A stretch of DNA of 64,000 nucleotides from Bacillota bacterium (GTDB lineage: Bacteria; Bacillota; Sulfobacillia; JABLXB01). The notes under the pieces were generated by a model. The model had not been told where the DNA came from and ran no database searches. It saw nothing but the letters and a program-made list of their open reading frames with translations. Numbering within the stretch: position 1 is the stretch's first letter; every line of letters starts with the position of its first letter. The position numbers and the translations under genes are program-made. Positions 1-64,000 of this stretch are shown here, one piece after another. The DNA lies in contig JABLXB010000004.1 in NCBI GenBank assembly GCA_013178305.1, positions 124,001-188,000 on the forward strand. The letters run 5' to 3'.

Positions 1-88
1 AAGAGAATCACAACAGGACAACCCAGCAGCCCACTTGAAGCATTCTACAACGCGATGGAAAACTCCTGCCCTGTCAGAATGGGCGCTT

Positions 89-325
89 CTAATTGAGGGA
101 GAAGTCCTTCATGTCAGCAAGGTCATCGAACAGGAGCTGCCGGGCAATCGCGGCGGCAGTCCCGGTCCTGGGCGGCTCACCGTCGCTGTGTTCGTGGATC
201 GTGGTGCGCCTGTACTTGCCGTCATGGCCTACCCCTTCCCAGATAAAGCCTCCTTTGCGTTTCGCGGACAGGCCCAGTCTCCTGCACACGGCTTTGATCT
301 CACCCGTGGTAAAGGTAATTCCCAT
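89..325 (-). CDS. HicA/YcfA-like small protein
   Basis: A 78-residue protein read from the ATG at 325. It has the general plan of the YcfA/HicA fold: an N-terminal helix followed by a strand (IKAVCRRLGL), a strand region with RRTTIHEH, and a C-terminal helix (GTAAAIARQL). HicA proteins are usually mRNA-cleaving toxins paired with HicB. Here the catalytic His normally found in a G-S-H-type motif after the first helix is replaced by GGFIW, so nuclease activity is doubtful. No HicB partner can be seen in the 88 bases remaining downstream before the window edge. It may be an orphan or a degenerate toxin. Family assignment is by pattern only. Confidence 0.55.
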   Translation of the reverse strand: MGITFTTGEIKAVCRRLGLSAKRKGGFIWEGVGHDGKYRRTTIHEHSDGEPPRTGTAAAIARQLLFDDLADMKDFSLN

Positions 326-380
326 GATTATAAACCAAGGAGCCTTCCCTTGAGGTCGGGCCCTTCGAGGCGCAACACGC

Positions 381-410
381 GTCGCAGGTATGGGTAGTGA
401 TGCCTGCGAC
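381..410. repeat. Inverted repeat between hicA-like gene and trpS
   Basis: Arms at 381-390 and 401-410 (GTCGCAGG..) pair over ten bases with one mismatch, around a 10-base loop. No T-run follows on either strand, so it is more likely an operator or mRNA structure than a terminator. Confidence 0.35.
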
Positions 411-442
411 AAATACGGGGTGGGGCACTCCGGTGTTCTACT

Positions 443-472
443 TTGACTGACACGGATTCCGGGTAGTAGAAT
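443..472 (+). promoter_or_regulatory. Sigma-A-type promoter for trpS
   Basis: TTGACT at 443-448, an 18-base spacer, and TAGAAT at 467-472. The predicted transcription start lies about 45 bases before the trpS ATG. No T-box is present in this short leader. Confidence 0.5.
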
Positions 473-525
473 AGGCAACAGGACCCTGCCAGTAACGGGG
501 TTTGAGGCGTTGGAGGGGGTCGGCG

Positions 526-1515
526 ATGAACCAGAAGAAGCGGGTGTTCTCGGGCATACAACCGAGCGGTATTCTCACACTGGGAAACTACCTCGGCGCG
601 ATGAAACACTGGGCCAGGCTCCAGGATACTCACGATTGCGTGTATTGCGTGGTCGACCTTCACGCCCTGACGGTGCCGATCGACCCCGAGGAACTGAGGC
701 GCAGGATACTCGACACCACTGCCACACTCGTCGCGGTGGGACTGGACCCCGCCAGGGTGATACTGTTCGTGCAGTCCCACGTGCACGAGCACGCGGAGCT
801 CAGCTGGCTCCTGTCGTGCGTCACAACGTTCGGCGAGCTGGGGCGGATGACCCAGTTCAAGGAGAAATCCGAAGGGAAGGAATCGGTCACGGCGGGCCTG
901 TTCACCTACCCCGTGCTGATGGCCGCCGATATCCTCCTCTACCAGACCGACGTGGTGCCGGTCGGGGCCGACCAGAAGCAACACGTCGAGCTCACGCGAG
1001 ATATCGCGGAACGGTTCAACAAGCGCTTCGGCGCCACGTTCGCCCTGCCCGAGCCGCATATCCCGGAGGTAGGCGCCAGGATCATGTCCCTGGACAACCC
1101 GAAATCGAAGATGAGCAAGAGCAACGCCAACCCCGACAGCTACATCGGCCTCCTGGACCCGCCGGACCTGATACGGAAGAAAGTCTCCCGCGCGGTCACC
1201 GACTCGGGGAGAGAGATCAGGTACGACCCGGCCGAGAAGCCGGCGATAAGTAACCTGCTGAGTATTTATTCACTGTGCTCGGCCGAACCGGTGCAGGTCC
1301 TGGAAGAGAGGTATGCCGGCAAAGGGTACAGCGACCTCAAGAAGGACCTCGGGGCGGTTGTCGCCGAGCACCTGCGGCCGTTCCAGGAACGCTTCAGGCA
1401 GGTTTCCGAATCCGGTGAGATCGACAGGATCCTGAATGAGGGAGCGGCCAAGGCCAGGGCCATCGCGAGCCGTACGCTGAACCTTGCCAAAGAACGAATC
1501 GGCTTGGTGCTCTGA
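526..1515 (+). CDS. trpS: Tryptophanyl-tRNA synthetase
   Basis: Charges tRNA-Trp with tryptophan in the cytoplasm. The 329 residues match the usual length of bacterial TrpS. The class I signatures are visible: PSGILTLGNYLGA near residues 13-25 (the HIGH-equivalent region) and KMSKS at about 195-199, with the DADILLYQTD-like tryptophan-binding stretch (ADILLYQTDVVPVGADQ) between them. The ATG at 526 is chosen over a TTG 24 bases upstream because GGAGGGGG lies just before it and the conserved protein starts there. It is monocistronic, with its own promoter and a strong terminator. Unlike metG and the aromatic operons in this window it has no T-box. Confidence 0.95.
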   Translation: MNQKKRVFSGIQPSGILTLGNYLGAMKHWARLQDTHDCVYCVVDLHALTVPIDPEELRRRILDTTATLVAVGLDPARVILFVQSHVHEHAELSWLLSCVTTFGELGRMTQFKEKSEGKESVTAGLFTYPVLMAADILLYQTDVVPVGADQKQHVELTRDIAERFNKRFGATFALPEPHIPEVGARIMSLDNPKSKMSKSNANPDSYIGLLDPPDLIRKKVSRAVTDSGREIRYDPAEKPAISNLLSIYSLCSAEPVQVLEERYAGKGYSDLKKDLGAVVAEHLRPFQERFRQVSESGEIDRILNEGAAKARAIASRTLNLAKERIGLVL

Positions 1516-1540
1516 GCAGGTCTTTTGTAGTCCAATATAG

Positions 1541-1595
1541 AACCTCCCCGAATACGGTTTGTGCTACCGGCGTTCGCGGGGAGGTTTTCCTTTCT
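1541..1595 (+). terminator. Rho-independent terminator of trpS
   Basis: Stem AACCTCCCCG at 1541-1550 pairs with CGGGGAGGTT at 1577-1586, with a small inner hairpin (CGGT/ACCG) and a T-rich tail. It begins 25 bases after the trpS stop. Confidence 0.85.
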
Positions 1596-2932
1596 TGCGC
1601 CACGTTGCCAGCCCATACTCCGATGCCGGCGCTACCGCGCCCATTGTCCAGGCTCCGCGCCTCACACGGCCGGCCAGCATCCGGCTGGTCGCCCTTGTCC
1701 TGGTCGCGCTATTCGCGACCTCGGCAGTGAGGATCTCGACCGCCCGGCTGTCGCCCTATCCTTCCGTGAGCCTCGAGGGGGTTGGGGAACTGGCTCCCGC
1801 GTTGAACACGGAGCTTCGATGGCTGCTCCTGTCCGCCCACCCGAGCGGGGCGCTCGCCCTCACGCCCGACAGGCAGCGGGTTATACCGTATTTCTCGAAC
1901 CTCTCCATGCTCGCCCTGGTGAATCGCGTGCCCACCGTCGTCGCGATGTACGTCGACTGGTACCTCGCCAGCCTGAACATGCCGGACAGGTGGGGCATGT
2001 ACGGGACGATATACGACTACAGGGTGCACGGGCAGGACCTCATCTCCACCCGAAACTACGACTCGGCCGACAGCTATGCGGCCACTTTCCTGACGCTGAT
2101 CCGGAGGTACGTCGAGGCAACCGGTGATAGCGAGTTCGCGAGGCGCAGGATGAACCGGATCGACGTCGTCGCCCAGGTGATCATCTCCCTGCAGGACAAG
2201 GACGGGCTGGTGCGGGTCAAGCCGAGAGACTCCACGAAGTACCTGATGGATAACGCCGAGGCGTTCAGGGGGCTGGAGGACTGGGCCGTCGTTCTCGATT
2301 CCATCGGCGAGAAGGAAGCGGCCGGCTGGTACCACGACAGGGCAGCGCGGGTCGCCGCCGCCGTCGAATACCGCATGTGGGACGAGAAAACCGGGGCATA
2401 CGCCTGGAGGATAGACCGCGTGGACCACGCTTCCATGCCGGCGTGGCGCAAATGGTATCCTGACGCGGTGTCGCAGCTTTACCCGGTCGTCAACGGGCTC
2501 ATCTCGCCATCATCCGCGAGGGCGAGGATGCTGTACGAGAAGTTCAACCGGAGTTTCCCCTACTGGCCGGACGTCGAGAGGAGGCCCGGCTTTCCCTGGG
2601 GAATGGTCGCCTGGGCGGCGACGGTCATGGGGGATTACGGCAGGGCGCTGGAGTTCATCCGCAGTTCGACGAGCCAGTTCGTTGAGAACGGCGGCCCGCA
2701 GCCATGGTATTGCCTCGAATCGGCGATGTACATCGCCGTGGTGGACAGGATGGTGGCCTTGAGCCGGGGTGGTTCGCAGGGCGAAAGGCAGGGCGACGGG
2801 CCAGGCGGCGGGCTCGTCGACGAGCCCTCTAGTGGCGCTGCTCGGGGAGGTACTGGATCTCCCCCTTCTTTATCCACCCCAGCTGCTCCCGCGCTACCTT
2901 CTCGATATACTCGTCGGTCTGAAGCGCCTTGA
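1595..2932 (+). CDS. Exported six-hairpin-glycosidase-like protein
   Basis: About 445 residues. A hydrophobic segment near the N-terminus (LVALVLVALFATSAV) suggests a signal peptide or membrane anchor. The remainder is rich in aromatic and acidic helices typical of alpha/alpha six-barrel glycosidases and related enzymes (DSADSYAATFL, MDNAEAFRGLEDW, PWYCLESAMY). No specific CAZy family or substrate can be named. The start is uncertain: TTG at 1595 is the best placed, but its apparent Shine-Dalgarno sequence is part of the trpS terminator stem. The low-complexity C-terminus (Gly/Pro/Ser-rich after about residue 405) runs antisense through the last 104 bases of divIC. The natural end may be earlier, or a frameshift may lie near 2820. 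Confidence 0.6.
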   Translation: MRHVASPYSDAGATAPIVQAPRLTRPASIRLVALVLVALFATSAVRISTARLSPYPSVSLEGVGELAPALNTELRWLLLSAHPSGALALTPDRQRVIPYFSNLSMLALVNRVPTVVAMYVDWYLASLNMPDRWGMYGTIYDYRVHGQDLISTRNYDSADSYAATFLTLIRRYVEATGDSEFARRRMNRIDVVAQVIISLQDKDGLVRVKPRDSTKYLMDNAEAFRGLEDWAVVLDSIGEKEAAGWYHDRAARVAAAVEYRMWDEKTGAYAWRIDRVDHASMPAWRKWYPDAVSQLYPVVNGLISPSSARARMLYEKFNRSFPYWPDVERRPGFPWGMVAWAATVMGDYGRALEFIRSSTSQFVENGGPQPWYCLESAMYIAVVDRMVALSRGGSQGERQGDGPGGGLVDEPSSGAARGGTGSPPSLSTPAAPALPSRYTRRSEAP

Positions 2933-3134
2933 TCTGTTCCTTGAGGATCTGGCTCTTTATCTCCTGAGCGCGGATCTCGTCCTCGATGCGCCTTTCCTGC
3001 GCCCTGACGGACCAGAGGCGCAGTTCCTGGTTGGCAAAGGCATAGAGCAGCGCGAGTACTACGGCGATAACGACCAGCTTGTTAGTCCGCTTTCGCCTGG
3101 GTCTCTTACGCTCGAGTTTCGCCGTTGAGGTCAT
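2829..3134 (-). CDS. divIC: Septum formation initiator DivIC/FtsB family
   Basis: A small bitopic division protein that bridges FtsL and the septal synthase complex. It has a basic cytoplasmic N-terminus (KRPRRKR), one transmembrane helix (LVVIAVVLALLYAFA), a coiled coil (RRIEDEIRAQEIKSQILKEQI), and the typical YIEKVAREQLGWIKKGE end motif. The ATG at 3134 gives 101 residues and has GAGGG 5 bases upstream. A TTG at 3164 is also in frame, but its AAGGAGGG is 11-12 bases away. Synteny matches B. subtilis, where divIC follows yabQ, although here tupABC and the toxin-antitoxin pair have been inserted between them. Confidence 0.9.
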   Translation of the reverse strand: MTSTAKLERKRPRRKRTNKLVVIAVVLALLYAFANQELRLWSVRAQERRIEDEIRAQEIKSQILKEQIKALQTDEYIEKVAREQLGWIKKGEIQYLPEQRH

Positions 3135-3171
3135 GAGGTCCCTCAGGTCTCTTGAAGCGTACAACCCGTCC

Positions 3172-3423
3172 TCAGCCCTCCTTCGCTCCCGGCCTCTCGT
3201 CGAGCCCGGCCTCGTCGCCGAACAGCGCCAGCGGGTCGCCTGAGATAACTATCACGAGTTGGTACCCCTTCGTCTTCGCGCGGTTGTACAGGGTCGCCAC
3301 GGTCCCAGCCGCAATGCCGAGGCGAGCGGAGATCTCCTCCGAAGAGTACCCCATCTCCTTAAGGACAACGACCTGCCGTTCTCTGAAACTCAGCCTTTCA
3401 GCGCCCCTGATCTCAACCTGCAA
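3172..3423 (-). CDS. Sigma-70 region 4-like HTH protein
   Basis: An 83-residue protein reading from TTG 3423. The core is a helix-turn-helix resembling sigma-70 region 4/LuxR (SFRERQVVVLKEMGYSSEEI, then ARLGIAAGTVATLYNRAK). It is followed by a short strand (YQLVIVIS) and an acidic tail. It lacks sigma region 2, so it is not a sigma factor but a small DNA-binding protein. The gene ends just before divIC and the two are probably co-transcribed. The longer reading from 3471 would run through a cluster of DnaA-box-like sites, so the shorter start is preferred. Target unknown. Confidence 0.7.
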   Translation of the reverse strand: MQVEIRGAERLSFRERQVVVLKEMGYSSEEISARLGIAAGTVATLYNRAKTKGYQLVIVISGDPLALFGDEAGLDERPGAKEG

Positions 3424-3461
3424 GGGAAACCACCGGTCTCCGTGCCCGATTCCACACGATG

Positions 3462-3493
3462 TTATCCACAAGTTTTACACAGTATGTGGACAA
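3462..3493. other. Cluster of three DnaA-box-like 9-mers
   Basis: TTATCCACA at 3462-3470 is the classic high-affinity DnaA box. TTTTACACA at 3473-3481 fits the relaxed TTWTNCACA consensus. TTGTCCACA on the minus strand at 3485-3493 differs by one base. They sit in the leader of the HTH-divIC unit. Confidence 0.5.
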
Positions 3494-3656
3494 TTTTCGT
3501 ACGGGATCTATATGTTTCGTGGCGCGGGTGAGTTTTCCTCCTTTTTGTCAACGGAGGGTCCCCGAAACCGGGGCAAATGGAGGAAGACAGGCACGCGATG
3601 GCGCCGCAGGCGGGTACTGCACCCGCAGAGTGGCTGAGGAGAGAGGTGGGCGTGGC

Positions 3657-4742
3657 CTAGACGATCAGGTGGGCGTCGGACGCGGAGAAGCCTACGTGCA
3701 CGCGGCCGCCGCGATGGAGTGCCAGTGACTGGACGGCGCGCGGTCCAACGTGCGCCACGAGGATGAAACCACAATCGAGGGTCAGCCTGGCGCCGGTCGC
3801 AAGCGGTTCGATGTCCGTGATCCCGGCTGAGAACCGGTTGGCGGCGCCCTCCACCGGTTCCCGCGAACAGACCACGTTCTCGGGCCTTATGCACACGCAG
3901 ACTCTTGCGCCCTCGGGAGCGGGCCTGTCCGAGATCAGGGTAGCCCTATTCGCCGTCTCGCTTACCGAAACGAGACTGCCGCTGCCGTTGCGTCCAATTA
4001 CGAACCCGGGGATGAGGGTCTCGATGCCGACGAGCGAGGCGGCCTCGGCTGTGGCGGGACGGTTCCACACTTCCGTGGGGGTAGAGTCCTGGACTATGCG
4101 CCCGGAACTCATCACCGCGACCCTGTTGCACAGGTACAGCGCCTCGCTGATGTCGTGCGTCACGTAGACGGCCGTCACGCCGAGGTCCGACAGCACCCTG
4201 GCGAGATCGCGCTTGAACGATTGCCTGGTTGGGGCATCGAGATTTGCCATGGGTTCATCCAGGAAGAGCACCTCGGGGCCGGTGACGAGGGCCCGCGCGA
4301 GGCTGACCCTCTGCGCCTCGCCCCCTGACAGGGTGTCGACGTTGCGGCCGGCGAGATGGGTTATCCCCAGGATCTCGAGCGTTCGTTCGCACCGCGAGCG
4401 AACCTCCGCCGCTCCGGCCCCCCTCACACTCAGCCCATAGGAGATGTTGAACCGGACCGTCCCGCTGAAGAGCAGCGGCTCCTGAAACACCATGGCCATC
4501 TTTCGCCGCTGAGAGAGCCTTTCGGCCTCTGTGTCAAGACGGCGGCCTGCGAACAGCACATCCCCGCGGGACGGCTCTTCCAGGAGGCAAAGCAGCCGCA
4601 GAAGCGTGCTCTTGCCCGAGCCGTTCCTGCCGAGCAGCCCCAACACGTCGCCTTCCGCAATCCCAAGGTGGTCGACGTCTACCACGGTACGCCCGTCGTA
4701 GTCGCGGGCGAGGTCCACCGTCTCTATGAGCGGCCGGTCCAT
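3657..4742 (-). CDS. tupC: Tungstate ABC transporter ATPase
   Basis: ATPase of an oxyanion importer. Residues 1-230 form the ABC domain, with Walker A GRNGSGKST, signature LSGGEAQR, Walker B VLFLDEP and the H-loop VTHD. A C-terminal region of about 100 residues (IRPENVVCS, LDCGFILVAHVG) resembles the TOBE/MOP-type regulatory extension of ModC/WtpC proteins. The ATG at 4742 gives 361 residues and overlaps the end of tupB by 19 bases, indicating translational coupling. A longer frame upstream is out-of-frame reading through tupB. Tungstate rather than molybdate or sulfate is inferred from the adjacent TupA/TupB pair. Confidence 0.88.
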   Translation of the reverse strand: MDRPLIETVDLARDYDGRTVVDVDHLGIAEGDVLGLLGRNGSGKSTLLRLLCLLEEPSRGDVLFAGRRLDTEAERLSQRRKMAMVFQEPLLFSGTVRFNISYGLSVRGAGAAEVRSRCERTLEILGITHLAGRNVDTLSGGEAQRVSLARALVTGPEVLFLDEPMANLDAPTRQSFKRDLARVLSDLGVTAVYVTHDISEALYLCNRVAVMSSGRIVQDSTPTEVWNRPATAEAASLVGIETLIPGFVIGRNGSGSLVSVSETANRATLISDRPAPEGARVCVCIRPENVVCSREPVEGAANRFSAGITDIEPLATGARLTLDCGFILVAHVGPRAVQSLALHRGGRVHVGFSASDAHLIV

Positions 4743-5437
4743 CTCCTCGCCCCTTTCTGCTGGAGATTTGTCAGTACGGCGTTTACTCCGAAAGACAGTC
4801 CGAGAAGAAGGATGCCCAGCGCGAGAGCCATTTCGAAATGCCCCATCCTGCTCTCCAGCACCATGGCGGTGGTGAGCACCCGGGTTTGCCCCTTGATATT
4901 CCCGCCCACCATCATCACAGCGCCGACCTCGGATATCACGCCGCCGAAGCCGGCCATGATCGCTGCGAGCATCGGAAGCCTGGACTCCCTGACGAGCAGC
5001 ATCATCGATTGGATCTTGCTCGCGCCGAGCGCGAGGGATTGCAGCCTGAGCCTTGGATTGAGCTGTTGTATGGCGGCGAGCGAGAGCCCCGTAACGATGG
5101 GCAGCGCAATGCACACCTGGGCTATGATCATAACGCCGGGCGTGTACATCATCTCGAATTGCCCGAACGGGCCGCTGCGCCAGAACAGCATCGAGACGAT
5201 GAGACCCACGACAACCGGGGGCAACCCCATCCCCGTGTTCACGAGGCCGATCACGAGCCGCCTCCCCGGGAAATCGTTGAGGGCCAGGAGCACGCCCGCC
5301 GGGACTCCGAGCAGGATGGAAACGCAGGTAGCCGCCCCCGAAACCCTGAGGGACAGCCACGCAATCCCCACGACCTCGGGGTCGAGGCTAATGAGCAGCC
5401 TGATTGCCTCGACGATTGATTCCAGGATGGATGCCAA
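4724..5437 (-). CDS. tupB: Tungstate ABC transporter permease
   Basis: A 237-residue polytopic membrane protein with about five hydrophobic helices and the binding-protein-dependent permease EAA-like loop (LALGASKIQSMMLLVRES). The stretch GLPPVVVGLIVSMLFWRSGPFG and the short length are characteristic of TupB, not ModB. It lies between tupA and tupC in the same direction. A strong hairpin separates it from tupA. Confidence 0.9.
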   Translation of the reverse strand: MASILESIVEAIRLLISLDPEVVGIAWLSLRVSGAATCVSILLGVPAGVLLALNDFPGRRLVIGLVNTGMGLPPVVVGLIVSMLFWRSGPFGQFEMMYTPGVMIIAQVCIALPIVTGLSLAAIQQLNPRLRLQSLALGASKIQSMMLLVRESRLPMLAAIMAGFGGVISEVGAVMMVGGNIKGQTRVLTTAMVLESRMGHFEMALALGILLLGLSFGVNAVLTNLQQKGARRWTGRS

Positions 5438-5465
5438 CTAATGACCTCCCGGCCCACACCGGTGG

Positions 5466-5506
5466 GGCCGGCGGCCTCCGGGGCGGTTGCCCCGCAGCCG
5501 CCGGCC
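5466..5506 (-). other. Intercistronic hairpin between tupA and tupB
   Basis: GCCGGCGGC at 5467-5475 pairs perfectly with GCCGCCGGC at 5497-5505, with a nested GGGGC/GCCCC stem inside. No T-run follows. Such structures often stabilise the upstream mRNA or attenuate read-through, giving more binding protein than permease. Confidence 0.55.
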
Positions 5507-5527
5507 CGGCGCTCGTCATTCTCGCTG

Positions 5528-6349
5528 CTACTTGCCCTGGGAAGCCGACGGGAAGAACAACGGCTGCCCGAACTTATCCTTTCCGTAATCCGCGATTATC
5601 TTCTGACCCTCGGCCGAGGTGATGAAGCCGGCGTAGGCCTTGGCGCCATCGGTGTTCTTCGCGCCCTTCACCTCGATTACACCATACGGGTTGAGGAGCG
5701 CCGGATCCTTCTCGACCAGGATCTCCAGGTCCAGGCCTTTCGTCGCGAGGTAGGTGCCACGGTCGGAAAGGGTATAGCCCTTCTTTTCGCTGGCTATCTT
5801 CAGGCTGGCGCCCATTCCCTGGCCCGTCGAAACGTACCAGGCGCCCTCGGGCTTGATCCCCGCCGCCTCCCAGAGCTGCTTCTCTTTCTGATGTGTTCCC
5901 GAATTGTCGCCGCGCGTGATGAACGTGCTATTCGAGCCGGCGATGGCGGCGAGTGCCGCTTTGGCTTCCTTGAGGCCCCTTATCTTCGCGGGGTCGTCTT
6001 TCGACCCGACCAGGACGAAGTCGTTGTACATCACGTCGAGGCGCCTCGTCCCGAACCCGTCCGCCATGAACTTGTCCTCGCTCTTGCGGGCGTGAACCAG
6101 GAGGACATCGGCCTCTTTCTTCTCGCCGAGCTTGAGCGCTTCCCCGGTGCCCACGGCGATGGTCTTGACCGTGTAAGGGAACTTCTTCTCAAAGGCGGGG
6201 TTGAGCACATCCAGAAGGCCTGTGTCTGCGGTGCTGGTGGTGGTGGCGAGCACAAGCGGCTTTCTCTCGACTGGTTTGCCGCAGCCCGCTACCGTCAGAA
6301 TGGTACCCAGGAGGGCAAAGGTGATCACGGCACTCGTACGCGACCTCAT
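5528..6349 (-). CDS. tupA: Tungstate-binding lipoprotein
   Basis: Periplasmic-type substrate-binding protein tethered as a lipoprotein. The ATG at 6349 gives a signal sequence with lipobox LTVAGC at about residue 22. The mature start ATTTSTADTGLLD is the TupA signature (T-T-S residues ligate the oxyanion), followed by the GDNSGTH motif. Length 273 matches the family. The protein captures tungstate (possibly also molybdate) outside the membrane and delivers it to TupBC for incorporation into pyranopterin cofactors. It is the first gene after the cofactor-sensing riboswitch. Confidence 0.93.
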   Translation of the reverse strand: MRSRTSAVITFALLGTILTVAGCGKPVERKPLVLATTTSTADTGLLDVLNPAFEKKFPYTVKTIAVGTGEALKLGEKKEADVLLVHARKSEDKFMADGFGTRRLDVMYNDFVLVGSKDDPAKIRGLKEAKAALAAIAGSNSTFITRGDNSGTHQKEKQLWEAAGIKPEGAWYVSTGQGMGASLKIASEKKGYTLSDRGTYLATKGLDLEILVEKDPALLNPYGVIEVKGAKNTDGAKAYAGFITSAEGQKIIADYGKDKFGQPLFFPSASQGK

Positions 6350-6417
6350 CGTTCGTCCCACTCCTTTATTAGGGCAGGCCGGACTCCCCGGTGCAGGCGG
6401 CCCGCGCGACCCCGCGT

Positions 6418-6455
6418 ACAACACAAAGGCCACCATCCTTCCCGCCATGGTGGCC
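6418..6455 (-). terminator. Riboswitch-associated terminator upstream of tupA
   Basis: Perfect nine-base stem, arms 6428-6436 and 6447-6455 (GGCCACCAT in the RNA), followed by TTTGTGTT on the minus strand. It sits between the riboswitch core and the tupA start and is the likely expression platform. Confidence 0.85.
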
Positions 6456-6619
6456 TCAGCCCGTCAATCCATGCTGACTTCCTTTCCAAACGCGGGAGGC
6501 GACACCGTTTCCGGCGGCGCCCTGTCAGTCGCGCCCCCTGGCGCCGGCCAAGAGCACACCGGCGCTGTAGGGGCTTTGACTCGGATAGTCATTCCGTGCC
6601 CTCTATGAGGTTGTCTCTG
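6418..6619 (-). promoter_or_regulatory. Moco/Tuco-family riboswitch
   Basis: The leader RNA contains the near-invariant strand CUCCCGCGUUUGGAAAGG (complement of 6481-6498), which differs at only a few bases from the corresponding strand of the E. coli moaA leader. It is preceded by a GC-rich hairpin capped by a GAAA tetraloop (6498-6521, the P3 arm), a variable GCGCCGG/CCGGCGC arm (6541-6565), and a surrounding CCCCU/AGGGG helix. A terminator follows the core, so ligand binding probably stops transcription of the tungstate transporter. The 5' boundary is approximate. Confidence 0.85.
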
Positions 6620-6625
6620 TCACGT

Positions 6626-6654
6626 ATTGTAATCGATGCCGAACGTCGAGTCAA
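6626..6654 (-). promoter_or_regulatory. Sigma-A promoter of the tupABC leader
   Basis: On the minus strand, TTGACT (6649-6654), 17-base spacer, TACAAT (6626-6631). It places the start of the leader RNA near 6619. Confidence 0.8.
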
Positions 6655-7018
6655 CGCTCGCAATGATCGGCTTAACGAACTGCATCGCCTCAGACTTCGT
6701 GATTTCCTTGGCCCACTCCCACGCAGAACGTAACGCAGTAGTACTAGGACAAGGAAGAAAGGGCCTGACGGCCTTGCTCACATCAGGGGGCCGGAAGAAT
6801 TTCCCTATATCGATGTCTGATTGTCGGGAGAGTTGGGGGCGCGGTGAGGTCGCTTCTCATCAGAGTAGCGGCGTAGGAACCCTGCAGGGCACCGCACGCG
6901 CATATTGTGGAATTCGCTCAACCACAATAGAATTGGTTCAGCAGGACAGCACATCCAATTTGCGCGCCGGAGGTCGAATGCGACGACCAGAGAGCAGTCC
7001 GCCAGTCCCGTCCAAAGG
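6655..7018. other. Non-coding gap with one inverted repeat
   Basis: I see no convincing gene in these 364 bases. The only clear structure is a perfect inverted repeat ATTGTGG-N11-CCACAAT at 6904-6928, about 90 bases before the antitoxin start, which could be an operator for the toxin-antitoxin unit. Confidence 0.4.
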
Positions 7019-7489
7019 GTGCTCAACAAAGTTCCTGCAATCGTCGAAATGCTCGGTCGCGACGATGACATACTATTCTGCTACCTTTTCGGCTCTGTCG
7101 CCAGGGGCACCGCAGGATCCCTGAGCGACCTGGATTTTGCGGTTTACCTGGACCCCCGGGTTCCTGCTGATCAGCGGTTTTACAGGGCCCTTGACATTGC
7201 GGCCAGGCTGTCATCCATTCTGCGAACCTCCAACGTTGACGTTGTGCCCTTGAATGATGCCTCGCCCGAGCTCGCGTATTCGGTGATTCGCGACGGCAAA
7301 CTCCTGTTCTGCAGGGACGAACTGCAGCGACAACGTTTTTGGGTCCGGATCGTCCTGGACTACTTGGATAGAGGATTCATGCGAGACCTTTTCTGGCGCT
7401 ACACTGCTAAGCGGGTTAAGGAGGGCTCCTTTGGTGGTAGACGAGAAGACCGTTCTCAGCTTGCTCCAGGAGCTCGAGAGACGACTTGA
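7019..7489 (+). CDS. mntA: MNT-domain nucleotidyltransferase antitoxin
   Basis: Minimal nucleotidyltransferase of about 156 residues. The catalytic signature is intact: GS, ten residues, then DLD (GSVARGTAGSLSDLD), with further acidic residues in VDVVPLND. In MntA-HepT systems this protein neutralises the HEPN toxin by adding AMP to it. The start is uncertain. GTG 7019 gives the usual short N-terminal helix before FGS. A TTG at 6905 is also in frame, but nothing family-like precedes 7019 and neither has a good ribosome-binding site. The 3' end overlaps the toxin gene by 59 bases. Confidence 0.85.
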   Translation: MLNKVPAIVEMLGRDDDILFCYLFGSVARGTAGSLSDLDFAVYLDPRVPADQRFYRALDIAARLSSILRTSNVDVVPLNDASPELAYSVIRDGKLLFCRDELQRQRFWVRIVLDYLDRGFMRDLFWRYTAKRVKEGSFGGRREDRSQLAPGARETT

Positions 7490-7862
7490 AAGGCTATACT
7501 CTCTTTCAAACACCAGCGTCAAAACGCTGGTGGAAGATGCCTCCATCAGGGACCAGGTTGAAAGGAACCTTGAGGTTGCCATCCAGTGCTGTATAGACCT
7601 GGGAACCCACCTCCTGGCCTCAATGGGAGGCCCCTCGCCCGAAAGCTACAGGGATGTGTTTGTCTCCCTGGGCAGCCTTGGGGTTATCGACGACACCCTC
7701 TCCGAGAGCCTCGCCAGGATGGCTGGGTTCCGGAACGTCCTTGTACACGGCTATCTAACACTGGACCCGCGCAGAATGCATGAGTCTCTTAATCGTATCT
7801 CAGACATCAGGGGCTTCGTAGAAGCAGTCGTGCATTATATCGAAGCGCAAAAAAAGGAGTAG
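7431..7862 (+). CDS. hepT: HEPN-domain toxin (HepT)
   Basis: A 143-residue all-helical HEPN protein. The Rx4-6H ribonuclease motif and the following Tyr are present (RNVLVHGY), as expected for an active HepT that cleaves RNA and is inactivated by AMPylation at that Tyr. The TTG at 7431 follows a strong AAGGAGGG by five bases. GTG 7434 is an alternative. The gene overlaps mntA, a typical toxin-antitoxin arrangement. Confidence 0.88.
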   Translation: MVVDEKTVLSLLQELERRLERLYSLSNTSVKTLVEDASIRDQVERNLEVAIQCCIDLGTHLLASMGGPSPESYRDVFVSLGSLGVIDDTLSESLARMAGFRNVLVHGYLTLDPRRMHESLNRISDIRGFVEAVVHYIEAQKKE

Positions 7863-7886
7863 TCTGGAGCCGGCATTTCGCCACAA

Positions 7887-8399
7887 TCACTTCTTTCCGA
7901 GCCGCAGCAGACGAAGTGCCGCCCCTCGAAGTCTTCTGCCGACCGGCCGCAGCCGGCCTACCGCCTTCCGCGCCGCGCGAGCCGCCGGCTTGCGCAGGCC
8001 CTTCAGCCGTCGCGCCACGCGCCTGGCGAACGACCGGCAGGCCGCGCACGCCCGGCGGGCAGCCTGCCGCACGGCGCGCACCAACTGGATAAGGCAGGTC
8101 GCGACGAACTTGAGTGCAAGCACGACGGCGGGGCTTCCGAAAACCAGGTACACCGCGAAACCGAGGGCGAATCCCACGAAGGCGTAGAGCCTGAGGTTAA
8201 CCCAGTTGGAGACGATGAGGGCGAACACGAGGAGTGGGGTCAGGACTAGCCAGAAGATAGCGTCCTCGAGATACACGACGATGCCCCGCGGTGAGGTTAC
8301 CCACCTGAAGATGCGGTATATGTCGAAGAGCAGCCCGGCCGCCACGCCGGCCAGGAGCATCACGGACATCCTGTAGATCTCGATGTCGAGGGATTCCAC
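7887..8399 (-). CDS. yabQ: Spore cortex biosynthesis protein YabQ
   Basis: 170 residues. The N-terminal half holds four to five hydrophobic helices with the YabQ hallmark GLLFDIYRIFRW and YLEDAIFWLV; in B. subtilis the protein sits in the forespore outer membrane and is needed for cortex formation. From about residue 108 onward the protein becomes an Arg/Ala/Lys-rich tail with repeated RRA/ARR units, far more basic than usual. Start GTG 8399. It follows yabP by 15 bases as in B. subtilis. Confidence 0.9.
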   Translation of the reverse strand: MESLDIEIYRMSVMLLAGVAAGLLFDIYRIFRWVTSPRGIVVYLEDAIFWLVLTPLLVFALIVSNWVNLRLYAFVGFALGFAVYLVFGSPAVVLALKFVATCLIQLVRAVRQAARRACAACRSFARRVARRLKGLRKPAARAARKAVGRLRPVGRRLRGAALRLLRLGKK

Positions 8400-8414
8400 G
8401 TCGCGACCCCGCGC

Positions 8415-8711
8415 CTATCTGAAAAGCCGCTCCAGAATCCCTTTCCCTTTCCGCTTGCTCCGCGACCCGACGTCCGGCGAATACTGGAATCCGTGCACCA
8501 GCCCATCCACCGAGAAACTCCCGTCGTCCACGTCGAGTTGCTTGATCGTGAGCTCCTCGCCGCGCACCGTAAGCGCGCCGTAGTCCGTGTCCATGACTAT
8601 TTCCTGGTCGTCGAAGCTCTCAACGCGGAGCACACCTCGTATGGTGATCTTCTCTCGGTTGACGACGTGTATCTCGTGGTCCTTGGCAAGGTCGAAATCC
8701 CTGTCGTCCAT
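8415..8711 (-). CDS. yabP: Sporulation protein YabP
   Basis: 98 residues. It shows the YabP/YqfC family beta-rich fold: an H-x-V-x-x-REK motif (HVVNREKITI), then RGVLRVESFDDQEI and GALTVRGEELTIKQLD. In B. subtilis it is a sigma-E-controlled mother-cell protein needed for spore coat and cortex assembly. GAGGGGG lies 8 bases before the ATG. It sits between yabO and yabQ in one operon. Confidence 0.93.
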   Translation of the reverse strand: MDDRDFDLAKDHEIHVVNREKITIRGVLRVESFDDQEIVMDTDYGALTVRGEELTIKQLDVDDGSFSVDGLVHGFQYSPDVGSRSKRKGKGILERLFR

Positions 8712-8728
8712 CGGCGATTCCCCCTCGC

Positions 8729-9031
8729 CTAATACGTATGCTCGTCTGAGGAGGATATGCCGTGCCTTGTCTCTCCCTTCACGCGGTACATCTGGCCCGC
8801 CTGGCTGACACAGGCAGTCTCCCTTGCGTCGAGCACCTCCACTTCCAGCGTCCTGTTGCCGAACTCGACGGTGATCGAATCCCCGGGCTCAACCTCCGTG
8901 CCTGGTTTGGCCTGACGCCCGTTGACCAGCACGCGCCCCGCCGAGCAGGCTTCCTGGGCGACTGTCCTGCGCTTTATCAACCTGCTGACCTTGAGATACT
9001 TGTCTACCCTCACGGCTCCGCTCTCTCCCAC
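8729..9031 (-). CDS. yabO: S4-domain RNA-binding protein (RqcP/YabO)
   Basis: 100 residues. An S4 domain occupies residues 7-60 (VRVDKYLKVSRLIKRRTVAQ, then AGRVLVNGRQAKPGTEVEPGD). In Bacillota this protein binds stalled 50S subunits and supports alanine tailing by RqcH. GTG 9031 is used; another GTG at 9013 is possible. The C-terminal 30 residues after the S4 fold are not recognisable. Confidence 0.88.
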   Translation of the reverse strand: MGESGAVRVDKYLKVSRLIKRRTVAQEACSAGRVLVNGRQAKPGTEVEPGDSITVEFGNRTLEVEVLDARETACVSQAGQMYRVKGETRHGISSSDEHTY

Positions 9032-9066
9032 GTGCGGCTCACCGGCCGAAGCGTAAATCTCTTCCC

Positions 9067-9113
9067 AAAAGCAGAATCAGGTCCGTCTCAGCGAGTCTTC
9101 GCGAACCTGATTC
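9067..9113 (-). terminator. Terminator after hup
   Basis: GAATCAGGT (9074-9082) pairs with ACCTGATTC (9105-9113); on the minus strand it is followed by TGCTTTTGG. It separates hup from yabO or dampens read-through. Confidence 0.6.
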
Positions 9114-9125
9114 CTCAATACTTCG

Positions 9126-9398
9126 CTACTTTATCGTATCCTTAAGCGCCTTGCCCGCCCTGAAAACCGGGACTTTGGTAGCCTCAATGCTGATCTCTTC
9201 GCCGGTCTTGGGGTTGCGCCCCTTGCGGGCCGCCCGCTGCCTCACTTCAAAAGTTCCGAACCCCACCAGAGAAACCTTGTCGTTCTTGGACAGGGCCTCC
9301 TGGATTGCGTCGACGGTCGAATTGATTACCTTCTCGGTGTCTTTCTTGGTGATCCCGGTTTTCTCGGCAACGGCTGATACGAGTTCCGCCTTGTTCAA
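9126..9398 (-). CDS. hup: HU-family nucleoid protein
   Basis: A 90-residue histone-like protein of standard length. N-terminal helices (NKAELVSAVAEKTG) are followed by VGFGTFEVRQRAARKGRNP, which includes the DNA-intercalating arm, and the conserved FRAGKALKD end. Homodimers bend DNA and compact the nucleoid. TTG start with GGGAGGG six bases upstream. It replaces the hbs position seen elsewhere in B. subtilis by lying between yabN and yabO. Confidence 0.96.
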   Translation of the reverse strand: MNKAELVSAVAEKTGITKKDTEKVINSTVDAIQEALSKNDKVSLVGFGTFEVRQRAARKGRNPKTGEEISIEATKVPVFRAGKALKDTIK

Positions 9399-9472
9399 TC
9401 AAATCCCTCCCCGTCATACCTGAAAACACACACAGTGGCCCGTAGTTCGTCGTTCCGGTAGGTTTTTCCTCC

Positions 9473-10978
9473 TCAAGAGCCTGCCCGGCTCTTGGATTCC
9501 TCCCAGAGGGCGTCCATCTCCTTAAGCGTCATCTCGATCAGGTCCTTCCCCATCCGGGCTGCAGCGGCCTCGATGTACCCGAACCTGTTGATGAACTTCT
9601 TCACAGTACCCGACAGCGCAACCTCGGGGTTTATCCCAAGGAACCGGCATGCATTAACCACACTGAACAGGACGTCGCCGATTTCATCCTCTACCCGGTC
9701 GGAGACCCGCGATTCGACCGCAGAGATCAGTTCACCGACCTCCTCCTGCACTTTTCCGAGTACATCCTCGACCCTCTCCCAGTCAAACCCGACCCTGGCC
9801 GCCGCTCTCTGGACCTCGTACGCTCTCATCAGGGCCGGCTGCCCCTTGGGCGGCGCTATTTGCCCGCCTTCGACGGGCTCGCCGCGCTCCTCACGCTCGC
9901 CGCGCTCGCTTCGCTTAATGGCGTCCCACCGGTCCACGACCTCATCGCTGGAAGCGGCCTTCTTACCGCCGAACACGTGGGCGTGGCGCCTGATCATTTT
10001 CCTGGTAACCACATCCACAACGCGGTTGACGTCGAATGCCCCGCCCTCTTCGGCGATGCGGGAGTGCAGCACGACTTGCAGCAGTAAGTCTCCCAATTCC
10101 TCACAGAGTTTATTCGTATCGCCCTGATTGACGGCGTCCACGACCTCGTACGCCTCTTCGATTACGTACTGCCGGAGGCTCTCGTGCGTCTGTTCCCTGT
10201 CCCAGGGGCACCCATCCGGCCCACGAAGGCGCGCGATCACGCCGACGATGGGGTCAAGAGGCCAGCGTGAGACCCTTTCAGCGGGGTCGTTGCTCGCCTT
10301 CTCCGACGACAGCCGCGGAACATACAGAGTCGTAAGGTGGTCCGACGCGATCCTGTCGAGATCGTAGAGCGGTATCCGCGAAACCCTCTCCTCGCCCGCC
10401 ACGCCGGCAGAGTAGACCAAAGCCACCTCGTGCTCGTCGGGGTACCTGGTCATGAGGGCGAGCTTGACGTCCGAGGCCGTTTTCCTGTTGTAGATCTGTG
10501 AAACCACGACGTCCCTCACGCCGCTCGGCGGGTTGTCGTCGATTGCGCAGCCGTCGACGATCTCGAGGCCCGACAGGGGATCGATTTCCAGCGTGGCACA
10601 GACCACGTCGAGGAAACTCATGGCGGGGTATACTTCGTAGCGGATACCCCGTTCCTTTGCGCTGCGGACGATGCGGGCTACCGTGGCCTCCCCGAAGAAC
10701 GGGTGACCGGGCACAGCGTACGCCACGACGCCCCCCGAGGCTGCCTCATCCAGGACGACCTGCGTTATACTCGAATACACCTCGTCGAACGTCGCGCTCT
10801 CCTCGTAAAGCCGGTCGAAGGTTGTATAGCGTATGCCACGGCGATCGAGCGTCACAACCGAAGGGTGTACGGAGGTGCGAAGAAAAACCCTCCTCGAACC
10901 CTGCAGTGCTTCAAGGTTTCGCCCGGGTAGCTGCCACTCGGCGCCCGGCCCGAGCCCGACCAGTCTGAGACAGTTCAC
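9473..10978 (-). CDS. yabN: YabN: SAM-methylase-like/MazG fusion
   Basis: 501 residues in two parts. Residues 1-225 are a tetrapyrrole-methylase-like domain (LRLVGLGPG at the N-terminus, VVAYAVPGHPFFGEATV). Residues about 245-500 hold a MazG nucleotide pyrophosphohydrolase with duplicated helices (EEAYEVVDAVNQGDTNKLCEELGDLL is the metal-binding E-x-x-E region, repeated as VQEEVGELISAVES and EDEIGDVLFSVVN). The MazG part hydrolyses NTPs; the methylase part has no established reaction. GTG 10978 shares four bases with the spoVB stop, so the two are coupled. Confidence 0.92.
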   Translation of the reverse strand: MNCLRLVGLGPGAEWQLPGRNLEALQGSRRVFLRTSVHPSVVTLDRRGIRYTTFDRLYEESATFDEVYSSITQVVLDEAASGGVVAYAVPGHPFFGEATVARIVRSAKERGIRYEVYPAMSFLDVVCATLEIDPLSGLEIVDGCAIDDNPPSGVRDVVVSQIYNRKTASDVKLALMTRYPDEHEVALVYSAGVAGEERVSRIPLYDLDRIASDHLTTLYVPRLSSEKASNDPAERVSRWPLDPIVGVIARLRGPDGCPWDREQTHESLRQYVIEEAYEVVDAVNQGDTNKLCEELGDLLLQVVLHSRIAEEGGAFDVNRVVDVVTRKMIRRHAHVFGGKKAASSDEVVDRWDAIKRSERGEREERGEPVEGGQIAPPKGQPALMRAYEVQRAAARVGFDWERVEDVLGKVQEEVGELISAVESRVSDRVEDEIGDVLFSVVNACRFLGINPEVALSGTVKKFINRFGYIEAAAARMGKDLIEMTLKEMDALWEESKSRAGS

Positions 10979-12573
10979 TTGCCAATCAGCCCCAATCGAA
11001 CGAGGAACTCCGCCATGGATGATCCCACACGGGGGATTATCTCGAAATCCCGCGAGGTCATACCGCCTGTGAGTATCAGCGTAACGATATACGTGGTAAT
11101 CCCCGCAAAGATGGCGAGGAGGGTGGCGACCGATTCTCGACCGGAAAGTATCGCCAGCCAGCGGTGTAGCGCCACCACGGTTACGCCCATGACCGCCGTG
11201 GATATCCCGGGCTTGACGAACATCCCCGGGACATCGACGATGTCGTGTCCCAGGATGGAGACGAGCGTGAACATGTTCAGCACGGCCGCCACCAGGAACC
11301 CCGCGGACGTGCCGTATGCGGCCCCCTTTATCCCGAGAGCCGGTATGCTGGTCAGCGCCCACGTCAGCCCAAACTTGACGGCGGCCCCCCAGAGGAGGTT
11401 GCGCACCGGCACCGACATCAGCCCCATGCCCTGGAGGATGCCGGATGTCACCTGCTGGACTGCGAGAAACAGCACTCCGGATGCCAGCGCGGACAGAGAC
11501 GTCCCGACCTCGGGGTCCCCGTATAAAAGCGCCGGAATGGGCCTCGCCAGGAGATATAGGCCGGCCATGGCGGGGAGCATCAGGATGAACGTCATCCGGA
11601 GGGCGGTGCGCGACCTTGTTGTGATCAGCAGCCCGTCGCCTATCGCGGCTGCCTCGGACACGCTGGGCACGAGGCTCACCTGCAGCGCGGCCGTGAATAT
11701 CGTTGGCAAGTTCATCAGCGGAAGTGCCCCACCCGAGAGCTGTCCGTAGAGCGACGTGGCCAGCTCCGGGGCGATGCCGCTCGCCTGCAGCCTCGCGGGG
11801 ACCACAGCCATGTCCACGAGCTGGATTATGCCGAGGACGCCGCTTGCGATGGACACGGGGATTGCCATCGCAATGATCTGCCTGGCTGTCTCAAACGCGT
11901 CGTATCCCAGCCCCGAGACCGTGGGGAGAGAAAATACCTCGCGCCGGCCCCTGTTGAACACGAATAACAGGTAGATCAGTCCCGCGACGGCCCCCGTCAC
12001 GGCGCCGAAGCTGGCGCCGGCGGCCGCGTACTCGACGCCGCCGGGGAGGAGCACGTAGGCGAGCGCCATCATCGTTCCCACCCGGACGATCTGCTCGACT
12101 ATCTGGGACACGGCCGTCGGCGTCATCATCTGCATCCCCTGGAAAAGTCCCCTGTATGCGGACATGACGGCCACGAATAATATGGCGGGCGCGATCGCCG
12201 CTATTGAGAGGTACGCGCGCGGGTCGCGCGTGACGGTGGTCGCGATGTAACCGGCGCCGGTGAACAGGGCCGCAGAGAAAAACAGGCCGAGCGCGGCAAG
12301 CAGTATCAGGGACGTCCTGAATACACTCCACACCCCGCGGCCGTCGCCGCGCGCAACGCGTTCGGCCACCAGCTTGGAGACCGCGATGTTGATACCGGTT
12401 GTCGAGAGGACGAGGATGAGGGCATAGATGGGGTACGCCATCTGGAACAGGCCCATGCCCTCCGCGCCGAGCAGGGGATACAGGGGGATCCTGTACAGCG
12501 CCCCGAGTAGCTTGCTGACGACCCCCGCCAGCGCAAGCATGAAGGCGCCTCCCAAGAACGTCTCCCGCCTCAA
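10975..12573 (-). CDS. spoVB: Stage V sporulation protein B, MOP flippase
   Basis: 532-residue polytopic membrane protein with about 14 hydrophobic segments. It belongs to the polysaccharide/lipid II flippase (MATE/MOP, MurJ-like) group: the N-terminal GALYRIPLYPLLGAEGMGLFQ motif is typical of SpoVB. It is thought to move peptidoglycan precursor across the outer forespore membrane for cortex synthesis. TTG 12573 with GGGGAG nine bases upstream. A TATAAT-like sequence lies upstream (12610-12615, minus strand) without a clear -35. Confidence 0.93.
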   Translation of the reverse strand: MRRETFLGGAFMLALAGVVSKLLGALYRIPLYPLLGAEGMGLFQMAYPIYALILVLSTTGINIAVSKLVAERVARGDGRGVWSVFRTSLILLAALGLFFSAALFTGAGYIATTVTRDPRAYLSIAAIAPAILFVAVMSAYRGLFQGMQMMTPTAVSQIVEQIVRVGTMMALAYVLLPGGVEYAAAGASFGAVTGAVAGLIYLLFVFNRGRREVFSLPTVSGLGYDAFETARQIIAMAIPVSIASGVLGIIQLVDMAVVPARLQASGIAPELATSLYGQLSGGALPLMNLPTIFTAALQVSLVPSVSEAAAIGDGLLITTRSRTALRMTFILMLPAMAGLYLLARPIPALLYGDPEVGTSLSALASGVLFLAVQQVTSGILQGMGLMSVPVRNLLWGAAVKFGLTWALTSIPALGIKGAAYGTSAGFLVAAVLNMFTLVSILGHDIVDVPGMFVKPGISTAVMGVTVVALHRWLAILSGRESVATLLAIFAGITTYIVTLILTGGMTSRDFEIIPRVGSSMAEFLVRLGLIGK

Positions 12574-12660
12574 CCCACCGGTCTCCCCTTTCCGGCCAAT
12601 TCAGCCTATATTATACACCGCGAGACCGGAACCCGTCGCGAGCGCCGCGGCGGCCCCGAA

Positions 12661-12713
12661 ATGAAAAGGCAGCGAACGCTCTCGTTCGCCACCTCGTTGC
12701 GTCTATCGCTGCC
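12661..12713 (-). terminator. Terminator after spoVT
   Basis: GGCAGCGA (arm 12706-12713 complement) pairs with TCGCTGCC (arm 12668-12675 complement), enclosing an inner hairpin, and is followed by TTTTCATTTC on the minus strand. It ends spoVT transcription before spoVB. Confidence 0.7.
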
Positions 12714-12733
12714 AGCCGGGCCTGTCGACGGTT

Positions 12734-13297
12734 CTACTGCTCCATCTGCTTGGCAAGGAATCCCGCCGCGGTCTCCGCGAGTTTCAGTTCGAGGTCGCTC
12801 ATCTGGACGTCAGGTTCGCGCGAACAGATGACGACTGCGCCTATAGGGTCCCCCTCCGCGATGATGGGGGCTATGACCTCGGCTGTGAATTTACACCCGG
12901 TCTCTTCGTCGGCCGTCAGGCACTCGCTGCAGTACTTGTGGTCCCCGGGCTTGGTAATCATCACGGCCTTGCGCTCTTCCATGACCCGTTCAACTGCCGG
13001 GCCGATTGCCTTGTTAAGAAACTCCTTCTTCGGAGCGCCAGAGACTGCGATTATGTTATCGCGATCGGCGATCATGGCGATATGGCCCGTCGCCTCGTAG
13101 AGGGAGTCGGCGTACTCCTTCGCGAAATCGCCGAGTTCACCTATCGGCGAGTATTTCTTGAGGATTACTTCTCCGTCCCTGTCCACGAATATCTCCAGCG
13201 GATCCCCTTCCCTGATCCGGAGAGTCCGCCTTATTTCCTTGGGAATGACCACGCGGCCGAGGTCGTCGATCCTCCGGACAATCCCGGTTGCTTTCAT
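12734..13297 (-). CDS. spoVT: Stage V sporulation regulator SpoVT
   Basis: 187 residues: an AbrB-type swapped-hairpin DNA-binding domain (residues 1-52, GIVRRIDDLGRVVIPKEIRRTL) and a C-terminal GAF-like domain. In the forespore it modulates the sigma-G regulon. ATG 13297 lies five bases after GGAGGGG; the upstream GTG at 13303 is less well spaced. It is preceded by a sigma-G-like promoter, consistent with late forespore expression. Confidence 0.96.
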   Translation of the reverse strand: MKATGIVRRIDDLGRVVIPKEIRRTLRIREGDPLEIFVDRDGEVILKKYSPIGELGDFAKEYADSLYEATGHIAMIADRDNIIAVSGAPKKEFLNKAIGPAVERVMEERKAVMITKPGDHKYCSECLTADEETGCKFTAEVIAPIIAEGDPIGAVVICSREPDVQMSDLELKLAETAAGFLAKQMEQ

Positions 13298-13344
13298 TAT
13301 CACCCCTCCTTCGACAGGCGGCTAAACGGCTGCTTGTTCAATCA

Positions 13345-13375
13345 TAGTATATAAGAGGGTTACTACTTTTATTCA
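13345..13375 (-). promoter_or_regulatory. Sigma-G-type promoter of spoVT
   Basis: On the minus strand, TGAATA (13370-13375), 18-base spacer, TATACTA (13345-13351). This matches the sigma-G pattern TGMATW ... CATWMTA except for the first base of the -10. Confidence 0.65.
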
Positions 13376-13484
13376 TTTTTGCCAATTGGATAGAAATGCC
13401 GCGTCTGCCCATCTCACCTCAGGCAGACTGCGGCTCCCACGGTTGCTGGTCTGGACATAATCGAAACGACGGTGACGCGGCGTC

Positions 13485-13528
13485 GCGAGCCGCGGTCCAC
13501 GGCGCTCGCGCCGGACCACGGTCCGGCG
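13485..13528. repeat. Two adjacent palindromes downstream of mfd
   Basis: CGCCGGACC-AC-GGTCCGGCG at 13509-13528 is a nine-base stem with almost no loop. Immediately beside it CGCGAGC and GCTCGCG pair across 13485-13510. Neither has a T-run, so these are cruciform-type repeats or poor terminators in the 237-base gap between mfd and spoVT. Confidence 0.45.
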
Positions 13529-13533
13529 ACGCG

Positions 13534-16500
13534 CTACTGATCTGCGCCGGATGCCACCGGGGCGAGCGCCTCGAGGAATGACTCCGTCGCCAGGAGAAGC
13601 GCCGTCCTGCCCGCGCCGTCCACCTTCATGGATATCAACCCGCGCCCTGGCATCATCATCCTTCCGCGGTATTGCCTGACCAGGGCGTGCGCCCTGTCGG
13701 CGGGAAAGAGGCCCGGGTTGCCGATCCTGAACTCGATCCTGTCCTTGCCCTGGGAGATCGCGGTTATGCCCGCGCGTGCCGCCAGGATCTTCACGCGTGC
13801 GACGGTCAGGAGGTTCGCCGCCGGCGGCGGGATGGGGCCGAATCTGTCCTTCATCTCTTCAGCCACGACCTCGGCGTCCCCGGTCTCCCTTATCGCGGCG
13901 ATCTTCTTGTACAGGTCCACCTTCTGCCGCGAGTCGGGAACATACGAATCGGGTAGGTACGCGTCGGCGAGCACCTCGATGCTTACAGCCGGCGGCTCCC
14001 TGAGCTCCTCGCCCTTCAGCTCGCGCACGGCCTGCTCGAGCAGCCTGCAGTACATGTCGAATCCCACCGAGGCGATGAATCCGTGCTGCTCAGCGCCGAG
14101 AATGTTGCCGGCCCCGCGGATCTCGAGGTCCCTCATCGCGATCTTGAAGCCGGAGCCGAACTCGGTGAACTCGCGTATCGCCTCCAGCCTCTTTTCGGCC
14201 TGCTCCTGGAGCACTTTGTCCCTGCGATACATGAAATACGCGTACGCGAGCCTGTTCGACCGCCCGACCCTGCCCCGGAGCTGGTAGAGCTGCGCCAGCC
14301 CGAGGTGGTCGGCGTCCTCGACTATCAGGGTGTTGACGTTGGCGATGTCGAGCCCGGACTCGATGATGGTCGTGCATAGCAGGATGTCGTACTCGCCGTC
14401 GAGGAACGCGAGCATCGTCTTTTCGAGCCGGTCCTCTCGTATCTGCCCGTGTGCGACGGCTATCCTCGCGTCCGGTACGAGCGCCCTCAGCCGCGACGCC
14501 ACGCGCTCGATGGTCTGGACGCGGTTGTGCACGTAGTACACCTGGCCTCCCCTGTGCAGCTCGCGCGCGACAGCCGCCCTGACGAGGTCATCGCTCTGCT
14601 CGACCACGAACGTCTGCACCGGGAACCGGTCCTCGGGCGGTGTCTCGATCACGCTCATGTCGCGGAACCCGGTGAGCGCCATGTGCAGAGTCCGGGGTAT
14701 CGGGGTGGCGGTGAGCGTGAGGACGTCTACCGTTTGCTTCAGCCTCTTTATCTTCTCCTTGTGTGCAACCCCGAACCGGTGTTCCTCGTCTACCACGAGG
14801 AGGCCCAGGTTGTTGAATGCTATGTCGTCCTGCAGAAGCCGGTGCGTGCCGATGACGATGTCCACGGTACCGAGCCGCAGGTCCTTGACCACCTGGTCCT
14901 GTTCCTTCGGCGACCTGAACCTGCTGAGAACCTCCACGCGGATCGGGTAGTCCTCGAACCTTTCGCGGAACGTGTTGAAGTGCTGTTGGGCCAGGATGGT
15001 CGTCGGCACGAGCACCGCTACCTGTTTGGAGTCGTTGACCGCCTTGAAGGCCGCCCGCATAGCGACCTCGGTCTTGCCGTACCCCACGTCGCCCACGAGG
15101 AGGCGGTCCATCGCCCGTGGCCCTTCCATGTCCCCCTTGATTTCCTCCGTGGCCTGCCTCTGATCGGGGGTCTCCTCGTATTTGAAGGCGTCCTCGAACT
15201 CGCGCTGCCACGATGTGTCGGGGGAGAACTGGAATCCCTTCGACGCCTGTCTGATTGCGTAAAGGTGCAGGAGGTCTCTGGCCAGTTCCCGCACGGACTC
15301 CCTGACACGGTTCTTGACGCGCGACCACTCCGTGCCGCCGAGCTTGTTAAGTCTGGGTTCCTGTCCTTCGCCCCCGATGTACTTGTGGATCAGATCGGAC
15401 TGGTCCGTGGGGACGTAGAGCGCATCCGCTCCAGCGTACTTGATGAAGAAGTAGTCCTTCTGCGCCCCCTCGATTTCGAGGGTCTTGACCCCGAGATACC
15501 TGCCGATCCCGTGGTTGACGTGAACCACGTAATCCCCGACCTTCAGGTCCTCGAATATGCCCGTAAGCCTCTCCCTGGGCTGCGCGCTCGTCCGCTTCCG
15601 CTTCGTCTTCCCGTATATCTCCCCGTCGCCGAGAACCGTCAGCCTCAACGCGGGTATCTCCATTCCCTCCGACACAGCGCCGGTCGTCACGATTACCTGT
15701 CCCTCGCGCGGTTCGCGGTCGAGTGACTCTGCGGTGACGACCTCGACGCCCTCCACCTTCAGCGTCGCCGACAGCGCGCGGACGCGGTCCGCGTTCGCTA
15801 CCACGCACGCGACCGCCGCCCCGGCGGTTTTCCGGCCCTTCAACTCCTGAATGAGAGAATTCCATTGCCCGTGGAACGATGGGGCGGGCCGGGCGCCGAA
15901 CTGCGCCAGGTTACGGGCATCTCTGCCCTCTATCAATCTTGGGAGCACCGACAAGTGTACCACCTGGAAACTGAATACTCGCTCCATCACTCGCTCGAAG
16001 GATTCATAGGCGAGGGCCTCGGCGGGAAGCAGCGCCCCCTGCGACAACCTCGAGGAATACGCGTCGCGGGCATCCTTCTCCGTCTGCTCGGACGATTCGC
16101 GGAGCCTCGGATAATCGTCGAGGATCACGACGGAGTCTCGCGGGACGTGGTCGAGAAGGCTGGCCGTCTCCGGGTAGAAGTACGGGAGGTAGTTCTCGAC
16201 GCCCTCGAAAAAGCGAGCCTCGGAAATGCATTCGAGGTGGAACCGCACCTTTGTCTTGAGCCTGTTCGCGGACGACCTGTGCCCGGCCGCCTCGAGCTTC
16301 TTTACCGACGACTCGAGCTCGGCCCGTATCCGCGCCAGCCCTTCCCCGATCCTGTCTTCGCCGACGAGGAATTCCCGCGCCGGCCCGATGATGAGCGAGG
16401 TAATCGCGTGGGACGACTTCTGGGATATTGGGTCAAATTCGCGGATGGACTGCAATTCGTCCCCAAAGAACTCCAGCCTCACGGGGGATTCCCGCGACGG

Positions 16501-17061
16501 AGGGAACACGTCGACGATCCCGCCGCGGACCGCGTACTGGCCGCGGCCCTCGACTATGTTAAGTCTCTCGTAACCCGCGCGGGCGAGAGCCGCCGAGATC
16601 GTTTCCAGCCCGGCTTCGTCGCCGGCCCTTACCGTAAGACAGGCGTCGCGTATCACCCCGGGCGGGACGACCAGCCTGTGCAGGGCGGTGATGGGCGCGA
16701 CAATTATGGGCCGCCCACCCGTGGCGAGCCGCTCCAGGACGGAGACCCTCCCGGCTTCCATCTCACCGCTGCGCGCCACTATCTCGAACGGGAGCGCCTC
16801 GAGCGGAGGGAACAGGCAGGCCTCACCCGCGCCGAGCCAGGATTCGCATTCCTCGACGAATCTCTCGGCCTCGACTATGTTGGACGTAACCACGAAGACG
16901 GGGCGTTTTGTGAGTTCGCGGATTGCCGCGGGCACCAGTGACCTGCTCGAGCCGGATACTCCCGTGATAGACTGGAGATTCCAGCCCTCCTCCAGGCCGC
17001 TGATCAGGGAGGCGAATCCCTCGTGGTCCCGCAGCGTCCTAACGATTCCCCTCAGGGGCAC
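13534..17061 (-). CDS. mfd: Transcription-repair coupling factor
   Basis: 1175 residues, the usual Mfd length. UvrB-homology region at the N-terminus (GRGQYAVRGGIVDVFPPSRESP), RNA-polymerase interaction domain near 480-560 (LKVGDYVVHVNHGIGRYLGV), then the RecG-like translocase with Walker A GDVGYGKTEVAMRA, DEEH box and TATPIPRTL, and a C-terminal TRCF domain. It displaces stalled RNA polymerase and recruits UvrA. GTG 17061 is selected because GGAGG lies eight bases upstream and homology starts there; an open frame continues upstream but is a shadow. The start overlaps the preceding gene by 23 bases. Confidence 0.96.
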   Translation of the reverse strand: MPLRGIVRTLRDHEGFASLISGLEEGWNLQSITGVSGSSRSLVPAAIRELTKRPVFVVTSNIVEAERFVEECESWLGAGEACLFPPLEALPFEIVARSGEMEAGRVSVLERLATGGRPIIVAPITALHRLVVPPGVIRDACLTVRAGDEAGLETISAALARAGYERLNIVEGRGQYAVRGGIVDVFPPSRESPVRLEFFGDELQSIREFDPISQKSSHAITSLIIGPAREFLVGEDRIGEGLARIRAELESSVKKLEAAGHRSSANRLKTKVRFHLECISEARFFEGVENYLPYFYPETASLLDHVPRDSVVILDDYPRLRESSEQTEKDARDAYSSRLSQGALLPAEALAYESFERVMERVFSFQVVHLSVLPRLIEGRDARNLAQFGARPAPSFHGQWNSLIQELKGRKTAGAAVACVVANADRVRALSATLKVEGVEVVTAESLDREPREGQVIVTTGAVSEGMEIPALRLTVLGDGEIYGKTKRKRTSAQPRERLTGIFEDLKVGDYVVHVNHGIGRYLGVKTLEIEGAQKDYFFIKYAGADALYVPTDQSDLIHKYIGGEGQEPRLNKLGGTEWSRVKNRVRESVRELARDLLHLYAIRQASKGFQFSPDTSWQREFEDAFKYEETPDQRQATEEIKGDMEGPRAMDRLLVGDVGYGKTEVAMRAAFKAVNDSKQVAVLVPTTILAQQHFNTFRERFEDYPIRVEVLSRFRSPKEQDQVVKDLRLGTVDIVIGTHRLLQDDIAFNNLGLLVVDEEHRFGVAHKEKIKRLKQTVDVLTLTATPIPRTLHMALTGFRDMSVIETPPEDRFPVQTFVVEQSDDLVRAAVARELHRGGQVYYVHNRVQTIERVASRLRALVPDARIAVAHGQIREDRLEKTMLAFLDGEYDILLCTTIIESGLDIANVNTLIVEDADHLGLAQLYQLRGRVGRSNRLAYAYFMYRRDKVLQEQAEKRLEAIREFTEFGSGFKIAMRDLEIRGAGNILGAEQHGFIASVGFDMYCRLLEQAVRELKGEELREPPAVSIEVLADAYLPDSYVPDSRQKVDLYKKIAAIRETGDAEVVAEEMKDRFGPIPPPAANLLTVARVKILAARAGITAISQGKDRIEFRIGNPGLFPADRAHALVRQYRGRMMMPGRGLISMKVDGAGRTALLLATESFLEALAPVASGADQ

Positions 17062-17497
17062 TACCCATTCCTCCGGTAACCAGCAAGTTCCAAAGAAAGT
17101 GGAGGGCGATTCCCGCTCCGATCCCAGCCGGAAGCGACCCCGCCGTCCTCCAGGCGAAAGCGGTCGCCCCACCGAACGCGGCGTGTCCAAGCACGCTCGC
17201 CAGGGCCGCAGCCCCTCCGCGACGGGGGGAGCGCCATAAATCGTAGACCGACTCTGCAAGTCCGAACAGGATGTGCGCCGGGACGACCGGGGAACCCAGT
17301 AGTACCGCGGGGACCGTTTTGACAATCTCCTCGGTAAACGGCGCTGCGAGCGCTGCCCGCGCCTCACCCACGGACTTCGACAAAGCGCGATTGACCGAAA
17401 ACGCAAGAGCGACGGAAACGGCGACCGCGGGGAGGAGGCTGCGCAGGGCGCCCAGCAGGGCGCCCGCTTGCGTGCTGGAATACATACCTGCCTGCAT
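17039..17497 (-). CDS. PrsW-like intramembrane metalloprotease
   Basis: About 152 residues, mostly hydrophobic. The motifs of PrsW/CPBP-type membrane proteases appear in order: EEIVK (E-E-x-x-K), FGLAES, LGHAAFGG (H-x-x-x-G) and LHFLWN (H-x-x-W-N). In B. subtilis PrsW cleaves an anti-sigma factor. The protein is shorter than typical PrsW, but all metal-ligand candidates are present. The gene lies between pth and mfd, where B. subtilis has fin (anti-sigma-F). Start uncertain: ATG 17497 or 17485, or TTG 17554. None has a good ribosome-binding site. Confidence 0.65.
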   Translation of the reverse strand: MQAGMYSSTQAGALLGALRSLLPAVAVSVALAFSVNRALSKSVGEARAALAAPFTEEIVKTVPAVLLGSPVVPAHILFGLAESVYDLWRSPRRGGAAALASVLGHAAFGGATAFAWRTAGSLPAGIGAGIALHFLWNLLVTGGMGSAPEGNR

Positions 17498-17559
17498 GAG
17501 GCTATTATTCGAGCGACGGGAGACCCGTATGCCGTCGACGGGAACGCCGTTCAACCGCG

Positions 17560-18117
17560 CTACGAATTGTGCCTCGATATCGCCGCCTCGTAACCCAGGT
17601 CAATGATGGCGGCCACAGCGCCGACGGCCGCGTCCAGCAAGGCCGCCATCGCCTCCTCCTCCGCCACACTGAATGGCGTAAGTACGTAGTCTACGGGATC
17701 GATACCCTCCGGCGGCCTCCCGACGCCCAGCTTGAGCCGCGGGAACTCCTCCGTGCCCAGGGAGTCGATGATCGATTGCACGCCCCTGTGGCCCCCGGAT
17801 GAACCCCTCAGCCTGATCCTCAGGCGCCCAAACTCGAGATCCATGTCGTCGTGGAGCACGAGAAGGTCGGCCGGCCCTTCCCCCATGGCCTCCAGTGCCC
17901 TCCGGACACTCTGCCCGCTCAGGTTCATGTAAGTCAGGGGTTTCAATATGGTAATGCGCTGTCCCCGGATCATTCCAGAACCGGACACGCCCTGCCAGCA
18001 TGTCCGGTTCAACGAAATCGAAAGCCTTTCCGCTATCAGGTCGGCCACGCGGAAACCCAGGTTGTGTCTGGTAAACCGGTAAGCCGGTCCCGGGTTGCCA
18101 AGGCCGGTGATGAGCAT
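17560..18117 (-). CDS. pth: Peptidyl-tRNA hydrolase
   Basis: 185 residues. The family core is intact: GLGNPGPAYRFTRHNLGF, which includes the catalytic His, LKPLTYMNLSG, LHDDMDLEFGRLR and GGHRGVQSI. It releases peptides from tRNA that dropped off ribosomes. It follows ctc by eight bases in the same operon, as in B. subtilis. Confidence 0.97.
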   Translation of the reverse strand: MLITGLGNPGPAYRFTRHNLGFRVADLIAERLSISLNRTCWQGVSGSGMIRGQRITILKPLTYMNLSGQSVRRALEAMGEGPADLLVLHDDMDLEFGRLRIRLRGSSGGHRGVQSIIDSLGTEEFPRLKLGVGRPPEGIDPVDYVLTPFSVAEEEAMAALLDAAVGAVAAIIDLGYEAAISRHNS

Positions 18118-18125
18118 ACTCGACC

Positions 18126-18776
18126 CTACTCCTCTTTCGCTTCCTCGTCCTTGCCCTTCTTGATTACCTCGGGCTCGGCTCCTTCAGGCGCGGCCTCCGG
18201 AGCCTCGACTTCCTCCTCGGCCCTCGGCGCGAGCACCGATATCACGAGCTCGTCCGGCTCTTCGAGGAGCTTCACGTTCTCCGGGATCTTGAGGTCACCC
18301 GCCGTCACGTGGTCGCCGGGATTGAGGTCGCCGACGTGCACGGTGATGCGGTCGGGCACCGCGGCCGGGAGGCACTCCACCTCGACCTCGCGCATCTGGT
18401 GCTGCAGAATGGCGCCCTTCGCCTGCAGCTCTTCCTCGCCCACCAGGTGGATGGATACCCTGAGCTTGATCTTCTCCTCCAGGTTGACCTCGCGGAGGTC
18501 GACGTGAAGAGGCGTGTACTTCACGGGGTCCTCCTGGATCTCCTGGATCATGGCGTTCTTCGTGACGACGCCGCCGGGCCCCTCAATACGCACCTTCAAA
18601 AGGACGTTCCTGTCCCCGCGCGCCGCTTTCTCGAACGTCTTCCTGTCAAACACCAGCGGTGTGCTTTCGGTGCTCTTTCCGTAGATTACCGCCGGAAGCT
18701 TCCCCTGAGCCCTGAGCCTCCTGGCCACGCCCTTTCCGCTACCCCTCAATACCGCGCTGATCTCCACCTGTTCCAT
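18126..18776 (-). CDS. ctc: 50S ribosomal protein L25 (Ctc/TL5 type)
   Basis: 216 residues: an N-terminal 5S-rRNA-binding L25 domain (RGSGKGVARRLRAQGKLPAVIYG) plus a beta-rich C-terminal domain and an acidic Glu/Ala-rich tail (about the last 30 residues), the longer Ctc/TL5 form. In B. subtilis ctc is stress-induced. Its start lies 38 bases inside the upstream acetyltransferase gene. Confidence 0.96.
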   Translation of the reverse strand: MEQVEISAVLRGSGKGVARRLRAQGKLPAVIYGKSTESTPLVFDRKTFEKAARGDRNVLLKVRIEGPGGVVTKNAMIQEIQEDPVKYTPLHVDLREVNLEEKIKLRVSIHLVGEEELQAKGAILQHQMREVEVECLPAAVPDRITVHVGDLNPGDHVTAGDLKIPENVKLLEEPDELVISVLAPRAEEEVEAPEAAPEGAEPEVIKKGKDEEAKEE

Positions 18777-19413
18777 ATTCGATCCTCCTCGGACGCCGTG
18801 ATTCCCTGATCATGATCATCCATTTCCCCTGACTATCGCTGGTAAAGCCCGCCTCGACGAAACCGAACGACGTGTACATCGCCACCGCGGGCGTGTTTGC
18901 CGGCCTGACCTCGAGCCTCACCCTGAAGACCCCGCGCCTTTCCAGGTAATCCAGCCCGGCCTGCACGAGAGCGCTCCCGAGTCCCCTCCCGCGATACTGC
19001 GGACTCACTGCTACCGAGAGTATGCGCGCATCCACGTACGGGCCGCCCGTGAGCGCGGACGACATGAATCCAACCTTGTCAGCCATCAGCGCCCCGACCG
19101 GCCTCATCCTGAAACCATACTCCCCACGGATCCACCGGCCGATCCATCTTAGCACGTGCCCGCGCAGGAGCGCTATCTTCCACAGTCTTAAAGTACTCGA
19201 TGGGGCGAATATATAACCCGCTACCCTGCTCTCGTCCCTGGCCACGTGGAAACAGCCCGGTTCGGAATCGAGGCAGGCGCGGAATAGGTCCTCTATAGCC
19301 TTGAGAGGGACAACGTCCCCGAACATGTGGGTGACGCTGTCGCGGAAAGACTCGGCGAAAACATCCGCGACCTGCGGGAGGTCGCTTTCCAGCACCGGGC
19401 CGTACTCGAACAT
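18739..19413 (-). CDS. GNAT-family N-acetyltransferase
   Basis: 224 residues from ATG 19413. The acetyl-CoA-binding motif A is clear (LSVAVSPQYRGRGLGSALVQ), followed by the motif-B region (NTPAVAMYTSFGFVEAGF) typical of RimI-like enzymes. Substrate unknown. It lies between prs and ctc, where B. subtilis has no such gene, and overlaps ctc by 38 bases. Confidence 0.88.
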   Translation of the reverse strand: MFEYGPVLESDLPQVADVFAESFRDSVTHMFGDVVPLKAIEDLFRACLDSEPGCFHVARDESRVAGYIFAPSSTLRLWKIALLRGHVLRWIGRWIRGEYGFRMRPVGALMADKVGFMSSALTGGPYVDARILSVAVSPQYRGRGLGSALVQAGLDYLERRGVFRVRLEVRPANTPAVAMYTSFGFVEAGFTSDSQGKWMIMIRESRRPRRIEYGTGGDQRGIEG

Positions 19414-19435
19414 GGCGGCTTCCCGGGACACACGG

Positions 19436-20386
19436 TTAGTCGAACAACTCCGATACAGACAGGTCATCGTGTATCCTCGAGATCGCCTCCCCGAGGAGCC
19501 TCGCTACGGACAGGACCTTGATTTTCCCGCCGGCGTCGCCCTTCCCGAGCGGGATCGTGTTGGTCACGATGACTTCCTTGATCGGGCTCTTCTCTATCCG
19601 CTCGATTGCTGGGTGGGACAGCACGGGGTGGGTACAGCACGCGTACACCTCGCGGGCGCTCTTCCCCAGTATGGCTTCCGCGGCCTGGACGATGCTTCCG
19701 GCGGTGTCTATCATGTCGTCTATGATGATGGCAGTCTTTCCCTTTACCTTTCCAATTATGTTCATAACCTCGGCCACGTTCGGCTCCGGCCTGCGCTTGT
19801 CCACGATCGCGATAGGCGCCCGCAGTTTATGCGCCATGTCCCTCGCGCGCGACATGCTCCCCACGTCCGGCGAGACGATGACGATGTCCTCAAGTCCCCT
19901 GTTGGAGAAGTACTCCGAGAGTATGGGGATCGCCGACAGGTGGTCGACGGGGATATCGAAGAACCCCTGTATCTGGCCCGAGTGAAGGTCCATTGTGAGG
20001 ACTCTTCCGGCACCCGCGGTGGTTATGAGGTTGGCGACCAGCTTTGCGGTAATCGGTTCGCGGCCCCTCGTCTTGCGGTCCTGCCGCGCGTATCCATAAA
20101 AAGGAATCACGGCGGTGATGCGCCTGGCCGAAGCCCTGAGCAGGGCGTCCATTATGATGAGGAGCTGCATGAGGTTGTCGTTCACGGGCGAGCACGTGGA
20201 CTGGATGACGAAAATGTCGCAACCCCGGACGTTCTCGTTGATGATGACGCGTGTTTCCCCATTGGCGAACCTGCCAAGCTCTATCTTACCGAGCGGAAGG
20301 TCGAGATGCCGCGCGATTTCGGCGGCGAGATCAGGCGCGCTGCTGCCTGCGATTATCTTCAGCTTGTTGCCGTTCCCTTCACTCAT
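19436..20386 (-). CDS. prs: Ribose-phosphate pyrophosphokinase
   Basis: 316 residues, the standard length. It makes PRPP from ribose 5-phosphate and ATP for purine, pyrimidine, His, Trp and NAD synthesis. Visible: FANGETRV, the YARQDRK ATP-site loop, and the PRPP-binding loop [13 protein letters not shown]. It follows glmU by 17 bases, as in B. subtilis. Confidence 0.97.
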
Positions 20387-20403
20387 GCGCGCTCTTCCTC
20401 CCT

Positions 20404-21777
20404 TTACGCTTTTCCCGCCTTACGCCTGGCCCAGTCCCGCTTGTTCTCCTGACGCGCGCGGGCGATCGCCAGGGCCCCCTCCGGGACCTCCTGGTTGACG
20501 GTGGATCCGGCGGCGACGTACGCATTGCTTCCCACCTTCACCGGAGCCACGAGGTTGGCGTTGCACCCGATGAAGGCGCCGTCCTCTATCACGGTCCTGT
20601 GCTTGCGTTTACCGTCGTAGTTGACGGTCACGCAGCCGGCCCCCATGTTGACCCCCGAGCCGATGTCCGCGTCGCCCACGTAGCTATGATGCGGGACCTT
20701 GGAGCCACTGCCGATGACGGAGTTCTTGACCTCGGCGAAGTTTCCGACCCTGGCCCCCAACTTCAGCGTAGTGCCCGGTCTTACGTGGCTGAACGGCCCA
20801 ACCCTGACTTCGTCCTCAAGCGTGCTCCCCTCCACCACCGAGAACTCGATGACGCACCCGTCCCCTACCGAGGTATCGACAAGCCTCGCCGAGGGCCCGA
20901 TCGTGCACCCACAACCTATCGCCGTTCGCCCCTCCACGAAGGTGAACGGCTTGATGACGGTGTCCGGGCCGATCCGGGCGTAGTCGTCGATGAACACCGA
21001 GGCGGGGTCCTGGATGGTGACACCCGAGAGCATGAGCGCGTCGAGCCGCCTCTCCTTGAGTACGGCCTCGGCCAGCGCCAACTGCTTGCGGTCGTTGATC
21101 CCCATTACCTCGAGGGGGTCGTCCGCTTGCACCGTGCCGACCCGGAAGCCCGCCGCGACGATAATCTCCAGGACGTCTGTCAGGTAATACTCCCCCTGCG
21201 AGTTGTCGGGGCGTATGCGCCCGAGCGCCTCGAACAGCGGCCCGGCCTTGAAGCAGTATACGCCGGTGTTGATCTCGCAGATCCGCAGCTCGTCCGGAGT
21301 GCACTCGCGGTGTTCGACGATCCTCAGGAAGCCGCCGTTCTCGTCGCGGATGATGCGGCCGTAACCGGAGGGGTCGCCGAAGACCGCTGTGAGCACTGTC
21401 GCGCCGTTACCGGCGTCGTCGTGAGCGTCCGCGAGCCTTGCTACCAGAGCCGGGGGGAGCAAGGGCATGTCCCCGTAAAGGACGACGACGTCACCGTCGA
21501 AACCCTGGAGAATTGGGGCGGCCTGCATCACGGCGTGGCCCGTGCCCCGCTGCTCCGCCTGGAGCGCGTACTCGATTCCGTCCCCCAGCGCCCTCTTGAC
21601 CCTGTCGGCCTGGTGCCCCACTACAACGACAAGCCGCGCCGGATCTATGTCCTTCGCGGCGTCGACTGCGTAAGTTATCATGGGCCTGCCCCTGAGCGGG
21701 TGCATGGTCTTCACCAGGGAGGACTTCATCCTGGTCCCCAGGCCCGCCGCGAGTATGATCGCGGCAACCTCGCGCAT
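20404..21777 (-). CDS. glmU: Bifunctional GlmU
   Basis: 457 residues. The N-terminal uridyltransferase ([28 protein letters not shown]) is joined to a C-terminal left-handed beta-helix acetyltransferase with hexapeptide repeats ([20 protein letters not shown], then [14 protein letters not shown]). It makes UDP-GlcNAc for peptidoglycan. Both active sites appear complete. It is first in the glmU-prs-(GNAT)-ctc-pth run. In B. subtilis spoVG and yabJ lie upstream; here only 89 bases separate it from purR. Confidence 0.97.
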
Positions 21778-21866
21778 TAATGGCGCACCTCCGTTGGTAT
21801 TATACCACAGGGCGGATCGATTTCCTGTAACGAGAAGCCCTGGGAAGTCCGGTAATCCTGGCCATT

Positions 21867-22697
21867 CTAGCGACCCTCCTCCGGCACCCAGCCGGCGGGG
21901 CCGATTTTGACGCGCCTCTCCGTCTCGTCCACCGCTTCCAGCACGGCGAGCGCCAGGAACTCATCCACCAGCTTCTTACCGGGCTCCGACGTGGCCACGA
22001 CCACGCACGTACCGGCTACGGTGACGTCGAATTCACCCAGGAGGTCGGCAATGCCCTTCGCCGTCCCGCCCGCCTTCATAAAGTCGTCAATCACGAGCGC
22101 CTTCGAGCCCGGCTGAAGCGCCCTTTTGGGCAGCGACATGGTCTGGATACTCCTGGTCGACCCCGACACGTAGTTGATGCCCACGGACGACCCTTCGGTG
22201 ACTCCACTGTCCCTGCGGCATACGACCAGCGGGAGGTCCATCGCCCGCGCGGTCATGAGCGCGATCGGGATGCCGCGGGTCTCCATGGTCACCACGTAGT
22301 CGATACCCTCGCCGGCGAACTTCGTGGCGAACACCTCGCCGATCTCCCAGGCCAGTACGGGAGAGTTGATGAGGTCGGTCATGTACAGGAATCCACCGGG
22401 TAGTATTCTATCGGGCGAAGACAACATTCCGCACACGGAGAGAGCGATGCGCCGGATGTCCGCCACCGGCCTGCTGGGGACGTACTTGACGCCTCCCGCG
22501 GCGCCGGCCATGGTGACTATCCTTCCGGCGCCGGCGTCTTCAATGCCCCGCCTGACAATCGCGAGGTCTTCGCTTATCGTCGACTTGGCTGCCCCGAAGC
22601 GGTCCGCGAAGGTGGACAGCGACAGCACGGCGGAAGGCCGCTCGATCAGGGATTTCACGATGAAGGCTATCCTCTCACCCCTGTGGGCCCTGGCCAT
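21867..22697 (-). CDS. purR: Pur operon repressor PurR
   Basis: 276 residues. An N-terminal winged helix (residues 1-75) precedes a phosphoribosyltransferase-like domain with the PRPP loop VIDDFMKAGGTA. In Bacillota, PurR binds PurBoxes and is released by PRPP. ATG 22697 is eight bases after GGGGGAG; GTG 22706 is an alternative. Its neighbours prs and glmU are conserved. Confidence 0.95.
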   Translation of the reverse strand: MARAHRGERIAFIVKSLIERPSAVLSLSTFADRFGAAKSTISEDLAIVRRGIEDAGAGRIVTMAGAAGGVKYVPSRPVADIRRIALSVCGMLSSPDRILPGGFLYMTDLINSPVLAWEIGEVFATKFAGEGIDYVVTMETRGIPIALMTARAMDLPLVVCRRDSGVTEGSSVGINYVSGSTRSIQTMSLPKRALQPGSKALVIDDFMKAGGTAKGIADLLGEFDVTVAGTCVVVATSEPGKKLVDEFLALAVLEAVDETERRVKIGPAGWVPEEGR

Positions 22698-22876
22698 TAA
22701 CCTCACTCCCCCGGTTGGGATCCCGAACGTTCGCCGTTGTGGCTAATTGCTTCATTCACCTTTTCAGGAATTGTTTCCACACCGCGGACGCGAAACCTTC
22801 AACGATTAACCGGTCTGCCCCTGGTCGCCCGGCCCCGCGCGGCGAATGAATGTCGAAAAGTTGAGGCCCGGGTCAC

Positions 22877-22905
22877 TTGAGTTGCCAGTTCGCTTCCAGT
22901 AGAAT
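22877..22905 (+). promoter_or_regulatory. Sigma-A promoter of the proline-rich exported protein
   Basis: TTGAGT (22877-22882), 17-base spacer, TAGAAT (22900-22905), about 50 bases upstream of the TTG start. Confidence 0.55.
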
Positions 22906-22959
22906 GATCCGTACGGGGGGTCGATTGGGCCGGGGCTACTCACAGGAGAGTGGTCAGCC

Positions 22960-23847
22960 TTGCCGAGCGTCCTGCTGGTTCCGTTACTCGCGTGTACGCT
23001 CATCGCGAACGTGTCCCCGTGCATCCCGCGTCACCCATCGCGCGAAAACTCACTGCGCCACAGCATCCCCATTCCGCGCCTGGCCTTCGAGGCCAGCATC
23101 CGTGCGGGGGAAAACGGCGTGAAACCGGACCGCCCCCTCGTGCTGGCGCTAACCGTCCCGTCTCACGGCGCGAACGCCCTCGTACATCTCGTCAAAAACG
23201 GCGCCATAACGCTCGAGGACGCCTGCGACGGAAAAACGCAGGTGGTCCCGCCTTCAGTCGCCGCCGCGCCGCGGAGCGCCGGCCGCCGTAGTCGCCCCAC
23301 GGACCAACGTGTTGAGATCAGTTACCTTCCCCGTAGCGGCTGGAAGCCATCCGCAGTTCACTCAATAACGGTGCGCTTCAGGAAGGCCCCGCTTTGGAGG
23401 ACTTCCTTTACGACGGGCCCGGTCGACCAGGACCCCCGGCCGGAACCGCCGCCGGGAACAGACCCACAGCCAGATCCGGGCGGGCCGGGCGACCCCGCCC
23501 CGCAGCCAGATCCGCAGCCTGATCCGCCGCCCATTGCGCCTCAACCTGATGTATACACGCTGACAGGACGCTTCGGGTGGGGGTCGCTGGACCCAAACAC
23601 GATCGAGTTCTCCATCTCAAAGCCCACGACCATAACGGTGTCGTACAACTCGCTGGAGACTGTGAACAGGCAGTACCATCAGGAGGGGCTCTACTTCACG
23701 GTGGAGTCGCCTGGGGGGTTCGCTGGGCTATACAGGGGCGGGGGCGAGCGCAGCATCGATCTTCCGGCGGGTGACTACACCATTCGGGCCAAGTCATACC
23801 TCGGGGCGTCATACGCCACAATCACAGTCACTGTCCCACGAATCTAG
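22960..23847 (+). CDS. Exported protein with Pro/Asp/Gln linker
   Basis: 295 residues and no family I can name. A probable signal peptide is followed by a first domain (about 40-145), a low-complexity linker of DPQP-type repeats (about 150-190), and a beta-rich C-terminal domain of about 90 residues with alternating strands (FSISKPTTITVSYNS, DYTIRAKSYLGASYATI). That last part looks like a bacterial pre-peptidase C-terminal or similar beta-sandwich. TTG 22960 with AGGAGAG nine bases upstream. It is a plus-strand gene inserted in a long minus-strand block, with its own promoter and 3' hairpin. Probably surface-exposed or secreted. Confidence 0.65.
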   Translation: MPSVLLVPLLACTLIANVSPCIPRHPSRENSLRHSIPIPRLAFEASIRAGENGVKPDRPLVLALTVPSHGANALVHLVKNGAITLEDACDGKTQVVPPSVAAAPRSAGRRSRPTDQRVEISYLPRSGWKPSAVHSITVRFRKAPLWRTSFTTGPVDQDPRPEPPPGTDPQPDPGGPGDPAPQPDPQPDPPPIAPQPDVYTLTGRFGWGSLDPNTIEFSISKPTTITVSYNSLETVNRQYHQEGLYFTVESPGGFAGLYRGGGERSIDLPAGDYTIRAKSYLGASYATITVTVPRI

Positions 23848-23849
23848 AG

Positions 23850-23872
23850 GCGGCGGGGTTTTTCCCCGCCGC
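23850..23872. terminator. Hairpin after the exported protein gene
   Basis: GCGGCGGGG (23850-23858) pairs perfectly with CCCCGCCGC (23864-23872) around a T5 loop. It has no long T-run but lies three bases after the stop codon, between convergent genes. Confidence 0.6.
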
Positions 23873-23944
23873 TCGATTCGTCATGCCCTCAATTCACCTG
23901 CTCTCAGTGCACCGGTCCCCGGTTAACAGGGCTGACTCCAGGCG

Positions 23945-24706
23945 TCATCCCCGGCCTCCCAGCATAGACCGCGCCAGTTCCAGATCCGACGGCTTGTCCA
24001 CGTCGATCCCGATTTCCGGGAAAGCCGTGAACACGGCCTTTGCCCTTATGCCGTACAGCTTCAGCACCTTGTCCTCGGCCTCGCGGACGGTAAGCCTCTT
24101 GAACAGGAGCTTAATTGTGAACGAGACGCCGAGAACGGCGGCCATCCTGAGCGGCTTCTTCCTGTTCTCGACAAGGAACTCGAGGGTGTTCCTGAGTTTC
24201 CCGGCGGAGCCGAGCCTGGCTACGAACATGTTGCCCCCGGTGAACGTCCCATCCGCCGTGGCCGCGTACGTGCGCTTGACGCCCGGGAATCGCTCCTCGG
24301 CCACCTCCTGGCTCACAATCGGGTAGTAGAAGTCGGCGTCCTCCACCGAGCACTCGGAAATGAAGCCGTCGACGACTTGCGGGGTGATTAGCGGGATGTC
24401 GCACGTGCACACAAGCGCCTTGTCCCGGCCGGGAAGGGCTTCAAAGCCCCTCGACAGGTTGTCGAGCATACCCCCGCCCTGCTGCACATACCGTGTTCGG
24501 CTGCTGCGAATCCGCTTGCCGAGGACGTCCCCGGGACCGACGACCACGATGCCGCTGACAGAAGAGGCCCCCTCGAGGGCGTCGATCACGTACTGCAACA
24601 TCGGCTCCCCGGCGATGTCAATGAGCGCCTCCCACTCTTCGGCAGACGCGCCTTTCAGCCTCCCCTCGTTTACCCTGCCGGCGAGTACCACCGCGTCGAG
24701 GCTCAT
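23945..24706 (-). CDS. MobA-like NTP transferase
   Basis: 253 residues with a nucleotidyltransferase (GT-A) fold: N-terminal VVLAGRVNEGRLKG, CDIPLITPQVVDGFI holding the metal-binding Asp region, and IGIDVDKPSDLELA near the end. Such proteins transfer NMP to a molybdopterin, sugar or other phosphate. The exact substrate cannot be told. ATG 24706 overlaps the ispE stop by four bases. A role with ispE (the preceding gene encodes a MEP-pathway kinase) is possible, but the sequence is not IspD-like enough to claim that. Confidence 0.8.
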   Translation of the reverse strand: MSLDAVVLAGRVNEGRLKGASAEEWEALIDIAGEPMLQYVIDALEGASSVSGIVVVGPGDVLGKRIRSSRTRYVQQGGGMLDNLSRGFEALPGRDKALVCTCDIPLITPQVVDGFISECSVEDADFYYPIVSQEVAEERFPGVKRTYAATADGTFTGGNMFVARLGSAGKLRNTLEFLVENRKKPLRMAAVLGVSFTIKLLFKRLTVREAEDKVLKLYGIRAKAVFTAFPEIGIDVDKPSDLELARSMLGGRG

Positions 24707-25593
24707 ATGCTCGCCCCCCCGTGAAGCGACCGGACGACCATCGTATGTTCTATGCCGCGCTCGCCCTCGAATCCCGAGAGCATCTCGGCAGCGTGCTCCC
24801 TGTCCCTGGTAATGGCAACAACCGTGGGCCCGCTCCCCGAAACGATAGCGCATAGCGGCGAAAACCTCTTCAGCCTGTCGATGATGCTCCCGACCTCAGG
24901 CACCAGCCGTTCGACCGGCCCCTGCAGGGCATTGCCCATTCCGAAGGCCATCCTCTCCACGTCCTGGCTTATGATACCGTCGAGCACCAGCCGCTCGTCG
25001 CCGCCGTCACTGCCGCCGCCGTTGTCGAACTCCGCGTACGCCTCGGCGGCAAGGAGGGACGGCGCCGGCTTGACGAGCGTCATCCAGAACGGCGGCGCGG
25101 GTGTGATCACGCGGACCTTCTCGCCCCTTCCGTGCACGAATGCCGTCTGGGGCGAAAGCGCGAATGGGACATCCGAGCCGATCTCGGCCCCTACCTGGAG
25201 CATTTCCTCCGTCGTAATGTCGAGGCCCCACAACCTCGCGAGGCCGGTGATGCACGCCGCCGCGTCCGAGCTACCCCCGCCGAGTCCCGCGGCCACGGGG
25301 ATGCGCTTCCTGATGAAGATGTCCGCGCCCCTGTCCGGGGCGAACCGTTGCTTGAGGAGTTCCGCCGCCCTTGCGGCGATGTTGTAGGAACCGTTCTTGG
25401 GGTTCTGGGGGATGTCGGGGTTGTCGCAGGTGACGGTGATCAGACCGTCCAGGCGGTCTGTGAGGACGACATCGTCGCAGAGGTCGATCTTTTGCATGAT
25501 GCTTCGAACCTCGTGGTAGCCGTCACCTCTCAGGGAGAGAATCCTGAGAGTCAAATTGATTTTAGCGTGCCCCTTGACGGTTATCTGATCCAC
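24703..25593 (-). CDS. ispE: 4-diphosphocytidyl-2-C-methyl-D-erythritol kinase
   Basis: 296 residues of the GHMP kinase family. N-terminal AKINLTLRILSLRGDGYHEV holds the catalytic Lys. The ATP loop is PVAAGLGGGSSDAAA, and a late glycine motif is SGSGPTV. It phosphorylates CDP-ME in the MEP isoprenoid pathway. In B. subtilis it is next to purR and veg; here cphA lies upstream and a MobA-like gene downstream. Confidence 0.96.
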   Translation of the reverse strand: MDQITVKGHAKINLTLRILSLRGDGYHEVRSIMQKIDLCDDVVLTDRLDGLITVTCDNPDIPQNPKNGSYNIAARAAELLKQRFAPDRGADIFIRKRIPVAAGLGGGSSDAAACITGLARLWGLDITTEEMLQVGAEIGSDVPFALSPQTAFVHGRGEKVRVITPAPPFWMTLVKPAPSLLAAEAYAEFDNGGGSDGGDERLVLDGIISQDVERMAFGMGNALQGPVERLVPEVGSIIDRLKRFSPLCAIVSGSGPTVVAITRDREHAAEMLSGFEGERGIEHTMVVRSLHGGASI

Positions 25594-25640
25594 TGCGGCA
25601 CCCCTGGGGGACTATTCCACGCGGCCCCACCAACACCTCC

Positions 25641-28304
25641 CTATACCTGCTCAGGCACGGTTCCGGTGGGCAGGGCCTGGCCCTCTACTCCCTGAATGGA
25701 TATCGCTTCAGCGCGCAAGTCTTCGAGGGCGCCCAGTACAACATTGTACTTCTCGTAGAAGACCGCGACAAGATCCCCCGGGCGGGCCATTCTGATCGCG
25801 TGCCGTACCGCCTCCCCCTCGTCCAGGACGATTTCCACATCATCGAGGTTCCGCCCTGCTTCGACGATACCCCTCCCGAGGAGCGACGCGATCTCCCCGG
25901 GCTTCCGGCCCCGCAGGTCGGAGTCCTCTTTCAGGACGATGAAATCGAATCCCCTCGCGGCCACCCGGCCGAGGTTGATTACGGCCTCATCCCGCCTGTC
26001 GCCGGGCGAAGTCACCACGCCGATCAATCTGCCCCGCTGCCTTATCGCCTTCAGGGTCTCGATCGTCCGCTGAAGCGCCGCCGCGTTGTGGCCGTAATCG
26101 ACCAGCACCCTGACGTCGCCGACGCTGAAGAAGTCGAGGCGCCCCGGGTTCTCGGAGTCGCTCCCGAAGTACTTGAGGGCATCGCGTATGGTTGCGAGGG
26201 GGACCCCCAGCGCCACACAGGCGGCGGTCGCGGCCAGGGTGTTCTCTATGTTGTGCCTGGCTCTACCGCGGAGACACACGGGCACGCACCGTGCCTGGAC
26301 GACCTTCCGCTCCGAATCGCCGGTGACTACGCATATCATCCCGCGTTTCAGTATTACCGCGCTTCCCCCGGCGGACAGGTGCCTCTTTACAAGCAGGTTG
26401 TCGTTGGAGAGGGTGAAAAATATGATCCTCCGCCTGCAGCGCTCGATCATGTTCAGCACGACGGGATCGTCCGCGTTCAGCACGGCGAAGCCATCCGGCT
26501 TCACCGCGTCCAGCACCACCGACTTCACGCGGCTCAGATCCTCAAGGTTGTCGATCCCGCCCTGTCCAAGGTGATCGTCCGTGACGTTGGTCACTACGGC
26601 CACGTCGCACTGGTCGAAGCCGAGCCCCCACTTCAGGATCCCACCCCGCGCGGTCTCGAACACGGCCGCCTCGACGCGCGGGTCCATCAGCACTGCCCGC
26701 GCGCTCCGCGGTCCGGCCGTATCGCCTCCCAGGACCTTATACCCGGCGATGAACACGCCGTCCGTCGTCGTCATGCCGGTGACCAGGCCGTGCTGCGTCA
26801 GGACGTGCGATATCATCCGCGTCACCGTGGTCTTACCGTTCGTGCCGGTGACTGCCGCCAGCGGGATGCGGGACCTGCTGCCGGGCGGGAAGAGGTGGCG
26901 CACGATCGCCTCGCCGGCGTCACGCGCGCGCCCATGCGAGGGGTAGTGGTGCATCCGGATACCGGGCCCCGCGTTGACCTCGATGACCGCCCCGTTTTCG
27001 TGGCCCAGGGGCTCGTAGATCGAGTTCATGACCACGTCGATGCCGGCCACGTCCAGGCCGATTATGGCGGCCGCGCGGGCGACGGTCCTCGCGGTGTCGG
27101 GGTGGACCTCGTCGGTGACGTCGATGGCTATCCCGCCCGTGCTGAGATTGGAGTTGTCGCGGAGGTATACTATCTCCCCCGGCTCGGGGACGTGCTCGAG
27201 GCTCAGCCCCCGGCGGGCCAGCGTGTTCACCACTATGCGATCGACCCTGATCTTGGTCAGGGGTTTCTCGTGTGACTCGCCCCTGCGGGGGTCGGAGTTG
27301 GCGATCTCGACGAGCCGGCGGACACTGTGAATCCCGTCCCCCACGACGTGCGCGGGTATCCTCTCCGACGCGGCGACCACCCTGCCGCCCACCACGAGAA
27401 CACGGTAGTGCCGCCCCGTCACGAACTTCTCGATCAGCACCCTCTTGCTGTACTTCTTCGCAAACCGGTACGCGTCGAGCAGCTCGCGCTCGCTCGTAAG
27501 ATTCAGCGATACCCCCTTGCCCTGATTGCCGTCGACCGGTTTGACGACGACCGGGTAGCCGAGATCGGACGCAAGCCTTCGCGCCTCCGCCTCGGTGACC
27601 GCCACATCCCCCGCAGGCACCGGAATTCCGCTGGAACGGAGGATGCTGTTGGCGAGGTTCTTGTCCTTGGCAACGTCCACGGCGACGCAGGACGTGAGGT
27701 CCGTGACGGTGGCCTCGACGCGCCTCTGGTGCACTCCGTAGCCGAGCTGCACCAGGCTGGAGTTGTCGAGCCTCATGACGGGGATGCCGCTGCGCCTGGC
27801 GGCGTCGGCTATCGCGCGGGTGCTCGGCCCGAGACCCCCCGAGAGTATGAGGCGCCTTATCCTTTCGACCGTCCGTGACGCGTCGCAAGGGGCGCCGGAC
27901 GCCACGCACTGTACCAGCCTGACAGCAGCCCGCCCCGCCTGGATTGCGGCGCCGGCCTCGCTTGACTCGAACACTATCCTGTAGACGCCCTTGCGAGAGG
28001 TCGCCCGGGTTTTCCCGTAGAACACGGACGCACCCGCAAGCGCTTGAAGTTCGAGGGCCACATGCTCGATCACGTGGCCCAGTAAAGTGCCCTCTCTAAG
28101 CCTCTCGACGAAACCGCCCGGGCGTCCCACCGAACAGTAGTGCTCCGCAAGGCCTGGGACCAGTCTGAGGATCCTGGCGGTGAACTCCAGAATCTCGCTC
28201 GTCAGAACGTCGTCGAACTTCCCGAGGTCTATCAGCATCTCGACCACGGGGCTCCTGCTGTGGACGTTGGGCCCTTCCACGACCCTGATGTCCACCAACC
28301 TCAT
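25641..28304 (-). CDS. cphA: Cyanophycin synthetase
   Basis: 887 residues, the usual length. It has an N-terminal domain (about 1-160), an ATP-grasp domain with VVKPVDGNQGKGVSLNL (about 220-480), and a Mur-ligase-like domain with P-loop GTNGKTT at about 487-493. The enzyme builds multi-L-arginyl-poly-L-aspartate, a nitrogen reserve: the ATP-grasp half adds Asp to the backbone and the Mur half attaches Arg. ATG 28304 lies seven bases after GGGGG. An open frame upstream of it overlaps cphB and is ignored. It follows cphB by 52 bases and probably shares its transcript. Confidence 0.95.
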   Translation of the reverse strand: MRLVDIRVVEGPNVHSRSPVVEMLIDLGKFDDVLTSEILEFTARILRLVPGLAEHYCSVGRPGGFVERLREGTLLGHVIEHVALELQALAGASVFYGKTRATSRKGVYRIVFESSEAGAAIQAGRAAVRLVQCVASGAPCDASRTVERIRRLILSGGLGPSTRAIADAARRSGIPVMRLDNSSLVQLGYGVHQRRVEATVTDLTSCVAVDVAKDKNLANSILRSSGIPVPAGDVAVTEAEARRLASDLGYPVVVKPVDGNQGKGVSLNLTSERELLDAYRFAKKYSKRVLIEKFVTGRHYRVLVVGGRVVAASERIPAHVVGDGIHSVRRLVEIANSDPRRGESHEKPLTKIRVDRIVVNTLARRGLSLEHVPEPGEIVYLRDNSNLSTGGIAIDVTDEVHPDTARTVARAAAIIGLDVAGIDVVMNSIYEPLGHENGAVIEVNAGPGIRMHHYPSHGRARDAGEAIVRHLFPPGSRSRIPLAAVTGTNGKTTVTRMISHVLTQHGLVTGMTTTDGVFIAGYKVLGGDTAGPRSARAVLMDPRVEAAVFETARGGILKWGLGFDQCDVAVVTNVTDDHLGQGGIDNLEDLSRVKSVVLDAVKPDGFAVLNADDPVVLNMIERCRRRIIFFTLSNDNLLVKRHLSAGGSAVILKRGMICVVTGDSERKVVQARCVPVCLRGRARHNIENTLAATAACVALGVPLATIRDALKYFGSDSENPGRLDFFSVGDVRVLVDYGHNAAALQRTIETLKAIRQRGRLIGVVTSPGDRRDEAVINLGRVAARGFDFIVLKEDSDLRGRKPGEIASLLGRGIVEAGRNLDDVEIVLDEGEAVRHAIRMARPGDLVAVFYEKYNVVLGALEDLRAEAISIQGVEGQALPTGTVPEQV

Positions 28305-28356
28305 CGACAATCCCCCACAATCGAAGACTAGGCTGTGCAAACCCGGCCGTCCGTAT

Positions 28357-29205
28357 TCATCGAACGCCCCCGTCACTGGAAGGCGTTTCCTCGACCTCGC
28401 GGGGGAAAAGCGGCTCGCGACGCGAAAGGTCGAATCCGTATCCGGGCGCCAGGGTGTGTACCACGGCGCCCAGCACTGCCACCGGTTTATACAGGTCTTG
28501 CTCGGACACACTGGAGTGGGCCAGGCGCTTCCCGTCGATTACGGTTACGGTGCCTGACCCGGCAACCCTGAACCTGGCTTCGGGGTCGACGATGATAGCC
28601 GTGTCCTCGTCTATCCCGACGCCAAGTATGTACGGGTTCTGCGCCACCGCGAGCATGAGCCTGCCTGTGCGGCCGCGCTGGGCGAAATGCTGGTCCACGA
28701 CAACCTCTTCCAGGAGGCCCATGCCCGGGGCCATGCGTACGGCGAAGTTCAGTGGGGTTTCATCGCCCTCGCCCTCGATTATCATGGTGTCACTCATGGC
28801 GGACGCGCCAGCGCTCGTCCCCGCTATGACTACGCCCTGCTCGTACGCGCGCTGCAATGCTTCATACACTCGGGTCCCGCCGAGAAGGCTCGTTATCCGC
28901 AGCTGGTCGCCCCCGGTAAAAAACACGCCCGTCGATTCCGCCAGCGTGGCGGCGTTCCCCGGCCTCGCCGCATCGCTCCGCGTCTCTACGTGCAGGACTT
29001 CGACTGACTTTACCCCCAGCCTGAGGAATATCTCCCGATACTCCCGGCCGGTGGCCTCCTGATCCACGGACGCGACAGTCATGATCGCCATCCTTGCCTC
29101 GTTTCCTCCCGCCAGCCGCACCACGAGACGCAGTATCTCCATATCGTCGTCCTTGTCCTCCGCACCACCGATGATCACCAGATTCCCCCGGACCTTACGA
29201 CCCAT
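28357..29205 (-). CDS. cphB: Cyanophycinase
   Basis: 282-residue serine peptidase of family S51. The nucleophile elbow GTSAGASAMS is clear, and GGAEDK at the N-terminus and FFTGGDQLRI are family hallmarks. It cuts cyanophycin into beta-Asp-Arg dipeptides. ATG 29205 follows GGAGG closely. Pairing with cphA supports a complete synthesis/degradation loop, although no dipeptidase is seen in the window. Confidence 0.93.
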   Translation of the reverse strand: MGRKVRGNLVIIGGAEDKDDDMEILRLVVRLAGGNEARMAIMTVASVDQEATGREYREIFLRLGVKSVEVLHVETRSDAARPGNAATLAESTGVFFTGGDQLRITSLLGGTRVYEALQRAYEQGVVIAGTSAGASAMSDTMIIEGEGDETPLNFAVRMAPGMGLLEEVVVDQHFAQRGRTGRLMLAVAQNPYILGVGIDEDTAIIVDPEARFRVAGSGTVTVIDGKRLAHSSVSEQDLYKPVAVLGAVVHTLAPGYGFDLSRREPLFPREVEETPSSDGGVR

Positions 29206-29317
29206 AACTCCCTCCACATATCGGCCTTCAATGAGTGTCCCCGACGTGCGGAAAAGCAAACTGGAAGCGACAGCCCGCTTCCAGCCACGTGTGGCGTGAG
29301 GTCCGCGATATGCCTGG

Positions 29318-30319
29318 CTAAATCACGATGTCGAGCAGCTCCATGACGTTCGTTATGCGGCTGCAGATCGTCGCGCGGTCTGAACCGGCCCCCAGGAGGC
29401 CCACCGCCGCGCCGTCCTCGGTGACTACCAGCGAGCCGCTGTCGCCGGGTTGCCCCATGGCCGAGGTGACTATCTGATCCACGAAGTAAGCCTCGCCAAC
29501 CTCTCCAAGGGAGATTTTGAGCGTCGTACTTATGACCTTGACGACCCCCGTGGTCAATCCGGTGGTCCGGCCGCTTTTCTTCACCTTCATGCCGATCTCG
29601 ACGTCACGATATGCGCTGACCGCCCCCACTTCCATTATGTCCGCCTTGATCATGTCCTCGGAGACCGGGCGGGCAACTGCCGCGTCAACAAGGTTCTCCC
29701 TGCTGGACTTCCGGACGAATTGCATCTCGTACGACGGTTGGACCGCGCGAAGCATCATGTTTGCGACACCCTCCGCCGCCAGCGCCAGAGGGCACGTTGC
29801 CCTGCTCGAGACCCTGCATATCGGCACGAATCTCTCGAGGTAAGCGACTACATCCTCTGCCTGGCCGCCGTCATACCGCCCGGGCTGGAGTATGGGGTCT
29901 CCAACGCGCGCGCGACCGTCCCTGCCGTCCGTGATGTTGGCCAGCACGTGGTTGTTTGACAGGATGAGGGGCTTTCCCGTCTTTCTATCCCTGACGACGG
30001 CTCCGAACGTGCCCGCCGTTACCTTAGGGTGGCCGATGCTGCTGCCCGGCACGGCCGGCCGCACCTTCTCGGTCCGGTCGAGCAGCATTATCTCACCTAC
30101 CTCAATGACGTCCGTCGCCACCCTGTTGATCTGCTTCGGGATGCAGTGAGCCACCGGTACATTCGAACTGGGGAGTTTCTTCTTGACCAGGACCGTGACA
30201 GAGGTCTCTCCGGTGGAGTTCCCGCGGACTTCCTTGTTGCCGATTCCCACGCCGACCACGTTGTCCAGATGGAGGAGACCGTATTTGCGGCTTTTCAGTA
30301 CGCTCATCAGCCTCTGCAC
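29318..30319 (-). CDS. Chymotrypsin-like serine protease family protein
   Basis: 333 residues. A trypsin-like fold can be seen: LSNNHVLA (His), a DAAVARPV Asp region, and GQPGDSGSLVV with the nucleophile Ser. There is no signal peptide; the N-terminus LLHLDNVVGVGIGNKEVRG is typical of a cytoplasmic or spore-associated group of putative proteases found in Bacillota. GTG 30319 follows GGAGG by nine bases; ATG 30307 is possible. Substrate unknown. Confidence 0.8.
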   Translation of the reverse strand: MQRLMSVLKSRKYGLLHLDNVVGVGIGNKEVRGNSTGETSVTVLVKKKLPSSNVPVAHCIPKQINRVATDVIEVGEIMLLDRTEKVRPAVPGSSIGHPKVTAGTFGAVVRDRKTGKPLILSNNHVLANITDGRDGRARVGDPILQPGRYDGGQAEDVVAYLERFVPICRVSSRATCPLALAAEGVANMMLRAVQPSYEMQFVRKSSRENLVDAAVARPVSEDMIKADIMEVGAVSAYRDVEIGMKVKKSGRTTGLTTGVVKVISTTLKISLGEVGEAYFVDQIVTSAMGQPGDSGSLVVTEDGAAVGLLGAGSDRATICSRITNVMELLDIVI

Positions 30320-30397
30320 CCGCCTTCTCCTCCCTTCCCCTACTTCTCCGGTAACATGTTATGCAAACCGGAGTGCCGTTGCGCCGCAAGGAGCGGG

Positions 30398-30431
30398 AAA
30401 AAGAAAAGCCCCCTCGCTGTGCGAGAGGGGC
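30398..30431 (-). terminator. Terminator after veg
   Basis: On the minus strand, GCCCCTCTCGC pairs with GCGAGGGGGC around a three-base loop and is followed by TTTTCTTTTT. Confidence 0.9.
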
Positions 30432-30445
30432 GCGGGTTTGGAGCC

Positions 30446-30727
30446 TTATGCCGTCTTGCTCAGGGCAGAAACGCTGAACTCGTTATTCTCGCCTTCAACC
30501 TGAATCCTGACCGTCCTCGTGAGGACGTCCGAATACGTATACGACACTCGCCTCGGGACGGGTGAAGCGTTAACCTTAACGACGAATATGTTCGGGTACG
30601 TGCGCTCCAGGATCCCCTCATCCATCTGGACCCTGCGGCGGCTCTTCATCGTCTTCACAGTGATGCGCTTGCCTACGTGGCCCTCGAGCCCACTGCGTAT
30701 GTCGCCCAGCACACCCTTTGAAGCCAT
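30446..30727 (-). CDS. veg: Veg family protein
   Basis: 93 residues, with the DUF1021/Veg pattern: IRSGLEGHVGKRITVK, GRRR-like basic stretch (KSRRRVQMDEGIL), YPNIFVVK and RRVSYTYSDVLT. In B. subtilis Veg is strongly expressed in growth and affects biofilm formation. Single gene with a strong terminator. Confidence 0.95.
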   Translation of the reverse strand: MASKGVLGDIRSGLEGHVGKRITVKTMKSRRRVQMDEGILERTYPNIFVVKVNASPVPRRVSYTYSDVLTRTVRIQVEGENNEFSVSALSKTA

Positions 30728-30822
30728 ACGCTCACGCCCTTTCAGGGGACAAAAAAGACGCCCCCCTTATGTCAACTATTATACCACGCCGGGGGACTTT
30801 TGGCAATTGGCTGAATTTTGAC

Positions 30823-31293
30823 TTACTTGCTGTACTTGTCCGCTACCTTCGAGGCCCCGTACGAGTTCGGCTTGATCTTGGCGTCGAAACCGCTTCCCGC
30901 GACCATGCCGACGATCTCGCGGATCAGGTCCTTGGTCTCGCCGTTCTTGCCTATGTCGAGGTGAATCTCGATATTCAGGTTGGAGTGGCCGTTCTGCGCC
31001 ATCTTCTCGTACAGCCGGCTCGCCACGCCCAGGCTGAGTGCGGCCTCGTAGAATATGCGCTGCCTGAGCGATGCCATCTTCCGGTCCTTGGACCGGTGGT
31101 AGTAGTAACGGCCGCCCTTGCCGATGCGGTGGATTATTACCGCAGTGACGAAACACACCTCGTCGCGGCTGTGGGAGTCGGTCCCGATTATCAGCTTGTA
31201 GTTGTCCTTCGGCGACTCGGACACGTAGCCGACGATGTCCTTGAACATCGCGTCGAAACTCATGCTCCCCTTGGTAGGACTGACGAACATCAT
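30823..31293 (-). CDS. RNase H-like YkuK family protein
   Basis: 156 residues, DUF458 family: IIGTDSHSRDEVCFVTAVIIHRIGKGGRYYY at the N-terminus carries the first acidic residue of an RNase H-like fold, with GIDIGK-like LDIGKNGETKDLI near the middle. Function in spore-formers is not established. ATG 31293 follows GAGG by five bases. It sits between veg and ksgA, the place of yabG/sspF in B. subtilis. Confidence 0.85.
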   Translation of the reverse strand: MMFVSPTKGSMSFDAMFKDIVGYVSESPKDNYKLIIGTDSHSRDEVCFVTAVIIHRIGKGGRYYYHRSKDRKMASLRQRIFYEAALSLGVASRLYEKMAQNGHSNLNIEIHLDIGKNGETKDLIREIVGMVAGSGFDAKIKPNSYGASKVADKYSK

Positions 31294-31336
31294 CGAGACC
31301 TCACCCCCTTTTGACCACATCTGACCTTAAACAAGT

Positions 31337-32239
31337 CTAGCACTGTGTTTTTCCTTTTGCAAACTCCGCGCCCAGCGCCCGTGCGAGTTCGGCGAACTCC
31401 GGAATCGAGAGCGTCTCCGCCCTGCGCGCCGGTTCGATCCCCGCGCTCTCCAGTGCCCCCCGCACGGAATCGCGCCCGAACAGGCCGCGCAGCGCCGCGG
31501 CAAGCGTCTTACGACGCTGGCCGAACGACGCTCTGACCACCTTGAAGAAAAATGCCTGGTCGGCCACGCCGGCGGGCGGTTCCTCGCGCACGTCCATGAC
31601 CACTATGGCCGAGTCGACCTCAGGGGCGGGCATGAACGCGGCCCGCGGGACGCTCGAGTACACGCGGGGCGTCGTCCAGTACTGGCAGGCCACCGAGAAC
31701 GCGCCGTACGCTTCGTCGCCGGGCCCTGCGACGATCCGCCTCGCGACTTCCTTCTGGACCATGAACACGAGGCGGTTGACCGGCGCCCCGGAGAACAGGA
31801 CGTTCACGATTATCGGGGACGTGGCATAGTAGGGCAGGTTTGAGACGACCTTCCACGGGCGGGCCGCGCCCCCGCCTGCGGCGGCAGTCGTGGCCGGTTC
31901 AACTCGTTCCATGGCCGCCTTGAGGTCGATCTTCGCGGCGTCGGCGCGGAACACGGTCACGTTGCCGAAGTGTGCCGTGTGCGCCTCGGCCACGGGTATG
32001 AGGCTCCTGTCCAGCTCGATGGCGACGACGCGGCGGCACAGTGGGGCGAGCGCCACAGTGAGGGTCCCTATCCCGGGTCCGAACTCGACGACACAGTCGG
32101 ACTCGCGAGGGTCGACGGCCGAGATGACCTTTGCGAGGATGTTCTCGTCCACCAGGAAGTTCTGACCGAGAGAACGCTTGAGCGAGAGACCGTGTCGCCT
32201 TAGCACCTCCGCGACGACCGACGGTGACGTGAGCTTCAC
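31337..32239 (-). CDS. ksgA: 16S rRNA dimethyladenosine transferase
   Basis: 300 residues from GTG 32239. It dimethylates A1518/A1519 of 16S rRNA. The sequence starts LTSPSVVAEVLRRHGLSLKRSLGQNFLVD, then SAM-binding VVEFGPGIGTLT and the catalytic NLPYY. GTG 32239 is preferred over the much longer open frame because the family begins exactly with this LTSP segment and because a terminator for yabE occupies 32268-32303. GGAAG precedes it by about four bases. Confidence 0.95.
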   Translation of the reverse strand: MKLTSPSVVAEVLRRHGLSLKRSLGQNFLVDENILAKVISAVDPRESDCVVEFGPGIGTLTVALAPLCRRVVAIELDRSLIPVAEAHTAHFGNVTVFRADAAKIDLKAAMERVEPATTAAAGGGAARPWKVVSNLPYYATSPIIVNVLFSGAPVNRLVFMVQKEVARRIVAGPGDEAYGAFSVACQYWTTPRVYSSVPRAAFMPAPEVDSAIVVMDVREEPPAGVADQAFFFKVVRASFGQRRKTLAAALRGLFGRDSVRGALESAGIEPARRAETLSIPEFAELARALGAEFAKGKTQC

Positions 32240-32267
32240 CGGGCTTCCGCCGGCGGATGGCCCACCG

Positions 32268-32303
32268 GAAAGCAAAACGGGCGGTGGATTAACCCCCCCG
32301 CCC
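32268..32303 (-). terminator. Terminator after yabE
   Basis: On the minus strand, GGGCGG (32298-32303) pairs with CCGCCC (32279-32284), followed by GTTTTGCTTT. It lies between yabE and ksgA. Confidence 0.7.
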
Positions 32304-32339
32304 GTGCCGGTCGCCGGAGACGAGTTCACACTGCGGTCC

Positions 32340-33431
32340 TCAGAGGACGTAGACCTTGGTTCTTTTCCTGCCCCAGCGCAGGGCTTCCATCTTCGATTCG
32401 AAGCAGACATCGATCCTCGAACCCTTGATTGCCCCTCCCACGTCGCCCGCCACGGCGAACCCGTAGCCGTCGACGTAAAGCCTCGACCCGAGCGGTATCA
32501 CGCGGGGGTCGACCGCCACTATCCCGAAGCCGGCGCGCAGGCCGGTGGACGTGTACCCGTCCGCCGAGGCGCCGGTGCTCTCGGGGCCCGGTGTGTACGC
32601 GGTCGCCACGACCTCGAGCGCCTTCTTGAACCTTATGCTGTGGCCACCGCGCGAGACTACGCCGCTCGACCCCATGGCGATCACCTGGGGGACCGGTCGC
32701 TGGACCATCTTCTCGCTGATCGTGGCCGTACTTACCACCTTGCCGCCCCGCTTCAGGAGCCGCACGACTACCTCCTTCAGGCCGTTGCGGCCCTGCTGAA
32801 CCACTTTCGATATGCCTATTTCGAGGCTCGAGTCCTCGTGGCGCTCCGTCTGGAACGGTATCGCTACTTTCTTCGTCACGATCTCCTCGGTCAGACGCGT
32901 CACGGATATCGTCATCCCGGAGACCACTTCGGTGTCGGGCGGCGGGTTCACGAGATCCCCGAGGGACAACTCAACACCGGATTCCGCGAGGGCATCCCTC
33001 ACCAGCGTCCCCGCCACGCGCACGTCAACAGAATTCCCGTCGACCATCACCTTCACCGGTAACGAACGGTTCACGATGATGACCGAGCCTGGCCTCGCCA
33101 GGGACGAGAGGTCGGGCGACACCACATCGCCCGGCTCGAGCCGGACACCAGCATCCGAAAGTATCCCGGCGACCGGCACTCCGCGCCGGTTGACCTGCAC
33201 AGCGCGCCCGTCGGCCACAACGGTCACGGAAGCGCCTGCGTTCAGCGAATTCAGCGCGACACCCGAAATGAGCGCTACAACGGCGGCGGCCGCTATCGCG
33301 GCGCCGATTCTCTTGTCAGCCATGTTTTTAACCAGCGTCCTCACCCTGATACCAGCCTTAGACAGATTAGCACCCCCCAGGTATGGGATGAGAGAATTCG
33401 ACAGGCCGGCTTCACCTTCCTTCACAGGCAC
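32340..33431 (-). CDS. yabE: YabE-like cell-wall protein (DUF348-G5-3D)
   Basis: Up to 363 residues. An N-terminal membrane anchor or signal (IGAAIAAAAVVALISGVAL) is followed by two DUF348 repeats (GRAVQVNRRGVPVAGILSDA; NSVDVRVAGTLVRDALAESG), a G5-like domain (about 185-250), and a C-terminal 3D domain with its Asp triad (GASADGYTSTG, IAVDPRVIPLGS, AGDVGGAIKG). It resembles resuscitation-promoting-factor-like YabE of B. subtilis, a probable peptidoglycan hydrolase. The start may be GTG 33431 or 33425, GTG 33344 or ATG 33323; the promoter position fits any of them. Confidence 0.9.
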   Translation of the reverse strand: MPVKEGEAGLSNSLIPYLGGANLSKAGIRVRTLVKNMADKRIGAAIAAAAVVALISGVALNSLNAGASVTVVADGRAVQVNRRGVPVAGILSDAGVRLEPGDVVSPDLSSLARPGSVIIVNRSLPVKVMVDGNSVDVRVAGTLVRDALAESGVELSLGDLVNPPPDTEVVSGMTISVTRLTEEIVTKKVAIPFQTERHEDSSLEIGISKVVQQGRNGLKEVVVRLLKRGGKVVSTATISEKMVQRPVPQVIAMGSSGVVSRGGHSIRFKKALEVVATAYTPGPESTGASADGYTSTGLRAGFGIVAVDPRVIPLGSRLYVDGYGFAVAGDVGGAIKGSRIDVCFESKMEALRWGRKRTKVYVL

Positions 33432-33462
33432 CTGCTGAGGAAAGATGCAGCTTTTGCCAGCT

Positions 33463-33491
33463 ATTATACCCAGCAGTCGCCGGCCTATTCA
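33463..33491 (-). promoter_or_regulatory. Promoter of yabE
   Basis: Minus strand: TATAAT (33463-33468) preceded, after 17 bases, by TGAATA (33486-33491). The -10 fits sigma-A, and TATAATA with TGAATA also resembles a sigma-G site. Confidence 0.5.
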
Positions 33492-34262
33492 CGACGGGGG
33501 GATGCCGAACACCCTTCGCGTATTCGATGAGGTGAGTTCCGCGATTCTATTGAACGGAATGCCCCTGAGTCTCCCGAGTTCCTCGGCCACCTTGACCACG
33601 AACGAAGGCTCGTTCCTCTTCCCCCTGAACGCCTGGGGCGTCAGGTAGGGGCAGTCCGTCTCAACCATGATCGTGTCCTTCGGGGCCAGCCTCGCCACCT
33701 CGCCGAGCCGTCTTGCGTTAGGATACGTAACAGGTCCGGCGAATGATACCAGGAACCCCATCTTCAGGCACTCTCTCGCCATAGGCCAGTCTCCGGAGAA
33801 GCAGTGCATCACGCCACCCACCCTGGCCGCGCCCTCCTCCTTCAGGATGGCCACCACTTCGTCGTGCGCGTCGCGGTCGTGGACGATGATTGGTTTTCCC
33901 AAATCTATCGCGAGCCGGAGAAATACGCGGAACACCTCGCGCTGTACCGGCCGTGGCGACAGGTCCCTGTAGAAGTCGAGGCCGATTTCCCCCACTGCGA
34001 CCGCCTTCGGGTCCGAGAGCATCGAGCGGTATCTTGCCAGGTCGGCCGGGACGAACTCCTTCGCATCGTGCGGGTGTACCCCCGCCGCGAAGTAGACGCC
34101 CGGGTACCGCCCCGCCAGGTCCATGGCGCGCTGGGACGAGGCCCTGTTGAACCCGACGTTCACTATGATGGCCACACCCGCGGCAGCCGCGCGTTCCACG
34201 ACCTCATCCCTGTCACGGTCGAAGTCGGGCATATCGAGATGAGCGTGCGAGTCTATGAGCAC
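33489..34262 (-). CDS. tatD: TatD-family metal-dependent nuclease
   Basis: 257 residues. Metal ligands of the TIM-barrel hydrolase family are present: DSHAHLD at the start, GEIGLDFYRD, PIIVHDRDAH, GGVMHCFSG and VETDCPYLTP. TatD proteins are 3'-5' DNA/RNA exonucleases. Located just after metG, as in B. subtilis (yabD). Confidence 0.96.
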   Translation of the reverse strand: MLIDSHAHLDMPDFDRDRDEVVERAAAAGVAIIVNVGFNRASSQRAMDLAGRYPGVYFAAGVHPHDAKEFVPADLARYRSMLSDPKAVAVGEIGLDFYRDLSPRPVQREVFRVFLRLAIDLGKPIIVHDRDAHDEVVAILKEEGAARVGGVMHCFSGDWPMARECLKMGFLVSFAGPVTYPNARRLGEVARLAPKDTIMVETDCPYLTPQAFRGKRNEPSFVVKVAEELGRLRGIPFNRIAELTSSNTRRVFGIPPS

Positions 34263-34287
34263 TGGTACACCACCGGCCCCTCTCCTG

Positions 34288-36297
34288 TCAGGATATCCTG
34301 CTACCGGGCGGAATGTCTGAGTCGGTCGTAAGCAGCACGAGGTCCTCGTCGCTGGAGGCCGCCAGGAGCATCCCCTTCGACTCGATACCCCTTATCCTGG
34401 CCGGTTTCAGGTTCGCCAGTACAATTATTTGTTTGCCTATCAGGTCTTCGGGCCGGTACTGGGCGGCTATGCCGGATACTATTTCCCGCGTGGCATCGCC
34501 CAGGTCTATCGAGAGCCTCAGGAGCTTGTCGGCTCCGGGCACCTTTTCGGCGGATACCACCCTCGCGACCCGGAAGTCCATCCTCTTGAACGCGTCAATA
34601 GTGACTTCCTCCGCGCTGGCGGCTCCGGCGGAGCCCGCCTGCGGTGAGAAGCCTGTCGCCGCCGCTTGCGCGGGGGCGTTCCCACCGGCGGAGGTGATGG
34701 AGGCCGCGCTCTTCTTCGTAGCGTCTACAGGCGCCCTGGTCTCGGGGTCGATCCTCGGGAATAGCGGGCTGCCCCGGCGCGTCACGGTGCCTGGCTTGAG
34801 ACCTCCCCACTCGGTGAGCTCACGGAACAGGCCCTCCCTCGGCGAGCCCTCCACTCCCAGCTGGGTCCATATCCTCTCCGGCGTGTCGACGAGATACGGG
34901 GTCAGCGCCACGCCCAGTATCCGCAGGCATTCGCCGAGGTAGTAAATGGCCGTGGCAGCCCTGCCGGTCTGGCCCTGTCTCATCAAGGCCCACGGCGCCA
35001 CCTCGTCGATGTACTTGTTTGCGCGGGATACCAGTCGCCACAGGTTTGCTATCGCTCCCGAGATCTCGAGCCGCTCCATTGATTGCTCCATATCCCGCAC
35101 GACGCTGCCCGCGAGCGTCCGGAGCTCGGCGTCCAGCGGCGTCTCCTCACCTGGCCCGGGGAACTTCCCCCCGAAGAACTTCTCCGCCATGACCAGGGTC
35201 CTGTAAAGAAGGTTGCCCAGATCGTTGGCGAGGTCGGAGTTTATCCTGGCGACCAGCGCGTCCTCGGAGTACACGCCGTCGGCGCCGAACGGTATCTCCC
35301 TCAGGAGGAAATGCCTTATCGCGTCCAGGCCGTACTTGTTTACGAGGGTCACGGGGTCGATGACGTTGCCCCTGGACTTCGACATCTTGCCTCCCTCGAG
35401 CACGAGCCAGCCGTGACCGAACACCTTCTTCGGGAGCGGCAGGTCCAGGGCCATCAGCATGATGGGCCAGATTATAGTGTGAAACCTTACTATCTCCTTG
35501 CCGACCAGGTGCACGTCGGCGGGCCAGTACTTCGCGAACCTCTCAGGGCTGGCGGGGAATCCCGCCGCCGTGATGTAGTTCGTGAGCGCGTCGAACCAGA
35601 CGTAGACCACGTGCCTGGGGTCGTCCGGGAGCAGTATGCCCCAGTCGAACGTGGTCCTGCTCACACACAGGTCCTCGAGCCCGCTCTTGATGAAGCTCAC
35701 CATTTCGTTCCGGCGGGAAGCCGGCTGGATGAAATCGGGGTTGTCCTCGATGTACTTCAGCAGGCGCCCCGCGTACTTGGACATGCGGAAGAAGTAGCTT
35801 TCCTCGCGGAGCCTTTCGAGAGGCTTGTCGTGGTCGGGGCACTTGCCGCCCTCAGACCCTTTGTACTGGGCTTCGGTGTAGTAGGCCTCGCAGTCGGCGC
35901 AATACCAGCCCTCGTACTGCGACTTGTATATGTCCCCCTTCGCTTCGATTCGCCTGAATACTTCCTGAACGGCGAGTTCGTGGCGCTTCTCGGTCGTCCT
36001 GATGAAATCGTCGTAGCTTATCTTCAGGGTCGACCACAGCTCCCTGATGCCGGCCACGATGTTGTCGACGAATTCCTGGGGCGTCTTCCCGGCCGCCTGC
36101 GCGCGCCTCTGGATTTTCTGGCCGTGTTCGTCAGTCCCGGTCAAAAAGAACACATCATACCCCTGGAGCCGTTTGAACCTCGCGATCGCGTCGGCCGCGA
36201 CAGTCGTGTACGCGTGGCCGATGTGCAGCCTGTCGCTCGGGTAGTAAATCGGAGTTGTGATGAAGAACGACGGTTTGTTCTTACCTGCCGGACTCAT
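34288..36297 (-). CDS. metG: Methionyl-tRNA synthetase
   Basis: 669 residues. Class I motifs HIGH (LHIGHAYT) and KMSKS (residues 304-308) are present. Zinc-knuckle residues include CADCEAY and CPDHDKP; the second knuckle reads C-x-x-H rather than C-x-x-C. A C-terminal EMAP-like tRNA-binding domain (about 560-669, FRVARVVSAEKVPGADKLL) is joined by an Ala/Gly/Ser-rich linker. Controlled by the Met-specific T-box immediately upstream. Confidence 0.97.
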   Translation of the reverse strand: MSPAGKNKPSFFITTPIYYPSDRLHIGHAYTTVAADAIARFKRLQGYDVFFLTGTDEHGQKIQRRAQAAGKTPQEFVDNIVAGIRELWSTLKISYDDFIRTTEKRHELAVQEVFRRIEAKGDIYKSQYEGWYCADCEAYYTEAQYKGSEGGKCPDHDKPLERLREESYFFRMSKYAGRLLKYIEDNPDFIQPASRRNEMVSFIKSGLEDLCVSRTTFDWGILLPDDPRHVVYVWFDALTNYITAAGFPASPERFAKYWPADVHLVGKEIVRFHTIIWPIMLMALDLPLPKKVFGHGWLVLEGGKMSKSRGNVIDPVTLVNKYGLDAIRHFLLREIPFGADGVYSEDALVARINSDLANDLGNLLYRTLVMAEKFFGGKFPGPGEETPLDAELRTLAGSVVRDMEQSMERLEISGAIANLWRLVSRANKYIDEVAPWALMRQGQTGRAATAIYYLGECLRILGVALTPYLVDTPERIWTQLGVEGSPREGLFRELTEWGGLKPGTVTRRGSPLFPRIDPETRAPVDATKKSAASITSAGGNAPAQAAATGFSPQAGSAGAASAEEVTIDAFKRMDFRVARVVSAEKVPGADKLLRLSIDLGDATREIVSGIAAQYRPEDLIGKQIIVLANLKPARIRGIESKGMLLAASSDEDLVLLTTDSDIPPGSRIS

Positions 36298-36592
36298 GAG
36301 TATTTCCCCCTCAAAAGAAATGCCCCCGTCCTACAGGGACGAGGGATCTCGTGGTACCACCCTTGTTCGCGCCGGTATCGCTACCGCCGCCTCGGCGAGT
36401 GCCCGCCGGCACCCCGGCATTCTAACGGCTGCCGTCCGTCCGACCCTACTGCGCGCCGCCGGCGCTTTTAAGGTTGGAGCTCGGGGGCCATGTTCGGCCG
36501 TCCGCCCTCGCGCCGGCTTTCACCTGATCCGGCTCTCTACCGCGTGGCTCGCGACCTACTCTTCCCCCTCATCGCTGGAAGTAATCCAGTTA
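36298..36592 (-). promoter_or_regulatory. T-box leader of metG, Met specifier
   Basis: T-box AAGGGTGGTACCACG is the complement of 36350-36365. A terminator stem CCCTCGTCC/GGACGGGGG with T-rich tail lies at 36313-36345. Stem I carries an AGTA (loop E 5' side) and a 3' specifier loop GAACATGG between the GGCC and CCCCC helices, giving ATG at loop positions 5-7. Uncharged tRNA-Met is expected to prevent termination. Confidence 0.93.
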
Positions 36593-36598
36593 ATGCTG

Positions 36599-36627
36599 AA
36601 TATAGCGAACGCGACTGGCGATGTCAA
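36599..36627 (-). promoter_or_regulatory. Sigma-A promoter of metG leader
   Basis: Minus strand: TTGACA (36622-36627), 17-base spacer, TATATT (36599-36604). Confidence 0.85.
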
Positions 36628-36707
36628 GCTGAGCAGGTGAGTCCCACCAGGCGGAACAAGCCCCTCCATTTGTCGAACGGTTTTTCCAAGATTTTCTGCC
36701 AATCTGG

Positions 36708-36736
36708 TTGACTGTTATTGGGTTTTCTGGTATGTT
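36708..36736 (+). promoter_or_regulatory. Sigma-A promoter of abrB
   Basis: TTGACT (36708-36713), 17-base spacer, TATGTT (36731-36736), 43 bases before the abrB ATG. Confidence 0.7.
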
Positions 36737-36778
36737 CTTGTCAGGTTGTCGAAACGTGTAGAAAAGAGGTGACATCTC

Positions 36779-37030
36779 ATGATGAAGTCCACCGGGATCG
36801 TGCGGAAAGTAGACGAGCTCGGGCGCGTGGTGATCCCCATCGAACTTCGGCGGACGCTGGACATTGAGGAAAAAGATTCACTCGAAATCTACGTGGACGG
36901 CGACAAGATTATCCTCCGTAAGTACGAGCCCGCCTGCGTGTTTTGTGGAAACGCGCAGAACGTCGAGCATTTTAAGGGGAAGAACGTCTGCAAGGGCTGC
37001 CTGGCGCAAATGTCGTCCAAGGTCGTCTGA
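36779..37030 (+). CDS. abrB: AbrB-family transition-state regulator
   Basis: 83 residues. The AbrB swapped-hairpin DNA-binding domain occupies residues 2-50 (TGIVRKVDELGRVVIPIELR). The C-terminus has a CxxC...CxxC pair (CVFCGN, CKGC) typical of clostridial AbrB proteins. It represses post-exponential genes. Divergent from metG, as in B. subtilis. GAGGTG seven bases upstream. Confidence 0.95.
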   Translation: MMKSTGIVRKVDELGRVVIPIELRRTLDIEEKDSLEIYVDGDKIILRKYEPACVFCGNAQNVEHFKGKNVCKGCLAQMSSKVV

Positions 37031-37048
37031 ACGAGTGTTGCTCCGGCC

Positions 37049-37090
37049 TCCGGACGCAGAGGGGGAGGAGAAATCCTCCCCTTCCGGTTT
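37049..37090 (+). terminator. Terminator after abrB
   Basis: GGGGAGGA-GAAA-TCCTCCCC at 37062-37081, enclosed by CCGG/CCGG pairing, followed by a weak T-rich stretch. It separates abrB from the convergent deacylase. Confidence 0.55.
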
Positions 37091-37176
37091 GTCGAGGCGT
37101 CTTCCGCCGTGCCGCCCGCGGCCACGCCATCCTCAGTCACGCTGTTTGAAGCCGAGCCCCGACCGGTAACCCCGTT

Positions 37177-38811
37177 TCACCTACCGGAATGCCCTAGCAC
37201 CATCCCGTTCCGCTCCCCGAGGTGCGATCCTCGAGCAACGGTCACCTTCCCGTTGACGACCACGTACTCAATGCCTTCCGGGTATGACGCGGGATGCTCG
37301 AACGTTGCGGTGTCGATCACCGCCGCGGGGTCGAACACAACCACGTCGGCGGCGTACCCCTCGCGGATCAGGCCGCGGTGTCGCAGCCCCAACCTGGCGG
37401 CCGGAAGAGACGTCATCTTTCGGATCGCCTCCTCCAGCGGTATGACGCGCTCGCGCACGGCATACCGCCCGAGTACCCTTGGGAACGTACCGTAGCTCCT
37501 CGGGTGGGGGCGGTCGCGGCTGAGGGGGCCGTACGGCGCGAGGGCCGTCCCGTCGCTCCCCACCATCACGAACGGCCGCTTCATGACCTCGCGGACGCCT
37601 TCCTCGCTGATGCTGAACCTGATCATGTCGGCGCTCATGCGCTCCTCGAGAAGGACGGACACGACTGCGACGGCCGGGCTCTGCCCTCTCTCCCCGGCTA
37701 TCCCGGTGATGAACCGCCCGACGAGGTCTCTGTTACCCTCGCTCGAGACCGCAGTGATGCAGATCTCGTCCCAGCCCCGCATCGCGCCCTCGCGGGCCTC
37801 GACCTCGGCCTCGATCCTGGCCCTGACCGCGGGGTCACGGAGCCGGGCGAGCGCTGCCTCGCGGCCGCCCGCGTGAACCCAGCCAGGTAACACGGCCGAC
37901 AGCGAAGTAGCCGATGCGGTGTACGGGTACTGGTCCGCGGTGACGTCCAGCCCCTCGTTCCTCGCCCTCTCGATCATCGCCAGCGTTTCGGAGACCTTCC
38001 CCCAGTTCGGTCTGCCCGCCGCCTTGTGGTGGGAAATCTGGACGGCGGCCCCCGACGAGCGCCCTATCTCGATCGCCTCGGCGACCGCGTCGACGACCTG
38101 CTCCCTCTCACCCCTGATGTGCGAAGCGTAGAACCCGCCGTGGCGGGCCGCTTCTCGCGCGAGTTCGACCAGCTCGCCGGTGGTCGCGTACGCCCCCGGC
38201 GGGTATATCAGCCCCGAGGATATCCCCACAAACCCCTCGTCCAGCGCCTGGCGGACAAGGGCTTTCATCGATTCCATCTCGGATTCCGAAGGTCGTCTCA
38301 TTTCGTAACCCATGACGGCCGACCGCACCGCGCCGTGGCCCACGAGCGCCAGGACGTTTACGGAGATCCCGGCCACCTCCAGCGCGGCGAGGTACTCCCC
38401 GGGAGTCGCCCATCCCGCGTCAAGCGAATGCCTTTCGAATTCACCCAGCATTGCCCCGCGGTTCCTGTCTGTCAGCGGGGCCAGGGAATAGCCGCAGTTG
38501 CCGATCACCTCGGTGGTTACGCCCTGTCTGACCTTGCTCTCCGCGAGCGGGTTAATGAGCAGGCTCTTGTCCGAGTGGGAGTGAATATCGATGAATCCGG
38601 GGCACACGGCGAGCCCGGCTGCATTTATCCTGCCCGGGGCCGGGTACGACCCGCCGGGCTCACAGGAGTCAGAGGCCGCGGAGCTCTCGACGCGAGCAGG
38701 TCTGATCGCGGCGATCTTGCCCCGGGCAACCAACACGTCGGCTCGAAACGGGGGCCGGCCCGTCCCGTCATACACCAACCCGCCGGATATCACCAGGTCC
38801 GGTTCAGGCAT
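37177..38811 (-). CDS. N-acyl-D-amino-acid deacylase
   Basis: 544 residues of the amidohydrolase superfamily, D-aminoacylase type. Metal and catalytic residues are in place: CPGFIDIHSHSD, GNCGYSLAP (bridging Cys), FYASHIRGE, VQISHHKAAG and MVGSDGTALAP (Asp). It hydrolyses N-acyl-D-amino acids or related cyclic amides. In B. subtilis nothing comparable lies here; it is inserted between abrB and rsmI. Confidence 0.9.
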   Translation of the reverse strand: MPEPDLVISGGLVYDGTGRPPFRADVLVARGKIAAIRPARVESSAASDSCEPGGSYPAPGRINAAGLAVCPGFIDIHSHSDKSLLINPLAESKVRQGVTTEVIGNCGYSLAPLTDRNRGAMLGEFERHSLDAGWATPGEYLAALEVAGISVNVLALVGHGAVRSAVMGYEMRRPSESEMESMKALVRQALDEGFVGISSGLIYPPGAYATTGELVELAREAARHGGFYASHIRGEREQVVDAVAEAIEIGRSSGAAVQISHHKAAGRPNWGKVSETLAMIERARNEGLDVTADQYPYTASATSLSAVLPGWVHAGGREAALARLRDPAVRARIEAEVEAREGAMRGWDEICITAVSSEGNRDLVGRFITGIAGERGQSPAVAVVSVLLEERMSADMIRFSISEEGVREVMKRPFVMVGSDGTALAPYGPLSRDRPHPRSYGTFPRVLGRYAVRERVIPLEEAIRKMTSLPAARLGLRHRGLIREGYAADVVVFDPAAVIDTATFEHPASYPEGIEYVVVNGKVTVARGSHLGERNGMVLGHSGR

Positions 38812-38876
38812 CGACTCCGTTCCTCCTGTTCCTCCGCACCTTACAACCGCGGCGACACCCTCACGCGGGGGCAGGG

Positions 38877-39794
38877 CTATTTACCCGTGTCCCGTTGCAG
38901 CATGGCGTATAACTCCCGCTTCGGGATCCCCGCGGCTTTCGCCAGGGCCTTGATCGCTTCCATCTTCGGAACCCCGGCCTTCTCGAGCTCCCGCACCGCC
39001 CGCGCGGGGTCCACCACGATGCCGTCACCGCCAGCCCCCGCGGCGTCGCCGGGGGGTTCCACCGCGCCGCTGCGAAGGCCCCGGCGCCTGACGGCGCCGT
39101 CCAGCGCGGAAAGCGCCCGCGAGCCCTCGATAACGATGACGAATTCCCCAATGGGGGATGTTCCGACCCTCGACGCAGCCTCGCCGGCCCGGGCCCGGAT
39201 TATCTCCTCGTGCAGCTTCGTGAGTTCGCGCGCCACGACGAGCTGGCGGTCGCCGAGCGCCGTGGCTATGTCGTTTAATGTCGCGGCGACCCGCTGGGGC
39301 GACTCGTACACCACGACTGCCCGCGGGTCCCGGCCGTATCGCTCGAGTGCCTCGAGCCTGCGCCGTCTCTGGCGCGGGAGAAACCCCTCGAACACGAATC
39401 CCTGCGCGCGGAAGCCCGAACAGACCAGCGCCGTCACCGCCGCGTTGGGACCCGGTACGGGGACCACCTTTATCCCGGCGTCGTGGCACCGGTCCACGAG
39501 CTCGCATCCGGGGTCGGAGAACCCCGGCATTCCCGCGTCGGATACCAGCGCGACCGCGGCGCCCGACAGGATCATCGACACGATCCGCTCGCCCGAGGTC
39601 TCCTTGTTGTGCTCGTGATAGGATATGACCCTCTTGCGGATGCCGAAATGGTTGCACAGGGCCATGGTGCGGCGCGTATCCTCGGCGGCGATGACGTCAA
39701 CCTCCCCGAGCACCCGCACGGCGCGGGGGGTCATGTCTTCGAGGTTGCCTATCGGGGTCCCCACGAGGTACAGCACACCGCTACCGACGCTCAT
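38877..39794 (-). CDS. rsmI: 16S rRNA 2'-O-ribose C1402 methyltransferase
   Basis: 305 residues, tetrapyrrole-methylase fold: LYLVGTPIGNLEDMTPRAVR, the AAEDTRRT motif, LVSDAGMPGFSDPG and VPVPGPNAAVTAL. It methylates C1402 in 16S rRNA. A Gly/Ala-rich linker (about 235-265) leads to a small C-terminal helical domain. Equivalent of yabC. Confidence 0.96.
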   Translation of the reverse strand: MSVGSGVLYLVGTPIGNLEDMTPRAVRVLGEVDVIAAEDTRRTMALCNHFGIRKRVISYHEHNKETSGERIVSMILSGAAVALVSDAGMPGFSDPGCELVDRCHDAGIKVVPVPGPNAAVTALVCSGFRAQGFVFEGFLPRQRRRRLEALERYGRDPRAVVVYESPQRVAATLNDIATALGDRQLVVARELTKLHEEIIRARAGEAASRVGTSPIGEFVIVIEGSRALSALDGAVRRRGLRSGAVEPPGDAAGAGGDGIVVDPARAVRELEKAGVPKMEAIKALAKAAGIPKRELYAMLQRDTGK

Positions 39795-39806
39795 CGTAGA
39801 TCATCC

Positions 39807-39944
39807 TCATCTCGGGGGAGAACTCGCGAGGAGTACCGCATCGAGCCCAAACGAATACGCGGAGCAGTCCTGAATTATCTTCAGCCCGCCCCGCCCGAGA
39901 TCGTCCATGCGTTCACCCGGCTTGAGGACCACCTGATCCGGCAT
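39807..39944 (-). pseudogene. 5' remnant of tRNA1(Val) methylase trmN6/yabB
   Basis: A 45-residue reading frame from ATG 39944, starting inside the yaaT 3' end. Residues 11-41 (GERMDDLGRGGLKIIQ, then FGLDAVLLA) match the N-terminus of TrmN6/YabB-type methylases, whose full length is about 240 residues. The SAM-binding core that should follow is absent. The other frame would continue as FSPEM for only a few codons before rsmI. B. subtilis has yabB in this exact place, so this looks like a deletion scar. Confidence 0.65.
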
Positions 39945-40743
39945 CCTGCTTCTTGACCTCTACCTCTTCCACCGGAAACTCCATGGCCTTCGAGTCGATC
40001 TCGACTGTCACCGAGTTCTTGAGGACGTTGACCGATACGATCTTGCCCTCCCCCTCGACGGTGGTGACGCGGGAACCTATCTCCGGAAGGCCGGCCTTCG
40101 CATCCTCGTAATGCTCGCACTCAAACCGGAGGCAGCACATCAACCTGCCGCACAGCCCCGATATCTTGGTTGGGTTCAAGGAGAGGTTCTGCTCCTTGGC
40201 CATCTTGATCGAGACCGGCTGGAATTCCCCGAGGAATGTGCAGCAGCAGGCGGGCCGCCCGCACGGACCGATCCCGCCGAGGAGCTTGGTCTCGTCTCTT
40301 ACGCCGATCTGCCTCAGCTCTATCCTGGTCTTGAAATGTCCGGCCAGGTCCTTCACCAGCTCGCGGAAGTCCACTCTCCCGTCGGCGGTGAAGTAGAAGA
40401 TGATCTTGGAGGTATCGAAGGTGTACTCCACGTCGACCAGGTCCATGTCGAGGCCGTGGCCGGCGATTTTGGACTTGCAGGCGTCGAACGCCTCCTTCTC
40501 CTTCTTTTCATTCTCCCTGACCTGCTGGGCATCGGCGCCCGTCGCCTGCCTGACGACCTTCTTCAACGGGGCGACGATCTGCGAGTCGGCCACTTCCTTG
40601 GTGCCCACGACGACCTCCCCGAACTCGATGCCGCGGGCGGTCTCGACTATCACGTGCGACCCCGGCTGAATCTGCAGGTCGCCGGGGTCAAAATAGTATA
40701 TCTTGCCGGTTCTCTTGAATCTCACCCCAACAACTCTCGCCAC
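39913..40743 (-). CDS. yaaT: PSP1-domain protein YaaT
   Basis: 276 residues. The PSP1 signature is strong: FYFTADGRVDFRELVKDLA, GGIGPCGRPACCCTFL and GLCGRLMCCLRFE (Cys-rich). In B. subtilis YaaT is part of the RicAFT (YmcA-YlbF-YaaT) complex that binds iron-sulphur clusters and helps RNase Y and sporulation initiation. Follows holB as in B. subtilis. Confidence 0.96.
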   Translation of the reverse strand: MARVVGVRFKRTGKIYYFDPGDLQIQPGSHVIVETARGIEFGEVVVGTKEVADSQIVAPLKKVVRQATGADAQQVRENEKKEKEAFDACKSKIAGHGLDMDLVDVEYTFDTSKIIFYFTADGRVDFRELVKDLAGHFKTRIELRQIGVRDETKLLGGIGPCGRPACCCTFLGEFQPVSIKMAKEQNLSLNPTKISGLCGRLMCCLRFECEHYEDAKAGLPEIGSRVTTVEGEGKIVSVNVLKNSVTVEIDSKAMEFPVEEVEVKKQDAGSGGPQAG

Positions 40744-40785
40744 ACGACCACCTCTGGACCCGCGGATACATACGCAGTCTATCCA

Positions 40786-41772
40786 TCAATTATAGCCGCC
40801 AAGCACGTCCGCCTGCAACTTCAGCAGCATGACCTCCAGCGCGAGCCTCCTGGCGGCGTTGGCCTCGACCGCCGCCCGGGTGCGCGTGACCTGGTCGAAC
40901 GCCCGGGCCGTCCCACCGGGTGTCCAGGTCTCCAGGGTGCGGCCGAGATCCTCGCGAAGGTCGGGGTTGGCGAGGAGCGATTCCGGCGCTCCGCAACCAA
41001 GCACGAGCATGTCACGCATGAGCGATTCGAGGCATTCCAGGAATAACGGCGCCCCGTCCTTGCCGATCTCGCCGGCGAACCCGATCACGTCGAGCGTCTT
41101 CATATTCTCCAGCGCCGCGCGGGCGGCATCCCTCACCTTGAGGAACCCCTCGTCGAAGAACAGGTCCCCCTTGCCCGGTACCCCTCCGCTCCAGAACGCC
41201 GCGGCGCGGCACCTCGACTCCTCGCCCGGGTGGCGGTACTCGAGGTACGACCGCACCTCTTCCACCGTGCACGCCGAAAACGGGACGACCTGGCAGCGAG
41301 ACGCCACCGTGGGCAAGACTGACGCCGCTCCCGGGGCGGTCAGCACGAACACGCAGTACCCAGGCGGCTCCTCGAGCCCTTTCAGCAGGCAGTTCGCCGC
41401 CTCCGCGGTCATCAGGTCCGCCCGCTTGATAATGACCGCCTTCGATCTCGCCTCGAGCGGCCTGTAAGCGATGTGTTTCAGCGCCGCCCTCGCCTGGTCT
41501 ATCTTGATGGACTGCCCGTCCGTCTCGATCACTATCAAGTCGGGGTGGTTGCCCGATTCGATCCTCGCGCAACTGCTGCACGTGTCGCAGGCGTCACCCG
41601 GGCTTTCGCCTTTTTCGCAGTTCACAGCCTTGACGAACTCCCGCGCCGCAAGGCTCTTTCCCGTGCCGTCGGGACCGCAGAAAAGGTAGGCGTGCGCCAC
41701 CTTCCCCGACCTCACTATTCCATTCAAGAGCGACCTGGCCACGGCCTGGCCGCAAACGCGGTTGAGGGCCAC
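40786..41772 (-). CDS. holB: DNA polymerase III delta' subunit
   Basis: 328 residues. AAA+ clamp-loader fold with P-loop GPDGTGKS, a four-Cys zinc module (CEKGESPGDACDTCSSC) and LKGLEEPPGYCVF. GTG 41772 with AAGGTG seven bases upstream. It is part of the clamp loader next to tmk and yaaQ. Confidence 0.93.
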   Translation of the reverse strand: MALNRVCGQAVARSLLNGIVRSGKVAHAYLFCGPDGTGKSLAAREFVKAVNCEKGESPGDACDTCSSCARIESGNHPDLIVIETDGQSIKIDQARAALKHIAYRPLEARSKAVIIKRADLMTAEAANCLLKGLEEPPGYCVFVLTAPGAASVLPTVASRCQVVPFSACTVEEVRSYLEYRHPGEESRCRAAAFWSGGVPGKGDLFFDEGFLKVRDAARAALENMKTLDVIGFAGEIGKDGAPLFLECLESLMRDMLVLGCGAPESLLANPDLREDLGRTLETWTPGGTARAFDQVTRTRAAVEANAARRLALEVMLLKLQADVLGGYN

Positions 41773-41776
41773 CTCG

Positions 41777-42106
41777 TTACACCTTCTTGAACTGCTCCAC
41801 GTCCAGGACGAACACGGTCGCGCCGCCCACGCGGACTTCCACCGGGTACGGGATGTACGCCTCCGCGGGGCCGGACGGCGGCGTCACTGGGCTTACGAGC
41901 TGCTTCCTCGAGTGGCAGGTGGCCTCGATGACGTGGATCGCCTCGTCCACCCTGTCGTCCTGGGTGCCGATGAGCAGCGTGGTGTTGCCTTCCTTTAGAA
42001 ACCCCCCGGTGCTCGCAAGTTTCGTGGACTGGTATCCCCTCTTGACCAGCTGTTCGACCAGCCGGCCCACGTCCTTGTCCTGAACGACGGCGATTATCAG
42101 TTTCAT
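41777..42106 (-). CDS. yaaQ: Cyclic-di-AMP-binding PII-like protein (DarA/YaaQ)
   Basis: 109 residues with a PII-like fold: MKLIIAVVQDKDVGRLVEQL, GYQSTKLASTGGFLKEGNTTLLIG and ATVFVLDVEQF. The B. subtilis homologue DarA binds c-di-AMP. ATG 42106 overlaps the tmk stop by four bases. Confidence 0.94.
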   Translation of the reverse strand: MKLIIAVVQDKDVGRLVEQLVKRGYQSTKLASTGGFLKEGNTTLLIGTQDDRVDEAIHVIEATCHSRKQLVSPVTPPSGPAEAYIPYPVEVRVGGATVFVLDVEQFKKV

Positions 42107-42741
42107 GCGCCCATCCCCTTCGTAGTGAGAACGCGCCTGACGATCCCCAGTATCTCCTCCCCGACGACCCTGATGTCGAGCGAGGCGTCCACGACCTTGA
42201 CGCGGCCGGGCTCGCGCCTCGCAATGGCGAGGTATCCCTCGCGGACTTTCTGGTGGTATTCGCCTGCTCTTCCTTCGATCCTGTCCGGCGCGCGGCACGA
42301 CCGCCTTTTTGTGCCGGTTCCGGGGTCAACGTCGAGGAGCAGGGTCAGGTCTGGCATCAGGCCCCCGGTGGCGAACCTGTTGATGGTGGTTATCGCCTCC
42401 GGGTCGCACCCTCCCCCGAAGCACTGGTATGCGATTGTCGAGTCCACGTAGCGCTCGCATATTACGACTTTACCCGCCCCCAGCGCCGGCCTTATGACAT
42501 CGGCGACGTGCTGCGCGCGGGACGCCGAATACAGGAGCACCTCGGTCTCGAGAGACATCCCCCCGCTGGCCGGGTCGAGCAAGATGGACCGGATCGATTC
42601 GCCGAGCCTGGTCCCGCCAGGCTCCCGCGTCACGACAACCTCCACGCCCATCTCCCTGAGCCGCCTGCAGAGCCACCTGATCTGGCTGCTCTTGCCCGAA
42701 CCGTCTATTCCCTCGAACGTCACGAAGAGGGGCCCCTTCAA
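42103..42741 (-). CDS. tmk: Thymidylate kinase
   Basis: 212 residues: P-loop FEGIDGSGKSSQ, DRX-type TREPGGTRLGE and the lid region (RRSCRAPDRIEGR). Phosphorylates dTMP. Same order as B. subtilis (yaaO-tmk-yaaQ). Confidence 0.96.
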   Translation of the reverse strand: MKGPLFVTFEGIDGSGKSSQIRWLCRRLREMGVEVVVTREPGGTRLGESIRSILLDPASGGMSLETEVLLYSASRAQHVADVIRPALGAGKVVICERYVDSTIAYQCFGGGCDPEAITTINRFATGGLMPDLTLLLDVDPGTGTKRRSCRAPDRIEGRAGEYHQKVREGYLAIARREPGRVKVVDASLDIRVVGEEILGIVRRVLTTKGMGA

Positions 42742-42756
42742 CCTTAACCGCTCCTT

Positions 42757-44268
42757 TCAGGAATCGCACACGACCCTGACCATTATCCTATAACCGCGGC
42801 CCCCGCAGTTCTCGTCGCTCCCACTTTCGCCGCACCGCGCAACCCCGTGCACGTGGTAGCCACCAAGACACGACTGCCTGACGTACTCCACAACCCGGTC
42901 CTCGACTATTTCGCCGGGGCATAGCACTGGAATGCCGGGCGGGTACACGGCGACGATATCCGCCGCCACCCTCCCCCTGGCGGTTTCCAGGTCCGTCCAT
43001 TGCGAACGGGAAAGGAACGCCCGCCTCGGGGGCATCGCCTGCGCCGGAATCCGGGGCAACTCCGGTTGGACGATCCCGCCGTTCCCGCGCGGCGCGCGCC
43101 GCGAGATCACCTCGAGGGCCGCCACTAACCGTCGCACCCCTGCCGGGTCATCAGCGTACGTGACTATCGCCAGGATGCCCTGGGGTTGCGCGAACTCCAC
43201 CATTATCCCGTGCTCGTCCTGCAGCGTGCGGGCGACGGTTCGCCCGTCCAATCCGGCCCCGCCCGTGATCACCGTGAGTTTCGCCCGGTCCAGCCCGCGG
43301 AAGCCGGGCCTCCCAGTCCACTCGTCCCCCGGGCACGTGAACGCCGTCCTCTCGGAGATCCGCCTGCGGGCATCCTCAGCCAGGTCCAGCGCCTCACTCA
43401 GGTGTTCGCGCCCGCGCGTGGCCATCAGTTGCCGCGCCGAATCGATCGACGCCATCAGGATGTACGAGGGGCTGGTGGTCTGCACGACCCGCAGCCAGGC
43501 GCGGAGCCTCTCGACGTCGACAAGCCGGCCCCGCACGTTGAGCACCGCCCCCTGCGTGAAGGCCCCCGCGGTCTTGTGACACCCCGCGATACCGGCGTCC
43601 GAACCGCACGCGAGCGCCGTCGCGGGGAACCCCCTGCCGAAGTAGAAGTGCGCGCCGTGGGCTTCGTCGGCAATGACGGGCACACCACGCGCGTGTAGTA
43701 ACTGGACTACCTCCGAGGTATCGCCGGTTATGCCGTGGTACGTGGGGTGGACGAGGACACCCGCCGAAACCGGAGGACCCGAGGCGATCCGTGCCTCGAC
43801 TTCCGCGGCCGCGACCCCGCCGGCCACACCCGTGGAGGAGTCGTATTCCGGCATCACCCACACGGGCTCCGCGCCGGCCAGTATCAGGGCTCCGACAACA
43901 GACCGGTGGGCGTTGCGGGGTACCAGCACTCTCCCACCGGATGCGCACGCCGCGATCGAGGCGTGAATACCGGCGGTGACCCCGTTGACGAGGAAAAATG
44001 ATTCATCCGCTCCGAACGCGGCAGCCGCAAGCGCCTGCGCCTCCCCGATGACACCCTCGGGTCGTTGAAGGTCATCGAGATCGCCTACTTCGGTGAGGTC
44101 CATCGCGGCGACAGCATCACCCGACAACATGCGAAGACCAGGCGGCGCTTTTCGCCAGCCCTTGTGCCCGGGTACGTGAAAACGCTGGTACCCGCGGCGG
44201 ACGTGGTGACGTAAGGCTTCAACGATAGGGGACCTGTTCTGATCAAGGGGTAACCTCAACTGCACCAC
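42757..44268 (-). CDS. Orn/Lys/Arg decarboxylase (YaaO type)
   Basis: 503 residues of the fold-I/III PLP decarboxylases. The PLP-binding Lys lies in GCHKTAGAFTQGA; FHVPGHKGW and DEAHGAHF are further hallmarks. Substrate could be arginine (SpeA-like), lysine or ornithine. GTG 44268 lacks a strong ribosome-binding site. It lies just downstream of the lysWXYZJK cluster and may draw on its product to make polyamines. Confidence 0.9.
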   Translation of the reverse strand: MVQLRLPLDQNRSPIVEALRHHVRRGYQRFHVPGHKGWRKAPPGLRMLSGDAVAAMDLTEVGDLDDLQRPEGVIGEAQALAAAAFGADESFFLVNGVTAGIHASIAACASGGRVLVPRNAHRSVVGALILAGAEPVWVMPEYDSSTGVAGGVAAAEVEARIASGPPVSAGVLVHPTYHGITGDTSEVVQLLHARGVPVIADEAHGAHFYFGRGFPATALACGSDAGIAGCHKTAGAFTQGAVLNVRGRLVDVERLRAWLRVVQTTSPSYILMASIDSARQLMATRGREHLSEALDLAEDARRRISERTAFTCPGDEWTGRPGFRGLDRAKLTVITGGAGLDGRTVARTLQDEHGIMVEFAQPQGILAIVTYADDPAGVRRLVAALEVISRRAPRGNGGIVQPELPRIPAQAMPPRRAFLSRSQWTDLETARGRVAADIVAVYPPGIPVLCPGEIVEDRVVEYVRQSCLGGYHVHGVARCGESGSDENCGGRGYRIMVRVVCDS

Positions 44269-44332
44269 CCGGATGCCGATTTCGACGGTTCAGGAGGCCG
44301 TTCCTTTGTTCTACGGAAGCACCCGGAGTAAG

Positions 44333-44360
44333 TTATCCACATTTCTTCCGTTTATCCCCA
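44333..44360. other. DnaA-box-like pair upstream of the decarboxylase
   Basis: TTATCCACA at 44333-44341 (perfect box) and TTATCCCCA at 44352-44360 (one mismatch) lie in the leader of the decarboxylase gene. A TTGACA with only a weak -10 is nearby on the minus strand. Otherwise I see nothing in the 182-base gap. Confidence 0.45.
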
Positions 44361-44450
44361 GAATTGTCAACAGGATGTCGACGGGTATCCCAGGGTGAGT
44401 CGTGCGGTGGTGCCCGGCGTGACGTTGGTTCGTCGAGGGGCGAGCGCGAA

Positions 44451-45464
44451 TCACAGGGATTCGATAACCCTGGCGCACACTTCGATGGCGGTCGCGTATT
44501 CCTCCAGCGGAAGGCGTTCGCATGGCGTGTGGTCGAGCGAGGAGTCACCCGGACCGTACGCCACGATGGGGCACGACCACGAATGCCCGACGACATTCAT
44601 GTCGGACGTCCCCGTCTTGAGCTTGAACGCCGGAGTGCCTCCCACGGCGCGGACCGCGCCGACAAACGCCCTGGCCAGCGGATTATTCTTGTCCGCGCGA
44701 TAGGCGGGGACTCCCCCGGAGAACGAGTATCGCGCTTCAGGGAATTCGGAGGACAGCGCGGTCGAAAACGCGGACGGCTCGGCGCCCGGAGGAAGTCTGA
44801 ACACCAGCGCCAACCGGCACGTTTCCTGGAACCCGTCGGTCTCGCAGTGTATGTCCCTCAGGCTGACGTCGAATCTACTGAATGCGCTGTCCCCGGGCGA
44901 ATGCGCGCGGCAATATTCCCTTATCCGGGTCCACACGCCGACCGCGTTCTCCGCTGCAGTCGACCTGCCGGACGCCGAGTGCGAGACGGAGCCGTCCACC
45001 ACGACAGCGGCCGAAAGCCGCCCCTTGTACCCGAGCGTAACCGAGTGAGCGCCGCTCGGCTCGCCGATTACGCACCAGTCCGGCGAGAAGGCAGCCCGCG
45101 CGTGCCGCGCGCCGCGGGACGAATCGGTCTCTTCCTCCACGGCGCCGACGACCACCACGCGACCCGGCAGCCGGCTGGCGCGAGCGGTTACGCGCGCGAG
45201 AGCCGATATGAACGCCGCCAGACTTCCCTTGGCATCGACCGACCCTCGTCCGTGGAGCACGCCGTCCTCGATCCTCACGGGGATGAACCCCGGCGCCGTG
45301 TCGATGTGGCCGAGGAACAAGAGAGTCCTGGGGCCTTCACCCGCTTCGCCGACGGCGTTGCCCGCCTCGTCGACGTAAGATCTCCAGCCGTATGACTTCA
45401 TCGTTTCGACAAGGTATTCCGCGACCGCGGCCTCGCAGCCCGACGGGCTGTAGGTCTCGCACAT
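44451..45464 (-). CDS. lysK: [LysW]-lysine/ornithine hydrolase
   Basis: 337 residues of the M20 peptidase family: [46 protein letters not shown] and [12 protein letters not shown]. It frees lysine or ornithine from the LysW carrier. The family N-terminal helix continues upstream as ETGLLKA before ATG 45464, but no in-frame start exists there. An ATG overlapping the lysJ stop would reach it if one base were inserted, so either a base is missing or translation starts at 45464. Confidence 0.88.
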
Positions 45465-45489
45465 CGCCTTGAGAAGGCCTGTCTCTTCA

Positions 45490-46662
45490 TCACTCGGGAG
45501 GATTCGATAGCACCCCCTCGAGCGCGCGGGCGGCGAATTCGAGGTCTTCCGGCTCTATTACCAGTGGCGGAAGGAACCGGATGACTGTTCCCCCCGCGGG
45601 AAGCGCAAGCACGCCGGCCTTGACCAGCGCATCGAGGTAAGGACCGTTCTTCTGCCTCAGTTCGACGCCGACCATCAGGCCGAGGCCGCGCACCTCTCGT
45701 ATCAGCGGCGACTTGATGGATTCGAGCCTGGCCTTGAACCGCGCGCCCAGCGCGATAGCCCTCCCGGGGAGGTCGTTCTCCTCGATGAACTCAATGGCGG
45801 CGCTGGCGGCGGCGCATACCAGGGGATTGCCCCCGAAGGTATTCCCATGGACCCCCACGGGCAGAGGCCCAACCCTGGAGCCCAGCGCGACGGCGGCCAC
45901 CGGAACCCCGCCTCCCATCGCCTTCGACATACACAGGATATCGGGGTCAACGTCGAAGTGTTCGCACGCGAACATCCGCCCCGTCCTGCCGAACCCGGTC
46001 TGTACCTCGTCGATGATGAGAAGCGCGCCCTTACGGCGGCAGGCCTCCTCGACGCCCTCGAGGTACCCCGGTGGAGCGACGTGTACCCCGCCTTCCCCCT
46101 GGACCACCTCGAGTATGACCGCGGCGGTGTCCTCCGTCACTGCCTCCACGATCGTCTCTGGCAAACCGAACGGCACGTGGTGGAACCCCGGGACGAGCGG
46201 CTCGAATGGTTTGCGGTACTTGGGTTCCCACGTGGCGCTCAGGGCGCCCATACTGCGCCCGTGGAATCCCCGCATCGTGGCGACGATTTCCTTCCTGCCC
46301 GTGGAAAGCCTCGCGAACTTGATGGCGGCCTCGACCGCCTCCGTCCCCGAATTGCAGAGGAAGAACCTGGCAAGACCCGCGGGGACGGCCTCCGCCAGCG
46401 TCGAGAGCAGGCCGGCGCGCGCGTCGTTGTAGAACGTCTCGGGGCAAGTCACGAGTCTCTCCGCCTGGGCCTGGATGGCTTCGACCACTCGCCTGTTGCA
46501 GTGGCCCACCAGGGCGACCCCGTGTCCGGCGTTGCAGTCGACGTACTCCTTTCCCGTTGAATCCCACACCCTGGCGCCCGACCCCCGGACCAGCACGAGG
46601 TCGCGCTTCTTGTGAAGGCCCGTCGCGTACTTGTTCTCGGCTTCAATGACCGCCTCGCTCAT
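45490..46662 (-). CDS. lysJ: [LysW]-aminoadipate/glutamate semialdehyde aminotransferase
   Basis: 390 residues of the class III PLP aminotransferases. PLP lysine in MSKAMGGGVP, LIIDEVQTGFGRTG and FFLCNSGTEAVEAAIKFAR present. Aminates the LysW-bound semialdehyde. ATG 46662 overlaps the lysZ stop by four bases. Confidence 0.93.
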   Translation of the reverse strand: MSEAVIEAENKYATGLHKKRDLVLVRGSGARVWDSTGKEYVDCNAGHGVALVGHCNRRVVEAIQAQAERLVTCPETFYNDARAGLLSTLAEAVPAGLARFFLCNSGTEAVEAAIKFARLSTGRKEIVATMRGFHGRSMGALSATWEPKYRKPFEPLVPGFHHVPFGLPETIVEAVTEDTAAVILEVVQGEGGVHVAPPGYLEGVEEACRRKGALLIIDEVQTGFGRTGRMFACEHFDVDPDILCMSKAMGGGVPVAAVALGSRVGPLPVGVHGNTFGGNPLVCAAASAAIEFIEENDLPGRAIALGARFKARLESIKSPLIREVRGLGLMVGVELRQKNGPYLDALVKAGVLALPAGGTVIRFLPPLVIEPEDLEFAARALEGVLSNPPE

Positions 46663-47489
46663 TCGATCACCGTCCCCTCGCCCGCAAGCGCCCCTTTAAG
46701 TGGTTCGCGCGAGCGCGCATCCGATATGACGACCCGTTCGACCCCACCCGACAACGCCTCGCGCGCCGCCAGGACCTTCTTCTTCATCCGGCCGGCGGCG
46801 TACTGTCCGTACTCCCCGATTGATCCCCTGGGAATCCTGCGTATGAGCGTGGACGGGTCGCGGGGGTCCTTGAGAAGGCCTGGCACGTTGGACAGGATTA
46901 TCAGGGTCTTCGCCTGCGCGGCCGAGGCCACCGCCGCCGCGACGCGGTCCGCGTCCACGTTGAGAGCCTCGCCCTCTCGACCCAACGCGAGGGGTCCGAT
47001 CGCGGGAACGTACCCGGCGTCGAGGAGCAGCCGGAGAAGGCCCGCATTGACCTCTTCGACCTTGCCTCCGAAGTCGTCCCTTATCACCACGACCTTTCCG
47101 TCGTGGACGCTCCTGACCGCCTTCTTCCGAGAACCGGCCAGCAGGCGCCCGTCAAGCCCCGTGATACCGAGGGCGTTCACACCCCGTGCCTGGAGCGCCT
47201 CGACAAGCGTCTTGTTGATCTTGCCGGCGCAGGCCATCATCAGCACCTCGATGGTCCTGCGATCGCTGCGCCTGCTCACGTTGCCTGAGGGTGACGTGAT
47301 GAACTCGGGGGTCATCCCGAGACGCGACCCAAGGTCCGTGGCTTCGCTGGAGCCCCCGTGCACGACCACGATTCTCCGGCCTTCGCGGAGCATCGCGGCG
47401 ATGTCCTCCGCGAGGCCCTCGAACGAGATGCCCCGCGCTCCACCGATCTTCACGACGAGATCAACGCCGTGGTCGTCTGAGGGTGACAT
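46659..47489 (-). CDS. lysZ: [LysW]-aminoadipate/glutamate kinase
   Basis: 276 residues of the amino-acid kinase family: LVVKIGGARG, VVVHGGSSEATDLGSR and NVDADRVAAAVA. It phosphorylates the side-chain carboxylate of the LysW-bound substrate. ATG 47489 with GAGGAG six bases upstream. Confidence 0.93.
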   Translation of the reverse strand: MSPSDDHGVDLVVKIGGARGISFEGLAEDIAAMLREGRRIVVVHGGSSEATDLGSRLGMTPEFITSPSGNVSRRSDRRTIEVLMMACAGKINKTLVEALQARGVNALGITGLDGRLLAGSRKKAVRSVHDGKVVVIRDDFGGKVEEVNAGLLRLLLDAGYVPAIGPLALGREGEALNVDADRVAAAVASAAQAKTLIILSNVPGLLKDPRDPSTLIRRIPRGSIGEYGQYAAGRMKKKVLAAREALSGGVERVVISDARSREPLKGALAGEGTVIE

Positions 47490-47539
47490 TGGGTTCTCCT
47501 CTTCAAACCAAGTGTGGGTCCGCGCGGATAGCGCGATTC

Positions 47540-48604
47540 CTATGGATGCAGGCCGGGAAACCCGAGCCCTTCCGTCTCGTCGAACCCGAACATCAGGTTC
47601 ATGGCCTGCACACCGTTGCCCGCCGCCCCTTTCACCAGGTTGTCGATGGCGGACATTATTACGAGCCGGTTCGAGCCGGGATCGAGCTCGAACCCGATGT
47701 CGCAGAAGTTCGAACCGGCGAGTATCCTCGGATCCGGGTACCTGTAAGGGCCATGGCGCTCCTTGACGATCCGGACGAACGGCTCCTCTCCGTATTCCTG
47801 GCGGTAAGCGCGCCACACGTCCTTCTCGGTCACCCCATCCCTCACGAAGACGTGGCACGTCACCAGAATCCCGCGCACTGCGTCGACCGAGGTCGTGGTG
47901 AGGTGGACCCGGTTCACGCCGGCCTCCTGCACGACCTCGGCCGTGTGCCTGTGCATCGTGGGCTCGTGAGGGCGGATCCCGCCCGAACGCTCCGGATGGT
48001 GCGAGGTTATTCCCGGCTCCCTGCCGCCACCGGACGACGCGAGTTTCCCATCGACGATCGCAGCGTCGTCCCTGGCGAGACCATGCTTGAATATGGGCCT
48101 TAACGCCAGGATGGTCGCCGTAGCGAAGCATCCTGCCCCACACACCAGCGTGGCTCCCCGGATTTCTTCCCTGTGCAGTTCCGGGACGCCGTACACGAAC
48201 CGCTTCAAGTAGTCCGGAAGCGGGTGCTCGAATCCATACCATCTGGGGTACACCGAGGGGTCTTTCAGGCGAAAGTCGGCCGAGAGGTCGATCAGCCCCG
48301 CCGCGAGAGTCATGAGTCGCTCGATGTGCTTCAGCCCCTCGCCGTGTGGCAGCGCCATAATGATCAGGTCGCACGGCTGAAGGTCGTTGATGCTGCAGAA
48401 TTGCAGCCCACAGCGCTTTCGCAGGTTAGGGTGGGCCGACGTCACGTACTTCCCCGCGAGGCGCTCCGAGGTCACCTGCTTGACATCCACCCGCGGGTGT
48501 CCGAGGAGTATCCGCAGCACCTCCCCTCCGGCGTAACCGGACCCCCCCGCTATCGATACGGTTATCTTCTCGTCAGATGCCACAGGCTGCGTCTCCCCGT
48601 TCAC
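47540..48604 (-). CDS. lysY: [LysW]-aminoadipate/glutamate phosphate reductase
   Basis: 354 residues, ArgC/LysY type: Rossmann [15 protein letters not shown], catalytic CGAGCFATA and HRHTAEV. GTG 48604 overlaps the lysX stop by four bases. Confidence 0.94.
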
Positions 48605-49437
48605 GCGGCTATCTTGAGGGCATAGTCGACCAGGTGACCGGCGATATCCACGCCCGATGCATCACTGCACGTCTTGAACTCCATGGTGCCGTTGACCTCG
48701 TTCACGAGAATCCCCCTCGGGCTTTCGAGCAGGTCCACCGCTACCACGCCTCCACCTACTGCGCCTGCGGCAGCGGCGGCCAGATCGCCGACCTCGCCCG
48801 TGACGGGGCAATTGACGCCCTCCCCGCCCCGCGCCGCGTTCGTGACCCAGTGTTCGGAGTACCTGTACATGGCCGCTATCGGCGCGCCCCCCACCACGAC
48901 CACGCGGATATCGCGGCCGGGCTTCTGTACGTGTTCCTGGATATAGTAGACCGAGTGCTGGTACGACCCCAGCACGTCCTTGTGTTCGAGCAGCGCCTCG
49001 GCGGCGTCCCTGTCGTTGACCCTTGCGAGCAGCCGGCCCCAGGAACCGGTGACGGGCTTGAGCACCACGGGATAGCCCATGGCCTCGATGGCCCCGAGGG
49101 CAGCCTCGGGGGAGAATGCTATGCGCGTCTCGGGGCACGGTATCCCCGCCTGCGTGAGCAGGCTCGTCGTGACGAGCTTGTCGGCGCAGTTCGCGATCAC
49201 CCCGTACGAGTTCACCGTATGCACGCCGGCCCCGTTGAGGATCTTCGCGGCGCAGAGGGACCTGGACTGGCTGATGGAACGGATCAGGATAACATCGTAA
49301 TCCCAGCCCTCGCGCCCAAAATCGAACACGACCCGCCGGTCGTCGATCCTGTCGAAGGGCTGCCCGCGCTTCTCCAGCGCCTCAAACAGGAGCTTCTCAT
49401 CCAGGCGCACCCGCGAAAGAAGCACCGCAACCTTCAT
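48601..49437 (-). CDS. lysX: LysW-substrate ligase LysX/ArgX
   Basis: 278 residues, ATP-grasp of the RimK type: [46 protein letters not shown] and [11 protein letters not shown]. It joins the C-terminal Glu of LysW to alpha-aminoadipate or glutamate. The sequence alone does not show which. Confidence 0.93.
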
Positions 49438-49440
49438 GGA

Positions 49441-49602
49441 TTACTCGCCCCAGTCTTCTTCCTCTTCCGGGGCGGGCGCGATCTGCAGCGGTTCAACGTT
49501 TAGGACCTCGAGCTCGACGCCGCAGTCAGGGCAGGTGATGATCTCGCCCTTCACAACCTCACCGCTGTTCCACGTTCCGTCGCACTCCGGACAGACTACC
49601 AT
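49441..49602 (-). CDS. lysW: LysW carrier protein
   Basis: 53 residues. Zinc-ribbon-like CPECDGTW and CPDCGVELEV; acidic tail ending EDWGE, the motif whose final Glu carries the substrate. ATG 49602 with GGGGAG eight bases upstream. First gene of the lysWXYZJK operon. Confidence 0.96.
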   Translation of the reverse strand: MVVCPECDGTWNSGEVVKGEIITCPDCGVELEVLNVEPLQIAPAPEEEEDWGE

Positions 49603-49712
49603 AATGGACACTCCCCTTCCGGCTTCTCCAGTCAGCGTTGCGCCTGCCAATCGCCTCGCTATTCCGTTGAGCGGGATTTGCACCCATTTGTATATTTATG
49701 CTGATGTTAGAC

Positions 49713-49741
49713 ATATTAGCAGCGGCATATTCGCCTGTCAA
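49713..49741 (-). promoter_or_regulatory. Sigma-A promoter of lysW operon
   Basis: Minus strand: TTGACA (49736-49741), 17-base spacer, TAATAT (49713-49718). Confidence 0.88.
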
Positions 49742-49765
49742 TGGCTTGTTGCGAAATCTCTGCGG

Positions 49766-49803
49766 TGCATATAGAATGCATATTTCCGCATAGCGGAATC
49801 CGC
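49766..49803. promoter_or_regulatory. Nested palindromes upstream of lysW promoter
   Basis: TGCAT-N5-ATGCA (49766-49780), TTCCGC-ATA-GCGGAA (49784-49798, perfect) and GCGGA-A-TCCGC (49793-49803). They lie between the lysW promoter and the divergent pheA promoter and look like a repressor site. The first is close to, but not spaced like, an ARG box. Confidence 0.45.
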
Positions 49804-49862
49804 AGAATACACTGGTAGCCAACAGTAGCACTCACCTGGAAGTGATCCCAGAAAACGGGGTA

Positions 49863-49891
49863 TTGACATTCCGCGTGAAGCCATGTAGTAT
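49863..49891 (+). promoter_or_regulatory. Sigma-A promoter of aromatic operon 1
   Basis: TTGACA (49863-49868), 17-base spacer, TAGTAT (49886-49891). Confidence 0.88.
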
Positions 49892-49897
49892 GCTTTT

Positions 49898-50178
49898 CAA
49901 ACCTCTAATACGACTGGCTATGACCAGGAGGGTAAGCCATCCGGCAGACACAGAGAATGCCCGGTAGGTGCGAGGGCTTCTGCGGGGCGGCCGACGTTCA
50001 CCTGTTAGCCGCGGCCTGAAACGCCAACATGGAGTAGGCGCCGACGGGGGTCCGCCGTTAAAAGGACAGGGTATCGGTGCGCAGCAGGCCAACGCACCCG
50101 TATCCGAATTGAGAGGGTGTACGCCAACAAGGGTGGTACCGCGGGTTTGAATCCCGTCCCTTAGGGGACGGGATTTTT
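49898..50178 (+). promoter_or_regulatory. T-box leader of operon 1, Phe specifier
   Basis: T-box AACAAGGGTGGTACCGCGGG at 50127-50146 and terminator ATCCCGTCCC...GGGGACGGGAT with T5 at 50151-50177. In Stem I the eight-base specifier loop GACGTTCA lies between the upper GGCC helix and the lower CCTG helix. Aligned with the metG loop (GAACATGG), the codon at positions 5-7 is TTC (49997-49999), i.e. Phe, fitting the first gene pheA. Confidence 0.9.
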
Positions 50179-51031
50179 GTCTTTCAGATCAGACAATGGG
50201 GGGAATCCAAATGGGGTTTGCAGATCTGTAGCGTACCAGGGCGAACCGGGGGCTTTTAGCGAGGTCGCCGCGGGAAGACTGGAGCCCGAGGCGCGACCGG
50301 TACCGTGCAGGACACTTCATGAGCTCTTCACCATGGTACAATCGAGTGCCGTGGAAGCGGGGGTCGTGCCCGTGGAGAACTCGCTCGCTGGAAGCATCGC
50401 GGAAACCTATGACTTGCTGATCTCCCACGACCTTTTCGTGACCGGAGAAACCACATTGCCGGTTGAGCACTGCCTCCTGGCGCTTCCCGGTACCGAACTC
50501 ACCCAGATCCAGGAGGTGCTCTCCCATCCACAGGCTCTGGCTCAGTGCAACGATTACCTCGTGCAGCTCGGTGTCGAATGCGTTCCCTATTACGACACCG
50601 CCGGAGCCGCGAAACATGTGAAGCGTTCGGGCCTCCTTCACGCGGCAGCCATAGCCTCACAATGGGCCGCGGAGGTATACGGCCTGCAAGTGCTGGTACG
50701 GGGGATCCAATCCAACCGCGACAACTATACCAGGTTCTACCGGATAGAACGAATGGAGCGACCGGGAGGAAGGCGCAACAGGACTGTGTTCGCCGTCGGC
50801 CTCCCGCATTGCCCCGGCTCACTCGTTACTGCGCTTTCGTCGTTCTCCAATCAAGGTGTCAACCTGACAAAGATCGAGTCCAGGCCCGTAAGAGCCAAGC
50901 CGTGGCAGTACATCTTCTACCTTGAGTACGAGGGCCACGTTGAAGACCCCGGCATGCAATCAGCCCTTGAAGACCTGAGAGCCAGGGTGGCCATGTTACG
51001 AATTCTCGGATCCTTTCCCGTGGAGGAATGA
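50177..51031 (+). CDS. pheA: Prephenate dehydratase with ACT domain
   Basis: About 280 residues. The catalytic domain begins VAYQGEPGAFSE and includes VVPVENSLAGS, SHPQALAQC and NYTRFYRI. The ACT regulatory domain has IESRPVRAKPWQYIF and probably binds Phe. The only in-frame start is TTG 50177, lying in the T-tract of the T-box terminator. A much better ATG at 50211, with GGGGGG upstream, is one frame off and hits a stop after six codons. A missing base between 50211 and 50228 is likely. Confidence 0.9.
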   Translation: MSFRSDNGGNPNGVCRSVAYQGEPGAFSEVAAGRLEPEARPVPCRTLHELFTMVQSSAVEAGVVPVENSLAGSIAETYDLLISHDLFVTGETTLPVEHCLLALPGTELTQIQEVLSHPQALAQCNDYLVQLGVECVPYYDTAGAAKHVKRSGLLHAAAIASQWAAEVYGLQVLVRGIQSNRDNYTRFYRIERMERPGGRRNRTVFAVGLPHCPGSLVTALSSFSNQGVNLTKIESRPVRAKPWQYIFYLEYEGHVEDPGMQSALEDLRARVAMLRILGSFPVEE

Positions 51032-51033
51032 TT

Positions 51034-51402
51034 ATGGCAATGCGAGGAGTCCGCGGCGCGATCAGCGTCCAGGCGAACGAAAACCACATGATCCTTGAGT
51101 CGACCGGTCAAATGATTTCGGCGGCGCTGGAACTCAACCACATCCAGCCCGAGGACATCGCGGCCATTATGTTCGCCGTCACACCCGACCTTGACAAGGC
51201 GTTTCCCGCAGCAGCCGCCAGAGGTATGGGACTCACCGGCGTCCCGTTGCTGGATTTCGTCTCACCCGACGTTGAGGCCGGAATGCGGAGGGTCATCCGG
51301 ATGCTGCTGCTCTGGAACACGGACAAGAACCAGGACGAGGTACGGCACGTGTACCTCGGGGAGGCGCAGAGACTGCGCTCGGACCTGGCATCACCCGGAT
51401 AA
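51034..51402 (+). CDS. aroH: AroH-type chorismate mutase
   Basis: 122 residues of the monofunctional AroH family. Arg7 (RGVRGA), Arg89 (VIRM) and Tyr107 (RHVYL) match B. subtilis AroH Arg7, Arg90 and Tyr108. The position of catalytic Glu78 is Ser77 here (DFVSPDV). ATG 51034 lies six bases after GGAGGA, which overlaps the end of pheA. It would convert chorismate to prephenate for pheA and tyrA. Confidence 0.9.
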   Translation: MAMRGVRGAISVQANENHMILESTGQMISAALELNHIQPEDIAAIMFAVTPDLDKAFPAAAARGMGLTGVPLLDFVSPDVEAGMRRVIRMLLLWNTDKNQDEVRHVYLGEAQRLRSDLASPG

Positions 51403-51463
51403 TCCGGATTCGTACAGCGTGTAGGCGCGGCGTTGTTGAGCATGCACCATCCAGCTCATCAAA

Positions 51464-52599
51464 CGAGGCGCAAGGGAGGCGTTAGAGCCTTGACAATTGT
51501 GATGAAAAGCGTGGCTACCCCCGAGGAAGTGGAGAAGGTCAGGCAACACCTGAAGGAGGCCGGGCTAGACGTGTACACATCCCAGGGAGAGGAACGCACG
51601 ATTCTGGGGACCACGGGGGACGTCTGCGGGATTGCTCCGGAGTCGATCGAGGCGCTGCCCGGCGTCGAGCGAGCCATAAGGATACTGGAACCATACAAAC
51701 TGGCGAGCCGAAAACTGAAACCCACCTCCACCACGGTTGATTTGGGCAGCGTGAGGATCGGCGGCCGGGAGGTCGTCCTGATAGCCGGACCCTGCTCCGT
51801 CGAGGGAATGGAGATGCTGAGAGCAACCGCCAGGGCGGCTCTGGGGGCCGGCGCCTCGATCCTGAGAGGAGGAGCATTCAAGCCCAGGAGCTCCCCTTAC
51901 AGCTTTCAGGGTCTCGGGCGCGAGGGCCTTCAGATGCTCGCCACGGTCAAGGGCGAGACCGGCCTGCCGGTCGTGACCGAGGTCATGTCCCCCGAACAGG
52001 TGGAGATGGTTGCCGGCTACGCCGACATGCTGCAGATCGGCGCGCGTAACATGCAGAACTTCAACCTGCTCCAAGAAGTCGGACAGAGCAAGAAGCCTGT
52101 AATGCTCAAGAGGGGCATGATGTCTTCCATAGACGAGTGGCTGCAGGCGGCCGAGTACATCCTCGCCCGTGGCAATATGCAAGTTGTGCTGTGCGAGAGA
52201 GGCATCAGAACCTTCGAAACCCATACTCGCAACACGCTCGACATCAGCGCGGTGCCCGCAGTCAAGCGACTAAGCCATCTGCCCGTGATCGTCGACCCGA
52301 GCCACGGCACGGGTAAGCGCGAACTGGTGATACCCATGGCAATGGCCGCGATAGCGGCCGGGGCCGATGGAGTCATGGTCGAGGCGCATCCGGAACCCGA
52401 CAAGGCTCTTTCGGACGGCGCACAATCACTCAACCTGGGCGAGTTGAATGAACTCGCCCAGCAAGTCAGCAGCGTTGCCGCCGCGCTGAACCGGTCCCTG
52501 CACCGCCCAATCCCGGCCGGACCCCAAGTCCGGCCACAGGGAGCCGCGGCGCCATGAGCCAGCGTTCGAACACAGCCTCGCAGGTTACGGATACGGCCA
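51464..52599 (+). repeat. Near-identical block A, copy 1
   Basis: Matches 58326-59460 with, by eye, one substitution (near 51567) and one deleted base in copy 2. Covers aroF and the first 15 codons of tyrA. Identity ends abruptly on both sides. Confidence 0.9.
51490..52557 (+). CDS. aroF: DAHP synthase type I-beta, copy 1
   Basis: 355 residues. An N-terminal ferredoxin-like regulatory domain (about 1-70, LTIVMKSVATPEEVEKVRQH) precedes the catalytic barrel (GPCSVEG, GGAFKPRSSPYSFQG, KRGM, DPSHGTGKRELV). It condenses PEP and erythrose 4-phosphate. TTG 51490 with AAGGGAGG ten bases upstream; family members begin at this point. The stop overlaps the tyrA scar ATG by four bases. Confidence 0.93.
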   Translation: MTIVMKSVATPEEVEKVRQHLKEAGLDVYTSQGEERTILGTTGDVCGIAPESIEALPGVERAIRILEPYKLASRKLKPTSTTVDLGSVRIGGREVVLIAGPCSVEGMEMLRATARAALGAGASILRGGAFKPRSSPYSFQGLGREGLQMLATVKGETGLPVVTEVMSPEQVEMVAGYADMLQIGARNMQNFNLLQEVGQSKKPVMLKRGMMSSIDEWLQAAEYILARGNMQVVLCERGIRTFETHTRNTLDISAVPAVKRLSHLPVIVDPSHGTGKRELVIPMAMAAIAAGADGVMVEAHPEPDKALSDGAQSLNLGELNELAQQVSSVAAALNRSLHRPIPAGPQVRPQGAAAP

Positions 52600-52658
52600 G
52601 GAGAGCAAGAGAATATCTCGAGGACGCGGCGGCACTGGGGGGTATTCAAGTTGTCTAA
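52554..52658 (+). pseudogene. tyrA deletion scar, copy 1
   Basis: An in-frame 34-codon remnant: the first 15 codons match copy-2 TyrA (MSQRSNTASQVTDTA), and the rest (RRAREYLEDAAALGGI) matches its C-terminus (RRAREYLQEAPAPGGI). About 270 internal codons are gone. The C-terminal half has diverged from copy 2 while the N-terminal part is identical to it. Confidence 0.9.
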
Positions 52659-53993
52659 CACAAGTCGCCAGGCGGGTATCACTGCCTGCATCAGAGTTCC
52701 GGGCGACAAATCCATTTCGCATCGCTCAGCAATGCTGGGCGCCCTGGCTGAGGGAGAAACGATCATCACTAACTACGCGCCCGGCAGGGATTGCGCCGCG
52801 ACCCTGGATTGCCTGGGCGCTCTGGGCGTCCCTATCGAACGAGGGCCGGACTGCGTCAGGGTCACCGGTCTCGGCCTCAAGGGGTTGCGAGAGCCCCTGG
52901 ATGTGCTCGACTGCAAGAACTCCGGCACAACCATGAGGCTCATGGCGGGCATTCTGGCAGGCCAGGAATTCATGAGCGTATTGACAGGCGATGATTCCCT
53001 GAGAAGCCGGCCCATGAAGCGCGTCGTAGAACCCCTGCAACAGATGGGAGCCACCATTGATGGGCGCGACGGTGGTCTCAAAGCGCCCCTGTATGTAAGG
53101 GGCGGGTCGCCCGATGCCGGCGGTGGGTTACGGCCGTTGGACGAGTACAGGATGCCGGTGGCAAGCGCCCAGGTGAAGTCGTGCCTGATGCTGGCGGGTC
53201 TGTACGCTCGAGGTTCAACAACCATCGTGGAGACCGTGGCGTCGCGCGATCATACCGAGCGGATGATGGCCCTCTTTGGGGCGGACGTAAGCGTTCGAGG
53301 CGGCCGCGTCAGCGTACGGGGCTTCCCCAGACTGCGGGCTCAGAACCTCGAAGTGCCTGGTGACATATCGTCCGCAGCCTTCTGGCTCGCCGCCGGGGCG
53401 ATTGTCCAGGAATCGGATATACTGGTCCGCGGCGTCGGCCTGAATCCCCTGCGTTCCGGCTTCCTGCACGCCCTGCAGGCGATGGGATCCCGGATTGAGA
53501 TAACCACCGTCCGCAACGATTGGGAACCAGTAGGCGACGTGAGAGTCACGGGGGGCGACCTCCGGGCAATCGAGGTTACTCCACAACAGGTGCCGGCGCT
53601 CGTGGACGAGCTGCCCATGCTCGCGGTATGCGCGGCAAACGCGCGTGGGAGACCGTGGTCAGGGGCGCCGCGGAGCTACGGCACAAGGAGACCGACAGGA
53701 TCTCGGCCATCGTCGAGAACCTGCGGGCAATGGGCGCGACAGCCGGTGAGCTGGCTGACGGGTTCTGGGTGCAGGGTGGGGCACGCCTGCGGGGCGCTCG
53801 GATTCGCACCCGGGGCGACCATCGCATAGCCATGGCTTTCGCGATCGCGGGGCTGGTTGCGGATGGAGAGACCGTGCTCGACGACCCGGATTGCATTGAT
53901 GTGTCCTACCCCGGATTCCTCGCTCAGCTGGGGGATCTGGTGGGAAAGGTGCGCGGGACTTGGAGGTGCACAGGCAATGAGCAGTCACGGTAA
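52651..53993 (+). pseudogene. aroA: EPSP synthase copy 1, frameshifted
   Basis: EPSP synthase in two frames. The first frame from TTG 52651 (GGGGGG eight bases upstream) covers VPGDKSISHRSAMLG through LPMLAVCAANARG. The continuation ETVVRGAAELRHKETDRI to the C-terminus is in another frame and ends at 53993. One G is missing in GTGGGAGACC at 53647-53649. With the extra base the protein would be about 447 residues with all motifs. The same lesion is in copy 2. Confidence 0.88.
52732..53932 (+). repeat. Near-identical block B, copy 1
   Basis: Same length (1201 bases) as 60408-61608, with two substitutions seen by eye (near 53778 and 53867). Covers most of aroA including the frameshift. Confidence 0.9.
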
Positions 53994-54882
53994 GGCCGGG
54001 CCCCTCCCCGAACTGGGCGTCATAGGATGGCCGTTACAGTTGACCTTTTCGCCACCCATGCAGATCGCCGCCCTGCGGAAGGCCGCACTGGACTGGCGTT
54101 ATGAGGCCATGCCGGTTTCCCCCGAAGAATTGACGGGGTTTATTTCAAACGCAGCAGCCACCATGCGGGGGTTCAATGTAACCATCCCACACAAAAGTGC
54201 GGTCCGGATAGCCTGTTCAGTGGTAGACGACCTGGCCAGCCGGTGCGATGCGGTGAATACCGTGGTGTGTGTCCGCTCCCAGGGGCGCAACCGGCTTGAA
54301 GGGCACAACACGGATGGGCCCGGGCTGCTGAAGGCCCTGAGCCTGAGAACCGGGTTCGAACCATCAGGTAGCAGCGTGCTGGTCCTGGGTGCAGGCGGCG
54401 CTGCGGCCGGGGCTGCGGCGGCCCTGGCCAGGTGCGGCTCCTCGACGATAACCATTGCCAACAGGACAGAGCCGCGCGCCGCCATTCTCGTTGACAAAAT
54501 GCGGGCGATGTTCCCCAAAACGACATGGTTGTGCGCGGCGCTCAACGAGGAGGCGCCCTGTCGGCCGGAGGCATGTTGCGCCCGCCATCATATCGACCTG
54601 GTGATCAATTGCATGCCAGAAGAACCTTCGGCGCGCCTCGGGAGACTGCTGGAAGCGGTATGCACGAACGGTCCGGCATTCTGCGACATGAGTTATTCGT
54701 ACGGGCCGACCGCACTACTTGACGTCGCGAGCGATATCGGGTACAGGGTGGTCCCCGGGCTCGAGATGCTGCTGTGGCAGGGGGTTTACGCATTTGAGAT
54801 CTTCACCCGGAGACCTGCCGTAGTCGATGCAATGAGGGATGCACTGACCGCAGTCGCGGGAGAGTGGTGGTTAAAATGTTGA
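53977..54882 (+). CDS. aroE: Shikimate dehydrogenase, copy 1
   Basis: 301 residues: GVIGWPLQLTFSPPMQ, catalytic Lys in FNVTIPHK, catalytic Asp in GHNTDGPG, NADP site GAGGAAAGAAAAL and PGLEMLLWQG. Reduces 3-dehydroshikimate. ATG 53977 with GGAGGTG upstream; overlaps the end of aroA. Diverged from copy 2 (same length). Confidence 0.95.
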   Translation: MSSHGKAGPLPELGVIGWPLQLTFSPPMQIAALRKAALDWRYEAMPVSPEELTGFISNAAATMRGFNVTIPHKSAVRIACSVVDDLASRCDAVNTVVCVRSQGRNRLEGHNTDGPGLLKALSLRTGFEPSGSSVLVLGAGGAAAGAAAALARCGSSTITIANRTEPRAAILVDKMRAMFPKTTWLCAALNEEAPCRPEACCARHHIDLVINCMPEEPSARLGRLLEAVCTNGPAFCDMSYSYGPTALLDVASDIGYRVVPGLEMLLWQGVYAFEIFTRRPAVVDAMRDALTAVAGEWWLKC

Positions 54883-56066
54883 GGTATCTCACTGCAGGGG
54901 AGTCTCACGGACCGGGTCTTACAGCGATTCTCGAAGGAATGCCGGCGGGGATAGACGTGTTCGTCGACGAGCTTCGCGAACAGCTGAACAGAAGGCGACA
55001 GTGCTACGGCCGGGGGCAGAGAGCTGTAATCGAAAACGACGAGGTCATGATCACCGGTGGTATCCATAAGGGAAAGACCACCGGCGCCCCCGTATCGGTG
55101 TTCATCCCCAACAAGGACCACGCGAACTGGGCCGGCAGAGATTGTCCCATCACCACCCCGCGCCCGGGGCACGCGGATCTTGCCGGCGCACTCAAGTACG
55201 GCTTCCTTGACTGTCGACCGGTGGCCGAACGAGCCAGTGCACGAGAAACGGCAGCCAGAGTAGCCTGCGGCTACTTCGCCAGGAAGCTCCTCGCCCGGTC
55301 CGGGATCGAAATCGTTAGCTGGGTCACGTCAATCGGCAGTGTGGACGCCAGCCTGCCGCCGGCCCAAGCGCGAATGGCGGATGCCTCCGTCGTCCTGGAT
55401 CTGGCCAGGTCTGCGCAGTCATCGCCGGTAAGGTGCCCCGATCCGCAGGCGTCGGCTCGCATGACCCTGGCCATCGATCAGGCTCGCGAAGCCGGTGATT
55501 CCCTGGGGGGCATTTTCGAGGCTGTCGCTCTCAATGTGCCCCCCGCCCTGGGAAGCCACGTCCACTGGGACAGGCGGTTGGATGGCAGGCTCGGCGCGGC
55601 TATCATGAGCATAGGCAGCGTGAAAGCAGTGGAGATCGGTGAGGGGTTCGCCCTGACGCAGTTAAGAGGAAGCGCGACTCACGACCACATAGTCAGGGAT
55701 CCGGAGTCCGGCGCGGAAGGCGCCGTGCAGAACGCGTTCCTGCCCCACTACCTCCGCAGGAGCTCGAACAGGGCGGGAGGCATCGAAGGCGGCGTGACCA
55801 ACGGGGAGCCGGTGTTCGTGAGGGCCGCCGTCAAACCCGTGCCGACACTGCAGGAGCCCCTGCCATCGGTAGATCTTCAAACCGGCCAATGCCGCCCGGC
55901 TCACAGAGAGAGGTCGGACGTATGCATCGTGGGCTCCGCTGCGGTGGTTGCCGAAGCCATGATCGCCCTGGTCATCGCCGATGCGTGGCTTGAGAGGTTC
56001 GGAGCGGATGTGGTCGATGACGACAGCATTGTCAGGTGGGCTCGTCCGGGGGCTGGTTCGCCATGA
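54876..56066 (+). CDS. aroC: Chorismate synthase, copy 1
   Basis: 396 residues: LTAGESHGPGL, RRRQCYGRGQR, GGIHKGKTTGAP, RPGHADLAG, ASARETAARVA and GGIEGGVTNGEP (FMN/EPSP site). Converts EPSP to chorismate. ATG 54876, overlapping aroE by seven bases. The last third is nearly identical to copy 2 (block C). Confidence 0.96.
   Translation: MLRYLTAGESHGPGLTAILEGMPAGIDVFVDELREQLNRRRQCYGRGQRAVIENDEVMITGGIHKGKTTGAPVSVFIPNKDHANWAGRDCPITTPRPGHADLAGALKYGFLDCRPVAERASARETAARVACGYFARKLLARSGIEIVSWVTSIGSVDASLPPAQARMADASVVLDLARSAQSSPVRCPDPQASARMTLAIDQAREAGDSLGGIFEAVALNVPPALGSHVHWDRRLDGRLGAAIMSIGSVKAVEIGEGFALTQLRGSATHDHIVRDPESGAEGAVQNAFLPHYLRRSSNRAGGIEGGVTNGEPVFVRAAVKPVPTLQEPLPSVDLQTGQCRPAHRERSDVCIVGSAAVVAEAMIALVIADAWLERFGADVVDDDSIVRWARPGAGSP
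55603..56002 (+). repeat. Near-identical block C, copy 1
   Basis: 400 bases matching 63279-63678 with about three substitutions, inside an otherwise clearly diverged aroC. Confidence 0.9.
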
Positions 56067-57763
56067 TGAACATCCTCCTGGCTGGATTCATGGGAACCGG
56101 CAAGAGTACAGTGGGGCGAGCGCTGGCAAAGCGACTCAACATGCGCTTCGTGGACACGGACATCCTGATCGAACAGACCGCCGGGATGACGATACCCGAG
56201 GTATTCTCCCGCATGGGCGAACCGGCCTTCCGCGAAATGGAGGCCCGGCTCGTGGCGGCCGCTACCGAGTTGAAGGGCGCGGTGATAGCCGTCGGGGGCG
56301 GCGCGATCCAGAATCCCGAAACGAGGGCGCTTGTGAAGCAACGTTGTGTCGTGGCTCTCCTCACGGCCCGTCCCCAGACAATACTGGCACGGGTCGAGAC
56401 CAGGGGTGAGCGCCCGATGCTGACGGGATATCCGGAACCCGAGCAAAAGCTTGCCAGGGTGCTCGACCTGTTACAGCAAAGGATGCCGGCCTATCTTGAC
56501 GCCGGAGACATGGTTATCGACACCGAACGCGGCATTGACCTCGTGGTGGATGAAATCATTTCGAATCTGCCGAAAGAACGGCTATTGCCGGTCGATCGCC
56601 CCTTGCCAGTCGAGCGACCGGCGAATGCCTTCGCGACCGCACGTAGTGTCGCGGTAACCACTCCAGGTGGGCAATACGTAGTCCATATCGGCAGTGGGGT
56701 CATCGCAGGCCTCTCCCGCCTGATCAAGGATTCATGCGCGGACCTCCAGCGAGTACTCGTTGTGTCAAACCCGATGGTCTCCCAGCTATGGCTCACTGAC
56801 CTCACGGATGAACTGGAGGGTGCCGGATACCAGGTGGAGACGGCCCTGGTCGCAGATGGCGAGACTCACAAGAACCTGCAGTCCGCGACGGGCTTATACG
56901 ACCTGCTCAACGAAAAGGGGTATGACCGCAGCACAGTGATCGTGGCACTGGGAGGCGGGGTGGTTGGAGACCTCGCCGGCTTCGTTGCGGCCACATACAT
57001 GAGAGGAGTTCGCCTCGTACAAATCCCCACTACGCTTCTCGCCCAGGTTGACTCGAGTATCGGTGGCAAGGTTGCGGTGAACTACGGGCATCGCAAGAAC
57101 CTCATCGGCGCCTTCTACCAGCCGGTACTGGTGGTTTCCGATGTTGACACCCTGCAGACGCTGCCCGACGGAGTGTTCTCGGAAGGAATGGCGGAGGTCA
57201 TTAAGACCGCTATAATCGGGGGTGAACCGCTATTCAGCCTCCTGGAACGTAATGCTGCAGGCATCGTGGCCAGAAACCCGGCTACGCTGCAGGAGGTGGT
57301 TGCAGCCTGCGCCGAGATCAAGGCCGGGGTGGTATCGGAAGACGAGCGTGACGAGGACGGGCGGATGATTCTCAACCTGGGTCACACCTTCGGCCATGCC
57401 GTTGAATCAGCCTGCGCATACCAGGGGGTATCACACGGACAGGCGGTGGCCGTAGGCGTCTGCCTGTCCGCGAAGCTATCTCACTCGCTTGGTTTCGCCG
57501 CGCCCGGCCTCCTGTCCCGGATTTCGGGCTTGATGCACCGCTTCAACCTCCCGACGAGTCCCGGTGATCTTGCGGTAGATCTCACGCCGGATCTGATATG
57601 CTCACATGCGAAATTCGACAAAAAGCGCCACCTGGGCAGACTACGTTTTGTAGTGCCGGTGGCCGTTGGTGAAGTGCGATTGGTGGAGGGTATTTCCGAG
57701 AGGGTAATCACGGAGCTGTTACACGCACCCGATTGTACGGCCCGGTCTCACGAGGCTCCATAA
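56063..57763 (+). CDS. Shikimate kinase-3-dehydroquinate synthase fusion
   Basis: 566 residues. Residues 1-170 are shikimate kinase (P-loop GFMGTGKSTVGR, FVDTD, GGGAI, RGERPML). A short linker carries a duplicated LLPVDRP/LPVERP unit. Residues about 190-566 are 3-dehydroquinate synthase (DGETHKN, GGGVVGDLAGF, DSSIGGK, NLGHTFGHAVE). AroK-AroB fusion. ATG 56063 shares four bases with the aroC stop. Confidence 0.95.
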   Translation: MMNILLAGFMGTGKSTVGRALAKRLNMRFVDTDILIEQTAGMTIPEVFSRMGEPAFREMEARLVAAATELKGAVIAVGGGAIQNPETRALVKQRCVVALLTARPQTILARVETRGERPMLTGYPEPEQKLARVLDLLQQRMPAYLDAGDMVIDTERGIDLVVDEIISNLPKERLLPVDRPLPVERPANAFATARSVAVTTPGGQYVVHIGSGVIAGLSRLIKDSCADLQRVLVVSNPMVSQLWLTDLTDELEGAGYQVETALVADGETHKNLQSATGLYDLLNEKGYDRSTVIVALGGGVVGDLAGFVAATYMRGVRLVQIPTTLLAQVDSSIGGKVAVNYGHRKNLIGAFYQPVLVVSDVDTLQTLPDGVFSEGMAEVIKTAIIGGEPLFSLLERNAAGIVARNPATLQEVVAACAEIKAGVVSEDERDEDGRMILNLGHTFGHAVESACAYQGVSHGQAVAVGVCLSAKLSHSLGFAAPGLLSRISGLMHRFNLPTSPGDLAVDLTPDLICSHAKFDKKRHLGRLRFVVPVAVGEVRLVEGISERVITELLHAPDCTARSHEAP

Positions 57764-57942
57764 AGCCCGGCCACGCGGTTTTAACTGCGGACGAGGAGTT
57801 CGCCGGCGACCAGTTTCTCGATAACATGTACTCGCCTGGACTCTTTTGGATTCAACATAATGCACCTTGTCATGGTGACATTTTCTCAGTCGGCTTACAG
57901 GGTGACAATATCACTGTCCGACTACACCCAAAAAAAGAGGTA
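57764..57942. mobile_element. IS21-like end remnant between the operons
   Basis: Two related 18-base direct repeats, TGACATTTTCTCAGTCGG (57876-57893) and TGACAATATCACTGTCCG (57903-57920), resemble the multiple transposase-binding repeats at IS21-family ends. No transposase is present. The family name is from memory. Confidence 0.35.
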
Positions 57943-57971
57943 TTGACATCGCGTGTAAAGCCGTGTAACAT
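57943..57971 (+). promoter_or_regulatory. Sigma-A promoter of aromatic operon 2
   Basis: TTGACA (57943-57948), 17-base spacer, TAACAT (57966-57971). Same layout as operon 1. Confidence 0.87.
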
Positions 57972-57977
57972 GCTGTT

Positions 57978-58273
57978 CAAACCTGAAGTGCGAATGGCGA
58001 TGACCAGGAGAGGAAGTCATCTGGCAGACCCAGAGAATGCCCGGGTGGTGCGAGGGCTTCTGCGGGTGGCGAACGTACACCTGTGAGCTGCGGCCCGAAA
58101 CAGGCGGTCGTAGAGACCGTCATGGAGTAGGCGTCGACGGGTTCCGCCGTTAAAAGGACAGGATATCGGCCCGCCATTGCGTGCGAGCCCGTATCTGGGT
58201 GAGAGGGTGTACACCAACAAGGGTGGTACCGCGGGCTCGAATCCCGTCCCTTACAAGGGGCGGGATTTTTTGT
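57978..58273 (+). promoter_or_regulatory. T-box leader of operon 2, Tyr specifier
   Basis: Homologous to the operon-1 leader. T-box AACAAGGGTGGTACCGCGGG near 58217-58236, terminator CCCGTCCC...GGGGCGGG with T6. The specifier loop is AACGTACA before CCTG; position 5-7 is TAC (58076-58078), i.e. Tyr. The flanking bases CG and A are as in operon 1 (GACGTTCA). Confidence 0.9.
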
Positions 58274-58281
58274 CCCCATTC

Positions 58282-58355
58282 GGTCCTTTCGCCCTGGAGG
58301 GATGATTATGGCAGTACGGGGAGTTCGAGGCGCAAGGGAGGCGTTAGAGCCTTGA
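58282..58355 (+). pseudogene. pheA/aroH deletion scar, copy 2
   Basis: 58282-58305 aligns base for base in length with the last 24 bases of copy-1 pheA, including the stop and the aroH ribosome-binding site. ATG 58308 then gives MAVRGVRGA, matching AroH MAMRGVRGA, and runs straight into sequence from just upstream of aroF before a stop at 58355. Almost all of pheA and aroH is missing. Confidence 0.88.
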
Positions 58356-59460
58356 CAATTGTGATGAAAAGCGTGGCTACCCCCGAGGAAGTGGAGAAGG
58401 TCAGGCAACACCTGAAGGAGGCCGGGCTGGACGTGTACACATCCCAGGGAGAGGAACGCACGATTCTGGGGACCACGGGGGACGTCTGCGGGATTGCTCC
58501 GGAGTCGATCGAGGCGCTGCCCGGCGTCGAGCGAGCCATAAGGATACTGGAACCAACAAACTGGCGAGCCGAAAACTGAAACCCACCTCCACCACGGTTG
58601 ATTTGGGCAGCGTGAGGATCGGCGGCCGGGAGGTCGTCCTGATAGCCGGACCCTGCTCCGTCGAGGGAATGGAGATGCTGAGAGCAACCGCCAGGGCGGC
58701 TCTGGGGGCCGGCGCCTCGATCCTGAGAGGAGGAGCATTCAAGCCCAGGAGCTCCCCTTACAGCTTTCAGGGTCTCGGGCGCGAGGGCCTTCAGATGCTC
58801 GCCACGGTCAAGGGCGAGACCGGCCTGCCGGTCGTGACCGAGGTCATGTCCCCCGAACAGGTGGAGATGGTTGCCGGCTACGCCGACATGCTGCAGATCG
58901 GCGCGCGTAACATGCAGAACTTCAACCTGCTCCAAGAAGTCGGACAGAGCAAGAAGCCTGTAATGCTCAAGAGGGGCATGATGTCTTCCATAGACGAGTG
59001 GCTGCAGGCGGCCGAGTACATCCTCGCCCGTGGCAATATGCAAGTTGTGCTGTGCGAGAGAGGCATCAGAACCTTCGAAACCCATACTCGCAACACGCTC
59101 GACATCAGCGCGGTGCCCGCAGTCAAGCGACTAAGCCATCTGCCCGTGATCGTCGACCCGAGCCACGGCACGGGTAAGCGCGAACTGGTGATACCCATGG
59201 CAATGGCCGCGATAGCGGCCGGGGCCGATGGAGTCATGGTCGAGGCGCATCCGGAACCCGACAAGGCTCTTTCGGACGGCGCACAATCACTCAACCTGGG
59301 CGAGTTGAATGAACTCGCCCAGCAAGTCAGCAGCGTTGCCGCCGCGCTGAACCGGTCCCTGCACCGCCCAATCCCGGCCGGACCCCAAGTCCGGCCACAG
59401 GGAGCCGCGGCGCCATGAGCCAGCGTTCGAACACAGCCTCGCAGGTTACGGATACGGCCA
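58326..59460 (+). repeat. Near-identical block A, copy 2
   Basis: Counterpart of 51464-52599, one base shorter. Confidence 0.9.
58352..59418 (+). pseudogene. aroF: DAHP synthase copy 2, frameshifted
   Basis: Same protein as copy 1, but one base is missing where copy 1 has CCATACAAAC and copy 2 CCAACAAAC (between 58554 and 58555). This separates the N-terminal regulatory domain (58352-58579) from the barrel, which is intact from about TTG 58603 (271 residues). Either a pseudogene, an assembly error, or an unregulated catalytic domain made by internal initiation. Confidence 0.88.
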
Positions 59461-60326
59461 TGCAGACGATGGTGGTCGGGATTGTGGGCTTAGGGCTGAT
59501 CGGCGGCTCTATCGGTCTGGCGCTTCGCTCCAATCGCCCGTGGCGCGTGATCGGCTACGACCTCATCGAGGGAGTCGCCGCACGAGCGGTTCTTGTGGGC
59601 GCCTGCCACGAGGAAGCCGGCTCCCTGCGGAACCTCGCCCGCAGGAGTGATGTAGTGGTGGTCGCCGTTCCCAGCAGCGCCATACCGGAAGTAGCGTTGC
59701 TCGCGGCGGAATCCATGAAGCCGGGCAGCGTGGTGACGGACGTGGGCAGTGTAAAGCTCCCCGTTCAGGAGCGAATAATCGCCAACCTGCCGCCCGGCGT
59801 GCAATACGTGGGCGGTCACCCGATGGCCGGGTCGGAGAGATCTGGACTCGAAGCCGCGTCGGCGGACCTGTTCAGGGGCGCAGTCTGGGCCATTACGGAC
59901 TCCGGCACAAACCTCGCGGGTGTTGAAAGGGTCGGGGCCATCGTTGAGGCCACCGGGGCGAGGCCGCTTGTGGTGGACGCGCTGGAACACGACAAAACAG
60001 TATCTTTCACCAGCCACCTGCCTTACCTGGTGGCTCTCGCCACAGCCCTCTGCTCGCGCCAGGGAGCCACGGATCTGCCACTGATCAACGTACTTACAGC
60101 GCGAGGCTTCAGGGATACCACCCGGCTCGCGCGCTCGGATCCGTCGATGGCCGTCGACTATTGCGTCCTCAACAACCAATCTCTGCTGGCTGCAATTAGC
60201 AGTTTCGAAGAGCATCTCGCTACCATCAAGACAGCACTTCGGGCAGGAAATCGTGTTGCCCTGGTAGACGCGGCAAGACGAGCCCGGGAGTACCTTCAAG
60301 AAGCGCCGGCCCCGGGGGGTATTTGA
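59415..60326 (+). CDS. tyrA: Prephenate dehydrogenase
   Basis: 303 residues. NAD-binding GIVGLGLIGGSIGLAL, DVGSVK, catalytic HPMAGSE, and EHDKTVSFTSHLPYLVA. It oxidises prephenate to 4-hydroxyphenylpyruvate. No ACT domain is seen. ATG 59415 overlaps the aroF stop by four bases; ATG 59460 would also give a full Rossmann domain. Only this copy is intact. Confidence 0.95.
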   Translation: MSQRSNTASQVTDTAMQTMVVGIVGLGLIGGSIGLALRSNRPWRVIGYDLIEGVAARAVLVGACHEEAGSLRNLARRSDVVVVAVPSSAIPEVALLAAESMKPGSVVTDVGSVKLPVQERIIANLPPGVQYVGGHPMAGSERSGLEAASADLFRGAVWAITDSGTNLAGVERVGAIVEATGARPLVVDALEHDKTVSFTSHLPYLVALATALCSRQGATDLPLINVLTARGFRDTTRLARSDPSMAVDYCVLNNQSLLAAISSFEEHLATIKTALRAGNRVALVDAARRAREYLQEAPAPGGI

Positions 60327-61669
60327 GTGGTCGCCATAACCAGGCAGTCGAAAATGAACGCGCGCCTAAAGGTCCCCGGCGACAAGTCCATCTCTCACCG
60401 CTCAGCGATGCTGGGCGCCCTGGCTGAGGGAGAAACGATCATCACTAACTACGCGCCCGGCAGGGATTGCGCCGCGACCCTGGATTGCCTGGGCGCTCTG
60501 GGCGTCCCTATCGAACGAGGGCCGGACTGCGTCAGGGTCACCGGTCTCGGCCTCAAGGGGTTGCGAGAGCCCCTGGATGTGCTCGACTGCAAGAACTCCG
60601 GCACAACCATGAGGCTCATGGCGGGCATTCTGGCAGGCCAGGAATTCATGAGCGTATTGACAGGCGATGATTCCCTGAGAAGCCGGCCCATGAAGCGCGT
60701 CGTAGAACCCCTGCAACAGATGGGAGCCACCATTGATGGGCGCGACGGTGGTCTCAAAGCGCCCCTGTATGTAAGGGGCGGGTCGCCCGATGCCGGCGGT
60801 GGGTTACGGCCGTTGGACGAGTACAGGATGCCGGTGGCAAGCGCCCAGGTGAAGTCGTGCCTGATGCTGGCGGGTCTGTACGCTCGAGGTTCAACAACCA
60901 TCGTGGAGACCGTGGCGTCGCGCGATCATACCGAGCGGATGATGGCCCTCTTTGGGGCGGACGTAAGCGTTCGAGGCGGCCGCGTCAGCGTACGGGGCTT
61001 CCCCAGACTGCGGGCTCAGAACCTCGAAGTGCCTGGTGACATATCGTCCGCAGCCTTCTGGCTCGCCGCCGGGGCGATTGTCCAGGAATCGGATATACTG
61101 GTCCGCGGCGTCGGCCTGAATCCCCTGCGTTCCGGCTTCCTGCACGCCCTGCAGGCGATGGGATCCCGGATTGAGATAACCACCGTCCGCAACGATTGGG
61201 AACCAGTAGGCGACGTGAGAGTCACGGGGGGCGACCTCCGGGCAATCGAGGTTACTCCACAACAGGTGCCGGCGCTCGTGGACGAGCTGCCCATGCTCGC
61301 GGTATGCGCGGCAAACGCGCGTGGGAGACCGTGGTCAGGGGCGCCGCGGAGCTACGGCACAAGGAGACCGACAGGATCTCGGCCATCGTCGAGAACCTGC
61401 GGGCAATGGGCGCGACAGCCGGTGAGCTGGCTGACGGGTTCTGGGTGCAGGGCGGGGCACGCCTGCGGGGCGCTCGGATTCGCACCCGGGGCGACCATCG
61501 CATAGCCATGGCTTTCGCGATCGCGGGGCTGGTTGCGGATGGAAAGACCGTGCTCGACGACCCGGATTGCATTGATGTGTCCTACCCCGGATTCCTCGCT
61601 CAGCTGGGTCAGCTCGTGGAGAAAGGCCGCAGGCTGGAGGAGGTCGTCAGCGATGAACACGCCTGGTAA
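60327..61669 (+). pseudogene. aroA: EPSP synthase copy 2, frameshifted
   Basis: GTG 60327 after GGGGGG. Same protein and same missing G (GGG at 61323-61325) as copy 1. The N-terminal 25 residues (VAITRQSKMNARLKVPGDKS) and the C-terminus after 61608 differ from copy 1, as does the extreme C-terminus (VEKGRRLEEVVSDEHAW). Confidence 0.88.
60408..61608 (+). repeat. Near-identical block B, copy 2
   Basis: Counterpart of 52732-53932, constant offset 7676. Confidence 0.9.
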
Positions 61670-62558
61670 CCCCCAGCCCATGCCCGAACTCGCAGTGATA
61701 GGGTGGCCCCTACGCCTGACCTTTTCGCCCGATATGCAGGCGGCCGCCCTGCGAAAAGCCGGCCTGAATTGGCGGTACGAAGCCATCCCGGTCGCTCCCG
61801 AGACACTGCCGGTATTCCTTTCCAGCGCGGCCAGTACCATGCGTGGGTTCAACGTGACTATCCCGCACAAAGGCACGGTCAAGATGGCGTGTTCGAGAGT
61901 GGATGATCTGGCCAACTCTTCCGGTGCTGTGAATACGGTGGTTTGCGACTCGAGTCGTGGGCGACCCCGGCTCGAGGGACACAACACGGACGGGCCGGGG
62001 CTACTGAAGGCCCTGGAGCTTAGAGCCGGATTCGAGCCGCCAGGCAGCAGCGTCCTGGTGCTGGGCGCAGGCGGCGCTGCGGCCGGGTGTGTGGCAGCCC
62101 TGGCCAGGCGCGGCTCCTCGACGATAACCATTGCCAACAGGACGGCTCCCCGTGCCGCCAGTCTCATTGACAGAATGCAGGCATTAATTACGAGCACTAC
62201 GTGGTCTTTCTCGTTGCTGGACGAGGAAATAGACCGCCAGGCGGTAGCGCGCCATGCCCGGCGCGATTTCGACCTGGTGATCAATTGCCTGCCGGAGGAA
62301 CCATCGTCTCACCTGGGGGGTTTGTTGGAATCGGTCTTCCGCCGTGGTTCGGTGTTCTGCGACATGTGCTACTCGTACGGCCCGACAAATCTCCTGAGCC
62401 TCGCCGGCAGTACCGGTTACAGGGTGGTGCCGGGCCTGGAGGTATTGCTGTGGCAAGGAGTCTATGCCTTTGAGGTATTTACGCGAGAAAGCGCGCCGGT
62501 CGATGCAATGAGGGATGGGCTCAAAGGAGTCGCGGGAGGGTGGTGGTTGCAGTGTTGA
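61653..62558 (+). CDS. aroE: Shikimate dehydrogenase, copy 2
   Basis: 301 residues with FNVTIPHKG, GHNTDGPG and GAGGAAAGCVAAL motifs. Diverged throughout from copy 1, so probably an old duplicate. ATG 61653 overlaps the aroA end. Confidence 0.95.
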   Translation: MNTPGNPQPMPELAVIGWPLRLTFSPDMQAAALRKAGLNWRYEAIPVAPETLPVFLSSAASTMRGFNVTIPHKGTVKMACSRVDDLANSSGAVNTVVCDSSRGRPRLEGHNTDGPGLLKALELRAGFEPPGSSVLVLGAGGAAAGCVAALARRGSSTITIANRTAPRAASLIDRMQALITSTTWSFSLLDEEIDRQAVARHARRDFDLVINCLPEEPSSHLGGLLESVFRRGSVFCDMCYSYGPTNLLSLAGSTGYRVVPGLEVLLWQGVYAFEVFTRESAPVDAMRDGLKGVAGGWWLQC

Positions 62559-63742
62559 GATTCCTGACGGCAGGAGAATCCCACGGTCCGGGACTCACCG
62601 CGATCCTCGAGGGGATGCCGGCGGGAGTGGATGTGTCAGTCGATGAACTCCGCGAACAGCTCGCCAGGCGGCGCCGGTGTTACGGCCGGGGAGCGAGGGC
62701 CGGGATCGAAAACGATGAGGTCATGGTCACCGGTGGCATCCACAAAGGAAAGACCACGGGAGCTCCCATATCGGTTTTCATTCCAAACAAGGATTACCCA
62801 AACTGGGTCAACAGGGACGTCCCCATAACCGCCCCGCGCCCGGGCCACGCTGACCTTGCAGGCGCTGTCAAATATGGTTTCGCGGACTGCCGCCCGGTGG
62901 CGGAACGGGCCAGCGCTCGCGAGACAGCGGCAAGGGTGGTGTGCGCGTACTTCGCCAGGAAACTGCTCGACCTGTCGATGGTCCACGTCGTGAGCTGGGT
63001 CACTTCAATCGGCGGAGTGGAGGCCAGTCTCCCTTCGGCTCAGGCGAGGATGACCGACCCCTCTATTGCCCTGGTTTTGGCCAGATCTGCCGAGTCGTCA
63101 CCGTTAAGGTGCCCCGATCCAGCGGCATCGACCGGCATGGCACAGGCCATCGACCAGGCCCGCGATTCGGGCGATTCCCTGGGCGGGGTCTTTGAAGTCG
63201 CCGCCCTTAACGTGCCCCCGGGCCTCGGGAGTTACGTTCACTGGGACAGGAGACTCGACGCCAGGCTTGCCGCAGCCGTCATGAGCATAGGCAGCGTGAA
63301 AGCAGTGGAGATCGGTGAGGGGTTCGCCCTGGCGCAGTTAAGAGGAAGCGCGACTCATGACCACATAGTCAGGGATCCGGAGTCCGGCGCGGAAGGCGCC
63401 GTGCAGAACGCGTTCCTGCCCCACTACCTCCGCAGGAGCTCGAACAGGGCGGGAGGCATCGAAGGCGGCGTGACCAACGGGGAGCCGGTGTTCGTGAGGG
63501 CCGCCGTCAAACCCGTGCCGACACTGCAGGAGCCCCTGCCATCGGTAGATCTTCAAACCGGCCAATGCCGCCCGGCTCACAGAGAGAGGTCGGACGTATG
63601 CATCGTGGGCTCCGCTGCGGTGGTTGCCGAAGCCATGATCGCCCTGGTCATCGCCGATGCGTGGCTCGAGAGGTTCGGCGGAGATGTGATCCGCGCAGAT
63701 GACTTGCCCCAAACCGACTCGAGGGCGGTGGACAGATCATGA
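62552..63742 (+). CDS. aroC: Chorismate synthase, copy 2
   Basis: 396 residues from GTG 62552 (the position equivalent to ATG 54876 in copy 1). LTAGESHGPGL, RRRCYGRGAR, GGIHKGKTTGAP and RPGHADLAGAV present. Diverged from copy 1 except for block C. Confidence 0.95.
   Translation: MLRFLTAGESHGPGLTAILEGMPAGVDVSVDELREQLARRRRCYGRGARAGIENDEVMVTGGIHKGKTTGAPISVFIPNKDYPNWVNRDVPITAPRPGHADLAGAVKYGFADCRPVAERASARETAARVVCAYFARKLLDLSMVHVVSWVTSIGGVEASLPSAQARMTDPSIALVLARSAESSPLRCPDPAASTGMAQAIDQARDSGDSLGGVFEVAALNVPPGLGSYVHWDRRLDARLAAAVMSIGSVKAVEIGEGFALAQLRGSATHDHIVRDPESGAEGAVQNAFLPHYLRRSSNRAGGIEGGVTNGEPVFVRAAVKPVPTLQEPLPSVDLQTGQCRPAHRERSDVCIVGSAAVVAEAMIALVIADAWLERFGGDVIRADDLPQTDSRAVDRS
63279..63678 (+). repeat. 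Near-identical block C, copy 2
   Basis: Counterpart of 55603-56002, offset 7676. Confidence 0.9.
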
Positions 63743-64000
63743 AGAACATCCTTCTGATCGGTTTTATGGGCACCGGAAAAAGTACGGTGGGGCGAATGCT
63801 CGCTCGTGCCCTAAACAGGCGCTTCGTGGATACGGACACCCTGGTTGAACGCATCGCCGGGATGGCGATCCCCGAGATATTCTCCCGCATGGGCGAACCG
63901 GCGTTCCGCGAGCTCGAGGCGCGGGCTGTGCGAACTGCTGCCGAATTGAGGGACGTAGTGATAGCAGTCGGGGGCGGGGCCGTTCAAAACCCGCAAACGA
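63739..64000 (+). CDS. aroK: Shikimate kinase, copy 2 (partial)
   Basis: 87 codons to the window edge: GFMGTGKSTVGR, FVDTDTLVER, SRMGEPAFRELEAR and GGGAV. It overlaps the aroC stop by four bases. Whether it is fused to AroB as in copy 1 cannot be seen. Confidence 0.95.
   Translation, partial: MKNILLIGFMGTGKSTVGRMLARALNRRFVDTDTLVERIAGMAIPEIFSRMGEPAFRELEARAVRTAAELRDVVIAVGGGAVQNPQT

Follow-up and report, generated by a model that had tools for sequence, protein, structure and literature searches.

A P3-lacking Moco-family riboswitch as a putative tungsten-cofactor feedback OFF switch in the leader of a tupABC operon

Which form of the Moco riboswitch precedes the tungstate transporter operon tupABC in the window (the whole stretch of 64,000 nucleotides of DNA that was analysed), and which cofactor might it sense? 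In a proposal by Regulski et al. (2008, PMC2408646), Moco RNAs without the P3 arm would have the tungsten cofactor as their ligand. The initial annotation of this leader described a Moco-type riboswitch with a GAAA-capped P3-like hairpin, that is, a P3-bearing form in front of a tungsten importer. It also named a covariance search with the Moco family model as a check. This search (cmscan) yielded a full-length minus-strand match to RF01055 (Moco RNA), spanning 6598-6464 (model positions 1-135, 52.8 bits, E 8.8e-10), which exceeds the gathering score of 36 bits and bears out the assignment to the Moco type. No family besides RF01055 was matched in the Rfam scan of the 64-kb window.

The covariance alignment and the folds indicate that P1, P2, P4, P5 and the conserved core strands are all present in the window RNA, and folding the aptamer (6464-6598, minus strand) to its minimum free energy without constraints likewise results in P1, P2, P4 and P5. 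The closing stem P1 (6475-6591) comprises 8 pairs between 6591-6583 and 6482-6475, and its UGAC/GUCA element is preserved in both orthologous leaders (L053 and L057). The P2 arm, assigned by folding and alignment to the family consensus, extends from 6527 to 6581, the P4 hairpin from 6497 to 6522 with its GAAA loop at 6511-6508, and P5 from 6486 to 6495, all on the minus strand; the conserved Moco motif strand of the initial annotation was recovered as GCCUCCCGCGUUUGGAAAGG at 6500-6481. The covariance alignment leaves the P3 columns empty, and P2, which ends at 6527, is connected to P4, which starts at 6522, by a linker of 4 nucleotides (6523-6526) at the usual P3 site. Taken together, the covariance alignment and the unconstrained fold rule out a P3 arm in the window RNA. 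The GAAA-capped hairpin described previously is real, but the arm that carries it is P4; as in the published consensus (PMC2408646) the GNRA loop belongs to P4 and the receptor for it to P2, P4 had been mistaken for P3. The window RNA thus belongs to the P3-lacking (Tuco) group. As this is the form for which the 2008 proposal names the tungsten cofactor as ligand, its position before a tungsten importer no longer presents a contradiction.

A sigma-70-like promoter (TTGACT-17-TACAAT, 10/12 consensus matches) is located at 6626-6654 on the minus strand, where one motif was found compared with 0.1 expected in shuffles. An intrinsic terminator at 6418-6455 (minus strand) is indicated by sequence, folds and orthologues, in agreement with the earlier description: the hairpin GGCCACCAU-N10-AUGGUGGCC (6455-6428), in which 6455-6447 pair with 6436-6428, is followed by the U-rich tail UUUGUGUUGU (6427-6418). 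The interval of 6418-6654 given by the initial annotation agrees well with the span from promoter to terminator. A terminator hairpin is found at the equivalent place in the L053 and L057 leaders, with the bases changed and the pairing kept. A simple terminator scan gave no match at the tupA leader, as its 10-nt loop and interrupted U-tract caused the hairpin to be overlooked, and it was recognised from folding and the orthologues.

When the transcript was folded to just before the 3′ arm of the terminator, P1 was lost and CCCGCGUUUGGAAAGGAAGUCAGC (6496-6473) paired with GCUGAGGCCACCAUGGCGGG (6460-6441), forming a predicted antiterminator (6441-6496, minus strand). The fold of the truncated transcript reached -77.1 kcal/mol compared with -66.1 kcal/mol when P1 was enforced, and in a longer leader the respective values were -81.1 and -70.3 kcal/mol. 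The strand 6460-6441 includes the 5′ arm of the terminator, and the predicted antiterminator is incompatible with both the aptamer closing stem and the terminator. Mutual exclusion of this kind is typical of OFF switches. In L053 we observed a similar alternative pairing, but the full leader of L057 folds straight to aptamer and terminator, so that the predicted switch is less evident in this orthologue. The folding model predicts that the window leader acts as an OFF switch with a transcription-termination platform. When the tungsten cofactor is scarce, the P5/P1-3′ strand (6496-6473) would pair with 6460-6441 and tupABC would be transcribed. When the cofactor is plentiful, its binding would stabilise P1 and P5 and free the 5′ arm of the terminator, so that transcription would stop before tupA, resulting in feedback repression.

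Models for TupA, TupB and TupC support the position of the leader upstream of a tungstate-type ABC transporter, as had been described, with all three genes on the minus strand. The tupA gene (5528-6349) encodes a tungstate-binding protein of 273 aa, assigned by NF041772, 3lr1 and its site residues, and is preceded by the ribosome site AAAGGAG at 6367-6361. It is followed by tupB (4724-5437), a permease matching NF038017 with 254 bits and the TupB model with 155 bits, and by tupC (3657-4742), an ABC ATPase with a TOBE domain (PF00005 and TOBE_2). The best solved relative of the window TupA is the Geobacter tungstate-binding protein 3lr1 (E 1e-71), and the alignment with 3lr1 and 5my5 indicates that the oxyanion-binding residues of TupA, namely TTTS, Arg118, Thr124 and Asp170 (PMC5517513), are all kept. 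Of the two conditions that the initial annotation named as refuting it, neither occurred: the Moco model gives a hit, and TupA retains the residues of a tungstate site. Its sole NCBIfam match, NF041772 (tungstate-binding TupA), scored 220 bits and is below the equivalog cut-off of 400 bits, under which nine other TupA-like leader proteins that were scanned likewise fall. The protein is filed as TupA-like by its site residues and its operon, not as an NCBIfam equivalog. In a plasmid search for TupA, all matches were below 60% identity. Divergent from tupABC, at 6905-7862 on the plus strand, we observed a pair of genes for a nucleotidyltransferase (Polbeta, PF18765) and a HepT-like ribonuclease (PF01934), a candidate toxin-antitoxin system of the MNT/HEPN type.

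The source genome (G000, 3.4 Mb) contains 20 AFOR_N matches, corresponding to about 19 genes of the aldehyde:ferredoxin-oxidoreductase (AFOR) family because two matches share one reading frame; these genes are distributed over the contigs C1, C2, C3, C4, C8 and C18. A search of this genome for ModA recognised no match. The presence of two PF00384 proteins and a single MoCoBD protein makes molybdenum use possible, and we make no claim of exclusive tungsten use. On contig C1 (503713-503562, 41.5 bits), the source genome carries another RF01055 copy, which bears P3 and lies upstream of a small ORF, moeA, a moeA with a periplasmic-binding-protein-like domain, moaA, moaC and a mog/moaB-like gene. 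The small ORF between this riboswitch and moeA (L004:9501-9313) encodes 62 aa ending in KITGCQLGCFKREI, and a Pfam search of it gave no match.

Does the P3 state then report the metal? We surveyed 167 candidate RF01055 RNAs among the matches listed from class and phylum relatives, collected by a script. The P3-classifying script missed 9 of 161 loci and admitted a few spurious entries (e.g. 9, 41, 43 and 47); one P3 assignment is doubtful (entry 50, L080), and the TupA cases were checked by eye. The lengths of the P2-P4 linker are bimodal, with at most 8 nucleotides in 72 RNAs and at least 16 in the others, save one spurious entry at 12. Among the matches listed, nine P3-lacking RNAs precede tupA (the window, L053, L057, L137, L140, L164, L186, L196 and L201), as do nine P3-bearing RNAs (L062, L063, L064, L067, L071, L073, L074, L077 and L078), the latter all from the class of the window. 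A TupA-led scan of named genomes added 15 P3-lacking and 3 P3-bearing leaders (L252, L271 and L273); L273 is L071 again by sequence, and without it 15 of the 17 further tupA leaders lack P3. In front of ModA genes, about 22 P3-bearing and 4 P3-lacking RNAs were found among the matches listed, and the ten ModA proteins that were checked all scored above the ModA cut-off. Over 61 transporter leaders, the ratio of P3-lacking to P3-bearing RNAs is 24:11 for tup compared with 4:22 for mod (Fisher p 6.6e-5, not corrected for phylogeny), where the pooled leaders represent non-independent lineages and many ModA cases stem from one family. The absence of P3 tracks tup over mod, and the trend noted in 2008 holds broadly, as a correlate and not as a rule.

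A strict P3 rule is ruled out by exceptions in both directions, comprising tupA leaders that bear P3 as well as ModA and sulfite-oxidase-fold genes whose leaders lack it. P3-lacking RNAs before PF00174 (sulfite-oxidase-fold) genes were observed at L042, L046, L050, L052 and L055, opposite to the strict rule, and a similar exception was recorded for Syntrophomonas wolfei in 2008 (PMC2408646). In the TupA tree, the window protein falls into a clade with 100/99 support together with the proteins of L053 and L057, whose leaders lack P3, and of L062 and L067, whose leaders share the gene context of the window but bear P3; the tree calls for no fewer than three switches of P3 state overall, inside this clade as well. 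Genomes with P3-bearing tupA leaders could be regarded as plain molybdenum users, a notion that is unsupported, as they all contain AFOR genes (found in 20/20 genomes checked) and in five of them (G026, G045, G044, G057 and G015) the ModA search gave no match. The absence of P3 is not diagnostic of the metal. It is possible, though on the whole doubtful, that P3 is not what discriminates tungsten from molybdenum in the Moco family, as related TupAs with the same site motifs are led by either form. Among the later papers searched for work on P3 and metal choice, nothing went further than repeating the 2008 proposal.

Judged from the sequence, the locus combines a promoter, a P3-lacking aptamer, a terminator and a tungstate-type transporter in an AFOR-rich genome. 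We consider it probable that this P3-lacking Moco-family riboswitch in the tupABC leader is a feedback OFF switch for the tungsten cofactor. This cofactor is most likely the ligand, for which the regulated genes and the enzyme set of the organism argue more than the absence of P3.

A less likely alternative is that the ligand of the P3-lacking RNA is the molybdenum cofactor, or that both cofactors are recognised. Any abundant pterin cofactor would then turn off the operon for the only recognised oxyanion importer of this type, and P3 would tune folding and not metal choice. The shifts of the P3 state on the TupA tree, the P3-lacking RNAs before sulfite-oxidase-fold and some ModA genes, and the MoCoBD protein of the source genome are consistent with this explanation, whereas the overall preference of P3-lacking RNAs for tup, their prevalence among the further tupA leaders of named genomes, and the unresponsiveness of the P3-bearing E. 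coli RNA to tungsten (PMC2408646) argue against it. Far less probable is that the RNA before tupA is a degenerate, non-functional relic of an aptamer and that either termination or read-through is constitutive. The interrupted U-tract, the imperfect P2 receptor and a bit score that is modest beside those of many relatives would fit such a relic; however, the aptamer core and the terminator are preserved across three genera (the window, L053 and L057), P1 has 8 pairs, and the predicted antiterminator falls exactly on the P5/P1-3′ strand. A P3-bearing, Moco-sensing RNA at this locus is practically excluded, since the GAAA hairpin that suggested it is P4 and the alignment with its gapped P3 columns and just 4 nucleotides of space already refutes it here, even though tupA leaders with P3 occur elsewhere in the class.

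The window locus is an ordinary, well-placed example of a P3-lacking Moco/Tuco riboswitch, a putative tungsten-cofactor switch that shares with the P3-lacking Tuco subgroup (PMC2408646) the core sequence, the arms P1, P2, P4 and P5, the GAAA loop on P4, the lack of P3, tungsten-related genes downstream and, as predicted by folding, a terminator platform. It differs from this subgroup by an enlarged P2 loop, a score of just 52.8 bits and an imperfect P2 receptor. In the alignment to the family consensus, the tetraloop-receptor site in P2 reads CCUACAG...CCAGG in place of CCUAAG...UAUGG in RF01055; it differs from the 11-nt consensus, to which the orthologues are closer, although the GAAA loop itself is present. 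The E. coli moaA Moco riboswitch belongs to the same aptamer family, but contains P3, precedes moaABCDE and employs a platform that hides the ribosome site (PMC2408646), whereas the window leader is predicted to use a terminator. Two other genera of the window's family (L053 and L057) likewise carry P3-lacking RNAs with terminators before tupABC.

In two relatives, TupAs that are about 65% identical to that of the window are led by P3-bearing RNAs with a changed core. This core, AAAC-GG...GCCCCCC in place of CAG-GG...GCCUCCC, involves the change of AG to AC before P4 and of CCUCCC to CCCCCC, and sets these RNAs apart from the window RNA in addition to P3. It is shared by L062 (5136-5001), L064 (301-446) and L067 (301-439), located directly before tupA, and by L068 (4236-4093), located directly before tupB, and the exact pattern occurs in 4 of 154 genomes of the class, at tup genes only. 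The joint changes suggest a separate variant aptamer. As matched tupA leaders with and without P3 exist, the 2008 proposal, in which P3 would tell RNAs that sense molybdenum from those that sense tungsten, is directly testable, and these pairs provide a natural contrast for it.

Further variation was observed among the relatives. The tupA leaders of L063, L071 and L074 (family f24) have a shortened P2 and a P4 with GCGA where the others have GAAA, and resemble the joint loss of loop and receptor reported in 2008 for GCAA forms (PMC2408646). Moreover, in three genomes of one family (L110:1501-1919, L128:3619-3213 and L173:101-518), a P3-lacking RNA (80-88 bits) is followed about 165 nt on by a P3-bearing RNA (66-68 bits), both located before a formate-dehydrogenase-like gene, a tandem that could possibly serve as a two-metal gate.

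Follow-up and report, generated by a model that had tools for sequence, protein, structure and literature searches.

The aroH gene of the window (the whole stretch of DNA that was analyzed, 64,000 nt from a Bacillota bacterium) very likely encodes a working AroH-type chorismate mutase, in which the catalytic carboxylate has shifted from position 78 to position 75 in the numbering of the Bacillus subtilis enzyme (BsCM); the residue at position 75 is Asp74 in this protein. On balance, AroH proteins of several groups (the lineage of the window, further families within the class and the phylum to which it belongs, and the cyanobacteria) have probably moved this carboxylate repeatedly, from residue 78 of one subunit to residue 75 of its neighbor, via doubly acidic intermediates. 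As far as the sequence can tell, the mutase of the window is most likely not broken. The gene, its two key codons and its neighbors are located as follows.

50177–51031, + strand: pheA, prephenate dehydratase, which uses prephenate (PF00800, E 9.5e-60; prephenate dehydratase models)
51028–51402, + strand: aroH, monofunctional AroH-type chorismate mutase of 124 aa, or 122 aa from the ATG at 51034 (PF07736, TIGR01796, model compared with 3zo8)
51253–51255, + strand: codon GAT of Asp74, BsCM position 75 (Cys in B. subtilis), the proposed relocated catalytic carboxylate (alignment, survey, tree tests)
51262–51264, + strand: codon TCA of Ser77, BsCM position 78, where B. subtilis and Thermus have Glu (alignment)
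51433–52557, + strand: DAHP synthase with a ferredoxin-like domain and without a chorismate mutase domain (PF00793, PF18152; no PF01817 in the genome)

The gene order on the + strand is pheA, aroH and the DAHP synthase gene, and the 3' end of pheA overlaps the start of aroH by 4 bases. Residues such as Ser77 and Asp74 were counted from the second in-frame ATG of aroH, at 51034. The protein covered the whole Pfam profile CM_1 (PF07736) with an E value of 1.5e-38 and 132.2 bits (cut-off 27), and it scored 113.7 bits (cut-off 82) against the NCBIfam equivalog model TIGR01796 (CM_mono_aroH). CM_1 was the sole chorismate mutase profile matched in the Pfam search, CM_2 (PF01817) being unmatched. The AlphaFold2 monomer model (mean pLDDT 92.4) was superposed on BsCM (3zo8_A) with a Z score of 22.3 and 0.8 Å over 116 residues (model residues 1–116, chain residues 1–117); it was also superposed on the Thermus chorismate mutase, and the next other fold reached only Z 8.0. 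Judged by homology and by the modeled fold, the protein is an AroH that varies in the catalytic acid.

The alignment with B. subtilis AroH had no gap across the active site. The original prediction had placed Ser77 at the Glu78 position, and this was confirmed by the gap-free alignment together with the close superposition of the model on 3zo8, which also ruled out a misalignment at the site; the aligned AroH set likewise put Ser, and no Glu, at position 78. The equivalents of Arg7, Arg90 and Tyr108, which had been listed as retained, were all found, as were those of Arg63 and Arg116. B. subtilis AroH (1COM, 2CHT, 3ZO8) shares these five residues, the fold and about 39% identity with the protein of the window, but carries Cys75-Glu78 where the latter carries Asp-Ser; Thermus thermophilus AroH (1ODE, 1UFY), with the same fold and 50% identity, carries Ser75-Glu78. 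A single-base error in one assembly was also ruled out as the origin of Ser77, because relatives carry the same D75/S78 letters: both were kept in 8 of 8 distinct rows of the survey described below, including a Bacillota MAG AroH that is 69% identical to the one studied here (L031) and a Symbiobacterium MAG AroH (L032, the same as L013).

To place these residues in the family, AroH proteins were gathered by Pfam family and positions 75 and 78 were read in BsCM numbering. The class of the window was represented by all 119 matches, from 118 of 151 genomes (initial set 61 genomes). In the draw of 249 genomes from its phylum, 189 had a match and 59 loci were taken; the actinobacterial phylum contributed 50 loci from 101 matching genomes of 198, the Chloroflexota-like phylum 50 loci from 60 of 121, and the Cyanobacteria 30 loci from 48 of 59; 12 further AroH loci came from named records. 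The loci from the phyla were picked at the two ends of the score lists, so that the sample is non-random; the phylum names follow the record titles of loci that served as centers. The 320 loci gave 321 proteins (one locus had two matches), from which 9 identical rows were removed; the locus of the window was replaced by the protein analyzed here and the B. subtilis and Thermus AroH sequences were added, giving a final set of 314 rows.

Among these rows, the pair at positions 75 and 78 was Cys-Glu in 205, Gly-Glu in 28, Asp-Gln in 25, Asp-Glu in 21, Asp-Ser in 8, Asp-Ala in 8 and Ser-Glu in 6, the rarer pairs being Glu-Gln and Cys-Asp (3 each), Met-Glu (2), and Asn-Glu, Asp-His, Cys-Gln, Ile-Glu and Val-Glu (1 each). 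Glu78 is not family-defining for AroH, since 49 of the 314 rows had another residue at this position, 3 of them Asp. These three (L284, L285 and L289) are Chloroflexota-like AroH proteins with the Cys-Asp pair and an insertion after the site. An acid at position 78 was absent from 46 rows, 45 of which had Asp or Glu at position 75; conversely, 247 of the 248 rows with no acid at 75 had one at 78. An acid was thus present at one position or the other in 313 of 314 rows, and at both in 21 (D75/E78). In the rows of the class (n = 115) the acid-at-75-or-78 rule had no exception; the protein of the window lacks Glu78 itself, yet it follows the rule through Asp75. Arg7, Arg63, Arg90, Tyr108, Leu115 and Arg116 were each kept in 46 of the 46 rows without an acid at 78. 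As for the cyanobacterial Asp75-Gln78 proteins (14 distinct rows), they resemble the one studied here in having an acid at 75 and none at 78 and in coming from genomes without AroQ, but they belong to a different phylum and have Gln rather than Ser at 78.

The sole row with neither acid was L267 (G451:C172), from the actinobacterial-phylum genome G451, with Cys75 and Gln78. Its other active-site residues were kept, its genome had no AroQ, and its codon 78 is CAG, one base from GAG. A base error could account for this row; otherwise the enzyme may be weak, or an acid may not be essential.

The link between the two positions was analyzed on AroH trees computed after the removal of columns 75 and 78, 13 in number (1 IQ-TREE, 1 FastTree and 11 bootstrap FastTree trees); they were based on about 116 columns and were poorly supported. 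On the IQ-TREE tree, the minimum number of changes was 11 for the presence of the acid at 78 and 20 for that at 75. In a Pagel-type test, each of the 13 trees favored a dependent over an independent model (LR 43.8–88.3, 4 d.f.), and the link between 75 and 78 thus persisted when ancestry was accounted for. When position 78 was compared with all testable columns as a control (145 codings), the acid at 75 ranked first with an LR of 43.4, the best other column reaching 21.9 and the median being 4.4. An independent-pairs count restricted to well-supported branches gave 3 pairs, too few for a sign test, and a plain MI-APC scan ranked 75-78 16th of 7140 pairs, with 75-79 higher (5th). In 11 of the 13 trees, though not in the other 2, the acid at 78 was lost at a higher rate where an acid was present at 75; it may be inferred that the acid at 75 was gained first, before the acid at 78 was lost, an order that is not firm. 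The 21 D75/E78 rows are of the kind that would be expected as intermediates of such a relocation, and mixed families were seen as well, family f67 containing both D75/E78 and D75/A78 rows and family f44 both D75/S78 and D75/A78 rows.

A mechanism is suggested by what is known of BsCM. According to PMC10782440, the C4 hydroxyl of the substrate is hydrogen-bonded by Glu78, with the backbone amide of Cys75 at the same spot, and PMC5458464 describes a salt bridge between Glu78 and Arg90. In the trimer as described in PMC5526877, one chain provides Arg7, Glu78, Arg90 and Tyr108 of an active site, and its neighbor Cys75, Thr74, Arg63, Lys60 and Phe57. We infer that both contacts of Glu78, those with the C4 hydroxyl and with Arg90, would be made by the side chain of Asp75 instead, and that the enzyme of the window would be active, the roles of Arg90, Arg7, Arg63, Tyr108 and Arg116 staying as in BsCM. 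The carboxylate would then reach the hydroxyl from the neighboring chain; the charge would have been moved across the subunit interface, because residue 75 lies on the chain next to that of residue 78 in the published description of the trimer. The likely route leads from C75-E78 or G75-E78 through D75-E78, with both acids, to forms in which Q, A, S or H has replaced E78.

It is rather unlikely, though worth weighing, that Asp75 holds Arg90 or the loop with no contact to the hydroxyl; backbone or water would then bind the C4 hydroxyl, and the electrostatics would be unlike those of BsCM. This would be a sub-case of a functional enzyme and overlaps with the preferred explanation. The salt bridge of Glu78 itself to Arg90 in BsCM (PMC5458464) is in its favor, as is E. 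coli AroQ, where, according to PMC12329711, Asp48 binds the hydroxyl by its backbone amide while its carboxylate forms a salt bridge with an active-site Arg. E. coli AroQ, however, still has a separate Glu for the hydroxyl, whereas no second conserved acid was found in the AroH rows. That residue of E. coli AroQ is Glu52.

A weakened enzyme, in which the loss of Glu78 cut the activity and was tolerated through low flux demand or a helper protein, is distinctly improbable, and the reduced activity suggested in the original prediction is not supported. Mutations of Glu78 in BsCM do lower the rate (PMC10782440), and L267 persists in one genome without either acid; but decay would predict neither the acid at 75 in 45 of the 46 rows nor the intact state of the other catalytic residues in all 46, and the covariation pattern speaks against it. 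In addition, the genomes without an acid at 78 had no other recognizable mutase. The genome assembly of the window, which is 97.7% complete, contained one CM_1 match, and the DNA search found a single copy of aroH; the CM_2 profile (PF01817, AroQ), which detected AroQ in 13 of 14 known genomes as a control, had no match over the whole assembly. The earlier statement that this was the only mutase visible thus holds genome-wide; the search for another chorismate mutase that had been proposed with it recovered none that is recognizable, and a backup mutase was rejected, the profile and DNA searches showing aroH alone. Prephenate is needed, since the genome has both users of it, prephenate dehydratase (pheA, 50177–51031) and prephenate dehydrogenase (tyrA, 59415–60326). 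An AroQ domain was likewise found in none of the 46 genomes whose AroH lacks the acid at 78 (0 of 23 and 0 of 23); it was found in 2 of the 6 Glu78-AroH genomes reached through named loci, and as only six such genomes were compared, the claim is limited to the lack of a recognizable backup and does not extend to a difference between the groups.

The proposal that Glu81 (BsCM position 82), or else Asp79, has taken over the role is very improbable: both lie in the same loop and an acid at BsCM 82 is partly associated with the loss of the acid at 78 (LR 15.4), but among the 46 rows without an acid at 78 an acid occurred at BsCM 82 in just 19 (15 Glu, 4 Asp) and at BsCM 80 in 7, and of the 8 D75/S78 rows only that of the window itself had one at 82. 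Glu81 was accordingly rejected as the substitute acid, being unconserved. The original prediction had suggested that another residue such as Glu81 may supply the charge; its general part is probably right, whereas the residue that tracks the loss of Glu78 is Asp74 (BsCM 75), which that prediction had not named.

A second copy of the operon occupies about 57.9–64.0 kb of the window and contains the following two features.

58302–58333, + strand: aroH start remnant of 11 codons, running at an 8-base match into the DNA that precedes the DAHP synthase gene
59415–60326, + strand: tyrA, prephenate dehydrogenase, which uses prephenate

Copy 2 lacks pheA and the remainder of aroH, so that aroH had rightly been described as lost from it, although the first 11 codons remain. 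The break point is the 8-base match (58326–58333 against 51464–51471), as a deletion between short repeats would leave. In copy 2, tyrA lies between the DAHP synthase gene and aroA, while copy 1 has pheA-aroH before the DAHP synthase gene; side by side, the copies are Phe-branch and Tyr-branch versions of the same operon. Identity between the copies is uneven, at 99.8% for the DAHP synthase regions (51464–52599 and 58270–59460), 100% for aroA at 52732–53776 and about 72–79% for aroE and much of aroC, which resembles patches of recent gene conversion. The aroA gene (EPSP synthase, 52651–53993) is split over two frames near 53650, one frame covering the profile to position 322 and the other positions 323–417; its counterpart in copy 2 (60327–61669) is split at the corresponding point, which may reflect a shared frameshift, an assembly error or recoding.

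Solved structures represent 12 distinct AroH sequences; in the 11 that were aligned, which were all but the design 4nwo_B, no acid stood at position 75, and all 11 had Glu78. Kast et al. (1996) reportedly randomized BsCM at positions 78 and 75 and found by selection that an acid was needed at 78, a need that a change at 75 could satisfy; those variants were engineered, whereas the one in the lineage of the window is natural. No report of Asp75, or of a Cys75-to-Asp change, in a natural AroH was found in the open-access literature (subscription journals may differ), and the same literature yielded neither kinetics nor a ligand-bound structure of a natural AroH with an acid at 75 and none at 78. 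According to PMC12329711, an acid at the C4 hydroxyl also proved important when an AroQ-type enzyme, which is unrelated to AroH, was subjected to directed evolution; E. coli AroQ is similar in that a backbone amide binds the C4 hydroxyl, which is served by an acid as well, but it is all-helical with an unrelated fold, and the AroQ domain is absent from the genome of the window. The protein described here is most likely a novel form of a familiar enzyme and not a broken one.

BsCM serves as a test case for theories of how enzymes catalyze reactions, with Glu78 and Arg90 at the center of the electrostatic account. The natural series C75-E78, D75-E78 and D75-Q/A/S78 provides ready-made enzymes in which this charge would act on the transition state from a different backbone position, probably one on another subunit; this makes it testable whether the place of the charge or its mere presence matters, and offers a clear example of the relocation of a catalytic residue. 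If this is true, the Glu78 rule of AroH would be wrong for about one in seven sequences of this non-random sample, annotation rules that score such proteins as inactive because they lack Glu78 would misclassify them, those of many cyanobacteria among them, and a key catalytic group would have undergone a natural trans-subunit relocation in a textbook enzyme.
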